Source: Bacilli bacterium (lineage in GTDB: Bacteria > Bacillota_I > Bacilli_A > RFN20 > CAG-826). From it: 38,718 nucleotides of DNA. The stretch spans positions 1 through 38,718 of the forward strand of contig JAFSPN010000017.1 of NCBI GenBank assembly GCA_017442875.1, given 5' to 3'. A program made the translations under genes and the position numbers. How positions within the stretch are numbered: the first letter of the stretch is position 1; each line of letters starts with the position of its first letter. Under the pieces are notes generated by a model. The model saw only the letters and a program-made list of their open reading frames with translations. It had not been told where the DNA came from and made no database searches. This document shows positions 1 to 38,718 of the stretch, piece by piece.

Positions 1-1145
1 ACATCATAAGGAAGTTCAATTTGATAGAGTTCCCAATTTTTCGTGACATTAGACACGATAAACTTTAAGGCTTCGACAACATCCTCTTCATCATGCAAAG
101 AAACAAACAACTCGTCCTCTTTAGGAAGGAAATTAACTGGGCCTCCTAATAAATCATATTTGTTATAAATGTTAATCATTGGAATATGATCGGCCCCTAA
201 ATCTTTAATGATTTGTTTCGTGGTCATTATTTCTTCTTCTTTAAATGGATCAGATATATCGACTACTTGAACAAGCAAATCGGCTTCTTTTATTTCTTCT
301 AAAGTGGAGCGGAAAGCGTCTACTAAATAGATTGGCAAATGAGAAATAAAACCAACGGTATCAGTCAAAAAGAATGAGGGATATCCATAAACAGATATAC
401 CCCTGGTAGCTGTTTCAAGCGTTGCAAATAAAGCGTTCTTTTCTAAGACGGTTTTATCTTCTTTGCTGAGGTTAATTAATCGATTCATTAAAGTAGATTT
501 ACCAGCATTTGTATATCCTACAATACATATTTTAGGAATAGGATTATTTAAGCGTGAAACACGCATATTTCTTCTTGATAATTTTATTGATTCAAGCTCT
601 TTTTTCTTTTGTGTAATAGCGTTATTAATTTGTCTTCTTGATAACTCGATTTGCTTTTCGCCTTTACCTTTGTTATGGCCGCTTCCAGAAGTCACTTGTG
701 AATATGATGCCATCTCATTAACGAGATGATTCTTTAAATATTGAAGTCTAGCAATGTTGACTTGAAGTTGGGCTTCTCTTGTTTTAGCGTTTTTATCAAA
801 AATATCGAGAATAACAAAGGTACGGTCGATGATTTCAGCGCCGACGTGCTCTGATATATTCTTTTTTTGCAAACCTGATAATTCAAAATTGCAAGCGATT
901 AAATCAATCGGATAATCTGGGTTTTCCTCATTATATTGATTGTAAAAAGAAGCAACTTCAACAAGTTTACCAACGCCGACATATGTGCCTCTTTCAACGT
1001 TTTCTAGATTTTGTGAAAAATAAGCCACTACTTCACAGTTGATCTCTTTTAAAAGAAGAGCAAATTCGTTTTGAGCGTGGTTAAGTTCAATAGAATTACT
1101 CTTTCCTACTGATATGACTATTACCTTGCGGAATCCACTTTCCAT
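1..1145 (-). CDS. hflX: GTPase HflX, 3' end cut by window edge
   Basis: Ribosome-associated GTPase of the HflX family, which splits stalled or stress-arrested 70S ribosomes. Translating the minus strand from the ATG at 1145-1143 gives about 381 codons to the window edge. The N-terminal domain has the family segment around YVGVGKL and a basic helical linker containing SGSGHNKGKGEKQIE. The G domain has a P-loop GYTNAGKST, the G3 motif DTVGF followed by the HflX-typical ISHLP, and the G4-like motif NKYD. The reading frame is open at position 1, so only the C-terminal end is missing. It starts 7 nt after the stop of the upstream CorC-like gene, so it is probably the last or a late gene of the same transcript. 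The family assignment is secure; the physiological role is taken from the family. Confidence 0.95.
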   Translation of the reverse strand, partial: MESGFRKVIVISVGKSNSIELNHAQNEFALLLKEINCEVVAYFSQNLENVERGTYVGVGKLVEVASFYNQYNEENPDYPIDLIACNFELSGLQKKNISEHVGAEIIDRTFVILDIFDKNAKTREAQLQVNIARLQYLKNHLVNEMASYSQVTSGSGHNKGKGEKQIELSRRQINNAITQKKKELESIKLSRRNMRVSRLNNPIPKICIVGYTNAGKSTLMNRLINLSKEDKTVLEKNALFATLETATRGISVYGYPSFFLTDTVGFISHLPIYLVDAFRSTLEEIKEADLLVQVVDISDPFKEEEIMTTKQIIKDLGADHIPMINIYNKYDLLGGPVNFLPKEDELFVSLHDEEDVVEALKFIVSNVTKNWELYQIELPYD

Positions 1146-1152
1146 TATTACA

Positions 1153-2415
1153 CTACTTTTCTTCGAATTCTGTATCTACTACTTTGAGCTTTTCGACAGT
1201 GAATTCATCGGCTCCTAGAACTGTAAAATGATAATGGGAGAAGTCAAATTCATCACCGGCTTTAGCGAATCTATCTAAGATGTCTTGGCAGAATCCACCG
1301 ACGGTTGTGTAGTCGGTTTCCACTTCTTCTTCATAACCAATAACTTCGAAGAAATCATCTAAGTTCATCGTGCCATCAACGATATAAACACCATGGCCTT
1401 TTTCAATATATTCTTCTTCAATTTCATCATTTTCATCGAAGATATCACCAACGATTTCTTCTAAGATATCTTCCATTGTTAAGATACCTTCGGTACCACC
1501 GTATTCATCAATCACTAAAGCGATATGGATTTTGCTTTCTTTAAACTCTTTTAAAACATCTAAAATCTGATGGTTTCTTGGTACCACTAATGGCTTATAT
1601 AGCATTGAGCGAATGTCGGTGACCTTTTCTCCAGCTAATAACTTTTTAGCTAATACTCTAATCGGCAACACACCAATAATATTATCGACAGTTTCTTCAT
1701 AAACTGGGATTCTTGAATATCTAAAGAAATCCTTATCCTTAATAAGTTCATTGATATCATCCTCAACATCAATAGCAAAAACATCAACTCTAGGAGTCAT
1801 GATTTCGAAAGCTTCGATATCATTTAAATCAATCGCGCTTCTAACTAATTCAGCCTCATTCTCTTCGAGAATGCCTTCTTCTTCAATAGCGTCCACCATT
1901 TCGGTTAAGACGTCTTCATCAATTTGGTCTTCTTCTTTACTCTTTTTTGCAAATAGCTTACCGAATAATTTAAACAGCTTAGCAATTGGCCAAACAAGGA
2001 TAAAGAATAAATATTTAAAGAAGATAACTGGATATGCAAAGGTTAATGATAATGAATAATTAAATCTCTTAGCAAATGCCTTAGGGATGAATTCACAGAA
2101 TATAATAATGAATACTGTGAAACAAATTGTGGAAATTGTTGTACCTAAGTTCTTATCGTTACTTAAAGCTAATCCGATAAAGGTGACGATAGATGAGGCA
2201 AAAATATTAACGATATTATTGCCTAACAATATCGCAGATATTGATAATTCATAGTCGTCGGCAATTTTAATTGCGAGTTTAGCGCGTCTTTCCTTTTTGC
2301 CTTTTTCTCTTGCTAAACGATCTTTATCTACAACGCCATACACCATATCCGCAGCGGAAAAGAACATTGAGAGCAATGCACAAATAGCAACGATAAGCCA
2401 ATAATACCACTTCAT
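1153..2415 (-). CDS. CNNM/CorC-family membrane protein with CBS pair and CorC_HlyC domain
   Basis: A 420-residue protein with the standard architecture of the HlyC/CorC (CNNM) family. The N-terminal DUF21 transmembrane domain occupies roughly residues 1-150, with a small-residue-rich helix ending in AADMVYG. An acidic helical linker follows (KKSKEEDQIDEDV). The CBS-domain pair begins near IMTPRVDVFAID and includes EYGGTEGILTMEDILEEIVGDI. The C-terminal CorC_HlyC domain is at about 335-415 (VDGTMNLDDFFEVIG and YTTVGGF). Family members are implicated in Mg2+ or Co2+ export and Mg homeostasis; the older name hemolysin is misleading. A ribosome binding site (AAGGA) lies before the ATG, which starts 1 nt after the stop of the upstream paralogue, so the two are translationally close. 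Family certain; ion not determinable. Confidence 0.92.
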   Translation of the reverse strand: MKWYYWLIVAICALLSMFFSAADMVYGVVDKDRLAREKGKKERRAKLAIKIADDYELSISAILLGNNIVNIFASSIVTFIGLALSNDKNLGTTISTICFTVFIIIFCEFIPKAFAKRFNYSLSLTFAYPVIFFKYLFFILVWPIAKLFKLFGKLFAKKSKEEDQIDEDVLTEMVDAIEEEGILEENEAELVRSAIDLNDIEAFEIMTPRVDVFAIDVEDDINELIKDKDFFRYSRIPVYEETVDNIIGVLPIRVLAKKLLAGEKVTDIRSMLYKPLVVPRNHQILDVLKEFKESKIHIALVIDEYGGTEGILTMEDILEEIVGDIFDENDEIEEEYIEKGHGVYIVDGTMNLDDFFEVIGYEEEVETDYTTVGGFCQDILDRFAKAGDEFDFSHYHFTVLGADEFTVEKLKVVDTEFEEK

Positions 2416-2416
2416 A

Positions 2417-3433
2417 CTATTTGCGTCCTTTCACTCTTGCGGGTTCTGAAATATCGCTCACAAGTTCTTCTAAAACATCATCCATGGTCACCATGCCGAT
2501 GATTTTTTTGTTCATATCTCTCACTAAAGCAATATGGGTATGATGCTTCTTAAAACCATTAAATAAATCATCGATCATGATTTTAGATGAAACAAAGTAT
2601 GGCTTTTGGAGTTTCCTTCTAATTGAAACGTTAGGATTTCTTAAATAGGCACTAATATAGGTTTTGATATGTAAAACACCAATCATGTTATCGAAATTAC
2701 CATCATAGATTGGAATACGGGAATAATCGGTTTTTAAGATTATTTCGTGGAGTTTTTCTTTATCTAAACCTCTAATATTAAGAGCGAACACTTTATTGCG
2801 TGGTGTTAAGACCTCTTTAACATTAGTGTCGGCAAAATCTAAAGCGGATTGAATAATATCGCCTTGTTCTTCTTCGATAATACCTTCATCAGATACTTTT
2901 TCGACAACATTCTCAAAATCTTCTTCGTCGAATGTATTTTGATCTTTAACTTTAAAAACCTTTTCGATGAGTCTAGCAAACTTATCAAAAACAAATGAAA
3001 TAGGGAAAAGCAAAACCATTAACCAATAGATTGGATAGACAAACGCTTTAGATAATGTATCAGGTATGGAACGAGCGATAGTCTTTGGTAAGGCATCACC
3101 GATAATATAAATTAATAAGGAAATAACAATTGACGATATCATAGATATCGTATCGTTAACTAGGCCAGAATTGGAAAGAAGATTATAAAAGAGGATTGTC
3201 GAAACAGCACTAGCGACAATCGCCACAATATTACTTCCGATTAAAACTGTTATTAAAGCGCGGTCATATTTTTCACACACGTGAAGTACTAATCGCGCTG
3301 ATTTTTTACCATCATCCGCTTCGACTTGCATCTTGAATCGATTGGCACATGCGAGAGCGGTTTCACCAGCAGAAAAGAAAAAATGTGCTAATACACAAAC
3401 ACTAATGATAAGCCACGACAGAGGCACATCCAT
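2417..3433 (-). CDS. CNNM/CorC-family paralogue lacking the C-terminal CorC_HlyC domain
   Basis: A 338-residue paralogue of the next gene downstream. It has a DUF21 membrane domain (about residues 1-150, with the FSAGETAL segment near the N terminus), a linker (DEEDFENVVEKVSDEGIIEEEQGDII), and a CBS pair starting at VLTPRNKVFALN and ending at GMVTMDDVLEELVSDI. The protein stops about ten residues later, so the CorC_HlyC domain of the partner is absent. There is no frameshift remnant: the next gene begins immediately with its own ATG. The SD-like GAAAGGAAG lies well before the ATG at 3433. The pair probably forms a heteromeric or functionally split transporter; that is inference. Known family role: divalent cation (Mg2+/Co2+) homeostasis at the membrane. 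Confidence 0.9.
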   Translation of the reverse strand: MDVPLSWLIISVCVLAHFFFSAGETALACANRFKMQVEADDGKKSARLVLHVCEKYDRALITVLIGSNIVAIVASAVSTILFYNLLSNSGLVNDTISMISSIVISLLIYIIGDALPKTIARSIPDTLSKAFVYPIYWLMVLLFPISFVFDKFARLIEKVFKVKDQNTFDEEDFENVVEKVSDEGIIEEEQGDIIQSALDFADTNVKEVLTPRNKVFALNIRGLDKEKLHEIILKTDYSRIPIYDGNFDNMIGVLHIKTYISAYLRNPNVSIRRKLQKPYFVSSKIMIDDLFNGFKKHHTHIALVRDMNKKIIGMVTMDDVLEELVSDISEPARVKGRK

Positions 3434-3507
3434 TAATGAACCACTTCCTTTCTTTGCTGGCTGCAGTTATATAAATTATCATACATTAGATATAATTACA
3501 AAGGCAT

Positions 3508-3535
3508 AAATAAAAAGGTATGCAAGCATACCTTA
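3508..3535 (-). terminator. Rho-independent terminator after the Pro/Glu-linker membrane protein
   Basis: On the minus strand the near-perfect stem AAGGTATGC / GCATACCTT with a two-base TT loop runs into TTTTTATTTA. It lies 20-50 nt beyond the stop at 3556 and before the CNNM pair, so it separates the two transcripts. The very small loop implies that the inner pairs open in practice. Confidence 0.75.
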
Positions 3536-3555
3536 ATATTTATTATTTTTGAAGA

Positions 3556-5385
3556 TTAGTTTTCGTCTTCCTCTTGTGGTTCGCTCTTTAATTCTTCGAC
3601 CCAATTGATGTTCTTAATCTCACCTTGTTCAAGGCCGTTTTTATCAAAGACATCTTGAATGAGTTGTTTACATCTACGCATTGATAAACCTGATTTGACT
3701 TTAAACACTAATGGGATATCGGCATAAATGCCTTTATGGCCAGCATTTTGAACTGGTAAAGTAGAATCTTTGTATTCTTCTGGGTCTAAAGCGAAGTAGA
3801 GTTTTAAGCTCAATCCCGCGATAGTAATCTTAATATAGGTTTTTCTATGTAAGCGGAACGTATCGCCAGAATTTGACACTCTTGAATTCACGCCATAAGA
3901 TAGAATTTCGTTTTTGAGTTCGTTATAGTTGTTTTTCATCTCATCATCAGCGTTGATCATTCTTTCAGTGAACGGAATGCGGATGATTGGTTTCTTTTCA
4001 ACTGCAACTGGTTCTGGTTGAGGCTCAACAACTGGTTGTTCTTCAACTGGTTGTTCTATTGGAGCTTCCTCTTGGACTGGTTCTGGTTGAACTTCTTCAG
4101 CTGGAGCTTCTTCAACGGCTGGTTCTTCAACAGGTTCTTCAACTGGTTGTTCTTCAACTGGTTGTTCCAAAACTTCCTCTTGGACTGGAGCTTCTTCAGG
4201 GATTGGCTCTGGTTCTGGTTCTGGTTCTGGTTGCGGAGCTGGAGCTGGTTGAGGCTCAGGTTGTGGCTCAGGTTGTGGCTCTGGCTTTGGTTCAGGCTTT
4301 GGTTCCTCTTTGACCTCTTCTTTAACTTCCTGTGGTGCTGGAACTGGTTGAGGAGCTGGAACTGGTTCTGGTTGCGGAGCTGGTTGAGCAGCGGCTGGGG
4401 AATTGATACCACCATTGAAGTATTGAACGACTAATGGTCCACCGAATGTTGCGCCGGTAATTGAACCACCTGCTAATGGGTTGAAATCACTTCTTGGTTG
4501 GTTAGCGTTATTGCGAGCAATTTCGTCTCTAACAATATCACGAACAACTTCGCGGAGAAGCGATTTTAAATCATCGTTATCAGACTTGGCTGGAGCTTCT
4601 TGTTTTGTTTCTTCTTCGAAATCTGAATCATCAAAATCTTCCTCTTCTTCAGCCTCTTTTTCTGGCTCAGGTTTTTGCTCTGGCTCAGGTTCAGGAAGTG
4701 GTTCAAATTCCATCTCAGGTTCTTCGATTGGTTCGAACATGACTGGCTCTTCTGTATAAGCAATTTCTGGTGCTGGAGCTTCAGCATTTTCTTCTTGTTT
4801 TTGTTCGCCTTCTTGGACAGGATTTTCCTCAGCATTTTCTTCTTGTTTTTGTTCAACGCGTGGGTTCTTGGAAGCCTCCGCTAATGACATGAAATACGCC
4901 ACATATGAGAAGAGGACAAGAAGGGCTGCTGAGGCCATCACAACGATAGCGAGAATGAAGACCAAAATTGGAGCGTCAGCATATGGATCAGCCTTTAAAA
5001 CTACGGATAAATATTTGTTTAATCCAGTTGCTGTCATGTAATAAGCAAGTAGGCCTAAAAAGAGGGCGATGATACTACCTGCTGTGATACGACGATGTTT
5101 CTTTGCGCCAACCGCAATACCAATGATTAAAAAGAGGATTGTGAAAAAGGCAAACGCATAGAATAAACTAGGTATCACAAACTTCACGACACCGGCTAAG
5201 CCATTAGGATTAAACTTGAAAAATTCCAATTGATCAACAAAAGGATATTTCAAAGATCCAAGTATATCGTTGTCGGCTTGCCAACCGAACAAAACAAATC
5301 CTGCGGCAAATATAGCAAATAACAAGTAAACAATAACTAAAATGACTATTAGACCTTTGGCGGTCTTTCTTTGTTTCGTAAGCAT
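3556..5385 (-). CDS. Four-helix membrane protein with Pro/Glu-rich linker and conserved C-terminal domain
   Basis: A 609-residue protein of unknown function. Residues about 10-170 contain four hydrophobic segments typical of a small membrane domain. Residues about 175-280 and 330-470 are low-complexity and rich in Pro, Glu and Gln (PEPQPEPQPEP-like and PVEEQPVEEP repeats). Between them lies a short amphipathic segment (LKSLLREVVRDIVRDEI) that could be a coiled-coil contact. The last ~120 residues form a compact domain beginning PFTERMINADDEMKNNYNEL and including KTYIKITIAGLSLKLYFALDP and YADIPLVFKVKSGLSMRRCKQLI. A similar stand-alone or tail domain recurs, from memory, in many clostridial and Bacilli proteins without a known function. 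A good SD (AAGGAGT) precedes the ATG. The layout suggests a membrane anchor holding a cytoplasmic or surface domain on a flexible tether; this is inference. Confidence 0.85.
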   Translation of the reverse strand: MLTKQRKTAKGLIVILVIVYLLFAIFAAGFVLFGWQADNDILGSLKYPFVDQLEFFKFNPNGLAGVVKFVIPSLFYAFAFFTILFLIIGIAVGAKKHRRITAGSIIALFLGLLAYYMTATGLNKYLSVVLKADPYADAPILVFILAIVVMASAALLVLFSYVAYFMSLAEASKNPRVEQKQEENAEENPVQEGEQKQEENAEAPAPEIAYTEEPVMFEPIEEPEMEFEPLPEPEPEQKPEPEKEAEEEEDFDDSDFEEETKQEAPAKSDNDDLKSLLREVVRDIVRDEIARNNANQPRSDFNPLAGGSITGATFGGPLVVQYFNGGINSPAAAQPAPQPEPVPAPQPVPAPQEVKEEVKEEPKPEPKPEPQPEPQPEPQPAPAPQPEPEPEPEPIPEEAPVQEEVLEQPVEEQPVEEPVEEPAVEEAPAEEVQPEPVQEEAPIEQPVEEQPVVEPQPEPVAVEKKPIIRIPFTERMINADDEMKNNYNELKNEILSYGVNSRVSNSGDTFRLHRKTYIKITIAGLSLKLYFALDPEEYKDSTLPVQNAGHKGIYADIPLVFKVKSGLSMRRCKQLIQDVFDKNGLEQGEIKNINWVEELKSEPQEEDEN

Positions 5386-5409
5386 AGTATAGACTCCTTG
5401 TGTATATAA

Positions 5410-5438
5410 AATATATATGCATGCGAAATAATAAGCAA
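5410..5438 (-). promoter_or_regulatory. Promoter of the Pro/Glu-linker membrane protein
   Basis: Minus strand: -35 TTGCTT (5438-5433), a 17-nt spacer and -10 TATATT (5415-5410), 25 nt upstream of the ATG at 5385 with AAGGAGT in between. Spacing is ideal and the boxes are near consensus. Confidence 0.55.
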
Positions 5439-5482
5439 CACCAAATTTTCAATAAGCATGCAAATCGCCACTATTTTTAATG

Positions 5483-5510
5483 AAAAAAAGTTAGCAAATC
5501 ACTGCTAACT
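5483..5510 (-). terminator. Terminator after tRNA-Glu / gltX
   Basis: Minus strand: the 8-bp stem AGTTAGCA / TGCTAACT with a 6-nt loop is followed by TTTTTTT. It sits 12 nt past the CCA end of tRNA-Glu, ending the gltX-tRNA-Glu transcript. Confidence 0.85.
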
Positions 5511-5521
5511 AATTATTCGAT

Positions 5522-5598
5522 TGGTGACCCCAACGGGATTCGAACCCGTGAATGTCGCCTTGAGAGGGCGATGAGTTAAGCCGCTTCTCCATAGGGCC
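5522..5598 (-). tRNA. tRNA-Glu (anticodon CTC)
   Basis: A 77-nt cloverleaf with encoded CCA. The acceptor is GGCCCTA / TGGGGTC, the anticodon stem-loop is TCGCC-CTCTCAA-GGCGA, and the T arm is ACGGG-TTCGAAT-CCCGT. Anticodon CUC reads GAG. It lies 26 nt downstream of the gltX stop on the same strand. A -10-like TATAAT (minus strand 5614-5609) with a poor -35 could also give it its own promoter. Confidence 0.95.
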
Positions 5599-5624
5599 AG
5601 CGAGAGTAATTATACCCTCATTTA

Positions 5625-7295
5625 TTATTTAATTAAAGAGATAACGCATTCCATACGTCTATGCGACTCTTCTAGACCTAGTAAAGCCATCACCGCATAG
5701 AGGCTTGGAGCGTTCTTTCTTCCTGTAAGTGTAATTCTTAAAATTTCCGCTAAATCGCCGATATTTCCTTTAAAATTGTCAGGATTTGCCTTATATTCCT
5801 TGTTATTTGCGGCGTAATTTAGTTTAATTCCAATCTCTTTTAAATTGTTAAACCAAGACTGTTCATCTTCCCCAATTTGGAGCTCTTTTTCGATAGCGGA
5901 AAGAGCTTCAATGATATCTTCTTTAGTGAATTTTTCATTAAACTGTAAGCCATTAGAAATAGCTTTATCATAGCCATCTTTATAGAAGTAAGAGATGATT
6001 TCAAGGACGTTTCCGAACTTCTCAAAATCCTTTCTTGGGTTAGCTTTTTCACGGTCAATATTCATGATTTCAGTGAAATAATTTTGGTCAGATTTGATGG
6101 TTTGATAGAGGTCTGGATTATACTTTTCAGCATAGGAAATAGCGAGGTTTGTAATCTCGTTTTTATTCAGTTTTGCAAGTAGTTCTCTAGCGAAGAAATT
6201 GAGTTTTCCCATGTCAAATAATGCCCCATCAAGAGACATCTTTTTAAATGAGAAAACGAAGTCTTGCATACCCTCAAAATGGTTGCTTAAAATCCACTCC
6301 TCAAAGTTAGAATTTGCAATGGTCATAAGATACATAATGAGCGCCTCTGGAAGGTAGCCATCTTCAATAAAATATGACACTGCTGCCTCTCTATCTTTAC
6401 GCTTTGAGAGCTTGCGTTTATTGCCTGTTTCTTCGTCAATTTTCATGATGACTGGGAGGTGTGCATAGCGTGGTGCTTTCCAGCCAAGAGCGGCGAAAAG
6501 TTCAACGTGAATTGGTAATGATGCGACCCATTCTTCACCCCTGATAACAGTGGTTGTTCTCATGAAATGATCATCGACTGCGTGGGCGAAATGATATGTT
6601 GGAAGACCATCACTTTTATAGATAACAATGTCTTGATCGTTCTGGGCAATTTCGAATTGACCGCGTACTAAATCACTTACTTTTATCTTGTTATGATAGT
6701 CACCACTACTTCTAAAACGGATAACGAATTTATCGCCGTGTTTGATTCTTTCATATCTTTCTTCATTGGTTAAATTACGACATTTTGCAAATTCGCCATA
6801 ATAGCCAGGATTTAGTTTTTTGCTTTCTTGTTCAAGGCGTAAAGCTTCCAAATCTTGCGTTGTGCAGAAGCATGGATAAGCCTTTCCTTCTTCTAAAAGG
6901 TGCTTAATAACTACACAATATATGTCAGCGCGTTTTGATTGGATATATGGTCCATAACTACCTTTTTCACTATTTCCTAAATAGCCTTCATCTGGATTAA
7001 CACCAAAGATTTGAAGTTGTTCAAGCAGTTGCTCGCCTGAACCAGCAATTTCTCTTTTGGTATCTGTATCTTCTAATCTGATATAGAAAACACCACCACT
7101 TTGGCTTGCTACTTTACGGCAAATCATTGAAGTGAATAAGGAACCAGTATGTAAGAAACCAGTTGGACTAGGGGCAAATCTTGTAACTTCTGCTCCTTCT
7201 GGAAGGTTTCTTGGAGGATATCTTCTTTCTAAATCTTCGATTGTTTCTGTTACGTTAGGAAATATTAGGTCTGCTAATTGTTTGTTTGTAATCAT
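5625..7295 (-). CDS. gltX: Glutamyl-tRNA synthetase (GluRS)
   Basis: Class I aminoacyl-tRNA synthetase that charges tRNA-Glu (and often tRNA-Gln in Firmicutes that use the amidotransferase route). The product is 556 residues. The HIGH-type signature is in FAPSPTGFLHTGS near the N terminus, where the motif reads HTGS. The GluRS insertion and catalytic core carry RLEDTD, LPTYHFAHAVDD and VIRGEEW. The KMSKS-equivalent loop is KRKLSKRKD, and an all-helical anticodon-binding C terminus follows. The ATG at 7295 is preceded by AGAGGT at good distance. The frame stays open upstream to 7421, but that extension runs antisense through tRNA-Gly and does not resemble GluRS, so I exclude it. The tRNA-Glu gene follows after 26 nt and shares a terminator, linking enzyme and substrate in one probable transcript. 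Confidence 0.97.
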   Translation of the reverse strand: MITNKQLADLIFPNVTETIEDLERRYPPRNLPEGAEVTRFAPSPTGFLHTGSLFTSMICRKVASQSGGVFYIRLEDTDTKREIAGSGEQLLEQLQIFGVNPDEGYLGNSEKGSYGPYIQSKRADIYCVVIKHLLEEGKAYPCFCTTQDLEALRLEQESKKLNPGYYGEFAKCRNLTNEERYERIKHGDKFVIRFRSSGDYHNKIKVSDLVRGQFEIAQNDQDIVIYKSDGLPTYHFAHAVDDHFMRTTTVIRGEEWVASLPIHVELFAALGWKAPRYAHLPVIMKIDEETGNKRKLSKRKDREAAVSYFIEDGYLPEALIMYLMTIANSNFEEWILSNHFEGMQDFVFSFKKMSLDGALFDMGKLNFFARELLAKLNKNEITNLAISYAEKYNPDLYQTIKSDQNYFTEIMNIDREKANPRKDFEKFGNVLEIISYFYKDGYDKAISNGLQFNEKFTKEDIIEALSAIEKELQIGEDEQSWFNNLKEIGIKLNYAANNKEYKANPDNFKGNIGDLAEILRITLTGRKNAPSLYAVMALLGLEESHRRMECVISLIK

Positions 7296-7329
7296 ATTTT
7301 TACCTCTTAAAAGTCTTAGTAAAATAGTA

Positions 7330-7357
7330 TTGCAAGATAATTTTCTTTTGCTATAAT
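7330..7357 (+). promoter_or_regulatory. Promoter of tRNA-Gly(GCC)
   Basis: -35 TTGCAA (7330-7335), a 16-nt spacer and -10 TATAAT (7352-7357) with an extended -10 TGC. The predicted start is about 20 nt before the tRNA. It is divergent from gltX. Confidence 0.7.
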
Positions 7358-7384
7358 AATTAGGCGCGATTTGGAAATCCAAAT

Positions 7385-7458
7385 GCAGGTGTAGTTCAGT
7401 GGTAGAACGTAACCTTGCCAAGGTTAATATGCGGGTTCGATTCCCGTCACTTGCTCCA
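7385..7458 (+). tRNA. tRNA-Gly (anticodon GCC)
   Basis: A 74-nt cloverleaf with encoded CCA. The acceptor is GCAGGTG / CACTTGC with one G-T pair, the anticodon loop is TTGCCAA, and the T loop is TTCGATT. The 16-nt palindrome ATTTGGAAATCCAAAT ends exactly at the 5' boundary. It is followed after 12 nt by its own terminator. Confidence 0.95.
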
Positions 7459-7470
7459 GACAGCTTATTA

Positions 7471-7495
7471 CCTAGACTTATGTCTAGGTTTTTTA
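7471..7495 (+). terminator. Terminator of tRNA-Gly(GCC)
   Basis: The perfect stem CCTAGAC / GTCTAGG with a TTAT loop is followed by TTTTTT. It overlaps the 3' end of the convergent gene at 7493 by a few bases. Confidence 0.9.
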
Positions 7496-8488
7496 TTCTT
7501 TCTCCTCATTATCGTTTTTAAATGAATTCTCCAAGTTGCGTTTTTCTTCCTCGCTGAGATCAATGCTTGATTGAATGCGTTCTAAAAGCGATTCAACGGC
7601 CATCTTATTGCCTTCCTTGAAGATGTTCTCATAACGGGTGTATAAAACTTCCATATTTGGAAAATAGAATGGAAGAAAGAATATATAAGGAATAAACGCG
7701 CCTGCGTTAACTAACGGCGCTAAATAAAGTGGGTTCCTCACCACTAAAAAGTAAACAAGAACACCAATAGCACTACCAACTAATGGTAAAACGAATACTG
7801 GCCAATTTAATTTCAACCAATCTTTTCTTAAAGACCTTCTATAACGACTATAGGCATTAGCGATTGCTAAACGCATCAAAGAAGGTGTCCCATTGTTGAT
7901 GTTAGCACGATAATATAGTGAAATAGAATTAAAGGAAATAAAGCCCATAAACGCGGCAATAGCGAATGGCAACGGGAACGCTGAGACATACATCATGAAG
8001 GTTAACATCAAACCGTCATTTGCTTCTAGAATTACAAGCAGTTCTTCATATGTTTGACCCGCTAAATATTGATTCACTAATTCGTTAGCAGAATTCAAGA
8101 ATAAATCGCCATACTGTGCTTTAAAGCCGATATAAAAAGCGAAGTAAGAAATGAGCATAATAACACCATAAACAGCAAGTGATTTTAGAAATGAACTGAT
8201 ACCTCTAAAACTACCTCTAAACTGCGGTCTAAAAAAGCTCACAAAATAGCGGAAAAATGAACCGAGTTTGATCTCTTCTCCAACGCTTAACAAATAGCAA
8301 GAAATATGGGAAGCAAATAAAAATGGTAACGCTAAAACAGGAATACCAATAATAAGCACTAACTCATCAACTAATGAAAGTGCGGTCACCAATACAAAAA
8401 ATAAACCACATAACACTCCAACCGATAAATATGAAGCAATGTTGTTTTTAAAGCGCTTAAAAGATTGGGAGGCTAGAGATTCGTTCAC
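7493..8488 (-). CDS. Polytopic membrane protein, unknown function (GTG start)
   Basis: A 331-residue protein with about six hydrophobic segments (around residues 20-40, 45-68, 105-130, 160-195, 230-250 and 265-285) and a charged C-terminal tail of about 40 residues (SIDLSEEEKRNLENSFKNDNEEKE). I do not recognise the family with certainty. The repeated small-protein-like segment SLYYRANINNGTPSLMRLAIANAYSRYRRSLRKDW recalls DUF624-type (YesL-like) bacterial membrane proteins, but the match is weak. It starts with GTG, whose GTGA overlaps the TGA stop of the upstream gene by 4 nt. AGGAGG lies about 8 nt upstream, so it is translationally coupled to the NERD-like protein. Together they suggest a two-protein membrane complex; this is inference. 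Confidence 0.75.
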   Translation of the reverse strand: MNESLASQSFKRFKNNIASYLSVGVLCGLFFVLVTALSLVDELVLIIGIPVLALPFLFASHISCYLLSVGEEIKLGSFFRYFVSFFRPQFRGSFRGISSFLKSLAVYGVIMLISYFAFYIGFKAQYGDLFLNSANELVNQYLAGQTYEELLVILEANDGLMLTFMMYVSAFPLPFAIAAFMGFISFNSISLYYRANINNGTPSLMRLAIANAYSRYRRSLRKDWLKLNWPVFVLPLVGSAIGVLVYFLVVRNPLYLAPLVNAGAFIPYIFFLPFYFPNMEVLYTRYENIFKEGNKMAVESLLERIQSSIDLSEEEKRNLENSFKNDNEEKE

Positions 8489-9129
8489 TCTTTTTTCCTC
8501 CTATTTTGTTTTGCAATCGCTTGCACGGCCTTTGCCAATTGCGTTTGATTGATTTCAGAAACTGGACGGGATTCAATAGCTTTTATTAAAGCGGCAAGAC
8601 GCTTTCTTTGAATGATATAAAATTGTTTTGAATCACTTTCAACCGCCACTTTGCAATCATCATTAACTAAAACAAGACCAATCATTAAAGATGGATCGAT
8701 GCCAGTAGAAGATGATAACTTGCTTGCCAAGAATTTCACTTGGTTATACGGGTTATCTGTGTAGCATTTTTTACCCTTGTGAGAGATGAAAACAAGCGAC
8801 TTGTCATGGTATTTGCCCACTAAATCGCCCTGATAATACATTGAAGTGATGACGTAAATGTACTTACCGCCAAAAAGAATATGATCGACATTAGCGACTT
8901 TTGAATTGTCTACTTTAAAAACAAATTGATTGATGAGGAAATAATCGTGATCCAAAGCCACACGATAAACTTTTTTATAGTAATGGATTTGGAAATGTTT
9001 AACGCGGTAAGCATGGGAGATTGGGAAATAAAGACAAAATGCCGCAAACAATAAAACAACAACCGGCGCGATGATGAAGAACGCTAATTGGATGTTTGAA
9101 AGCTTATTTATAATAAGTAAATTTCCCAT
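8485..9129 (-). CDS. Membrane-anchored NERD-like domain protein, catalytic residues apparently lost
   Basis: A 214-residue protein with one N-terminal transmembrane helix (about residues 13-35), followed by a domain that looks like NERD (nuclease-related domain, PF08378). The cues are FLINQFVFKVDNSKVANVDH with the conserved Asp82, then GGKYIYVITSMYYQGDLVG, and later DNPYNQVKFLASKL, which corresponds to the NERD NP..Q motif. In active NERD proteins the strand after the Asp carries an E-x-K pair; here the equivalent reads VITSM, so nuclease activity looks unlikely. No SD precedes the ATG. An extended -10 ends 9 nt before it, suggesting a near-leaderless mRNA. It overlaps the next membrane-protein gene by 4 nt (GTGA). 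The family call is tentative; a binding or scaffold role is inference. Confidence 0.6.
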   Translation of the reverse strand: MGNLLIINKLSNIQLAFFIIAPVVVLLFAAFCLYFPISHAYRVKHFQIHYYKKVYRVALDHDYFLINQFVFKVDNSKVANVDHILFGGKYIYVITSMYYQGDLVGKYHDKSLVFISHKGKKCYTDNPYNQVKFLASKLSSSTGIDPSLMIGLVLVNDDCKVAVESDSKQFYIIQRKRLAALIKAIESRPVSEINQTQLAKAVQAIAKQNRRKKE

Positions 9130-9138
9130 AGTAAAAAT

Positions 9139-9147
9139 AATATAACA
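9139..9147 (-). promoter_or_regulatory. Extended -10 promoter, near-leaderless, for the NERD-like gene
   Basis: Minus strand TGTTATATT: TG-N followed by -10 TATATT (9144-9139). Only 9 nt separate it from the ATG at 9129, and there is no SD. The expected transcription start is within 0-3 nt of the start codon. It lies just beyond the terminator of the upstream Nudix gene. Confidence 0.45.
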
Positions 9148-9173
9148 AAAATGACCTTAAAATTTAAGGACAT
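9147..9173 (-). terminator. Terminator after the Nudix gene
   Basis: Minus strand: an imperfect 11-position stem (ATGTCCTTAAA / TTTAAGGTCAT, one T-T mismatch) is followed by TTTTTGTT. It lies 14 nt beyond the Nudix stop. Confidence 0.6.
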
Positions 9174-9186
9174 TTTGTGTTTTTTA

Positions 9187-9795
9187 TTAATCAAAGATAG
9201 TTTTATTGTTTTTAACAGCGTCGATGACGCGGTCTATTTCTTCTCTTGCCACTTTTCTAGATAAAGGTGGGAGCTTATCTAATGGGAACCAATCAACATC
9301 ATCAGTTTCATATTCATGTTCGTGCAATTCGCCTTTTAATTTGGCTTCAAAAACAACGAGATATTCTGGCACGCCAACATTTGTTTTGAAAGGGGTTCTA
9401 TTAAGTATTCCAACTAGCCTTATTATTTCGATATCCGCACCAGCTTCTTGGCTCGATTCGTTAATCGCTGTTTGGCCTGCTGAATCATATAAATCAGCCC
9501 ATCCTCCAGGGAAGGAATAAGTCCCACTATTACTCTCTCTAACCATCAAGACTTTGTCCCTATTTTGGTTGAGAATAACCGCCCTCACTGACACGCTTGG
9601 TGTAGGATAAATATCTCTAGAGAAATAATTTGGTCTATGAAATTCAATATCCATGAGCTTTTCAAGCATCTCTAAAGTCAAATCGTTAATTTGTTGATAG
9701 TTAGTAATAGCGTATGGGTCTTTAGAAAAAACCAATCCTATTTTGGCGATGGATTGGATTTTCAAAATATAATCGTATAGTTCTTTTGTGTCCAT
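9187..9795 (-). CDS. Nudix hydrolase with degenerate Nudix box
   Basis: A 202-residue protein. Residues 1-65 match the N-terminal helical domain found in the YjhB-type group of nucleotide-sugar or ADP-ribose pyrophosphatases (NUDIX_N_2). The Nudix fold follows from about 66 (PTPSVSVRAVILNQ... KVLMVRES... GTYSFPGGWAD). The 23-residue Nudix box spans G98-A120. Three consensus positions are changed: Asp104 for Glu, Asn112 for Arg and Gln116 for the first Glu of the EE pair, while Glu113, Glu117 and Gly119 remain. Enough metal ligands are left for activity to be possible. The ATG overlaps the cdaA stop by one base (TAATG), so it is coupled to the c-di-AMP synthase. A link to nucleotide second-messenger metabolism is a guess from context. 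Confidence 0.88.
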   Translation of the reverse strand: MDTKELYDYILKIQSIAKIGLVFSKDPYAITNYQQINDLTLEMLEKLMDIEFHRPNYFSRDIYPTPSVSVRAVILNQNRDKVLMVRESNSGTYSFPGGWADLYDSAGQTAINESSQEAGADIEIIRLVGILNRTPFKTNVGVPEYLVVFEAKLKGELHEHEYETDDVDWFPLDKLPPLSRKVAREEIDRVIDAVKNNKTIFD

Positions 9796-10574
9796 TATTC
9801 TTCAGAAGAATGATCAGCCATATAATTTTCAAACACTCGCAAGAAGTTTGTTTGATTGACGGCTTCTAAGTCACCGTTGACAGCGAAGGAAATACGACCT
9901 GTTTCTTCAGAAACAACCACTGTAATGGCATCGGAGATTTCAGAGATACCGATAGCGGCTCTATGTCTAGAACCATATTTACCAGCGAATGGTTTAGTAG
10001 TTGGAGTGAAGAAAACACTAGCCGCGACAATTTCGTTACCATGGATAACAACAGCACCATCGTGGAGACGTGTGCCAGGATAGAAAATTGTTAATAGTAA
10101 TTCAGAGGTCACTGGAGCGTGAACTGGAACACCATTTTTCATAATATCCTTTAAGGATGTATTCTTTTCAAAAGTAATAATTGCACCGATACGAGCATTG
10201 GAAAGAGAAATAACAGCGCTTTCAATGTTTTTGAATAATTGTTGACTGTCATAGATTTTTTCAATACCAAAGTTAGCAGCTTTCGCAGTCACTCTGGAGA
10301 ATGGATTCGCAATAAATTTGCGAACATCGCCAAGGTTAGCAAAGAAGCAAGCCGCTAAACCAGCCGCAGAAATAAACGCCACTAACATGCAGAGGTATTC
10401 TAATCTAAAAATGAAACCGACAAGGAATAAGACAAAAGAAACACTAAGGAAAATGAAAGAAATACGACGTCTAGCTACCTTAATGAGGATGAAAACTAAA
10501 AGTCCATAAATCAATAAAATGCCAACTAGCGAGATGATGAATCTTGCTAGATCTTTATCCCATAAAAATTCCAT
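9795..10574 (-). CDS. cdaA: Diadenylate cyclase CdaA (c-di-AMP synthase)
   Basis: Makes c-di-AMP from two ATP at the membrane. The nucleotide controls potassium and osmolyte transport and is usually essential in Firmicutes. The product is 259 residues. Three N-terminal transmembrane helices occupy about 12-33, 40-58 and 60-82. The DAC domain follows (about 90-235), with the catalytic DGA motif at 172-174 (LHDGAVVIHGNEI) and the RHR motif at 203-205 (GSRHRAAIGISEISDA). The length matches CdaA/DacA. In Bacillus the next genes are cdaR and glmM; here a Nudix gene overlaps the stop by one base and no cdaR is seen in the window. A good promoter lies 37 nt upstream, and AAGGAAAAG precedes the ATG. 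Confidence 0.96.
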   Translation of the reverse strand: MEFLWDKDLARFIISLVGILLIYGLLVFILIKVARRRISFIFLSVSFVLFLVGFIFRLEYLCMLVAFISAAGLAACFFANLGDVRKFIANPFSRVTAKAANFGIEKIYDSQQLFKNIESAVISLSNARIGAIITFEKNTSLKDIMKNGVPVHAPVTSELLLTIFYPGTRLHDGAVVIHGNEIVAASVFFTPTTKPFAGKYGSRHRAAIGISEISDAITVVVSEETGRISFAVNGDLEAVNQTNFLRVFENYMADHSSEE

Positions 10575-10610
10575 AATCGTCTTTTCCTTTATACCTTGAG
10601 GCGTAATTTA

Positions 10611-10639
10611 ATGATATATATTAGTTAATATATTTTCAA
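10611..10639 (-). promoter_or_regulatory. Promoter of cdaA
   Basis: Minus strand: -35 TTGAAA (10639-10634), a 17-nt spacer and -10 TATCAT (10616-10611), 37 nt before the ATG at 10574. Confidence 0.6.
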
Positions 10640-10654
10640 CAACAGATGGAAAAA

Positions 10655-11035
10655 CTAGGCGATTTTTGCAATAGTTATTGCACTTTTAGCCTTTTTTCTT
10701 GCAAAAGAGCACTTATGCTTTTTGGCAAATTCATCTAAAGCATATTCGCCTTTTTCTGTTGTTCTAAGATAGAGTTTTTTGCTTTCTGGATCAAATATCT
10801 TACCAATCAGTTCATGCCTAAATAACATTAGAGTAAGGTGACAAATCTTTTTGCTGCTATAGGAAGTAAGCGTACCAAAGGTAACTAGATTAACGAAGTT
10901 ACTAGTTTCATCATCGATAACGCCTGCCAAAATCTTAAAGACTCCCTCATTAAGTGGATAATAAGATTTTTTGTTGAGTTCTGATATGGTTAAGAGAACT
11001 TTATAATATGTTTGATTGATAGCAAACTCTTTCAT
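10655..11035 (-). CDS. Small winged-helix-like protein (RQC-like), function unknown
   Basis: A 126-residue soluble protein. The central part (TLTSYSSKKICHLTLMLFRHELIGKIFDPESKKLYLRTTEKGEYALDEF) has the helix-helix-hairpin pattern of a winged helix. It resembles stand-alone RQC-type domains seen in some Firmicutes, with a helical start (YYKVLLTISELNKKSYYPLNEGVFKILAGV) as in those proteins. The C-terminal tail is basic (KKHKCSFARKKAKSA). No helicase domain is attached. The ATG has no SD; a near-consensus promoter ends 8 nt before it, so the mRNA is probably leaderless. A 12-bp perfect palindrome sits in the promoter spacer, between this gene and the divergent deoD. A DNA-binding role, possibly autoregulation, is inference; the family call is moderate at best. 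Confidence 0.65.
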   Translation of the reverse strand: MKEFAINQTYYKVLLTISELNKKSYYPLNEGVFKILAGVIDDETSNFVNLVTFGTLTSYSSKKICHLTLMLFRHELIGKIFDPESKKLYLRTTEKGEYALDEFAKKHKCSFARKKAKSAITIAKIA

Positions 11036-11043
11036 AACACTAT

Positions 11044-11072
11044 ATTTTAGTGGTTTATGCGCATAAGGTCAA
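11044..11072 (-). promoter_or_regulatory. Leaderless-type promoter with palindromic spacer
   Basis: Minus strand: -35 TTGACC (11072-11067), a 17-nt spacer and -10 TAAAAT (11049-11044). The ATG at 11035 begins 8 nt later, so transcription should start at or next to the A of ATG. The spacer contains the perfect palindrome TTATGCGCATAA (11055-11066), a candidate operator. Confidence 0.6.
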
Positions 11073-11084
11073 AGACATTCTCTA

Positions 11085-11113
11085 TTGAGAAACATGTATA
11101 ACTTATGTAAAAT
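11085..11113 (+). promoter_or_regulatory. Promoter of deoD
   Basis: -35 TTGAGA (11085-11090), a 17-nt spacer and -10 TAAAAT (11108-11113), 25 nt before the ATG at 11139 with ATGGAG in the leader. Confidence 0.6.
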
Positions 11114-11138
11114 AATGCCAGAAATGGAGAAATAAGAT

Positions 11139-11858
11139 ATGTCAACTCCTCATAATAGTGCCAATCCTGGCGATTTTGCTAACGTTGTTTTGATGCCTGG
11201 TGATCCGTTAAGGGCAAAACTAATTGCTGATACTTACTTACATGATGTTAAATTAGTGACAAGTGTCAGAAATATCTACGGTTATACTGGTTACACCAAA
11301 AACGGTAAAAAGATTTCCGTTATGGCTTCAGGTATGGGTATGCCATCAATCGGTATTTACTCATATGAACTTTATTCTAGATACAATGTTGATGCGATTA
11401 TCCGCGTAGGAACATGTGGCGCATACCAAGAAAATATTAACCTATTTGATATCATTGTTGCTAATACCGCATCCACGGACAGTAACTGGGTTCATCAGTA
11501 TGGATTAAACGGCCATTATTCCGCTGGCGCAAACTTCGATTTAGTGGAAGCTGCTGTCACTTCCGCGAGAAAGAAAAACATTCCAGTTCACGTTGGCAAT
11601 GTCCTTTCAAGCGATGTCTTCTATAACGCCGATAAAGAAGGTTGGAAAAAATGGGCTGACATGGACGTTTTAGCGGTTGAAATGGAAGCGTTCTCCTTGT
11701 ACTGCAATGCCGCTAAACTCAAGAAAAAAGCCCTTTGCTTATTAACAGTTAGTGATTCATTCTTGATTAAAGAAGAACTCACACCTGAACAAAGACAAAC
11801 AGGCTTATTAAGAATGATTGAAATCGGTATTGAAACCGCCGAACAATTCGCTAAATAA
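11139..11858 (+). CDS. deoD: Purine nucleoside phosphorylase, DeoD type
   Basis: Cleaves purine (deoxy)ribonucleosides with phosphate to give the base and (deoxy)ribose-1-phosphate in purine salvage. The product is 239 residues, the length of the hexameric E. coli enzyme. The phosphate site is in LMPGDPLRAKLIADTYL, the GMGMPSIGIYSYEL and RVGTCGAYQ segments form the active-site core, VLAVEMEAFSLY carries the ribose-binding Met-Glu pair, and LLTVSDSF has the catalytic Asp that selects 6-amino and 6-oxo purines. It is a single-gene transcript with its own promoter and a strong terminator, flanked by a divergent winged-helix-like gene. Salvage enzymes of this kind are typical of hosts that depend on imported purines. 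Confidence 0.96.
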   Translation: MSTPHNSANPGDFANVVLMPGDPLRAKLIADTYLHDVKLVTSVRNIYGYTGYTKNGKKISVMASGMGMPSIGIYSYELYSRYNVDAIIRVGTCGAYQENINLFDIIVANTASTDSNWVHQYGLNGHYSAGANFDLVEAAVTSARKKNIPVHVGNVLSSDVFYNADKEGWKKWADMDVLAVEMEAFSLYCNAAKLKKKALCLLTVSDSFLIKEELTPEQRQTGLLRMIEIGIETAEQFAK

Positions 11859-11871
11859 TTTGTTCCCAATG

Positions 11872-11910
11872 GTACGCATCCTTATGCTAGAAAGGGTGCG
11901 TACTTTTTTT
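11872..11910 (+). terminator. Terminator of deoD
   Basis: The ten-pair stem GTACGCATCC / GGGTGCGTAC (one G-T pair) is followed by TTTTTTT, 14 nt after the stop. It reaches up to the end of the convergent ATPase gene at 11912. Confidence 0.9.
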
Positions 11911-11911
11911 A

Positions 11912-14302
11912 TTATTTCCTAATCTTTCTATATAAAATTAATAAGGAATTAAGCACGAGTACCACGGTTAATCCCGTATCGGCGATAACTGGAATCATCA
12001 TTGGAATACTGATTGTTGGAATCATAACAAGTATTGCAACAACCGCTTTAACTAGTAAGGCAAAAGCGATATTGAAGATAGCGGTATGACGAGCAATACG
12101 AGCAATTTTTACCGCCTCATAAACTTTAGCAGGATCATCGTTCATGATGACGACATCAGCGTTTTCAACCGCGATATCGCTACCGATTGCACCCATCGCA
12201 AAACCGACATCGCTTCTCATAATGCTTGGAGCGTCGTTGATGCCATCACCAAGGAAGGCAACGTTGCCCTTATTATCAAGCATTTCTTGTTCCAAAATAA
12301 AAGTTTTATCTTCTGGAGTTAATTCGCTATAAACGCGGTCTAGATTTAACTCTTTTTGTAATGCATCAGCATTCTCTTTTTTATCGCCAGTTAATAAGAC
12401 AACCGCCATCTTTTCTTTGTGTAGCAATGAGACCATTTGATAGGCTTCTTTTTTAACCTCATCATTTAACACAACGTAACCTAAATAACGGCCATCTTTT
12501 TGACAGTATATAATAGTGCCGTTTTCATCAGCGCGTTCAACATTCAATCCATTTTGATTGATAAAACCAATGTGACCAGCGCTAATATGTTCGCCATCGT
12601 AAGTTGTCTTAACACCAAAGCCAGCAATTTCTTGATAATCTTTTTGTTTAGCCGCTAAAGATTTGATATCAACATCATGACAAATAGCCTTAGCAATTGG
12701 ATGGTTCGATAAGCTCTCAGCAGCGTATAAAGCCTCCAATAATTCTTTTTCTGAACTATCTTTTGAGGCACACACTTTACTAATAGTAAAGACACCATGA
12801 GTTAATGTGCCGGTTTTATCAGTCACTACTTTATTGATGTTATTTATTTCATCTAAATAATTTGTACCCTTGATGACAATGCCTTTTTTACTAGCTAAAC
12901 CAATGCCGGCAAAGTAAGCAAGCGGGACGGAAATAACAATAGCACACGGGCAACCAGTAACTAATATTTCTAAGCCCCTAATGAGCCATTCGTCCCATAA
13001 GCGCGATATGGCACCACCGACAACGAATACTAAAATTGCTAATAAAACAATAATTGGTGTATACCATTTGGCGAATTTACCAATGAATTCGTCGGCTTTG
13101 CTCTTCTTTTCACCACTATTGGAAATTAAGTCAATGATTTTAGCAACAGCGCTATCTTCATATTTCCTATTTACTCTTAGAGTAATAGAACCATTTTTAA
13201 CTAAGCATCCTGCCAAAACTTCTTTGTTTTCTTTATCCGCTAAAACAGGAACAAATTCCCCAGTTAAAGAAGATTTATCAACATAAGCAGAACCTTCAAT
13301 AACTTCACCATCAACTGGGATCATTTCGCCAGCGCTGACAACAACGTTGTCGTTTATTTCTAATTGTTCTGGATCGACTTTAGTAACTTCCCCATTTTTT
13401 AATAGGTTTGCATACTCCACTCTTAGTTGAATAGCGTTCATGACCGCAAGTTTACTGCGGTTAGTGGCTATTCTTTCAATGATTTGACCAACTTGGAATA
13501 AGCCAACAACCATCATTCCTTCCATCGCTCTATCAACGCCCATTTCAGCATTATTATTTACTAAGTATATAACCGCTAATGCTGTTGTGGCGACAATCGT
13601 AATGCTTATTAGCAAATTGTGATCAATGATGTTGCGCATATGCCTGATATGGACGAGTACACGCCAGAAAATATCATAGACTAAAAGTAATGAAGTAAAT
13701 GTATAGATAGCAAATCTAATCCAGCCTGTTTCATCAAAATGATGAAATACTGTCATATTTAACACCATGACGATAACCGCAAAAACGACTCTCGCTAATA
13801 AGAACCACATGCTCTTAGTGAAAAGCTTTGGTGTTTCTTCCGCTTTTTTATTGCCGATTTCGTGAATATCAAGTGGATCGCTTTCTACTTGGGCGATAAG
13901 CGCTTTAATTTCATTAACGCTTAATTCTTTATCTTTAAAAGTGATGTACATCTTGTTCGTTGAGAAATCGATATGACAGTTTTCAATAGCGGCTTGATTG
14001 TTAAGATGCACTTCTGACTTATGTGCGCAGTTAGGGCAATCAAAGCCAGAAATGTGATATATTTTCTTATTTGTTTTTTCGTCTAAATCGCGAATGTCCA
14101 AAGGATCGCTTTCTACTTGGGCGATGATATCGGCGATTTCTTGCACGCTTAATTGTTCTTTTTTATAGGTGACATACATCTTATTAGTGGAAAAATCGAT
14201 ATGGCAAGAATCAATTTTTTCGTGTTTAGAAAGGTGTTCTTCAGATTTATGAGCACAGTTAGGGCAATCAAAGCCAGAGATATGATATTTTTTCTTAATC
14301 AT
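11912..14302 (-). CDS. Zn2+/Cd2+-exporting P1B-type ATPase with two HMA domains
   Basis: A 796-residue heavy-metal pump of the ZntA/CadA group, exporting Zn2+, Cd2+ or Pb2+. Two N-terminal HMA metal-binding domains carry FDCPNCAHKSE at Cys13/Cys16 and Cys89/Cys92. They are nearly identical and 76 residues apart, indicating a recent internal duplication. The pump core has the TM6 motif TGCPCAIVIS, phosphorylation site DKTGTLT, SNHPIAKAIC and GDGINDAPS. TM7 has a Lys (ALLVKAVVA) and TM8 an Asp (IADTGLTVVLVLNSLL), the P1B-2 signature for Zn/Cd rather than Cu. The start overlaps the ArsR gene by 8 nt, so the two are co-translated behind a metal-responsive promoter with twin operators. A Cu or Co role is unlikely given these residues. 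Confidence 0.95.
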   Translation of the reverse strand: MIKKKYHISGFDCPNCAHKSEEHLSKHEKIDSCHIDFSTNKMYVTYKKEQLSVQEIADIIAQVESDPLDIRDLDEKTNKKIYHISGFDCPNCAHKSEVHLNNQAAIENCHIDFSTNKMYITFKDKELSVNEIKALIAQVESDPLDIHEIGNKKAEETPKLFTKSMWFLLARVVFAVIVMVLNMTVFHHFDETGWIRFAIYTFTSLLLVYDIFWRVLVHIRHMRNIIDHNLLISITIVATTALAVIYLVNNNAEMGVDRAMEGMMVVGLFQVGQIIERIATNRSKLAVMNAIQLRVEYANLLKNGEVTKVDPEQLEINDNVVVSAGEMIPVDGEVIEGSAYVDKSSLTGEFVPVLADKENKEVLAGCLVKNGSITLRVNRKYEDSAVAKIIDLISNSGEKKSKADEFIGKFAKWYTPIIVLLAILVFVVGGAISRLWDEWLIRGLEILVTGCPCAIVISVPLAYFAGIGLASKKGIVIKGTNYLDEINNINKVVTDKTGTLTHGVFTISKVCASKDSSEKELLEALYAAESLSNHPIAKAICHDVDIKSLAAKQKDYQEIAGFGVKTTYDGEHISAGHIGFINQNGLNVERADENGTIIYCQKDGRYLGYVVLNDEVKKEAYQMVSLLHKEKMAVVLLTGDKKENADALQKELNLDRVYSELTPEDKTFILEQEMLDNKGNVAFLGDGINDAPSIMRSDVGFAMGAIGSDIAVENADVVIMNDDPAKVYEAVKIARIARHTAIFNIAFALLVKAVVAILVMIPTISIPMMIPVIADTGLTVVLVLNSLLILYRKIRK

Positions 14303-14672
14303 GGTGTTCGTCCTCCATCACGTGTTCATAAGCCACGCCTAATAACATGCGAACATGTTTATCTTTTAATGAATAGTAAACTTTTGTGCCTTCTTTTCTA
14401 GTAGCCACTAAATCGGCGTCTTTTAAAACTTTGAGTTGATGAGATACTAAAGATTGCGATGCCCCTATTCCATTAGCGATGTCATTAACGCATTTTTCGA
14501 TCATGCAGTCATAAGTTGAACAACTTGAGCAATTGTGTTCGTGTTCGCAGCACCCACAATGACATAAAGAATCATCTAATAAGGTGAGCATAATTTTTAA
14601 TCTTGTTTTATCGGAAGCCGTTGCGAGGAGCCTTTCCATTTTGCTAATCGTTTTATCTTGAATGTTTTTCAT
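14295..14672 (-). CDS. ArsR/SmtB-family metal sensor repressor with Cys-rich insert
   Basis: A 125-residue winged-helix repressor that should release DNA on binding Zn2+ or Cd2+. The recognition helix region is IGASQSLVSHQLKVLKDADLVATRKEGTKVYYSL. The C-terminal alpha-5 site matches SmtB residue for residue: Asp104, His106, His117 and Glu120 (DKHVRMLLGVAYEHVME). In addition, an insert in place of the short alpha-2/alpha-3 region carries eight cysteines between 37 and 61 (CHCGCC, NCSSC, DC, KC), which could form a second, thiolate-rich metal site. The gene overlaps the ATPase start by 8 nt. Its promoter has two copies of a classic ATGAA...TTCAT operator. Regulator of the adjacent pump: high confidence. 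Dual-site sensing is inference. Confidence 0.93.
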   Translation of the reverse strand: MKNIQDKTISKMERLLATASDKTRLKIMLTLLDDSLCHCGCCEHEHNCSSCSTYDCMIEKCVNDIANGIGASQSLVSHQLKVLKDADLVATRKEGTKVYYSLKDKHVRMLLGVAYEHVMEDEHHD

Positions 14673-14691
14673 AATCTTTCACCCGACATCT

Positions 14692-14720
14692 ATTATATGA
14701 ACAGCCATTCATATTTGCAA
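14692..14720 (-). promoter_or_regulatory. Metal-responsive promoter of the arsR-ATPase operon
   Basis: Minus strand: -35 TTGCAA (14720-14715), an exact 17-nt spacer and -10 TATAAT (14697-14692). The spacer is filled by the first ArsR/SmtB operator, so repressor binding must block RNA polymerase. Confidence 0.75.
14697..14716. promoter_or_regulatory. ArsR/SmtB operator 1 (in promoter spacer)
   Basis: ATGAACAGCCATTCATATTT on the plus strand. The inverted core ATGAA / TTCAT is the SmtB/CzrA-type operator. It lies between the -35 and -10 boxes. Confidence 0.75.
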
Positions 14721-14727
14721 CTAAAAA

Positions 14728-14747
14728 ATGAACAGCCATTCATATTT
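14728..14747. promoter_or_regulatory. ArsR/SmtB operator 2 (upstream copy)
   Basis: An identical 20-nt copy of operator 1, with starts 31 nt apart (about three helical turns). It therefore presents on the same DNA face, upstream of the -35 box. Confidence 0.7.
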
Positions 14748-14764
14748 AGCTGTTTGACAAATAA

Positions 14765-15628
14765 TTAGAAACCAACGACTAAGCAAGTTAAATAGCCTAA
14801 AGATACGGCCACGAAGAAACAAATTCCAAGAATTAATAATGTTTGCTTAATGTTTTTATGTTCTTTTAAAAGCACCATCATACCAAGGCCAGAATTGACT
14901 AATAATCCCGCAAATAAAGCGCCAAATGATAATGTATTAGATAAGAATAATTCCGCTATTAATAAACTAGAAGCACAATTAGGAATTAAGCCCACAACCG
15001 CGGCAAATAAAGGTGTTAAGTAGCGGTTTGAAATCATGAAATTAGCGAAGTTATCTTTACCAATAAAACCAATTAATGTACCTAATGCTAAATTAATAAT
15101 AAAGACATAAATGAAGATTTTAAGAGCGTGCAATAATGGGTGAATGAGGTGAGCGTGCGCAGGTGTATTCTCATGATGATGGGTATGACATTCTTCCTCT
15201 TCATCGATATGATCAACTTCTTCCACCTTTTGGTGACGAGCAATTAAATCGATAAGCATACCAACAGCAATACCAGTTACAAGTTTTAAACCAATGAGTG
15301 GGAAAATCATTAGTGTTTTCTCATTCCACGCGGCTAACAAAGACAATAAAGCCTCATCACTACAGCTTAAGAAAACAGCGATAATTGTGCCTAAAGAAAT
15401 GTATTTCTTAATATATAAATCAGCGGCCACTACTGATGTTCCGCATTGAGGAATTAAACCGAATATTGATCCAAAAATAGGAGATAATGTCTTTCTTTTA
15501 ACTAAAAAGTTAGAAACGGGATTTTCAATGAAAGAAAGAATGACATGGAATAAAAAGACAAACGCAAAAACAAGAACGCTGTCTTTAAGTGAATCTAATA
15601 AAATTTCTAAAAATAATTCCCAGGTCAT
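14765..15628 (-). CDS. Putative heavy-metal exporter, ArsP_2/permease family
   Basis: A 287-residue polytopic permease resembling the ArsP_2 family (PF11449, often labelled putative manganese transporter). Two internal repeats each contain a cysteine motif: GLIPQCGTSVVAADLYIKK with a later SCSDEALLSLLAAW, and GLIPNCASSLLIAELFL with NSGLGMMVLL. A central cytoplasmic loop (about residues 135-165) is rich in His and acidic residues (EEEECHTHHHENTPAHAHLIH), a likely metal-binding loop. The ATG lies 5 nt after the CCA end of tRNA-Gly(CCC) with no SD. The frame and family-like N terminus (ELFLEILLDSLKDSVLVFAFVF) leave no better start. It sits upstream of the arsR-ATPase operon but behind a different promoter. 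Substrate unknown. Confidence 0.82.
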   Translation of the reverse strand: MTWELFLEILLDSLKDSVLVFAFVFLFHVILSFIENPVSNFLVKRKTLSPIFGSIFGLIPQCGTSVVAADLYIKKYISLGTIIAVFLSCSDEALLSLLAAWNEKTLMIFPLIGLKLVTGIAVGMLIDLIARHQKVEEVDHIDEEEECHTHHHENTPAHAHLIHPLLHALKIFIYVFIINLALGTLIGFIGKDNFANFMISNRYLTPLFAAVVGLIPNCASSLLIAELFLSNTLSFGALFAGLLVNSGLGMMVLLKEHKNIKQTLLILGICFFVAVSLGYLTCLVVGF

Positions 15629-15633
15629 ATAAT

Positions 15634-15707
15634 TGGAGCACGCGACGGGAATCGAACCCGCACGATTAGCTTGGGAAGCTAAAGTTCTACCACTAAACTA
15701 CGCGTGC
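15634..15707 (-). tRNA. tRNA-Gly (anticodon CCC)
   Basis: A 74-nt cloverleaf with encoded CCA. The acceptor is GCACGCG / CGCGTGC, the anticodon stem-loop is TTAGC-TTCCCAA-GCTAA, and the T loop is TTCGATT. Anticodon CCC reads GGG. The exporter ATG follows after only 5 nt (ATTAT). Confidence 0.95.
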
Positions 15708-15714
15708 ATCTTGT

Positions 15715-15741
15715 AAAAAAGCCCTTTAACAGGGCTCTTTA
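15715..15741 (-). terminator. Terminator/attenuator between tRNA-Val and tRNA-Gly
   Basis: Minus strand: the stem AGCCCT / AGGGCT with loop GTTAA is followed by TTTTTT, 7 nt before tRNA-Gly. No clear promoter lies between it and tRNA-Gly, so read-through seems needed for tRNA-Gly and the exporter gene. Confidence 0.75.
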
Positions 15742-15749
15742 AACGGTTT

Positions 15750-15825
15750 TGGTGGGTACTGACGGGATCGAACCGCCGACCTTCTGTACGTCAAACAGAT
15801 GCTCTCCCAGCTGAGCTAAATACCC
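15750..15825 (-). tRNA. tRNA-Val (anticodon GAC)
   Basis: A 76-nt cloverleaf with encoded CCA. The acceptor is GGGTATT / AGTACCC, the anticodon stem-loop is TCTGT-TTGACGT-ACAGA, and the T arm is GGCGG-TTCGATC-CCGTC. It is 3 nt downstream of tRNA-Thr. Confidence 0.93.
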
Positions 15826-15828
15826 TTC

Positions 15829-15905
15829 TGGTGCCGACTACAGGAATTGAACCTGCAACCTACTGATTACGATTCAGTTGCTCTACCAGATTGCGCTAAG
15901 TCGGC
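15829..15905 (-). tRNA. tRNA-Thr (anticodon CGT)
   Basis: A 77-nt cloverleaf with encoded CCA. The acceptor is GCCGACT / AGTCGGC, the anticodon stem-loop is ACTGA-ATCGTAA-TCAGT, and the T loop is TTCAATT. It is the first gene of the Thr-Val-Gly tRNA cluster. Confidence 0.94.
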
Positions 15906-15976
15906 AACTGCAGTCGCTATAATATAATAATCAAATCGGTAAAAAGTTGCAACAACCAATTAATATTTTTATAAGG

Positions 15977-17509
15977 CTATGCCTTTTTGCTCTTTCTAAG
16001 AGGTTCAAAGACAAAGGATAACTTTTCCTTTTTGCATATTCTTTGAATGGCAAACTTACCTTGTGTCATGGCAATTGGTAAACCACCAGGACCTTGTAAC
16101 CATTGTCCAGATAAATAGAAATCTTTTAAACCTTTTAATTTACCACTATGGGCAAACATACTAGCCCATGGGGTGAAGGTAAATGACATATAAACACCAT
16201 TAGAGGAATTGACATAGTGATTAAATGTATACGGGGTGGAAACATCTAATAATTCAATATCATCCATTGATGGAAGATGTTCTTTAATTCGATTCATCAC
16301 TTGTTCAGCAACAAAGTTTTTATATTTAAGATATTGGCTTCTATCTTTGGATAAACGCTTCCAGAATGGATATTCTTTATTGCTTTGATCGATTAAAACC
16401 GTGAGGACCGTGCGGTCGTTTCTAGTGAATGTATCATCATAACTATAGCTTCTAATGGTTAAGTGATTGATGGAAATACCACCGACATCAAATGGTTCAA
16501 CATCAAATGAATATGGAACTGGTAAATTTTTATCATTTTTAACTGAGAAACATAAGTAAACACAACTTGGGGATGTGTGAAGTTCTGGCTTTTTAAATCT
16601 TCTTTCAAAAGCAGGGAAACGATATTGGTCTCTTAATAATTTCTTAAGTGTATAGTTGGTATCTAAACAGGATACAACAGCATCACCTTCAATAACTTGA
16701 CCATTATTTAATTTAACGCCCCTAGCGGCATCATCTCTAATAATGACGCTTTCCACATTAGCGTTTAATTTAAGCGTGCCACCTAATGCGATGAATTTAT
16801 CTTTCATGCGTTCCACCATTGGTTTAGATCCACCACGAGGAACACCACCATCGCCGATGACGACTGTGGAATATGAATAGATCATAGAGAAGAGATTACC
16901 ATCACCAACTTGGCATTTAGTTAAAGCAAATCTAATGGCTGGGTTTTTGAATTTAGCGGCAAATTGTTCACACGAGATTCTCATGCTTAATAAATAGCTT
17001 GGCCAAACCGATAAGACATTTAATCCGAGCTTTAATAGACGCGGCAATGACATCATTGGAATTGGAAGATCTAAAGGAAGCTCGACTTTAGCGAAATCTC
17101 TAACCATGTTAAAAAACTTATGAATCATCTTGCTATCAACTGGTGAGAGTTCTTTCCATTCTCTTTCAGCGCGATCTAAATCCCGCCACATGGTTACCTT
17201 TTGACCTTGATATTCATATGTACCCCAACTATCGAGATACATGATATCTTCTTGTTTATCAATAGCGCCTAAGTTCTTCCACATTCTATGAAGTAATGTG
17301 CCTTCCTTAGTGCCGGTTAACCAGTGGATGCAACCATCAAGATAGTATCCCTTACGATACCAACCTGTGCACATACCACCGACTGATGGGTTCTTTTCTA
17401 ACAAGATGGCGTGTAAGCCGTGTTGTTCAGCATAGATACCCGCTGATAAGCCAGCGACCCCAGCGCCAATAATGACAATTGTTTTTTTCTGCATGCCATT
17501 ACTATACAT
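15977..17509 (-). CDS. CrtI/phytoene-desaturase-like FAD-dependent oxidoreductase
   Basis: About 510 residues. The N terminus has the dinucleotide-binding fold IVIIGAGVAGLSAGIYAEQHG followed by LLEKNPSVGGMCTGWYRKGYYLD, typical of the phytoene desaturase / carotenoid isomerase / retinol saturase group. GVKLNNGQVIEGDAVVSCLDTNYTLKKLL lies in the middle, and the C-terminal FAD contact is FYLSGQWLQGPGGLPIAMTQGKFAIQRI. No carotenoid or isoprenoid gene lies nearby, so the substrate is open; gut Firmicutes carry such orphans of unknown role. The first ATG (17509) is only a few bases past the upstream terminator and lacks an SD. A second ATG at 17494 (MQKKTIVII) fits the family better and has TATAGT 6 nt before it, so the true start may be there. 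Confidence 0.85.
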   Translation of the reverse strand: MYSNGMQKKTIVIIGAGVAGLSAGIYAEQHGLHAILLEKNPSVGGMCTGWYRKGYYLDGCIHWLTGTKEGTLLHRMWKNLGAIDKQEDIMYLDSWGTYEYQGQKVTMWRDLDRAEREWKELSPVDSKMIHKFFNMVRDFAKVELPLDLPIPMMSLPRLLKLGLNVLSVWPSYLLSMRISCEQFAAKFKNPAIRFALTKCQVGDGNLFSMIYSYSTVVIGDGGVPRGGSKPMVERMKDKFIALGGTLKLNANVESVIIRDDAARGVKLNNGQVIEGDAVVSCLDTNYTLKKLLRDQYRFPAFERRFKKPELHTSPSCVYLCFSVKNDKNLPVPYSFDVEPFDVGGISINHLTIRSYSYDDTFTRNDRTVLTVLIDQSNKEYPFWKRLSKDRSQYLKYKNFVAEQVMNRIKEHLPSMDDIELLDVSTPYTFNHYVNSSNGVYMSFTFTPWASMFAHSGKLKGLKDFYLSGQWLQGPGGLPIAMTQGKFAIQRICKKEKLSFVFEPLRKSKKA

Positions 17510-17512
17510 AAA

Positions 17513-17549
17513 TAAAAAATTATGAGCACTCTACTCATAATCTTTTTTT
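17513..17549. terminator. Bidirectional terminator hairpin after the Ca/Mn ATPase
   Basis: The stem ATTATGAG / CTCATAAT with a 7-nt loop is flanked by AAAAAA on one side and TTTTTTT on the other. On the minus strand it ends the ATPase transcript and falls directly before the oxidoreductase start. Confidence 0.75.
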
Positions 17550-17571
17550 CTCTACTCGATGAGTCTCACGA

Positions 17572-20301
17572 CTATCTTTGAACTTTTCTTTTTATAAAAA
17601 GAATAAGTGCAACAATTTCGTGAACCACGACTGGCGCAAATGCTAAAGCAAAGACAATTCCCCAATGCTTAATATCTAGTGGCGCACATGAGAAGAATGT
17701 ATTTAAGCCCGGAATATTGACCACTGCGACTTGTAAAGCAACGCCTAAAGCGAACGCTACCCATAAGAGCCAGTTCTTGCTCCAGAAGTTATGGACAAAG
17801 GACTTCCTTAATGAAGTCATGCCTAACATATGGAATAGTTCAGATAGCGATAACACACAGAATGCAGCGGTTTGTGATTGCATTAAAACAGCTTCATTAT
17901 TTTCAAAGATATCAGCAATTGCTTGAAGGGATGTAGCACCGTATTCAAATACTGGAATCATTAAGAAAGCAAAGACTGTGGTAATGGTAATTAGTAGACC
18001 ATAACCAAAGGTGATGAAATAGCCACCTCTAGAGAACAAGGATTCTTTTGGATTGCGCGGTTTATCATCCATAATACCACTTTCTTTTTCATCAGCGCCT
18101 AATGCGACCGCTGGTAAGGAGTCGGTAATTAAGTTAACCCATAAGATGTGGATCGCTAATAATGGAGTTGGGAATGTTCCTGATAGGAACAACGACATAA
18201 TAACAACAGCAAACATCGCTAAAACTTCAGCAATATTCGTGGACAATAGGAATAAAACTGTTTTCTTGATATTAGCGTAGATTCCACGGCCTTCTTCTAC
18301 CGCTTTTTCAATAGAAGCGAAGTTATCATCAGTTAAGACCATATCAGCGGCACCTTTAGCAACATCGGTACCAGTGATACCCATCGCAATACCAATATCG
18401 GCTTGTTTTAAACTTGGTGCATCGTTAACGCCATCACCAGTCATCGCCGCAATATTACCATTTGCTCTAATTGCAGTGACGATTTGCACTTTATTTTCTG
18501 GAGAAACACGAGCAAAGACATGCACGGTCTTCACAACTTCTTGTAATTCTTCTGGAGTGAGTTTATCAATTTCTTCACCGGATAAAGCTTGACCGTTTTC
18601 ATCAGCGATACCTAATTCTTTAGCAATTGCTAATGCGGTTGTCTTGTGATCACCAGTAATCATAATTGTGGTAATACCCGCTTTATTGAAGATAGAAACA
18701 GCGTTTTTACATTCTGGTCTTGGTGGGTCAATCATACCCACTAAACCAACAAACACTAAATTTTCTTCTTTGAGTTCATCAGAATATGTATAGGCTAGGC
18801 CTAAAACACGGAGAGCGCTGACCGCCATTGAATCAGACGCTTTCATGATATTTTCTTTATCTTCTTTAGTTATTTTTCTTTCTTTTCCATTAATTAAAAT
18901 ACGGTCTGCAACTTTAAGAATGGAATCAATCGCACCTTTGGTGAAGATGATTTTCTTTCCGTTGTATTCGTGTTGTGTGGACATCATCTTACGAACTGAA
19001 TCAAATGGATATTCATCAATACGAGGAGCAATCTTTTCTAAATCGCCTTTATGTTGATCCATCTTATTAGCGTATTCCACTAAAGCAATTTCAGTTGGAT
19101 CGCCGTATAATCCTTCATCAACTGAAGCGTTAGAGCATAGAGATAAACCCATGGACAAGAATTTATAATCTTCTTTGAATATTTCTTCTCCGCCGACGAG
19201 CTGTTCGTTTAAGTAGGCTTTTACCACTGTCATCTTGTTTTGCGTTAATGTACCAGTCTTATCAGAACAAACAACACTGACAGCGCCTAATGTTTCAACA
19301 GATGGTAACTTTCTAACAATGGTATTGGCCTTGACCATTTTTTGAACGCCTAAGGCTAAAACAATTGTCACAACCGCTGGTAAACCTTCAGGAACAGCAG
19401 CGACCGCTAACGAGATAGCAAACATGAAGTTTTCGATAATGCCATCAAGCCAGCCTTTAGGACCACCATTAGCCCTAGCTAAATCAATTAGCTGAATGCC
19501 AAATAATATGACAACAATAATGATTGTTAAGATTCCTAAGAATTTCGATAGCTTAGCCAATTGCTTTTGTAATGGAGTAGTATCATCATCGCTTTCAGAA
19601 AGCATTTGAGCAATCTTACCGGTTTGAGTTTCTTCGCCTGTATAAACAACAACACCTTCACCACGACCATATACGACAGGCGTGGACATAAACGCCATAT
19701 TAACACGATCACCAATTGGTGTTTCATCAGAAAAGACGATAGAAGCATCTTTTTCCACTGGTAAAGATTCACCGGTTAAAGAAGATTCATCAGTTTTTAA
19801 GTTAACGGATTGAATTAAACGTAAGTCTGCCGGAACAGTTCTGCCTTCTTCTAGAATAACGATATCACCAGGCACTAATTGTTCAGCTTTTAGTTCTACT
19901 AATTTGCCTTCACGTCTAACCACACATGTTGGTGAAGACATTTTCTTTAAAGCTTCAAGTGATTTTTCCGCTTTATTTTCTTGAACTGTACCAATAATTG
20001 CGTTTAAAACGCAAACGCCCATAATAATGACTGGATCAGCAAAGTCAAACGATTCACCATTATGCACGGTATTATAAATTGAAATAGCAACGCTTAATAA
20101 AGCCGCGGCTAAAAGGATAAAAATCATTGGATCATTAAACTGCTGTAAGAAAACTAAAAAGAGCGGAGTTTTCTTTTTCTCCGGCAACTTATTTGGTCCA
20201 TATTTTAATAACCTTTCGTCAGCCTCTTGATTCGACAAACCTTGTTCTGAATTGACATTCAGTTCTTGCAAAACTTCCTTTGCACTTTTTGTTTGAAACA
20301 T
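17572..20301 (-). CDS. Ca2+/Mn2+-exporting P2-type ATPase (PacL/YoaB-like)
   Basis: A 909-residue cation pump of the SERCA/PMR1 group. It has an N-terminal cation-ATPase domain (SAKEVLQELNVNSEQGLSNQEADERL), the TGES loop (SSLTGESLPVEK) and TM4 VPEGLPAVVTIVLALGVQKM. The phosphorylation site is SDKTGTLTQNKM, the hinge is MTGDGVNDAPSLKQADIGIAMG, and TM6 NLITDSLPAVALG carries the Asn/Asp cation ligands. The C-terminal domain has several more helices. TM4 Glu with TM6 Asn and Asp suits Ca2+ or Mn2+ at the PMR1-type site. The ATG at 20301 is preceded by GGAGG at 8 nt; an ATG 12 codons upstream lies in the riboswitch expression platform and is rejected. The leader carries a yybP-ykoY-like manganese riboswitch, which supports Mn2+ (or Ca2+) efflux. 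Confidence 0.95.
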   Translation of the reverse strand: MFQTKSAKEVLQELNVNSEQGLSNQEADERLLKYGPNKLPEKKKTPLFLVFLQQFNDPMIFILLAAALLSVAISIYNTVHNGESFDFADPVIIMGVCVLNAIIGTVQENKAEKSLEALKKMSSPTCVVRREGKLVELKAEQLVPGDIVILEEGRTVPADLRLIQSVNLKTDESSLTGESLPVEKDASIVFSDETPIGDRVNMAFMSTPVVYGRGEGVVVYTGEETQTGKIAQMLSESDDDTTPLQKQLAKLSKFLGILTIIIVVILFGIQLIDLARANGGPKGWLDGIIENFMFAISLAVAAVPEGLPAVVTIVLALGVQKMVKANTIVRKLPSVETLGAVSVVCSDKTGTLTQNKMTVVKAYLNEQLVGGEEIFKEDYKFLSMGLSLCSNASVDEGLYGDPTEIALVEYANKMDQHKGDLEKIAPRIDEYPFDSVRKMMSTQHEYNGKKIIFTKGAIDSILKVADRILINGKERKITKEDKENIMKASDSMAVSALRVLGLAYTYSDELKEENLVFVGLVGMIDPPRPECKNAVSIFNKAGITTIMITGDHKTTALAIAKELGIADENGQALSGEEIDKLTPEELQEVVKTVHVFARVSPENKVQIVTAIRANGNIAAMTGDGVNDAPSLKQADIGIAMGITGTDVAKGAADMVLTDDNFASIEKAVEEGRGIYANIKKTVLFLLSTNIAEVLAMFAVVIMSLFLSGTFPTPLLAIHILWVNLITDSLPAVALGADEKESGIMDDKPRNPKESLFSRGGYFITFGYGLLITITTVFAFLMIPVFEYGATSLQAIADIFENNEAVLMQSQTAAFCVLSLSELFHMLGMTSLRKSFVHNFWSKNWLLWVAFALGVALQVAVVNIPGLNTFFSCAPLDIKHWGIVFALAFAPVVVHEIVALILFIKRKVQR

Positions 20302-20321
20302 AGAAAATCCTCCAAAAAGTG

Positions 20322-20405
20322 TACACGTCTTGCTCATTTCTGGCTAATCCCCGGGTTATTCACCGTGCTGACGAGGTATTAACTTCGCTACTCCCGCGAC
20401 AACTA
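20322..20405 (-). promoter_or_regulatory. yybP-ykoY family Mn2+ riboswitch (candidate)
   Basis: On the minus strand the leader contains GGGAGTAGC (20395-20387), CGTCAGCA in the second arm, CCCGGGGATTAGCC, and a closing GCAAGACG (about 20333-20326). These match the yybP-ykoY hallmarks: GGGGAGUAGC, the GUCA loop segment, and a final GCAAGAC strand beside P1. A short P1 (CGCG / CGTG) can pair around the element. The downstream gene is a P-type cation ATPase; from memory, Lactococcus yoaB, a P-type ATPase, is controlled by this riboswitch. Boundaries are approximate and the covariance model was not run. Confidence 0.75.
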
Positions 20406-20408
20406 TCT

Positions 20409-20436
20409 ATGATAGATATATTTTATGACTTAACAA
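20409..20436 (-). promoter_or_regulatory. Promoter of the riboswitch-ATPase transcript
   Basis: Minus strand: -35 TTGTTA (20436-20431), a 16-nt spacer and -10 TATCAT (20414-20409). The predicted start is just before the riboswitch. Confidence 0.5.
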
Positions 20437-20440
20437 GCAG

Positions 20441-20746
20441 TTATTCAATAACTGTTTTCTTTTGAATCTTATAGCTACCTATTGCCGCTTTTGATTTGAT
20501 TAGGATTTGTGTTTTCATACCTTTTTTTAAAGGAAAAGTATATGTTCCAGTTTCTGGGTTATCTAATTTGGTTGTTTCTTTTGTTTCTGCATTAATTATT
20601 TCGAAAGAAATGGTTCCACCATTATTTACTATGGTGATGATGATTTCTTGTTCATATTCTTTGTGGCTATTAAAAATAAATCTCCTATTAGTGGATAAAT
20701 ATTTATAACTGCGTGAATTTAATGTGGTTATTTTTTCTTTGGCCAT
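20441..20746 (-). CDS. Small beta-rich protein of unknown function
   Basis: About 101 residues from the ATG at 20746 (MAKEKITTLNSRSYKYL). No signal peptide and no transmembrane helix. The sequence alternates short hydrophobic strands with turns (EIIITIVNNGGTISFEIIN, TGTYTFPLKKGMKTQILIKS, GSYKIQKKTVIE), suggesting a small beta-sandwich or OB-like fold. I do not recognise the family. An in-frame upstream ATG would start inside the tRNA-Leu terminator and is rejected. There is no SD. An extended -10 (TGCTATAAT) ends 6 nt before the ATG, so the mRNA is probably leaderless. It ends 5 nt before the -35 box of the riboswitch-ATPase promoter on the same strand. Confidence 0.65.
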   Translation of the reverse strand: MAKEKITTLNSRSYKYLSTNRRFIFNSHKEYEQEIIITIVNNGGTISFEIINAETKETTKLDNPETGTYTFPLKKGMKTQILIKSKAAIGSYKIQKKTVIE

Positions 20747-20752
20747 AGTCCA

Positions 20753-20761
20753 ATTATAGCA
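20753..20761 (-). promoter_or_regulatory. Extended -10, leaderless-type promoter
   Basis: Minus strand TGCTATAAT: the TATAAT box (20758-20753) is followed by TGGACT and then the ATG at 20746. The transcription start is expected at the start codon. Confidence 0.6.
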
Positions 20762-20765
20762 AATA

Positions 20766-20791
20766 AAAAGCCTGATTTTCATCAAGCTGGT
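20766..20791 (-). terminator. Terminator of tRNA-Leu
   Basis: Minus strand: the 8-pair stem AGCTTGAT / ATCAGGCT with one G-T pair and a GAAA tetraloop is followed by TTTTATTT. It lies 10 nt beyond the CCA end of tRNA-Leu. Confidence 0.8.
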
Positions 20792-20801
20792 TTTCAAAAA
20801 A

Positions 20802-20888
20802 TGGTGCCCGAGGCCGGAATCGAACCGGCACGGTATCGCTACCGCTGGATTTTGAGTCCAGTGCGTCTACCAGTTTCACCACTCGGGC
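20802..20888 (-). tRNA. tRNA-Leu (anticodon CAA)
   Basis: An 87-nt class II tRNA with a long variable arm (CGGTAGCGATACCG) and encoded CCA. The acceptor is GCCCGAG / CTCGGGC, the anticodon stem-loop is CTGGA-CTCAAAA-TCCAG, and the T loop is TTCGATT. Reads UUG. Confidence 0.95.
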
Positions 20889-20942
20889 AGCGAGATAATT
20901 ATATACTAGTGGCGAAAAAGATAGAAAGATTATTTTGAATAA

Positions 20943-21824
20943 TTAGTCTCTATTATCCCCAACATAAAAAAGGGCTAAAGAGTCTGGACCAATATGTGAG
21001 CCTGTAATGAGGTCATAGAAATATATTTCTACATTTTTAACACCATGATCCACTAAATAGTTCTTAAGCGATAATGCGTCATCATAAACGTCGCAATGTG
21101 AAATATAGACGGTTTGCTTATCGGGGTTTTTGATTTTAGCAATGCAAGTTTCCGCTAATCGACGGATAGCCATTTTACGGCCGCTCACTTTTCCCGCTAC
21201 TTCGATCTTGCTTTTATTTGATCCTTTTAAAATGAATTTAATTCTTAAGAAGTTAATGAACTTTGCCAGTAAAGCGGATACACGTCCCTTCTTAATTAGA
21301 TATTTGATATCCCCTACTGTAAATTCGCTCCTTACTTGGAATTTAAACTTTTCACATTCATAGCAAATAGTGTTAAAGTCTAAGCCTTTCTTAACCAATT
21401 CAGAAGCGTGAATAGCTTGTAAGCCTTCGCCAAATCCCGCGGTGGCGGAATCAACGATATACACCATTTCTTTTCCTTGTTCTTTGTTAATAGTATCTCT
21501 TGCTATACAAGCAGAGTTATAAGTTCCTGATATGCCTTTCGCCATTACAAAACAAATGATTTGATTACCTAAAGCGATATCTTCTTTAAAAGCCTCTAAA
21601 TATGTGTATGGAGTTATTTGACTAGTATTGATGTTTTTGCCTTCGCGCATCTTTTGATAAAAACTATGGGAGAATTTATCGACATCAATTTCATCTTCAT
21701 AACAGTTATAGATGCGTTCATCAATAGTTAATGACATATTAACAATCTTGATTTCCGCATTTCTTTTTTCAATTATTCCTTTGAATAAATTACTACCAGC
21801 GTCGGCGTAAATCTTAATGGCCAT
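20943..21824 (-). CDS. DegV family fatty-acid-binding protein
   Basis: A 293-residue protein with the DegV two-domain fold, members of which bind a fatty acid and can act as FakB-type partners of fatty acid kinase. The N terminus IKIYADAGSNLFKGIIEK carries the acidic D-x-S-like segment (here DAGSN). INTSQITPYTYLEAF holds the Thr-Ser-Gln pocket motif, and FVMAKGISGTYNSACIARD matches the conserved ISGTYQSA block. VYIVDSATAGFGEGL and TVGDIKYLIKKGRVSALLAKFINFLRIKFIL match the domain 2 blocks (YLKKGGRIS). SGRKMAIRRLAE follows. AAGGAGG precedes the ATG at ideal spacing. It stands alone between tRNA-Leu and the DUF4097 operon. Family secure; ligand unknown. Confidence 0.93.
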   Translation of the reverse strand: MAIKIYADAGSNLFKGIIEKRNAEIKIVNMSLTIDERIYNCYEDEIDVDKFSHSFYQKMREGKNINTSQITPYTYLEAFKEDIALGNQIICFVMAKGISGTYNSACIARDTINKEQGKEMVYIVDSATAGFGEGLQAIHASELVKKGLDFNTICYECEKFKFQVRSEFTVGDIKYLIKKGRVSALLAKFINFLRIKFILKGSNKSKIEVAGKVSGRKMAIRRLAETCIAKIKNPDKQTVYISHCDVYDDALSLKNYLVDHGVKNVEIYFYDLITGSHIGPDSLALFYVGDNRD

Positions 21825-21944
21825 AATGAATCCTCCTTTAAACTGCTAATAACTTAATCAAAAAAGATTAAAGAATAAATCTATTTATCAAGAAAAAATT
21901 CTATTATCAAAAAATGTAATTCTACTAGGATAGTCTCAAAACGT

Positions 21945-21963
21945 AGATTATCATAGATAATCT
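21945..21963. repeat. Perfect inverted repeat in the degV/DUF4097 intergenic region
   Basis: AGATTATC-ATA-GATAATCT (8-3-8), just past the terminator of the DUF4097 operon and far upstream of degV. It has no following T-run, so an operator is as likely as a second weak terminator. The rest of the 192-nt gap is AT-rich leader with a possible TTGATA-17-TAAATA promoter for degV. Confidence 0.5.
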
Positions 21964-21966
21964 TCA

Positions 21967-21995
21967 AAATAAAAACGAGACATTTATCGTCTCGT
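21967..21995 (-). terminator. Terminator of the padR-DUF1700-DUF4097 operon
   Basis: Minus strand: the perfect 7-bp stem ACGAGAC / GTCTCGT with a 7-nt loop is followed by TTTTATTTT, 22 nt past the stop. Confidence 0.85.
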
Positions 21996-22017
21996 CATTG
22001 CTAATGTTTATGGCTAA

Positions 22018-22971
22018 TTAACTAAGGAATGTCACCTTGATACTACCTGTTGATGTCGTAATATTACATAAGCCACCAACTGTTGAAGTAGGAACATTTT
22101 TGCTACCTGTTTTAGTGTCAGCGTAGACAATTTTAGGGGTCAATAATTCTAAATTGACGTTACCCGTGCTTGTTTTAATCTCTAATGCTTCCGCATCAGA
22201 AGATGTCATCTTGACATAGCCAGTACCATTTTTGATTTCGATTTTATTGGTAACAGTTGTGTTAACAAAGTTCACGTTTCCTGTATCAGCGTGGGAATAA
22301 TAATCCGCACATGTGACGTTATCTAATCTAATATTACCCGTATCTGAATCAATACTGATCTTTTCGCTAACTGTATTGTTTTTTAAAACGATGTTACCAG
22401 TACTAGATTCAACAGTAATGTTTTTAGCGGCGACACTTTCTAAAGAAACGTTACCCGTGGACACTTTGATATCAACATTATTTGTGACTTTAGCTCTGCT
22501 AGTAATATTACCAGTGCTGGCTTTAGCGTCAAAACTTGTGAATGTGAAGTCTTCTGGCACAACGATGTTACCTGTGGATGATTTCACTTTTAGTGAATCA
22601 TAATCGCCTTCTGGCATATAAACTGTGACTTGGACTCTATCAAACCAGTTCCAGTTGAAAATGTGCTCATACCATTTTCTTGTATTTTTACCTTTAATCA
22701 CTAAAGTGTTATCGCTAACATTCACATCATGAACATCGTATTTTGTTTCATCCACTACGACTTTAACCGCATCGCCTTTTTTAAAATAGAGATCAGCAAT
22801 TGTTAAATCGACATCGATTTTATTGAAGGCCCCTAAGTCTTCTTCTTTATATTCTTTTGTTTCAAGAGTGCTATTTTTGCTGCTTTTGTAAACGGCAACA
22901 CCGAATAATGCACCACCCGCTAATAATAGAGCTGAACCAATGATAATTGGAACTACAATAAGACCTTTCAT
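22018..22971 (-). CDS. DUF4097-type beta-helix membrane-anchored protein
   Basis: A 317-residue protein with an N-terminal transmembrane helix (residues about 5-27) followed by a repetitive domain. The motif S-T/D-T-G-N-I/V recurs about every 18-22 residues (KSSTGNIVV, KASTGNITS, KVSTGNVSL, ESSTGNIVL, DSDTGNIRL, HADTGNVNF, KTSTGNVNL, TSTGSIKV). This is the parallel beta-helix DUF4097 pattern, also described as a putative adhesin or LiaG-like domain. It is the last gene of the common padR-DUF1700-DUF4097 operon, starting 2 nt after DUF1700. In Firmicutes such operons are linked to envelope stress; here that is inference. The repeats are regular, with no sign of frameshift. Confidence 0.9.
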   Translation of the reverse strand: MKGLIVVPIIIGSALLLAGGALFGVAVYKSSKNSTLETKEYKEEDLGAFNKIDVDLTIADLYFKKGDAVKVVVDETKYDVHDVNVSDNTLVIKGKNTRKWYEHIFNWNWFDRVQVTVYMPEGDYDSLKVKSSTGNIVVPEDFTFTSFDAKASTGNITSRAKVTNNVDIKVSTGNVSLESVAAKNITVESSTGNIVLKNNTVSEKISIDSDTGNIRLDNVTCADYYSHADTGNVNFVNTTVTNKIEIKNGTGYVKMTSSDAEALEIKTSTGNVNLELLTPKIVYADTKTGSKNVPTSTVGGLCNITTSTGSIKVTFLS

Positions 22972-22973
22972 AT

Positions 22974-23573
22974 TTATTTGTCCCCTTTTTCTTTTCTAAT
23001 GAATAACATTTTGATACCAGTAATGATGTTTTTTGTTAAGGCAATGCTACCCTTTGTAGCACCGATACAGGCAAACACCATAAGGATGGCGGCACCCGTA
23101 CACATCACCGAAGCGCCTAAAGCGGTATAGTTTGTCTGCCCGTTAAGGAAGTAGGCCACAAATGCTACAACGCCAGCCACTGATGTCGCAGCAAAGGCTA
23201 TTTCAAGGACATAAGTCACAATAGCCATCACCCAAATCACAATCCAGAACACTAAAACGAGAACAAAGAATGTAATGAGTAATGGGAACCAAAGTGGAAA
23301 GCCTAACACCAATAAGACGATTTCCCATGGTCTAATACGTCTTTTCGGTTTGATTTTTTCTTTGACCAGTTTCACTAAAGGAGTGTCTTTAGCGATATCT
23401 CTGACCACATCATCAACACTGCCGATTTCAGCGACGGCTTCTTCTTCGCTTTTACCTTCATCCATGCGATCATCGATCATTTCGCAATAGAAACCAATGC
23501 GTTCATCGATATCAGAAGGTGGTAAACCTTGAAGTTTACTCCTCAATGAGGATAAGAATCCTTTTTTTGTCAT
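22974..23573 (-). CDS. DUF1700-family membrane protein
   Basis: A 199-residue protein. The N-terminal ~55 residues are the cytosolic helical DUF1700 segment (KKGFLSSLRSKLQGLPPSDIDERIGFYCEMIDDRMDEGKSEEEAVAEIG), a pattern often paired with PadR regulators. Three or four transmembrane helices follow (about 80-115, 120-145, 150-175). The C-terminal tail is basic (RKEKGDK). AAGGAGG precedes the ATG, and the padR stop overlaps this leader region 2 nt upstream. It is the middle gene of a three-gene operon; the partner DUF4097 protein starts 2 nt after its stop. The HAAS-like N-terminal domain is thought to work with the PadR or partner proteins in signalling; no enzyme activity is expected. Confidence 0.88.
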   Translation of the reverse strand: MTKKGFLSSLRSKLQGLPPSDIDERIGFYCEMIDDRMDEGKSEEEAVAEIGSVDDVVRDIAKDTPLVKLVKEKIKPKRRIRPWEIVLLVLGFPLWFPLLITFFVLVLVFWIVIWVMAIVTYVLEIAFAATSVAGVVAFVAYFLNGQTNYTALGASVMCTGAAILMVFACIGATKGSIALTKNIITGIKMLFIRKEKGDK

Positions 23574-23575
23574 AA

Positions 23576-23890
23576 CTAGTGATAATCCTCCTTATCAATG
23601 AAAGCATATATGTCCATTAACTCTTTCCATTCATTCTTAAAGTCTTCAAGTCTTTGTAGGCCAGTTGGTGTGATGTGATAGTATTTTCTGAGTCTTCCTT
23701 CAAACTCTGTTGATCGCACCACTAGCATCCTGGATTCTTCTAAACGTTTTAAGATCGTATAAAGAGTGGATTCGGATAATTCAAGGATTGGCTTTAAGTC
23801 TTTGATAATCTTGTAGCCATATGAATCTTCATCTTTAATCGCTGCTAGAACACAGACATCGAGCACACCTTTTTTTAGTTGAGCGTCCAT
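23576..23890 (-). CDS. PadR-family transcriptional regulator
   Basis: A 104-residue winged-helix repressor of the short PadR subfamily. The helix-turn-helix lies in VCVLAAIKDEDSYGYKIIKDLKPILELSESTLYTILKRLEESRMLV, where the Tyr-Gly-Tyr and the S-T-L-Y-x-I-L-K-R-L block are diagnostic. The wing carries EGRLRKYYHITPTGLQRLEDF. The SD GAGGT is 5 nt before the ATG and lies inside an inverted repeat that may be the repressor's own operator. It heads the operon with DUF1700 and DUF4097 genes. The signal it senses is unknown; autorepression is inferred from the operator position. Confidence 0.93.
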   Translation of the reverse strand: MDAQLKKGVLDVCVLAAIKDEDSYGYKIIKDLKPILELSESTLYTILKRLEESRMLVVRSTEFEGRLRKYYHITPTGLQRLEDFKNEWKELMDIYAFIDKEDYH

Positions 23891-23892
23891 AC

Positions 23893-23942
23893 ATACCTCG
23901 CTTTTCGGTATACATCATATTACGAGGTATATTGTTTGTAAA
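23893..23942 (-). promoter_or_regulatory. padR operon promoter with candidate PadR operator
   Basis: Minus strand: -35 TTTACA (23942-23937), a 17-nt spacer and -10 TATGAT (23919-23914). The half-sites ATACCTCG (23930-23923, in the spacer) and CGAGGTAT (23900-23893, over the SD) form an inverted repeat across the start region, with TGTATACC between them. Confidence 0.6.
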
Positions 23943-23998
23943 GAGAAAAAATAAAAAAATACGAATAATTTTCATACCCGCATCTTTCTATTTATCTT

Positions 23999-24076
23999 TG
24001 GTGCGCTTGACGTGACTTAAACACGTGACCTCAACCTTCGGAGGGTTGCACTCTAATTCAACTGAGCTACAAGCGC
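23999..24076 (-). tRNA. tRNA-Arg (anticodon CCG) with A19/U56 replacing G19/C56
   Basis: A 78-nt cloverleaf with encoded CCA. The acceptor is GCGCTTG / CAAGCGC, the D arm is GCTC-AGTTGAATTA-GAGT, the anticodon stem-loop is CAACC-CTCCGAA-GGTTG, and the T arm is ACGTG-TTTAAGT-CACGT. Anticodon CCG reads CGG. The invariant G19 and C56 are A and T here, a paired change. All stems are intact, so this looks functional. Confidence 0.9.
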
Positions 24077-24105
24077 AGTAACTATTATACACGAATAAAA
24101 TAAAC

Positions 24106-24146
24106 AAAAAAGAACCCCTCTCTCTAGCAAAGAAGGGTTCCTTTGA
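24106..24146 (-). terminator. Terminator of the esterase lipoprotein gene
   Basis: Minus strand: the GAACCC / GGGTTC stem with a 16-17 nt partly pairing loop is followed by TTTTTTG, starting about 15 nt past the stop at 24157. Confidence 0.75.
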
Positions 24147-24156
24147 AAAAACGTAC

Positions 24157-25209
24157 TTAATAAAGAAGGTTATGGTCCAAAATCATTTGCCCATAGGCTT
24201 CGCCAAGTTTAAACTCATCTGGTGTATTGTAGTGATATGTATTATAACCGCCTTTTGAGTCATCACCAACTTCTAATCCTAAACCACCTTCTTCGTGGTT
24301 AGCGTTGATGCAGAAGTTCAAATCATCTTCCGATTCATCAGCAATCGACATTTTAGCGTTGTTCACGGCATCCCCATAATTTAAAGAACTTGTACCTTTG
24401 CCGTCATAGATTGTGCAGTCGATAAAAGCGATATTGTCAACATCACCATCAGGAGCGTAATCTTTGAATTCTTCTTTGAAATCCGCTAATAGCGATCTCA
24501 TATTGGTTTCATAGTCTGGATTTCCTCTACCCGTTTCGCCTTGATGCCATAAGAAGCCTTTAATGACTGGTGTTTTGCCAGTTGATTCTTCAATAGCATT
24601 TAAAGACTTATGTGTGTATTGTTTCAATAAATAAAACAAGGATAAAGTTGGATCATCTTCGCGGCTAAGCCAATCTGCGCCATGTTGAGAACCTGGATCA
24701 TAAACAAATCCCGAACCGGAGAAAGCACATTTGATTAGATGAACAGGATTGTCCTCGCTCACTTCGTCTTTAATCTTGTGGGCCAAACCTAATTCTGGTC
24801 CAAAGAATGGATTTGGATTATAACCTCCATCACCAACACCCATGCCAACCTTAGTCGGTTGGAAGTTAGGAGTTAACCTAGCTTCTGGTGTGCTTGTATC
24901 AGGAGAAGCAGTATGAGCATTTGTCCAGCCACTTGGATGATAGAAACCATAATATGTTGTTAAAACATTTGGGATACCATCTCTTACAGGGGCAAAGTCT
25001 AATTCTCTTTCTTCGAAATAGTTTTCTAATAATGGAATATTGCTTGTTGGATGAGTCCAATAGGTACTACCTTCCATATTTGATTGGCCAGAAAGAACGA
25101 ATACTGGAATTGTGTTATCTTCTTCCTCTTCAACTGGCCCACTATTACAAGCAGATAAACTAAGGCCAATTAAAGCGGCACTTAAAATACAATATTTCGC
25201 TAATTTCAT
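24157..25209 (-). CDS. Secreted lipoprotein carbohydrate esterase (SASA / CE6-like)
   Basis: A 350-residue lipoprotein. The signal peptide ends in the lipobox LSAC (Cys21), followed by an acidic linker. The SASA domain (sialate O-acetylesterase / acetylxylan esterase group, PF03629) starts with FVLSGQSNMEGS, with Ser43 as the likely nucleophile. It continues with NPFFGPELGLAHKI, VHLIKCAFSGSGF, and GFLWHQGETGRGNPDYETNM, the conserved WHQGE block. The C-terminal part has NTYHYNTPDEFKLGEAYGQ, which carries the probable catalytic His. It removes acetyl groups from glycans outside the cell; the exact sugar is unknown. It is divergently transcribed from the TetR-symporter-GH36 locus, 177 nt away, and AGAGGTAA precedes its ATG. 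A role in releasing substrate for that locus is inference. Confidence 0.9.
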   Translation of the reverse strand: MKLAKYCILSAALIGLSLSACNSGPVEEEEDNTIPVFVLSGQSNMEGSTYWTHPTSNIPLLENYFEERELDFAPVRDGIPNVLTTYYGFYHPSGWTNAHTASPDTSTPEARLTPNFQPTKVGMGVGDGGYNPNPFFGPELGLAHKIKDEVSEDNPVHLIKCAFSGSGFVYDPGSQHGADWLSREDDPTLSLFYLLKQYTHKSLNAIEESTGKTPVIKGFLWHQGETGRGNPDYETNMRSLLADFKEEFKDYAPDGDVDNIAFIDCTIYDGKGTSSLNYGDAVNNAKMSIADESEDDLNFCINANHEEGGLGLEVGDDSKGGYNTYHYNTPDEFKLGEAYGQMILDHNLLY

Positions 25210-25308
25210 ATAATTACCTCTTACGATTGCACATTAACTTTATAACATTTTGAGTATTTGTTAAAGCATTATTCCTTAATATAAATTTTATTTATTTAAT
25301 ATTTGTTG

Positions 25309-25336
25309 TTGACATTAAATATAGATGTTTTACAAT
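25309..25336 (+). promoter_or_regulatory. Promoter of the TetR-headed sugar locus
   Basis: -35 TTGACA (25309-25314, consensus), a 16-nt spacer and -10 TACAAT (25331-25336). The downstream sequence holds two palindromes that fit TetR-type operators. Confidence 0.7.
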
Positions 25337-25338
25337 AA

Positions 25339-25374
25339 TGATAGACCGTCTATCATTTCGTAAGATAGACTATC
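25339..25374. promoter_or_regulatory. Palindromic operator pair for the TetR-family regulator
   Basis: Palindrome 1 is TGATAGACCGTCTATCA (25339-25355), GATAGAC-C-GTCTATC in form. Palindrome 2 is GATAGACTATC (25364-25374). Both share GATAGAC and lie immediately after the -10 box, where repressor binding would block transcription. Confidence 0.7.
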
Positions 25375-25386
25375 ACACAAATAATT

Positions 25387-25992
25387 ATGAGCTTAAAAGA
25401 TGCAAAAGTTAATTTCCTTGTGGACATGGCCACGGATTTATTCATGTCTAGGTCCATTCAAGAAGTCACCATCCGCGACATTGCTATAGCCGCACAGGTT
25501 GGTGAAGCAACGATTTATCGTTATTTTGGAAAAAAACAAACTTTAGTCGTTCAAGCAGCGATGAAGTTACAACAAGCTGTTAACACTGATTATTTCAAGT
25601 TAGAGCAAGGAAAGAATGGTTTTGAGAAAATCAAAATCTTCTATTTGAGCTATCTTGAAATTTTTAATGCTCACCCAGAATTCTTCAAATTCATCAACGA
25701 TTTTGATGTTTTCATGAGCGATGATGACAGCGACGCGATTAGTCCATATGAACTAGTCGTCGGCCAATATGAAAAGGCGTTTATGAAAGCATATGAACAA
25801 GGCTTAAAAGATGGCTCAGTGAAAAAGCAAAATGACATTACCATTTTCTATTTCTCCACCACTCACGCCTTGCTTGAATTATGCAAAAAATTATCGATTA
25901 GAAAAGCGGTCTTAACTCAAGACAATGTCATTGAGAAGAAAACCCAAATTGAGTGTCTAATCGATATCATTCTTTCAGCACTCAAAAACTAG
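25387..25992 (+). CDS. TetR-family transcriptional regulator
   Basis: A 201-residue regulator. The N-terminal helix-turn-helix (about residues 20-52) reads VTIRDIAIAAQVGEATIYRYFGKKQTLVVQAA, a standard TetR block with the TIYRYF recognition helix. The C-terminal ~150 residues are a helical ligand-binding domain of unremarkable sequence. It heads the sugar locus: the symporter gene starts 69 nt later. No SD precedes the ATG, but the leader is about 45 nt, so initiation is not leaderless here. The promoter region has two matching palindromes, consistent with autorepression and control of the downstream genes. The inducer is presumably a sugar or derivative; that is inference. Confidence 0.92.
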   Translation: MSLKDAKVNFLVDMATDLFMSRSIQEVTIRDIAIAAQVGEATIYRYFGKKQTLVVQAAMKLQQAVNTDYFKLEQGKNGFEKIKIFYLSYLEIFNAHPEFFKFINDFDVFMSDDDSDAISPYELVVGQYEKAFMKAYEQGLKDGSVKKQNDITIFYFSTTHALLELCKKLSIRKAVLTQDNVIEKKTQIECLIDIILSALKN

Positions 25993-26018
25993 TGAGTCTA
26001 ACGCTAGAAAAAAATAAA

Positions 26019-26061
26019 AGGAGGGTGAGTAGAATTTAGACTAAATACTCACAAGATTATT
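26019..26061 (+). promoter_or_regulatory. SD-hairpin-ATG arrangement before the symporter gene
   Basis: AGGAGG (26019-26024) lies 37 nt from the ATG at 26062. In between, a hairpin with stem GTGAGTA / TACTCAC (26025-26031 with 26046-26052) and inner TTT / AAA pairs can fold. With it folded, the SD is 9 nt from the ATG, a normal distance. No other SD is near the start. Confidence 0.6.
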
Positions 26062-27564
26062 ATGAAAAGATTATCAAAGAAACAAATGATTATCTTTGCC
26101 ATCGGTCAACTTGGTTGGTCAATGCTCTCTGGTATCATCAGCGCTTGGTTAGTTACTTATTATTTACCATCCGCTCAAGATATTGGTGCCGGTGCTACCC
26201 AATACATCCATCCAGGATTAGTCATTGGTGGCTTTATGACTATCTTAGGTTTAATTACTGCGTTAAGCCGTATCTTCGACGCTGTGACAGACCCATTAAT
26301 CGCATCATTGTCCGATAGAAGTAAAAATCCTAGAGGAAGAAGAACACCATTTATGCAAATCGCTGCTATCCCATTAGCAGTTGTTACCGTCTTATTGTTC
26401 TGCGCTCCATTTGGTAGTCACGAAACAGGTAACGCTTTAAATATCGTCTGGATTAGTGTTGCAATCATTTTATTCTATTTATTCATGACAATGTACTGCA
26501 CGCCATATAACGCACTTATCTCTGAATATGGCAAAACACAAGAAGATAGAATGTTCATCTCCACCGCGATTTCTTTAACGTTTTTCGCTGGCACATTACT
26601 TGCTTATACACCATTCGTCTTCGCTGGCTTATTAAGAAGTTCCGTTGGCTTTGCTTGGAGTTATCGTATTTGCTTTATCGTTTTAGCGGTTATTGCTGCG
26701 GTTTGTATGCTCCTTCCAACATTCTTATTAAAAGAAAAAGAATTCGTGGAATCGAAACCATCAAACGAAAACGTTTTCAAATCATTAGCTTCCACATTCA
26801 AAAATAAAGATTTCAGAGCCTTCTCCAGTTCAGACATCATGTACTGGGTTGGCTTAACCATGTTCCAAACCGGTTTACCATTCTTCGTTAAAGTTTCAAT
26901 GGCTTTCGATGAAAGTATGGTTATGGTGTTCATGGGTGGTATGACTGTCTTAAGCGCTGTCTTCTATCCATTTGTCACCAAGATGGTTAAGAAATTCGGT
27001 AAAAAGAAACTCGTTATCGCTGGTTTCTTGGGTTTAGCGCTTTGTTATGGCATCACCGCTGTCGCATCAATTCCTGGCGTCTTACCAGTTGCTGAAACAA
27101 ATCCAGAATTACCTGCTACCGCTAATGGCTTAAGCTGGGTATTTGGTATCGCCGTTATGATTATCTCTGCCTTACCAATGGCGTTATTAGGTATCATTCC
27201 ACAATCTATCGTCGCTGACGTTGCGGAAGCTGAAGCTGTGACAACCGGACAAAATAGAGAAGGTATGTTCTTTGCCGCTCGTACATTTGCGATGAAGTTT
27301 GGTCAATCCTTAGCGATGATCCTCTTCACCTCATTAGCGATTTTAGGTACAACTCAAGCTACAGATAGCAATGACATCGTTGCCTCCAAATTCGGTTTAG
27401 TTATCGTCGCTATCGTTGCCGCAGCATTCTGTATCTTAGGCGCCGTTCTCTTACTCTTCTATAGAGAAAAGAAAGTTATGAAAATCATTGCTAAAGAAGG
27501 CGATGAAGCTTTCATGAAAGCCATTGAAAATGAAAAAGATTTAGGCGAAGAAAAAGCTGAATAA
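26062..27564 (+). CDS. GPH-family sugar:cation symporter (MelB-like MFS)
   Basis: A 500-residue transporter with about 12 helices, resembling the glycoside-pentoside-hexuronide:cation symporters such as MelB. N-terminal cues are FAIGQLGWSMLSGIISAWLVTYY and LSRIFDAVTDPLIASLSDRSKNPRGRRTPFM. The last block (D-P and R-G-R-R-x-P) is diagnostic and carries the cation-site acidic residues. Later markers are MFFAARTFAMKFGQSLAMI and a long charged C-terminal tail (KIIAKEGDEAFMKAIENEKDLGEEKAE). It probably imports an alpha-galactoside or other glycoside, as the next gene is a GH36 enzyme 4 nt away. Translation seems to depend on an SD brought near the ATG by a hairpin. Confidence 0.94.
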   Translation: MKRLSKKQMIIFAIGQLGWSMLSGIISAWLVTYYLPSAQDIGAGATQYIHPGLVIGGFMTILGLITALSRIFDAVTDPLIASLSDRSKNPRGRRTPFMQIAAIPLAVVTVLLFCAPFGSHETGNALNIVWISVAIILFYLFMTMYCTPYNALISEYGKTQEDRMFISTAISLTFFAGTLLAYTPFVFAGLLRSSVGFAWSYRICFIVLAVIAAVCMLLPTFLLKEKEFVESKPSNENVFKSLASTFKNKDFRAFSSSDIMYWVGLTMFQTGLPFFVKVSMAFDESMVMVFMGGMTVLSAVFYPFVTKMVKKFGKKKLVIAGFLGLALCYGITAVASIPGVLPVAETNPELPATANGLSWVFGIAVMIISALPMALLGIIPQSIVADVAEAEAVTTGQNREGMFFAARTFAMKFGQSLAMILFTSLAILGTTQATDSNDIVASKFGLVIVAIVAAAFCILGAVLLLFYREKKVMKIIAKEGDEAFMKAIENEKDLGEEKAE

Positions 27565-27568
27565 TAAT

Positions 27569-29179
27569 ATGCGTGTTATTTATTTCAAAAATAATAAAAA
27601 ACATACAATCAGTAGTTCAAATGCAGACGTTACCATTTCTGAAAGTAGAGATGGTAACCGCACTACTGTTAAGTTAATAGCAAACACTGATGTCGTTTTA
27701 GATGAAGCGGATGTCGTTTATCCATGCCATATTAACTATAAAGATTTATATTTCTTAAATGGTTATCAGTCTTGGACTGACACTAAAGAATATAAATTAG
27801 CAACACAGTTAAGAGACATTAGAAAATCACCACATATCATCTCGCATATGTTTGCGATGTCGGCGTATGGTGATTCGCACTTCTATAACTATTCCATCAG
27901 AAAGAGCCATGGCTATGATGTCTTTTATAGCAAAGGCCAACATGAGAAGTTTATCTACAACTTAAACTATAAGACCGCTTATTTAATTATTGAATTAATT
28001 AAGGATCGTAGTTCTATCCATCTCATTAGTGATGTGCAAAATCTAGAAGTGAAAAAAGGTCAAGAAGTTACCCTTTTAGACTATTGCTACTACGACAACT
28101 TTGAAAAAGGTTTATATGCTTTCTGGGACGCTTTCCCAATTAGAAACGTTAAGAAAGTATTGGGCTATACCTCATGGTATAACTACTATCAAAACATCAA
28201 CGAAGAAATCATCTTAAGAGATTTAGATGCGATTGATTCGAGATTCGACGTTTTCCAAATCGATGATGGTTATGAAACATTTGTCGGTGACTGGTTGGAT
28301 GTTGATCATAATAAGTTCCCAAATGGTTTAAAACCAATTATTGATAAGATCCATTCTCGTGGTTTTAAAGCGGGTTTATGGTTAGCCCCGTTTGCCGCGG
28401 AAACTAAATCAAGATTATTTAATGAACATCCTGATTGGATTAGAAAAGACAAAAAAGGTAAACCCATTAAAGCGGGTGGCAACTGGTCAGGTTTCTACGC
28501 TTTAGATTTAGAAAAGCCAGAAGTCATTGAATACATTAAAAAATGTTTGACAAATTATATGGATATGGGTGTTGATTTCTTCAAATTAGACTTTCTCTAT
28601 GCAGCGGCTTTACCAACTTATAAAGGTAAAACGAGATGCCAAGTGCAAGATGAAGCCTATCAATTATTAAGAGAAACGTTAAAAAATAAAGTCATCCTCG
28701 GGTGCGGTGCAAATATTATCAATTCCTATGAGCACTTTGACTATTTAAGAATTGGTCCAGATGTTTCATTAGAATTCGACGATGTCTTCTATATGAGAAT
28801 GTTCCATCGTGAAAGAATATCCACAAAGGTGACATTACAAAACACTATTTATCGTTCATTTATGAACAACCACTTATTTGGTAACGATCCAGATGTCTTC
28901 TTATTAAGAGACGATAATATTAAATTATCCAAAGCTCAAAGAGAAGCATTAGGCAAATTAAACGCTTTATTCGGTAGCTTATTATTCACAAGCGATAATA
29001 TCGCTACCTATGACGAAGAGAAGAAAAAGACTTTTGATGAAGTCTTGAATATCTTCTATAACGCTCATAATAGACGTTATGTTACCAAAGGTAATCTCAT
29101 CCATATCACCTATGAGTTATATGGGCAAAAGAAAGAGTTAACTTATAACATTCAGAAAGGAGTATTCGTTAATGGATAA
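27569..29179 (+). CDS. GH36-like alpha-galactosidase, cytoplasmic
   Basis: A 536-residue enzyme, shorter than the usual ~730-residue GH36 family, with no signal peptide. An N-terminal beta-rich domain (about 1-190) is followed by the TIM barrel. Barrel markers are DVFQIDDGYETFVGDWLDVDHNKFPNG, GFKAGLWLAPFAAE and VDFFKLDFLYAA with the nucleophile Asp341. The acid/base Asp398 is in YLRIGPDVSLEFDD. It should release alpha-galactose from melibiose- or raffinose-type sugars taken up by the symporter upstream. It begins 4 nt after the symporter stop and its end overlaps the next gene by 8 nt, so the genes form an operon. Family clear; the exact substrate is not. Confidence 0.92.
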   Translation: MRVIYFKNNKKHTISSSNADVTISESRDGNRTTVKLIANTDVVLDEADVVYPCHINYKDLYFLNGYQSWTDTKEYKLATQLRDIRKSPHIISHMFAMSAYGDSHFYNYSIRKSHGYDVFYSKGQHEKFIYNLNYKTAYLIIELIKDRSSIHLISDVQNLEVKKGQEVTLLDYCYYDNFEKGLYAFWDAFPIRNVKKVLGYTSWYNYYQNINEEIILRDLDAIDSRFDVFQIDDGYETFVGDWLDVDHNKFPNGLKPIIDKIHSRGFKAGLWLAPFAAETKSRLFNEHPDWIRKDKKGKPIKAGGNWSGFYALDLEKPEVIEYIKKCLTNYMDMGVDFFKLDFLYAAALPTYKGKTRCQVQDEAYQLLRETLKNKVILGCGANIINSYEHFDYLRIGPDVSLEFDDVFYMRMFHRERISTKVTLQNTIYRSFMNNHLFGNDPDVFLLRDDNIKLSKAQREALGKLNALFGSLLFTSDNIATYDEEKKKTFDEVLNIFYNAHNRRYVTKGNLIHITYELYGQKKELTYNIQKGVFVNG

Positions 29180-30602
29180 ATCATCAGTTATCTTTAATAA
29201 CCCAATGCCAAAAAAGGTCATTAAAGGCGCAGAAAAAAGCAAAGCAAAATATATTAAAAAGTACGGTGATGATAGTAACGCTGATTACAAAATCAACTTT
29301 AAAGACATCCCGACTTTAGATTTCATTGATGCCTCAAATATCGTTTTTGGCGAAGAAAACCAAAAGTTTGAAAAGAACGCTTTAATCGTTGGCAATATTA
29401 GAATGGGCTTTGGCCACTACCGCATTTCCATCGCGATGGCGAGTGCCGCTAGAGCGTTAGGCTATAAACCATATTGGTTAGACTTAGCGAGCTTTGATGC
29501 GACCGGTTCTAAGATGATTAGAGAACAAAACGATATGTATTCTTTAGCTTCGCGTATTTCTCAAAAATCCAAACTCTTTAACAAAGTTGTTTGGGAACCA
29601 CTTAATTCCGAAGGATTTAAGAAAATTAGCTACAACGCGAAAGATCAAAAGAATAGCGAACTTCTAGTTCCTATCTTTAAGAATATTGATAAGGATATTC
29701 CATATATTGCCACGCACGTTTGGCCATCCCAAGCCGCTATTCACGCTGGCATGACACATGTTGTCAACGCCATTCCTGATAACTGGCCAATGGGCTTACA
29801 CCTTTCTGAAGGTGCAATCCATGCTGTTCAAACACCATTTGCCTATTTTGGTTATAAAACATTAAACGGCTTTGATAAGAAACCACTCCATGGCATTCCT
29901 GAAGACCAATTAAAAATGGTCGGTTGCTTTATCGATCACGAATTACTCGTCGATTTAGAAAACGATAATAAGCGCAGAAAAGCAAGAATCGCTTCTGGTA
30001 AACCACTACGTATCTTAATGACCGTTGGTGGCGCTGGCGCAGGATTTGATATGTTCTTAGCGATGGTTCAACATTTGATTCCATATGTCAAAGAGAACAA
30101 AGTGGCCTTATTTATCAATTTCGGCGACCACGTGGATGTATATAACAAGTTAGTTGAAAAAGTTAAAGGTATTGAAACCAAGAACTATTTTAACCAATAC
30201 GAAGACTTAAAAGCTTTCGTTAAAGAAATCAAAGAAGGCGATGCTTCTGGTATCTACGCTATTTATAACAAAGATATCTTTGAAGCTGTTTATAGCACAA
30301 ATTTATTAATGCCAGTCACTGATTTATTAGTTACTAAACCAAGTGAATTAGCATATTATCCAATTCCTAAACTCTTCATGCGCCACATCGGTGGCCATGA
30401 GGTTTATGGCGCTATCAACGGGCGCGAAGCTGGTGACTCCACACCAGAAGCGCCGACCAAGAAAGAAATTGACGCTATGCTAGACCGTTTAATTTCTGAC
30501 AAAGAATTAATTCCTCATATGTGTGATCAAATTGATGAATTAAAGAAACTTGGCCATTACGATGGCGCATATGAATGCGTCAAACTTGCAGTCGGTAAGT
30601 AA
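29172..30602 (+). CDS. GT-B-fold (MurG/MGDG-synthase-like) protein of the sugar operon, function unknown
   Basis: A 476-residue soluble protein. After an N-terminal region (1-80) comes NALIVGNIRMGFGHYRISIAMASAARALGYKPYWLDL, a glycine-histidine loop like the start of GT28-type GT-B enzymes. The middle has THVWPSQAAIHAGMTHVVNAIPDNWPMGLHL. The second Rossmann half starts PLRILMTVGGAGAGFDMFLAMVQHL and ends with LVTKPSELAYYPIPKLFMRHIGGHEVYGAINGREAGDSTPE, which recalls the C-terminal donor-binding loop of GT-B enzymes. I know no named activity for the family. The gene overlaps the GH36 end by 8 nt with its own SD (AAGGAG). It may remodel the sugar released or made by the operon, as a transferase or phosphorylase; this is inference. 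Confidence 0.75.
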   Translation: MDKSSVIFNNPMPKKVIKGAEKSKAKYIKKYGDDSNADYKINFKDIPTLDFIDASNIVFGEENQKFEKNALIVGNIRMGFGHYRISIAMASAARALGYKPYWLDLASFDATGSKMIREQNDMYSLASRISQKSKLFNKVVWEPLNSEGFKKISYNAKDQKNSELLVPIFKNIDKDIPYIATHVWPSQAAIHAGMTHVVNAIPDNWPMGLHLSEGAIHAVQTPFAYFGYKTLNGFDKKPLHGIPEDQLKMVGCFIDHELLVDLENDNKRRKARIASGKPLRILMTVGGAGAGFDMFLAMVQHLIPYVKENKVALFINFGDHVDVYNKLVEKVKGIETKNYFNQYEDLKAFVKEIKEGDASGIYAIYNKDIFEAVYSTNLLMPVTDLLVTKPSELAYYPIPKLFMRHIGGHEVYGAINGREAGDSTPEAPTKKEIDAMLDRLISDKELIPHMCDQIDELKKLGHYDGAYECVKLAVGK

Positions 30603-30626
30603 TTGACGTAGCATTTCCTTCGCTAA

Positions 30627-30659
30627 AGAGATGTGTGATAAAAACATATCTCTTTTTTA
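30627..30659 (+). terminator. Terminator of the sugar operon
   Basis: The ten-pair stem AGAGATGTGT / ACATATCTCT (one G-T) with a 7-nt loop is followed by TTTTTATT, 24 nt past the stop. An ATG at 30635 inside it is not a real start. Confidence 0.85.
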
Positions 30660-30660
30660 T

Positions 30661-30688
30661 TTGCGTTTATCAAACTTTGAAAGATAAT
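30661..30688 (+). promoter_or_regulatory. Promoter of the polytopic membrane protein, near-leaderless
   Basis: -35 TTGCGT (30661-30666), a 16-nt spacer and -10 GATAAT (30683-30688). The ATG at 30698 is 9 nt after the -10, so the leader would be at most a few bases; no SD is visible. Confidence 0.5.
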
Positions 30689-30697
30689 AATAAGAGT

Positions 30698-32059
30698 ATG
30701 GAACAGGAAAGAATTATCGATAATCAAGAAGATAACGGTGGGCGTGCTATCGGTGGTATGACAGCGGTCGTTTCCGCTTTTGTATCGTTTTTAATCGGTG
30801 GCTTTTGTTTTTATATCGCTATTTTAGGTACTTGGTGGTTTATTCCATTAGGCGCCCTATTTGCTTTAGATGGATTATTCTTAATTGTTCCTATTTTTAT
30901 CAAAGATGGCTATAAAGCCATGCGCTTACAAGGTATTGTTCAAATCATCGGCGTTCTTTTATTGATGCCTTATTTACTTTTCATGATTCTGTGGAACGAT
31001 CCTAATGGAGCCATGGATTATTCATATCTCACTTACTTAGTTTTTGGTAGCGCGGCCATCTTCAAACTCATCATCGCTTTGTTTGGACGAGTGGCGATGA
31101 AGGGCCGTTATCATCCGTTTGTTCACGCGGTGAGCAACAATGGTTTCATCATGGTGACATATTTAGTACTTGTCATTGAGCTCATCATCATGAACAAGTT
31201 CTTCCCTGGCACCACTACTTCACCATTTGATAATTTACTTAGAGAAAAACCGATCTGGTCTTATATCGTTAGTATTTTAGTTAACGCTATTATGACTATA
31301 TTTGCGGCTTTATTGGCCCTATCCACCGCGATAAGAGCGGAAACAAGAGAAGTATTAACAACAGGTGGAAAGATTAAGCACACCGCTAAATGGTTCTCTG
31401 ATAATGAAGTCGGAATGTTTATCGGTTTAGTGTTCACTTTGTATTTAGCGGTTTTAGCCCTTATCAACATGAAGCAAAGCTTCTTTTATATTTTGATGTT
31501 TGTTTATTATCTTGGTACCGCCACGATTAGGATAATTAATTACTTATGGCATAAACGTATCCAAAAGACATGTGGCGATAATCAAATTAGAGACAATCGC
31601 TTATCAAGTTGGATTTTATTATTTGATGCATTTGCTTATTTGATATTCTCTAATGTGCTCGTGGTAGCCGCTATCTTCATGATGATTCAAAAAGCCAACG
31701 CTGGTTCAAATATCTATTTATTCCTCTTCTTCTCTGTTCCAATGGCCATTATGCGTTTAATCACCACAAATAAGAGCATTAGGGCTAATAGAAGAGCAAA
31801 TAACACTTATCGCTTAGGTGTTTCCTTAGCGGGTTTAGTGTCTATCTTCTTTACACTGCTAGAAATCGTCGCGATTGCCGCGCATGGCGTCAATTTAGCG
31901 TTCGTTAGATATACTTTAATTATTTTGGCTATTATCCCCGCTAAAGTCGCTGTTATCATCGTGGCGTTTGTCTTTGTTATCCACTGGTTTAGAAGTATTA
32001 TCCTTAATAACCGTCGGAAGGAAAGAAGACTGGCAAAAGAAAAAGAAAAGGACGCATAA
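30698..32059 (+). CDS. Polytopic membrane protein, unknown function
   Basis: A 453-residue protein from the ATG at 30698 (MEQERIIDNQEDN). About ten hydrophobic segments in two groups (five in the first ~200 residues, five after ~230) are separated by a cytoplasmic loop with LLREKPIW... and TREVLTTGGKIKHTAKWF. The basic C-terminal tail (LNNRRKERRLAKEKEKDA) suggests a cytoplasmic end. I do not recognise the family; the pattern TTNKSIRANRRANNTYRLG before the last helices is distinctive. An in-frame ATG at 30635 lies in the terminator and is rejected. It is a single-gene transcript behind a near-leaderless promoter. The terminator that follows overlaps its stop codon. Confidence 0.7.
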   Translation: MEQERIIDNQEDNGGRAIGGMTAVVSAFVSFLIGGFCFYIAILGTWWFIPLGALFALDGLFLIVPIFIKDGYKAMRLQGIVQIIGVLLLMPYLLFMILWNDPNGAMDYSYLTYLVFGSAAIFKLIIALFGRVAMKGRYHPFVHAVSNNGFIMVTYLVLVIELIIMNKFFPGTTTSPFDNLLREKPIWSYIVSILVNAIMTIFAALLALSTAIRAETREVLTTGGKIKHTAKWFSDNEVGMFIGLVFTLYLAVLALINMKQSFFYILMFVYYLGTATIRIINYLWHKRIQKTCGDNQIRDNRLSSWILLFDAFAYLIFSNVLVVAAIFMMIQKANAGSNIYLFLFFSVPMAIMRLITTNKSIRANRRANNTYRLGVSLAGLVSIFFTLLEIVAIAAHGVNLAFVRYTLIILAIIPAKVAVIIVAFVFVIHWFRSIILNNRRKERRLAKEKEKDA

Positions 32060-32078
32060 GCGCCCTTTGTTTTGATTT
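32047..32078 (+). terminator. Terminator embedding the stop codon of the membrane-protein gene
   Basis: The stem AAAGGACGC / GCGCCCTTT (one A-C mismatch) with loop ATAA is followed by TGTTTTGATTT. The loop contains the TAA stop codon. Confidence 0.6.
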
Positions 32079-32086
32079 ATTGATTA

Positions 32087-32455
32087 TTAATTACCAAGAG
32101 ATTTAACGATTTCGATGATGAATTTGATAGTATAAGCAATCGCTGAGATAGCACCTAAAACGATATCGACGATAGCGACAGGATAGGCTATTCTTTCAAA
32201 TGTGCGGAATGGTTGTTTGACGGCTTTGCAGTCTTTAACTCTTTTCAAAGAGATTAAACCTAAAACAACGCCAGCAATTCCACCGATAATCCAGCCGGCA
32301 CAAACAGTGAAACCAATGACTGCCAAGATAAATGTAATTAACGAAAACTTACTATCTTCATCTAAGCCTTCACTTTGTTGTTGTGGTTGTTCTTCAGCTT
32401 TCGCTACTTCTTGTTTTTGTTCTTCTTCAACAGCAACTTTATTTTCTTCTTCCAT
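32087..32455 (-). CDS. Small DUF4190-like membrane protein
   Basis: A 122-residue protein. The first 40 residues are acidic and Gln-rich (EEENKVAVEEEQKQEVAKAEEQPQQQSEGLDEDSK). Two hydrophobic helices follow, one with SLITFILAVIGFTVCAGWIIGGIAGVVLGLISLKRVKD and one ending AYTIKFIIEIVKSLGN. The first helix and basic turn match the DUF4190 pattern (G-x-x-G-x-x-L-G-x-I). AAGGAGA sits before the ATG at 32455. The acidic, Gln-rich N-terminal segment recalls, on a smaller scale, the Pro/Glu linker of the protein at 3556, but no function is suggested by this. Confidence 0.75.
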   Translation of the reverse strand: MEEENKVAVEEEQKQEVAKAEEQPQQQSEGLDEDSKFSLITFILAVIGFTVCAGWIIGGIAGVVLGLISLKRVKDCKAVKQPFRTFERIAYPVAIVDIVLGAISAIAYTIKFIIEIVKSLGN

Positions 32456-32503
32456 TTTTATTATCTCCTTTACGTTTTTATTATAAATAATTTTATTGAA
32501 ATG

Positions 32504-32531
32504 AAAAGGCGATACACGTGCACCGCCTTTT
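32504..32531. terminator. Terminator of the tyrosine-phosphatase lipoprotein gene
   Basis: The stem AAAAGGCG / CGCCTTTT with a 12-nt loop, flanked by A and T runs on both sides. On the minus strand it lies 36 nt past the stop at 32567. Confidence 0.7.
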
Positions 32532-32566
32532 GAATAATTTAATAAGTTTAATAAATGGTAAGCCGA

Positions 32567-34585
32567 TTAGTGCTCAGCAAACACAAGATAAGACGTTGAA
32601 GATAAATTGAAGGCAATACGATAGTTTTTGCAAGCCACTGTAATTGTATCTTCATTACCTGTTAAATTGATGGATGGGCACATAACGAAATCGTTATCAC
32701 CAGCACCATTCAATCCACCATCACGATTAGCACCATCAATGCTAACCTCAACACCATTGAGTTTAATGGTGATGCCTCTTTCGCTCAATTTCTTGCTTGC
32801 GTCAGAAACTCTGCCGTTCATAACCATTTGATATGTACCGGCCTTTGGAGCTTTGATTTGATATGTGACTGATGCACCGTCACTTGGTAATTTGTTATCG
32901 CTATCAAATTGAGCCTCTGAAGTTGAAGAAATTGCGCTTTGCAAGATTCTTACACCGACTTTATTTTTGTTATTGTCTTTGAGTTGTTGATATTGTTTGC
33001 CATCACTATTGTTAGCAGAACTTGTGACAGTCCAAACGTGTGATTTAACTTTTGTGAAGTCGTTATCGTCTTCTTCTCCACCTTGATTACCACTACCATC
33101 ATGGCCGCAAATGGAGCATTCAGCACCTTTATGTCTGCCCCAATTGACTTTAACATTTTCGTCTTCTTTAGCAACTTTCCAGTGGGCTGTTTCATCTGTT
33201 ACCCAGTCACCTTTGGCGGTATACTCTGGGATTAGAGTGTTGGCATCCAAATTACCATCAGCATAACCTGGAAGCATAATTTCACGAATTCTTTCGATAT
33301 CTTCTTGAGCAACACCAGCGACATCAACCATCCATTTTTCACAGTTTTCATTAACTGTTTTGTCTGGATCGAAATCAGCCCATTCATTCATAAATGCGTT
33401 TAAGAATTTTGGGAAATAGGCGTTGTTGTCATTATGAGCATGGCATCTCATGTTGTTTGTTTGAGATGTTAATTCGAAGTCTTCAATTAAATCTGTGTAG
33501 CTGACACCACATATAGCGTTAACAAAGAACGCTAGCATACCTGTTCTATCAGCACCGCCCCAGCAGTGGAAATATGAATGCTTTTCATCAGAATTAGCCA
33601 TGATATGCATAACTTCAGGAAGATTTTTATAGCTTTCTTGTGTGAGGAAGTTAGCAAAAGAAATTAATGTTAAGCATTTATAATCGCATGGAGTAACACT
33701 AGAGTTAAGTGCACTTGCAGTACGGCCATTTGTTTCAGAGGATTTTTGTAAATCTAGCTCATAACCGATTTGCATAACTTCTTCTTGAACTTTTTGGACT
33801 TCAGCGTCGTAGTTAACACCATGTCCACCACTCTTATCATCAATATAATAACCACGATACATTAAACCTTGGTTTGTTCTGACGCCATAAGATGTAACAT
33901 AACCACCAATGTCACGAACATTGTGGACACCACCCATTGTGATAGTACGTGGGTAGTCACCTGTTTTGAATTCAAAACTGTTGGAAACTTGATCACCAGC
34001 AATTAGTTGAACTCTATATTTTCTGGCTCTATATAAGTTCGGAAGTTCAGCAGATGTCGCATTTGCGCCTAAATCAATTTCTCTTACATCACTCTGATCT
34101 TCTGTGGACCAGAATTTCAATTTAGCGGAGTCAAATGTATTACTACCATTATTCCATTGAAGTTTAATTGGATAGTTTTTGCAGTCATTACCATAGTCGT
34201 TTCTATTGAGGTATTCACAAACATCAACACCACCTTTGTTGGCTTCTGGAATACTAGCACCATTATTGGAGTTACTAGCCGCCGCTAATGCTGCATAATC
34301 ATCTGGGCCATAGAGAGATGAAAAGTGATATGGTCTATCAAGGGTTTTTTCTTGTTCTTCCATCGCGTCTATATAAACTTTGGCTTTTGGATTAATCATG
34401 CAATTATCTTCAACATCACTAAAAGAAATTTGCATATTAGGAGTGGCCACGTCGCTTAAATCGACTTCAGGATCAACATATTCGTTCTTGTTGTTATTGG
34501 AGTTATTATTTCCTCCTTTACCGCCACATGCACCGAGGGCTAATAAAGCGGCTACAGAAAGAACGAAAAAAGTACTTTTTTTCAT
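32567..34585 (-). CDS. Exported lipoprotein with tyrosine-phosphatase domain and beta-sandwich C terminus
   Basis: A 672-residue lipoprotein. The signal peptide ends in LGAC (Cys20) followed by a Gly/Asn-rich spacer. The region near 130-205 looks like a fibronectin-type beta-domain (KLQWNNGSNTFDSAKLKFWS). The phosphatase domain (about 210-430) resembles the Tyr_phosphatase2 family: TMGGVHNVRDIGGYVTSYGVRTNQGLMYRGYY and the P-loop HCWGGADRTGM, with Cys341 and Arg347 (C-X5-R). WGRHKGAECSICGHDGSGNQ follows. The last ~140 residues (SATVTYQIKAPKAGTYQMVMNG-like) have the shape of a family 6/35-type carbohydrate-binding module. AGAGGA precedes the ATG. Protein or sugar-phosphate dephosphorylation on the outer face is inference; the domains are reasonably clear. 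Confidence 0.87.
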   Translation of the reverse strand: MKKSTFFVLSVAALLALGACGGKGGNNNSNNNKNEYVDPEVDLSDVATPNMQISFSDVEDNCMINPKAKVYIDAMEEQEKTLDRPYHFSSLYGPDDYAALAAASNSNNGASIPEANKGGVDVCEYLNRNDYGNDCKNYPIKLQWNNGSNTFDSAKLKFWSTEDQSDVREIDLGANATSAELPNLYRARKYRVQLIAGDQVSNSFEFKTGDYPRTITMGGVHNVRDIGGYVTSYGVRTNQGLMYRGYYIDDKSGGHGVNYDAEVQKVQEEVMQIGYELDLQKSSETNGRTASALNSSVTPCDYKCLTLISFANFLTQESYKNLPEVMHIMANSDEKHSYFHCWGGADRTGMLAFFVNAICGVSYTDLIEDFELTSQTNNMRCHAHNDNNAYFPKFLNAFMNEWADFDPDKTVNENCEKWMVDVAGVAQEDIERIREIMLPGYADGNLDANTLIPEYTAKGDWVTDETAHWKVAKEDENVKVNWGRHKGAECSICGHDGSGNQGGEEDDNDFTKVKSHVWTVTSSANNSDGKQYQQLKDNNKNKVGVRILQSAISSTSEAQFDSDNKLPSDGASVTYQIKAPKAGTYQMVMNGRVSDASKKLSERGITIKLNGVEVSIDGANRDGGLNGAGDNDFVMCPSINLTGNEDTITVACKNYRIAFNLSSTSYLVFAEH

Positions 34586-34688
34586 ATTATTGTCCTCTTT
34601 CTTTAATCTTATTCTACTGAAAAGCGTTTAAAAACAAATAGATAATGTTAATTATCAATGATAGACAATTATGACGTTTTTCTCACCA

Positions 34689-35174
34689 TCAGTGTCCACG
34701 AGCACGCATGACTATCTCAATTGGCAAGATGAATCTGTCACCATTTGTTGGAAGAGGAATAAAGCCAAAATGTTCATAAAACGATTTCGATTCTTCTTTG
34801 GCGTCAACAACCACAAATTTAACACCAATAAATTGTGCTAACATAGCAATTTTTTCTAGAGAAAAAGCTAGCAACTCTTTACCAAATCCTTTGTTCTGAT
34901 ACTTTTTATCAACTGCTAATCTAGCAATTTTAATAGCGGGAATTGGATAACGCGGAAGCTTTATATTATTAGGAGTATTTTCAAAATCGATAGATGCTGA
35001 ACATAACGTGACATATCCAACTGGCTTATCGTTATCGAACAAAACAAATGTTCTACCGATTCCACTCTTATCGTTCTTATAAGCATAACGTTTTAGATAC
35101 GCATTTAAATCACTGTTGCCGCAATCAAAATCTTTTACTCTATTTCTAGATTCTTTAATCGAAAGATAATTCAT
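34689..35174 (-). CDS. tacT: GNAT acetyltransferase toxin, TacT-like
   Basis: A 161-residue GNAT protein that, as in the TacT family, would acetylate the aminoacyl group of charged tRNAs and stop translation. Family markers are [80 protein letters not shown] with the acetyl-CoA loop Q-x-x-G-F-G, and [23 protein letters not shown]. The gene follows its antitoxin with a 4-nt overlap (ATGA) in the usual order. It ends about 100 nt from the phosphatase lipoprotein start. Whether it is active cannot be judged from sequence, but the catalytic fold is intact. Identity as a TacAT-type module is confident. Confidence 0.92.
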
Positions 35175-35425
35175 CTAAATAAACTCTTAAGAGCCTCATT
35201 AGGTTCACCAGGATTTTCCAAAAGGTTTAAAACAAAATCTCTATCCTGATTTGATAAAGTAATAGTTTCGTATTGTTTTAAATCTAATTCTGCTTGTTTG
35301 ATAATAACGGAGATAATATAACTCGAAACTGACTGTCTAGAACAACTAGCAGCCTTTTCTATTAACTTTTTATCTTCATCGCTAAGTCTGATGTCAATTC
35401 TATTGGTTTTAGTTAAAACAGCCAT
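35171..35425 (-). CDS. tacA: DUF1778 antitoxin, TacA-like
   Basis: An 84-residue antitoxin starting at the ATG at 35425 with AGGAGG in front. The N-terminal ribbon-helix-helix ([41 protein letters not shown]) binds DNA, and the C-terminal tail ([20 protein letters not shown]) fits the toxin, as in the TacA group. The frame is open further upstream through the tRNA-Pro gene, but that extension is not coding. The stop TGA overlaps the toxin ATG. Upstream, inverted repeats overlap the promoter, consistent with autorepression by the TA complex. Confidence 0.92.
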
Positions 35426-35437
35426 AGGGAACCTCCT

Positions 35438-35471
35438 AATGACATTATATATTTTGTGTGTCATTTGTCCA
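35438..35471 (-). promoter_or_regulatory. tacAT promoter and operator repeats
   Basis: Minus strand: -35 TGGACA (35471-35466), a 16-nt spacer and -10 TATAAT (35449-35444). The half-sites AATGACA and TGTCATT (35465-35459 and 35444-35438) form an inverted repeat over the spacer and -10. The TA complex probably binds here. Confidence 0.65.
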
Positions 35472-35489
35472 CACATTTTAATATGGCAT

Positions 35490-35521
35490 TTAAAAAATAA
35501 AACCCCTTTCTTCAAGGGGTA
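35490..35521 (-). terminator. Terminator after the tRNA cluster
   Basis: Minus strand: the stem ACCCCTT / AAGGGGT with a GAAGA loop is followed by TTTATTTTTT, 10 nt past tRNA-Pro. Confidence 0.85.
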
Positions 35522-35531
35522 ATATTCTGTT

Positions 35532-35608
35532 TGGTCGGGACGACAGGATTTGAACCTGCGGCCTTCAGTTCCCAAAACTGACGCGATACCAAGCTACGCT
35601 ACGTCCCG
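35532..35608 (-). tRNA. tRNA-Pro (anticodon TGG)
   Basis: A 77-nt cloverleaf with encoded CCA. The acceptor CGGGACG / CGTCCCG carries the C1-G72 pair usual for bacterial tRNA-Pro. The anticodon stem-loop is TCAGT-TTTGGGA-ACTGA and the T loop is TTCAAAT. It is the last gene of a Cys-Arg-Pro cluster. Confidence 0.95.
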
Positions 35609-35612
35609 ATAA

Positions 35613-35689
35613 TGGCGCGCCTGACAAGAATCGAACTCGTAACCTCCTGGTTCGTAGCCAGACACTCTATCCAGTTGAGCTACAGGCGC
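35613..35689 (-). tRNA. tRNA-Arg (anticodon ACG)
   Basis: A 77-nt cloverleaf with encoded CCA. The acceptor is GCGCCTG / CAGGCGC with discriminator G, the anticodon stem-loop is TCTGG-CTACGAA-CCAGG, and the T loop is TTCGATT. A34 is presumably converted to inosine by TadA. Confidence 0.95.
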
Positions 35690-35705
35690 ATGTTGTGCTA
35701 GAAGA

Positions 35706-35780
35706 TGGAGGTTCCTACCGGATTCGGACCGATGATCATTGAGTTGCAGTCAATTGCCTTACCAACTTGGCTAAGGAACC
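35706..35780 (-). tRNA. tRNA-Cys (anticodon GCA) with C55 in the T loop
   Basis: A 75-nt cloverleaf with encoded CCA. The acceptor is GGTTCCT / AGGAACC, the anticodon stem-loop is ATTGA-CTGCAAC-TCAAT, and the T arm is ATCGG-TCCGAAT-CCGGT. The normally invariant U55 is C here; all stems pair and G18 G19 are present. It is first in the Cys-Arg-Pro cluster. Confidence 0.9.
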
Positions 35781-35838
35781 ATTCTTGCAGCGTTGTGTAT
35801 TATATCACTGCAATCACTCCACTATCAAGCACCAAAAA

Positions 35839-37512
35839 TTATTTTTTGTTTAGTTCTTCTTTTCTTTTCTTACGAAGGGAATATTTCATCCTCTTACCAA
35901 TGACGAAGTAAAGCACTAGCGCAAGGCCTGCTGAGACTTCAACAACAAAGAGGACAATAGCCCAAACTGGGAGGTTATCACTCTTGAATTTTTCCCACAT
36001 TTTTAAGACCGCTTCATTTTGTGGACCGAAGTCACGCATAACGGCGCATCTATTTAAGGTGTATTCATCTGGGAATTGGCAGAAGAACTGTCTACCAACT
36101 GCACGGTTACCACCAACGACATTACCTTCATCATCAACTTCTGCTTCTGGAAGATAGCAATCAGTATAGAAAATATAGTTATTTTCATCATCAATGATGT
36201 TGCCATCTTCATCGGTAATTGTGTCTTTAAAGAAATAAGAGAGATCCACTCTTTGAAGACCGTTTTCCGCGATTTCTTCCGCTGTTGGAATAGAATCATC
36301 AAATTCTTCGGTTTCTTCATCATAGCGGAAATCATACCATTCACGAGTCAAATCGAGAATTTCGTTACCAGCGGTAAATGGAGTATAGCCAGTATAATCC
36401 ATGTTTTGCGCGGTATATTCTGGGATGGATAAGAAATCTAAGAATAATTCAGCGAGTTCTCTTTGAGCTTGGCTACGTTGATCGCTTTTTGGCATACACC
36501 ACGCATCCATCCAAATGTTACTACCAGTATTTGGGATGCTGTAATAAAGTTCGAGTTCTTTTTCTTCTTCGGCTTGGTCCATGGAATAAACAGCATCACC
36601 ACTCCAAGCAAAGTTGATACCAATTTTGCCTGTGACAATGTCTTGCTTACCACTATCGACTTCCATACCGAAGACGTTACCTTTTAATTTGGTTAAAGAC
36701 TTACGGACGCTATCAAGGGTGGCGTTATCGCACTTATTGAATAATTCTGAGAATTGTTCATTATAATCTTCTGCGCTTAATTCGCCACTATCGAATGATT
36801 CTTTTAGCGCTCTGAAATCTTCATCGTAAGCATGTAATAAACCAATTGCGTATGTATCTCTAACGGAATCTTTAATGGAAGAAATGCCTTTATAATCTGG
36901 GTTCCATAAGACATCCCATTCTTGCATATCTTCGATTGTGGTTTCCGCTTCACGGCCACCATATTCAGGATCAAATAAGATACCTAAAGTACCCCACATG
37001 TAGCCAACCGCATAGTCTTTTAAATAGCACGTCTCGCCTGTTTTTCCGTTAACAGCACTAATAGCGTCCAATCTTCCTTTAATGGTTTTAGAGGCGTTTT
37101 GGATGTAGTTTGGCATATGTTCTTCATCAATGTGCATTGGCTCAATCATATCATTAACAATGAGTTTTTGAATCATATAGTCAGACGGACAAATAAGATC
37201 AAAGTTATGTTGCGAAATGTTGAGTTCGTTGAACATCGATTCTGGAGTATCGGTTGTGGCGTAACTAACTTTGACATTGGTATAGCCAAGATCTCTAGCG
37301 TAATCTTCAAATTGGTGGACTAAATTCTTTTCCGCTCCTGGATCTTCAGGATCTTTTTCATAAATATAGTCTTCCACGTTTAATAAACGCAATGTTTGTG
37401 AACCACTACCAATTTCTGCTTTTGTAGTTGGTAAGGATAAGCGCGCTTCTTTTAAAGTAGAAGGCACTAGTAAGGAGGAAAACAAAACTAAAGAAGTTAT
37501 AAGGTTATTCAT
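35839..37512 (-). CDS. potD: Spermidine/putrescine ABC transporter substrate-binding protein with C-terminal anchor
   Basis: A 557-residue polyamine-binding protein, longer than the ~350 residues of E. coli PotD. The N terminus has a hydrophobic signal or anchor (NLITSLVLFSSLLVPSTL) but no lipobox Cys. PotD-like blocks follow: LRLLNVEDYIYE, YATTDTPESMFNELNISQHNFDLICPSDYMIQKLI, VGYMWGTLGILFDPEY, IGINFAWSGDAVYSMDQAEEE and NIWMDAWCMPK. Acidic inserts occur in the second half. The protein ends in a transmembrane helix (VWAIVLFVVEVSAGLALVLYFVIG) and a basic tail (KRMKYSLRKKRKEELNKK), so it appears membrane-anchored at its C terminus. It follows potC by 2 nt, within a potB-potC-potD operon; potA is presumably outside the window. 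Confidence 0.93.
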   Translation of the reverse strand: MNNLITSLVLFSSLLVPSTLKEARLSLPTTKAEIGSGSQTLRLLNVEDYIYEKDPEDPGAEKNLVHQFEDYARDLGYTNVKVSYATTDTPESMFNELNISQHNFDLICPSDYMIQKLIVNDMIEPMHIDEEHMPNYIQNASKTIKGRLDAISAVNGKTGETCYLKDYAVGYMWGTLGILFDPEYGGREAETTIEDMQEWDVLWNPDYKGISSIKDSVRDTYAIGLLHAYDEDFRALKESFDSGELSAEDYNEQFSELFNKCDNATLDSVRKSLTKLKGNVFGMEVDSGKQDIVTGKIGINFAWSGDAVYSMDQAEEEKELELYYSIPNTGSNIWMDAWCMPKSDQRSQAQRELAELFLDFLSIPEYTAQNMDYTGYTPFTAGNEILDLTREWYDFRYDEETEEFDDSIPTAEEIAENGLQRVDLSYFFKDTITDEDGNIIDDENNYIFYTDCYLPEAEVDDEGNVVGGNRAVGRQFFCQFPDEYTLNRCAVMRDFGPQNEAVLKMWEKFKSDNLPVWAIVLFVVEVSAGLALVLYFVIGKRMKYSLRKKRKEELNKK

Positions 37513-37514
37513 AA

Positions 37515-38363
37515 TTATGCTCTCCTTCCTTTTCTAACAACGACTTTCTTAGATTGATAATGACGGTAAACAGTCACGCCAACAACGCCAAGAACGACTA
37601 ATAAGAAGATAATTGTGGTTAAGGCTCTCATTTGTGGTGGGATTGGACCTTTCTTAATTTTGTCTTGGATTAAGATGGATAAGGTGACAATCTTTGGATC
37701 GCCAGCGGAAAGTAAACCAGGACCAGTTGTAAACTGTGTGATGACAAAGTCATCAAGTGATAATGTAATCGCAAGTAAGAAGCCAGAGAAGATACCAGGA
37801 AGAATTTCTGGTAATGTCACTTTCCATAAAGCTTGATGTGGCTTAGCGCCTAAATCAATCGCAGCTTCATACATTGATGGATCCATTTGTTGTAGTTTTG
37901 GTTTGACGTTGATATAGACAAATGGAGCGCCTAAAACAACGTGGCCAATTAATAGTGTCCAATAAGAACGTAAATCGACTTTGAACAATAAACTTGGTAA
38001 GGCCGCAAACATAATGGCTAAAGATAAAGCCATAACGATTTCTGCATTAACGACTGGAATTTGATTCACAAATTCAAAGGCTTTTCTAAACTTTTTAGAG
38101 GAATAGAAGACACCAATCGCGCCTAAGGTGCCAAGGATGGTGCTCACTAAAGCACTTGTAATAGCGATAATTAAGGTATTGGCTAAGGCCACCATCGTTT
38201 CTTTGCTATGGAATAAATCGCTATATAAACCAAAGGAGAAACCTTTCCAAACACCAACGTTGACGCTTTCGGTAAAAGAGAAAGCAATCAAAACAAGGAT
38301 GGGAAGATACATTAAGAATAAGATGAGCCAAATATATGTTTGACCGATAATTTTCTTTACCAT
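37515..38363 (-). CDS. potC: Spermidine/putrescine ABC transporter permease PotC
   Basis: A 282-residue inner-membrane permease with about six helices, the second permease of the polyamine importer. The EAA loop that contacts the ATPase is visible as MYEAAIDLGAKPHQALWKVTLPEILPGIFSGFLLAITLSLDDFVITQF. The LDDFVIT part after the loop is typical of PotC. The ATG at 38363 overlaps the end of potB by 7 nt, with an AAGGAGG-type SD just before. Its stop is 2 nt from potD. The C-terminal tail is basic. Family assignment is secure. Confidence 0.95.
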   Translation of the reverse strand: MVKKIIGQTYIWLILFLMYLPILVLIAFSFTESVNVGVWKGFSFGLYSDLFHSKETMVALANTLIIAITSALVSTILGTLGAIGVFYSSKKFRKAFEFVNQIPVVNAEIVMALSLAIMFAALPSLLFKVDLRSYWTLLIGHVVLGAPFVYINVKPKLQQMDPSMYEAAIDLGAKPHQALWKVTLPEILPGIFSGFLLAITLSLDDFVITQFTTGPGLLSAGDPKIVTLSILIQDKIKKGPIPPQMRALTTIIFLLVVLGVVGVTVYRHYQSKKVVVRKGRRA

Positions 38364-38718
38364 GCTGCTCCTCCTTCCTTTTCCTCTTTACCGCTATTGC
38401 GGGTGAGGATCATTGAAATACCAATAATGACTAACATAATGAGGGCCATGAAGGAACCATCGTGCCATAAGTTATTGGCAAAGTCTAAATAGATATAGTT
38501 ACCAAATAAGGTAATCTTTCCTTCGGAAAGTGTATCACTGATAACGTAACTAGACATCGTTGGCATAAATGTCATCGTAGTCGCAGATACGATACCAGGA
38601 ATTGATTGAGGAACCACACTCTTGAAGAAGACTTGGACTGGATTTGCACCTAAGTCCGCAGCGGCTTCAATTTGACTCTTATCGAGTTTGAGCATTGTGG
38701 TATATAAAGGAAGAATAA
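38357..38718 (-). CDS. potB: Spermidine/putrescine ABC transporter permease PotB, 5' end outside window
   Basis: The C-terminal part (about 120 codons) of the first permease of the polyamine importer. The frame is open to the window edge (ILPLYTTMLKLDK before the first internal Met). The EAA loop is KSQIEAAADLGANPVQVFFKSVVPQSIPGIVSATTMTF. PTMSSYVISDTLSEGKITLFGNYIYLDFANN follows, as in PotB, and a last helix (GSFMALIMLVIIGISMIL) precedes a basic/acidic tail. It overlaps potC by 7 nt (GCATGGTAA). The Met at 38695 is internal, not the start. Confidence 0.93.
   Translation of the reverse strand, partial: ILPLYTTMLKLDKSQIEAAADLGANPVQVFFKSVVPQSIPGIVSATTMTFMPTMSSYVISDTLSEGKITLFGNYIYLDFANNLWHDGSFMALIMLVIIGISMILTRNSGKEEKEGGAAW

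Follow-up and report, generated by a model that had tools for sequence, protein, structure and literature searches.

A19 and U56 in place of the G19-C56 elbow pair in a conserved rare-codon tRNA-Arg(CCG) of Bacilli of the order RFN20

The window analysed here, a stretch of 38,718 nucleotides, corresponds to contig 10 of a 1.32 Mb draft genome (68 contigs) from a Bacilli bacterium. It carries a tRNA-Arg(CCG) gene in which the tertiary pair G19-C56, described as invariant (PMC6337575), is replaced by A19 and U56. We hold with good confidence that this tRNA-Arg(CCG) is functional and that its 19-56 contact became an A-U Watson-Crick pair, probably through tolerated one-sided intermediates, in a genome from which the codon CGG is nearly absent.

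The gene occupies positions 23999..24076 of the minus strand, is 78 nt long with an encoded CCA and is kept in relatives. ARAGORN calls a tRNA-Arg(ccg) at exactly these positions, and a sensitive search with the full Rfam tRNA model (RF00005) gives 60.7 bits, where the gathering score is 29; with the alignment to relatives, these results bear out the identification made in a preliminary description of the sequence. The default Rfam run did not list the gene at 23999-24076, presumably because of its fast filter, and it likewise missed the tRNA in loci L001, L006 and L015, the last of which has G19-C56. Read 5' to 3', the tRNA is GCGCTTG TA GCTC AGTTGAATTA GAGT G CAACC CTCCGAA GGTTG AGGTC ACGTG TTTAAGT CACGT CAAGCGC A CCA, with all stems fully paired, including one G10-U25. 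A19 is located at 24058 in the D loop AGTTGAATTA (24063-24054), between G18 at 24059 and A20 at 24057, and U56 at 24019 in the T loop TTTAAGT (24021-24015), whereas the anticodon CCG, which is expected to read CGG, lies at 24039..24041. In a column-by-column comparison the D loop lines up with AGTTGGATTA / AGCTGGATTA of the relatives L014, L020 and L022, in which the D loop is of equal length and the T loop starts with TTC. Since these equal-length loops have G in the same column, the changed base is position 19 and the numbering is secure, which rules out a mis-numbered D loop.

In other respects the tRNA has the features of a class I elongator, i.e., a cloverleaf with stems of 7/4/5/5 bp, anticodon and T loops of 7 nt and CCA, and the conserved U8, A14, G15-C48, G18, U54, U55, A58 and G53-C61. 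Only the G19-C56 tertiary pair of this class is absent, A19 and U56 being its complementary replacement, and this pair is not strictly defining for class I elongators, as other A19-U56 tRNAs occur in about 12 phyla. C35 is an identity element of tRNA-Arg, and the window tRNA carries it together with A20 and A73. A20 and A/G73 are likewise tRNA-Arg identity elements (PMC8629427). The tRNA-Arg(CCG) of several relatives (L013, L018, L019 and L021) ends in T73 (GCTCCA) instead of the usual A/G73, which might affect charging.

The marks of a tRNA pseudogene, namely disrupted stems, a lost promoter or a missing CCA, are not seen. A TATAAT on the minus strand (24084..24089) is a likely -10 promoter element, as judged by comparison of flanks, in which this hexamer or a near form is found at the same distance upstream of the tRNA-Arg(CCG) of relatives; a scan of the flanks called no full sigma-70 match at this site. 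On the same strand, a terminator-like hairpin of the upstream gene (24108..24144) ends before the tRNA promoter region, the upstream gene itself (24157-25209) being esterase-like. Hairpins followed by T runs, terminator-like when read by eye, stand 3' of the tRNA in many relatives. The next gene downstream, also on the minus strand (23576..23890), encodes a PadR-type regulator (Pfam PF03551) unrelated to the tRNA. The conservation of stems, -10 box and hairpins in relatives points to a working gene, and normal function of its product in translation is probable.

Among the 37 tRNAs recovered from the genome, tRNA-Arg(CCG) is the only one with A19 and U56. G18G19 and C56 are both kept in 35, the exceptions being this tRNA and tRNA-Phe(GAA). 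In a sample of about a quarter of the genome (36.9% GC), CGG accounts for 12 of 85,928 codons (0.14 per 1000) and appears in 11 of 211 long ORFs. This agrees with the earlier characterization of the gene as a rare-codon tRNA, but the swap is not special to such tRNAs, as it also occurs in the tRNA-Arg(ACG) and tRNA-Gly(UCC) of Bacteroidota and, in all, in about 12 phyla. Because CGG is almost absent, one-sided intermediates could be tolerated, the constraint on this tRNA being plausibly relaxed. In the GTDB order RFN20, the arginine codons AGG and CGG have been reported as reassigned in some clades, including CGG to Trp in a clade of uncultivated Bacilli, and the reported Firmicute CGG reassignments occur where CGG is below 6 per 10,000 codons (PMC8629427). 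Reassignment of CGG is not indicated in the present genome, where the tRNA carries A20, C35 and A73.

The same A19-U56 combination is found in 11 of 16 congeneric genomes, while the remaining five (G002, G003, G010, G011 and G013) have G19-C56 and none of the 16 shows a one-sided state. This recurrence excludes chance or a read error, as the preliminary description had anticipated. The tRNA-Arg(CCG) of the G19-C56 congeners has the same acceptor stem and anticodon arm as that of the window and a closely similar sequence, and differs in its canonical 19-56 pair and in part of the D-loop bases. When 24 tRNA-Arg(CCG) genes, A19-U56 members among them, are aligned, 99.4% of the stem cells are paired and both sides have changed in 13 of 23 stem pairs. 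At 19-56, the 22 distinct rows of this alignment comprise 13 G-C, 7 A-U and 2 other, unpaired combinations. Compensatory stem change is also found within the A19-U56 group, where the window has U52-A62 and relatives have C52-G62. With positions 19 and 56 complementary in all 11 congeners and the stems, CCA and -10 box kept, the change appears, on sequence grounds, compensated, conserved and compatible with function, in line with the original proposal.

Across the order, 128 of 279 genomes matched a pattern for tRNA-Arg(CCG) in which positions 19 and 56 were left free. Of the 129 genes recovered in this way, 103 have G-C, 19 A-U, 4 A.C and 3 G.U; two more A.C genes with a variant anticodon loop (CCGGA) raise A.C to 6. 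The 151 genomes that gave no match include the whole genera g7, g46 and g51, which have perhaps truly lost the CGG-reading tRNA or carry diverged genes; genes that have diverged, or that belong to the missing parts of incomplete genomes, also escape the pattern. The raw association between 19 and 56 is strong (Fisher p about 5e-16, uncorrected and inflated by relatedness), but a tree-corrected independent-pair test is weak (5 pairs agree, 1 opposes, 3 show no difference; p about 0.22). When mapped on a tree of RecA from 73 genomes, the four states require 11 changes, A19 requires 9 and U56 7, and A-U turns up in no fewer than four separate places (g1, G019/G201, g9 and the family f5). The swap has thus arisen at least four times in the order. 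A coordinated change, as first proposed, holds within the genus, where no one-sided state occurs, but not in the order, in which A19.C56 is found in four genera and G19.U56 in two, ruling out strict coordination of the two positions. Independent single changes in relatives, which had been named as evidence against the proposal, are therefore present in lineages of the order and absent inside the genus. Strict coupling is not needed, given the several relatives that live with an unpaired A.C; the pair tends toward restoration, yet one-sided states are tolerated. The swap was probably stepwise, via mispaired intermediates. Mixed genera, g9 with G-C, G.U and A-U and g56 with A.C and G.U, look like steps along one path, in a presumed direction. 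Elsewhere in the order, G19.U56 was observed in tRNA-Arg(CCT) at L225-L227 (genomes G211, G213 and G214), and A19-U56 in the tRNA-Arg(CCT) of G026 (L208) and the tRNA-Thr(CGT) of G045 (L202).

In the history that we favour, a first, one-sided change (A.C or G.U, forms still present in relatives) would have been tolerated because the tRNA had hardly any codons to serve, and a later step would have restored pairing as A-U. An A19-U56 pair would be geometrically equivalent to G19-C56 with one hydrogen bond less, and could leave intact both the stack A58-G18-R57-(19-56) and the elbow's flat outer face, as expected from established tRNA structure (elbow anatomy in PMC4810234). The same rarity of CGG could instead mean that the gene is decaying, with the tRNA heading for loss and the elbow changes as the first damage, a view with which the existence of one-sided A.C and G.U states and the many pattern-less genomes of the order, diverged genes and incomplete genomes among them, are consistent. 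We consider this quite unlikely, as stems, CCA and -10 box are conserved, compensatory stem changes occur inside the A19-U56 group and the changed pair is complementary in every one of the congeners that carry it.

The A19-U56 combination is not unique to the window. A scan of GTDB r220 contigs gave at least 125 matches in at least 120 stretches, with at least 121 intact A19-U56 tRNA genes, and the intact genes among the matches listed belong to about 12 phyla (NCBI names). The leading isoacceptor families among these matches are Arg (at least 70) and Gly (at least 33); Bacteroidota contribute at least 57 tRNA-Arg(ACG) and at least 30 tRNA-Gly(TCC), the rest being scattered. Because the pattern was limited to tRNAs with a D stem of the form GCTC/GAGY and a variable loop of five bases, these counts are minimum values, and some of the bias among isoacceptors stems from the pattern itself. 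The Bacteroidota tRNAs resemble that of the window in their full cloverleaf and in keeping G18, U54, U55, R57 and A58, and differ in isoacceptor and phylum and, for Arg(ACG), in not being rare-codon tRNAs. As tRNA-Arg(ACG) is the expected reader of several CGN codons and has the same swap, rare-codon relaxation is not the general cause, and the swap in Bacteroidota must have a different or broader one. A19-U56 is therefore a recurring, tolerated natural variant that is not limited to rare-codon tRNAs. No description of natural bacterial A19-U56 tRNAs was found in the open-access literature; an earlier one is possible in subscription papers, which were mostly outside this search.

Laboratory mutants of other tRNAs with this double change have been engineered and work in vitro. 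In pre-tRNA-Gly processed by the protein-only RNase P AtPRORP3, G19A/C56U gives a kreact of 1.78 per min (1.67 for the wild type) and a KM of 7.7 nM (4.8 nM for the wild type), and C56U alone a kreact of 1.81 and a KM of 6.4, while C56U alone in chloroplast pre-tRNA-Phe lowers cleavage to 22% (PMC5039416). Serylation of human mitochondrial tRNA-Ser(UGA) is lost when 19-56 is broken and regained with A19:U56 (PMC10412605). These mutants, made in other tRNAs and assayed with other enzymes, agree in part with the suggested equivalence of the A-U pair. tRNA-Pyl likewise departs from G19-C56 (PMC6337575), but it lacks both inter-loop pairs and has a remodelled core, whereas in the window tRNA the pair is replaced and not lost.

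The other exception in this genome, its only tRNA-Phe(GAA) found, lies outside the window (L064:428-503, minus strand, contig 4 of G000; also seen at L229-L240 and L320-L323). It keeps G19 and C56 and has the D loop AGCUAGUA and the T loop CGCGCUC. In the genome and its congeners (D loop AGYUAGUA), where no other tRNA-Phe was recovered, A18 stands for G18, C54 for U54, G55 for U55 and C58 for A58; A18/G55 is kept in the genus, mostly with C54/C58, and one congener has the T loop UGCGAUC. Three abnormal tRNA-Phe types occur in the order, A18 with CGCGCNC and, in other genera, A18 with UGCAANU and G18 with AUCRUYC; examples of all three were re-read by ARAGORN, and the last amounts to a swap of 54-58 to A-U. 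A search of 395 genomes of the class for A18/G55 yielded 2, both from the family of this genome. This elbow is stranger than A19-U56 and the more surprising lead. It is a tentative and rather doubtful proposal that this family is rewiring its entire tRNA elbow, at 19-56 in tRNA-Arg(CCG) and tRNA-Arg(CCU) and, in its one tRNA-Phe, at 18-55 and 54-58.

G19-C56 forms the face at which tRNA is gripped by many enzymes as well as by the ribosome, RNase P and T-boxes (PMC4810234). A19-U56 could have been selected because it alters recognition by an elbow reader, be it a modification enzyme, RNase P, a T-box, the ribosome or a tRNA-cleaving toxin. The independent origins in the order, the phylum-level spread in Bacteroidota, the many cases in tRNA-Arg and tRNA-Gly and the second elbow rewiring in the tRNA-Phe of the same family are in keeping with this idea, which we nevertheless judge very unlikely, given that no co-varying partner was found, that the U55-modifying enzyme TruB is present as usual and that several 19/56 states stand side by side within one genus (g9, g56). 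Loss of the U55 modification enzyme as the cause is ruled out by the presence of TruB. A sequencing, assembly or annotation artefact, conceivable in a draft assembly of 68 contigs, is refuted by the recurrence of the pair, amid differing flanks, in the assemblies of 11 congeners.

The series of G-C, A.C, G.U and A-U states among relatives constitutes a natural comparative experiment on a near-universal tertiary contact, and bears on the extent to which the elbow drifts once a codon is almost unused. As the default and sensitive Rfam searches illustrate, fast tRNA profile filters may miss such genes. Were the elbow indeed rewired family-wide, this could reflect altered elbow-reading machinery or an elbow-reading selective agent and not mere rare-codon drift.
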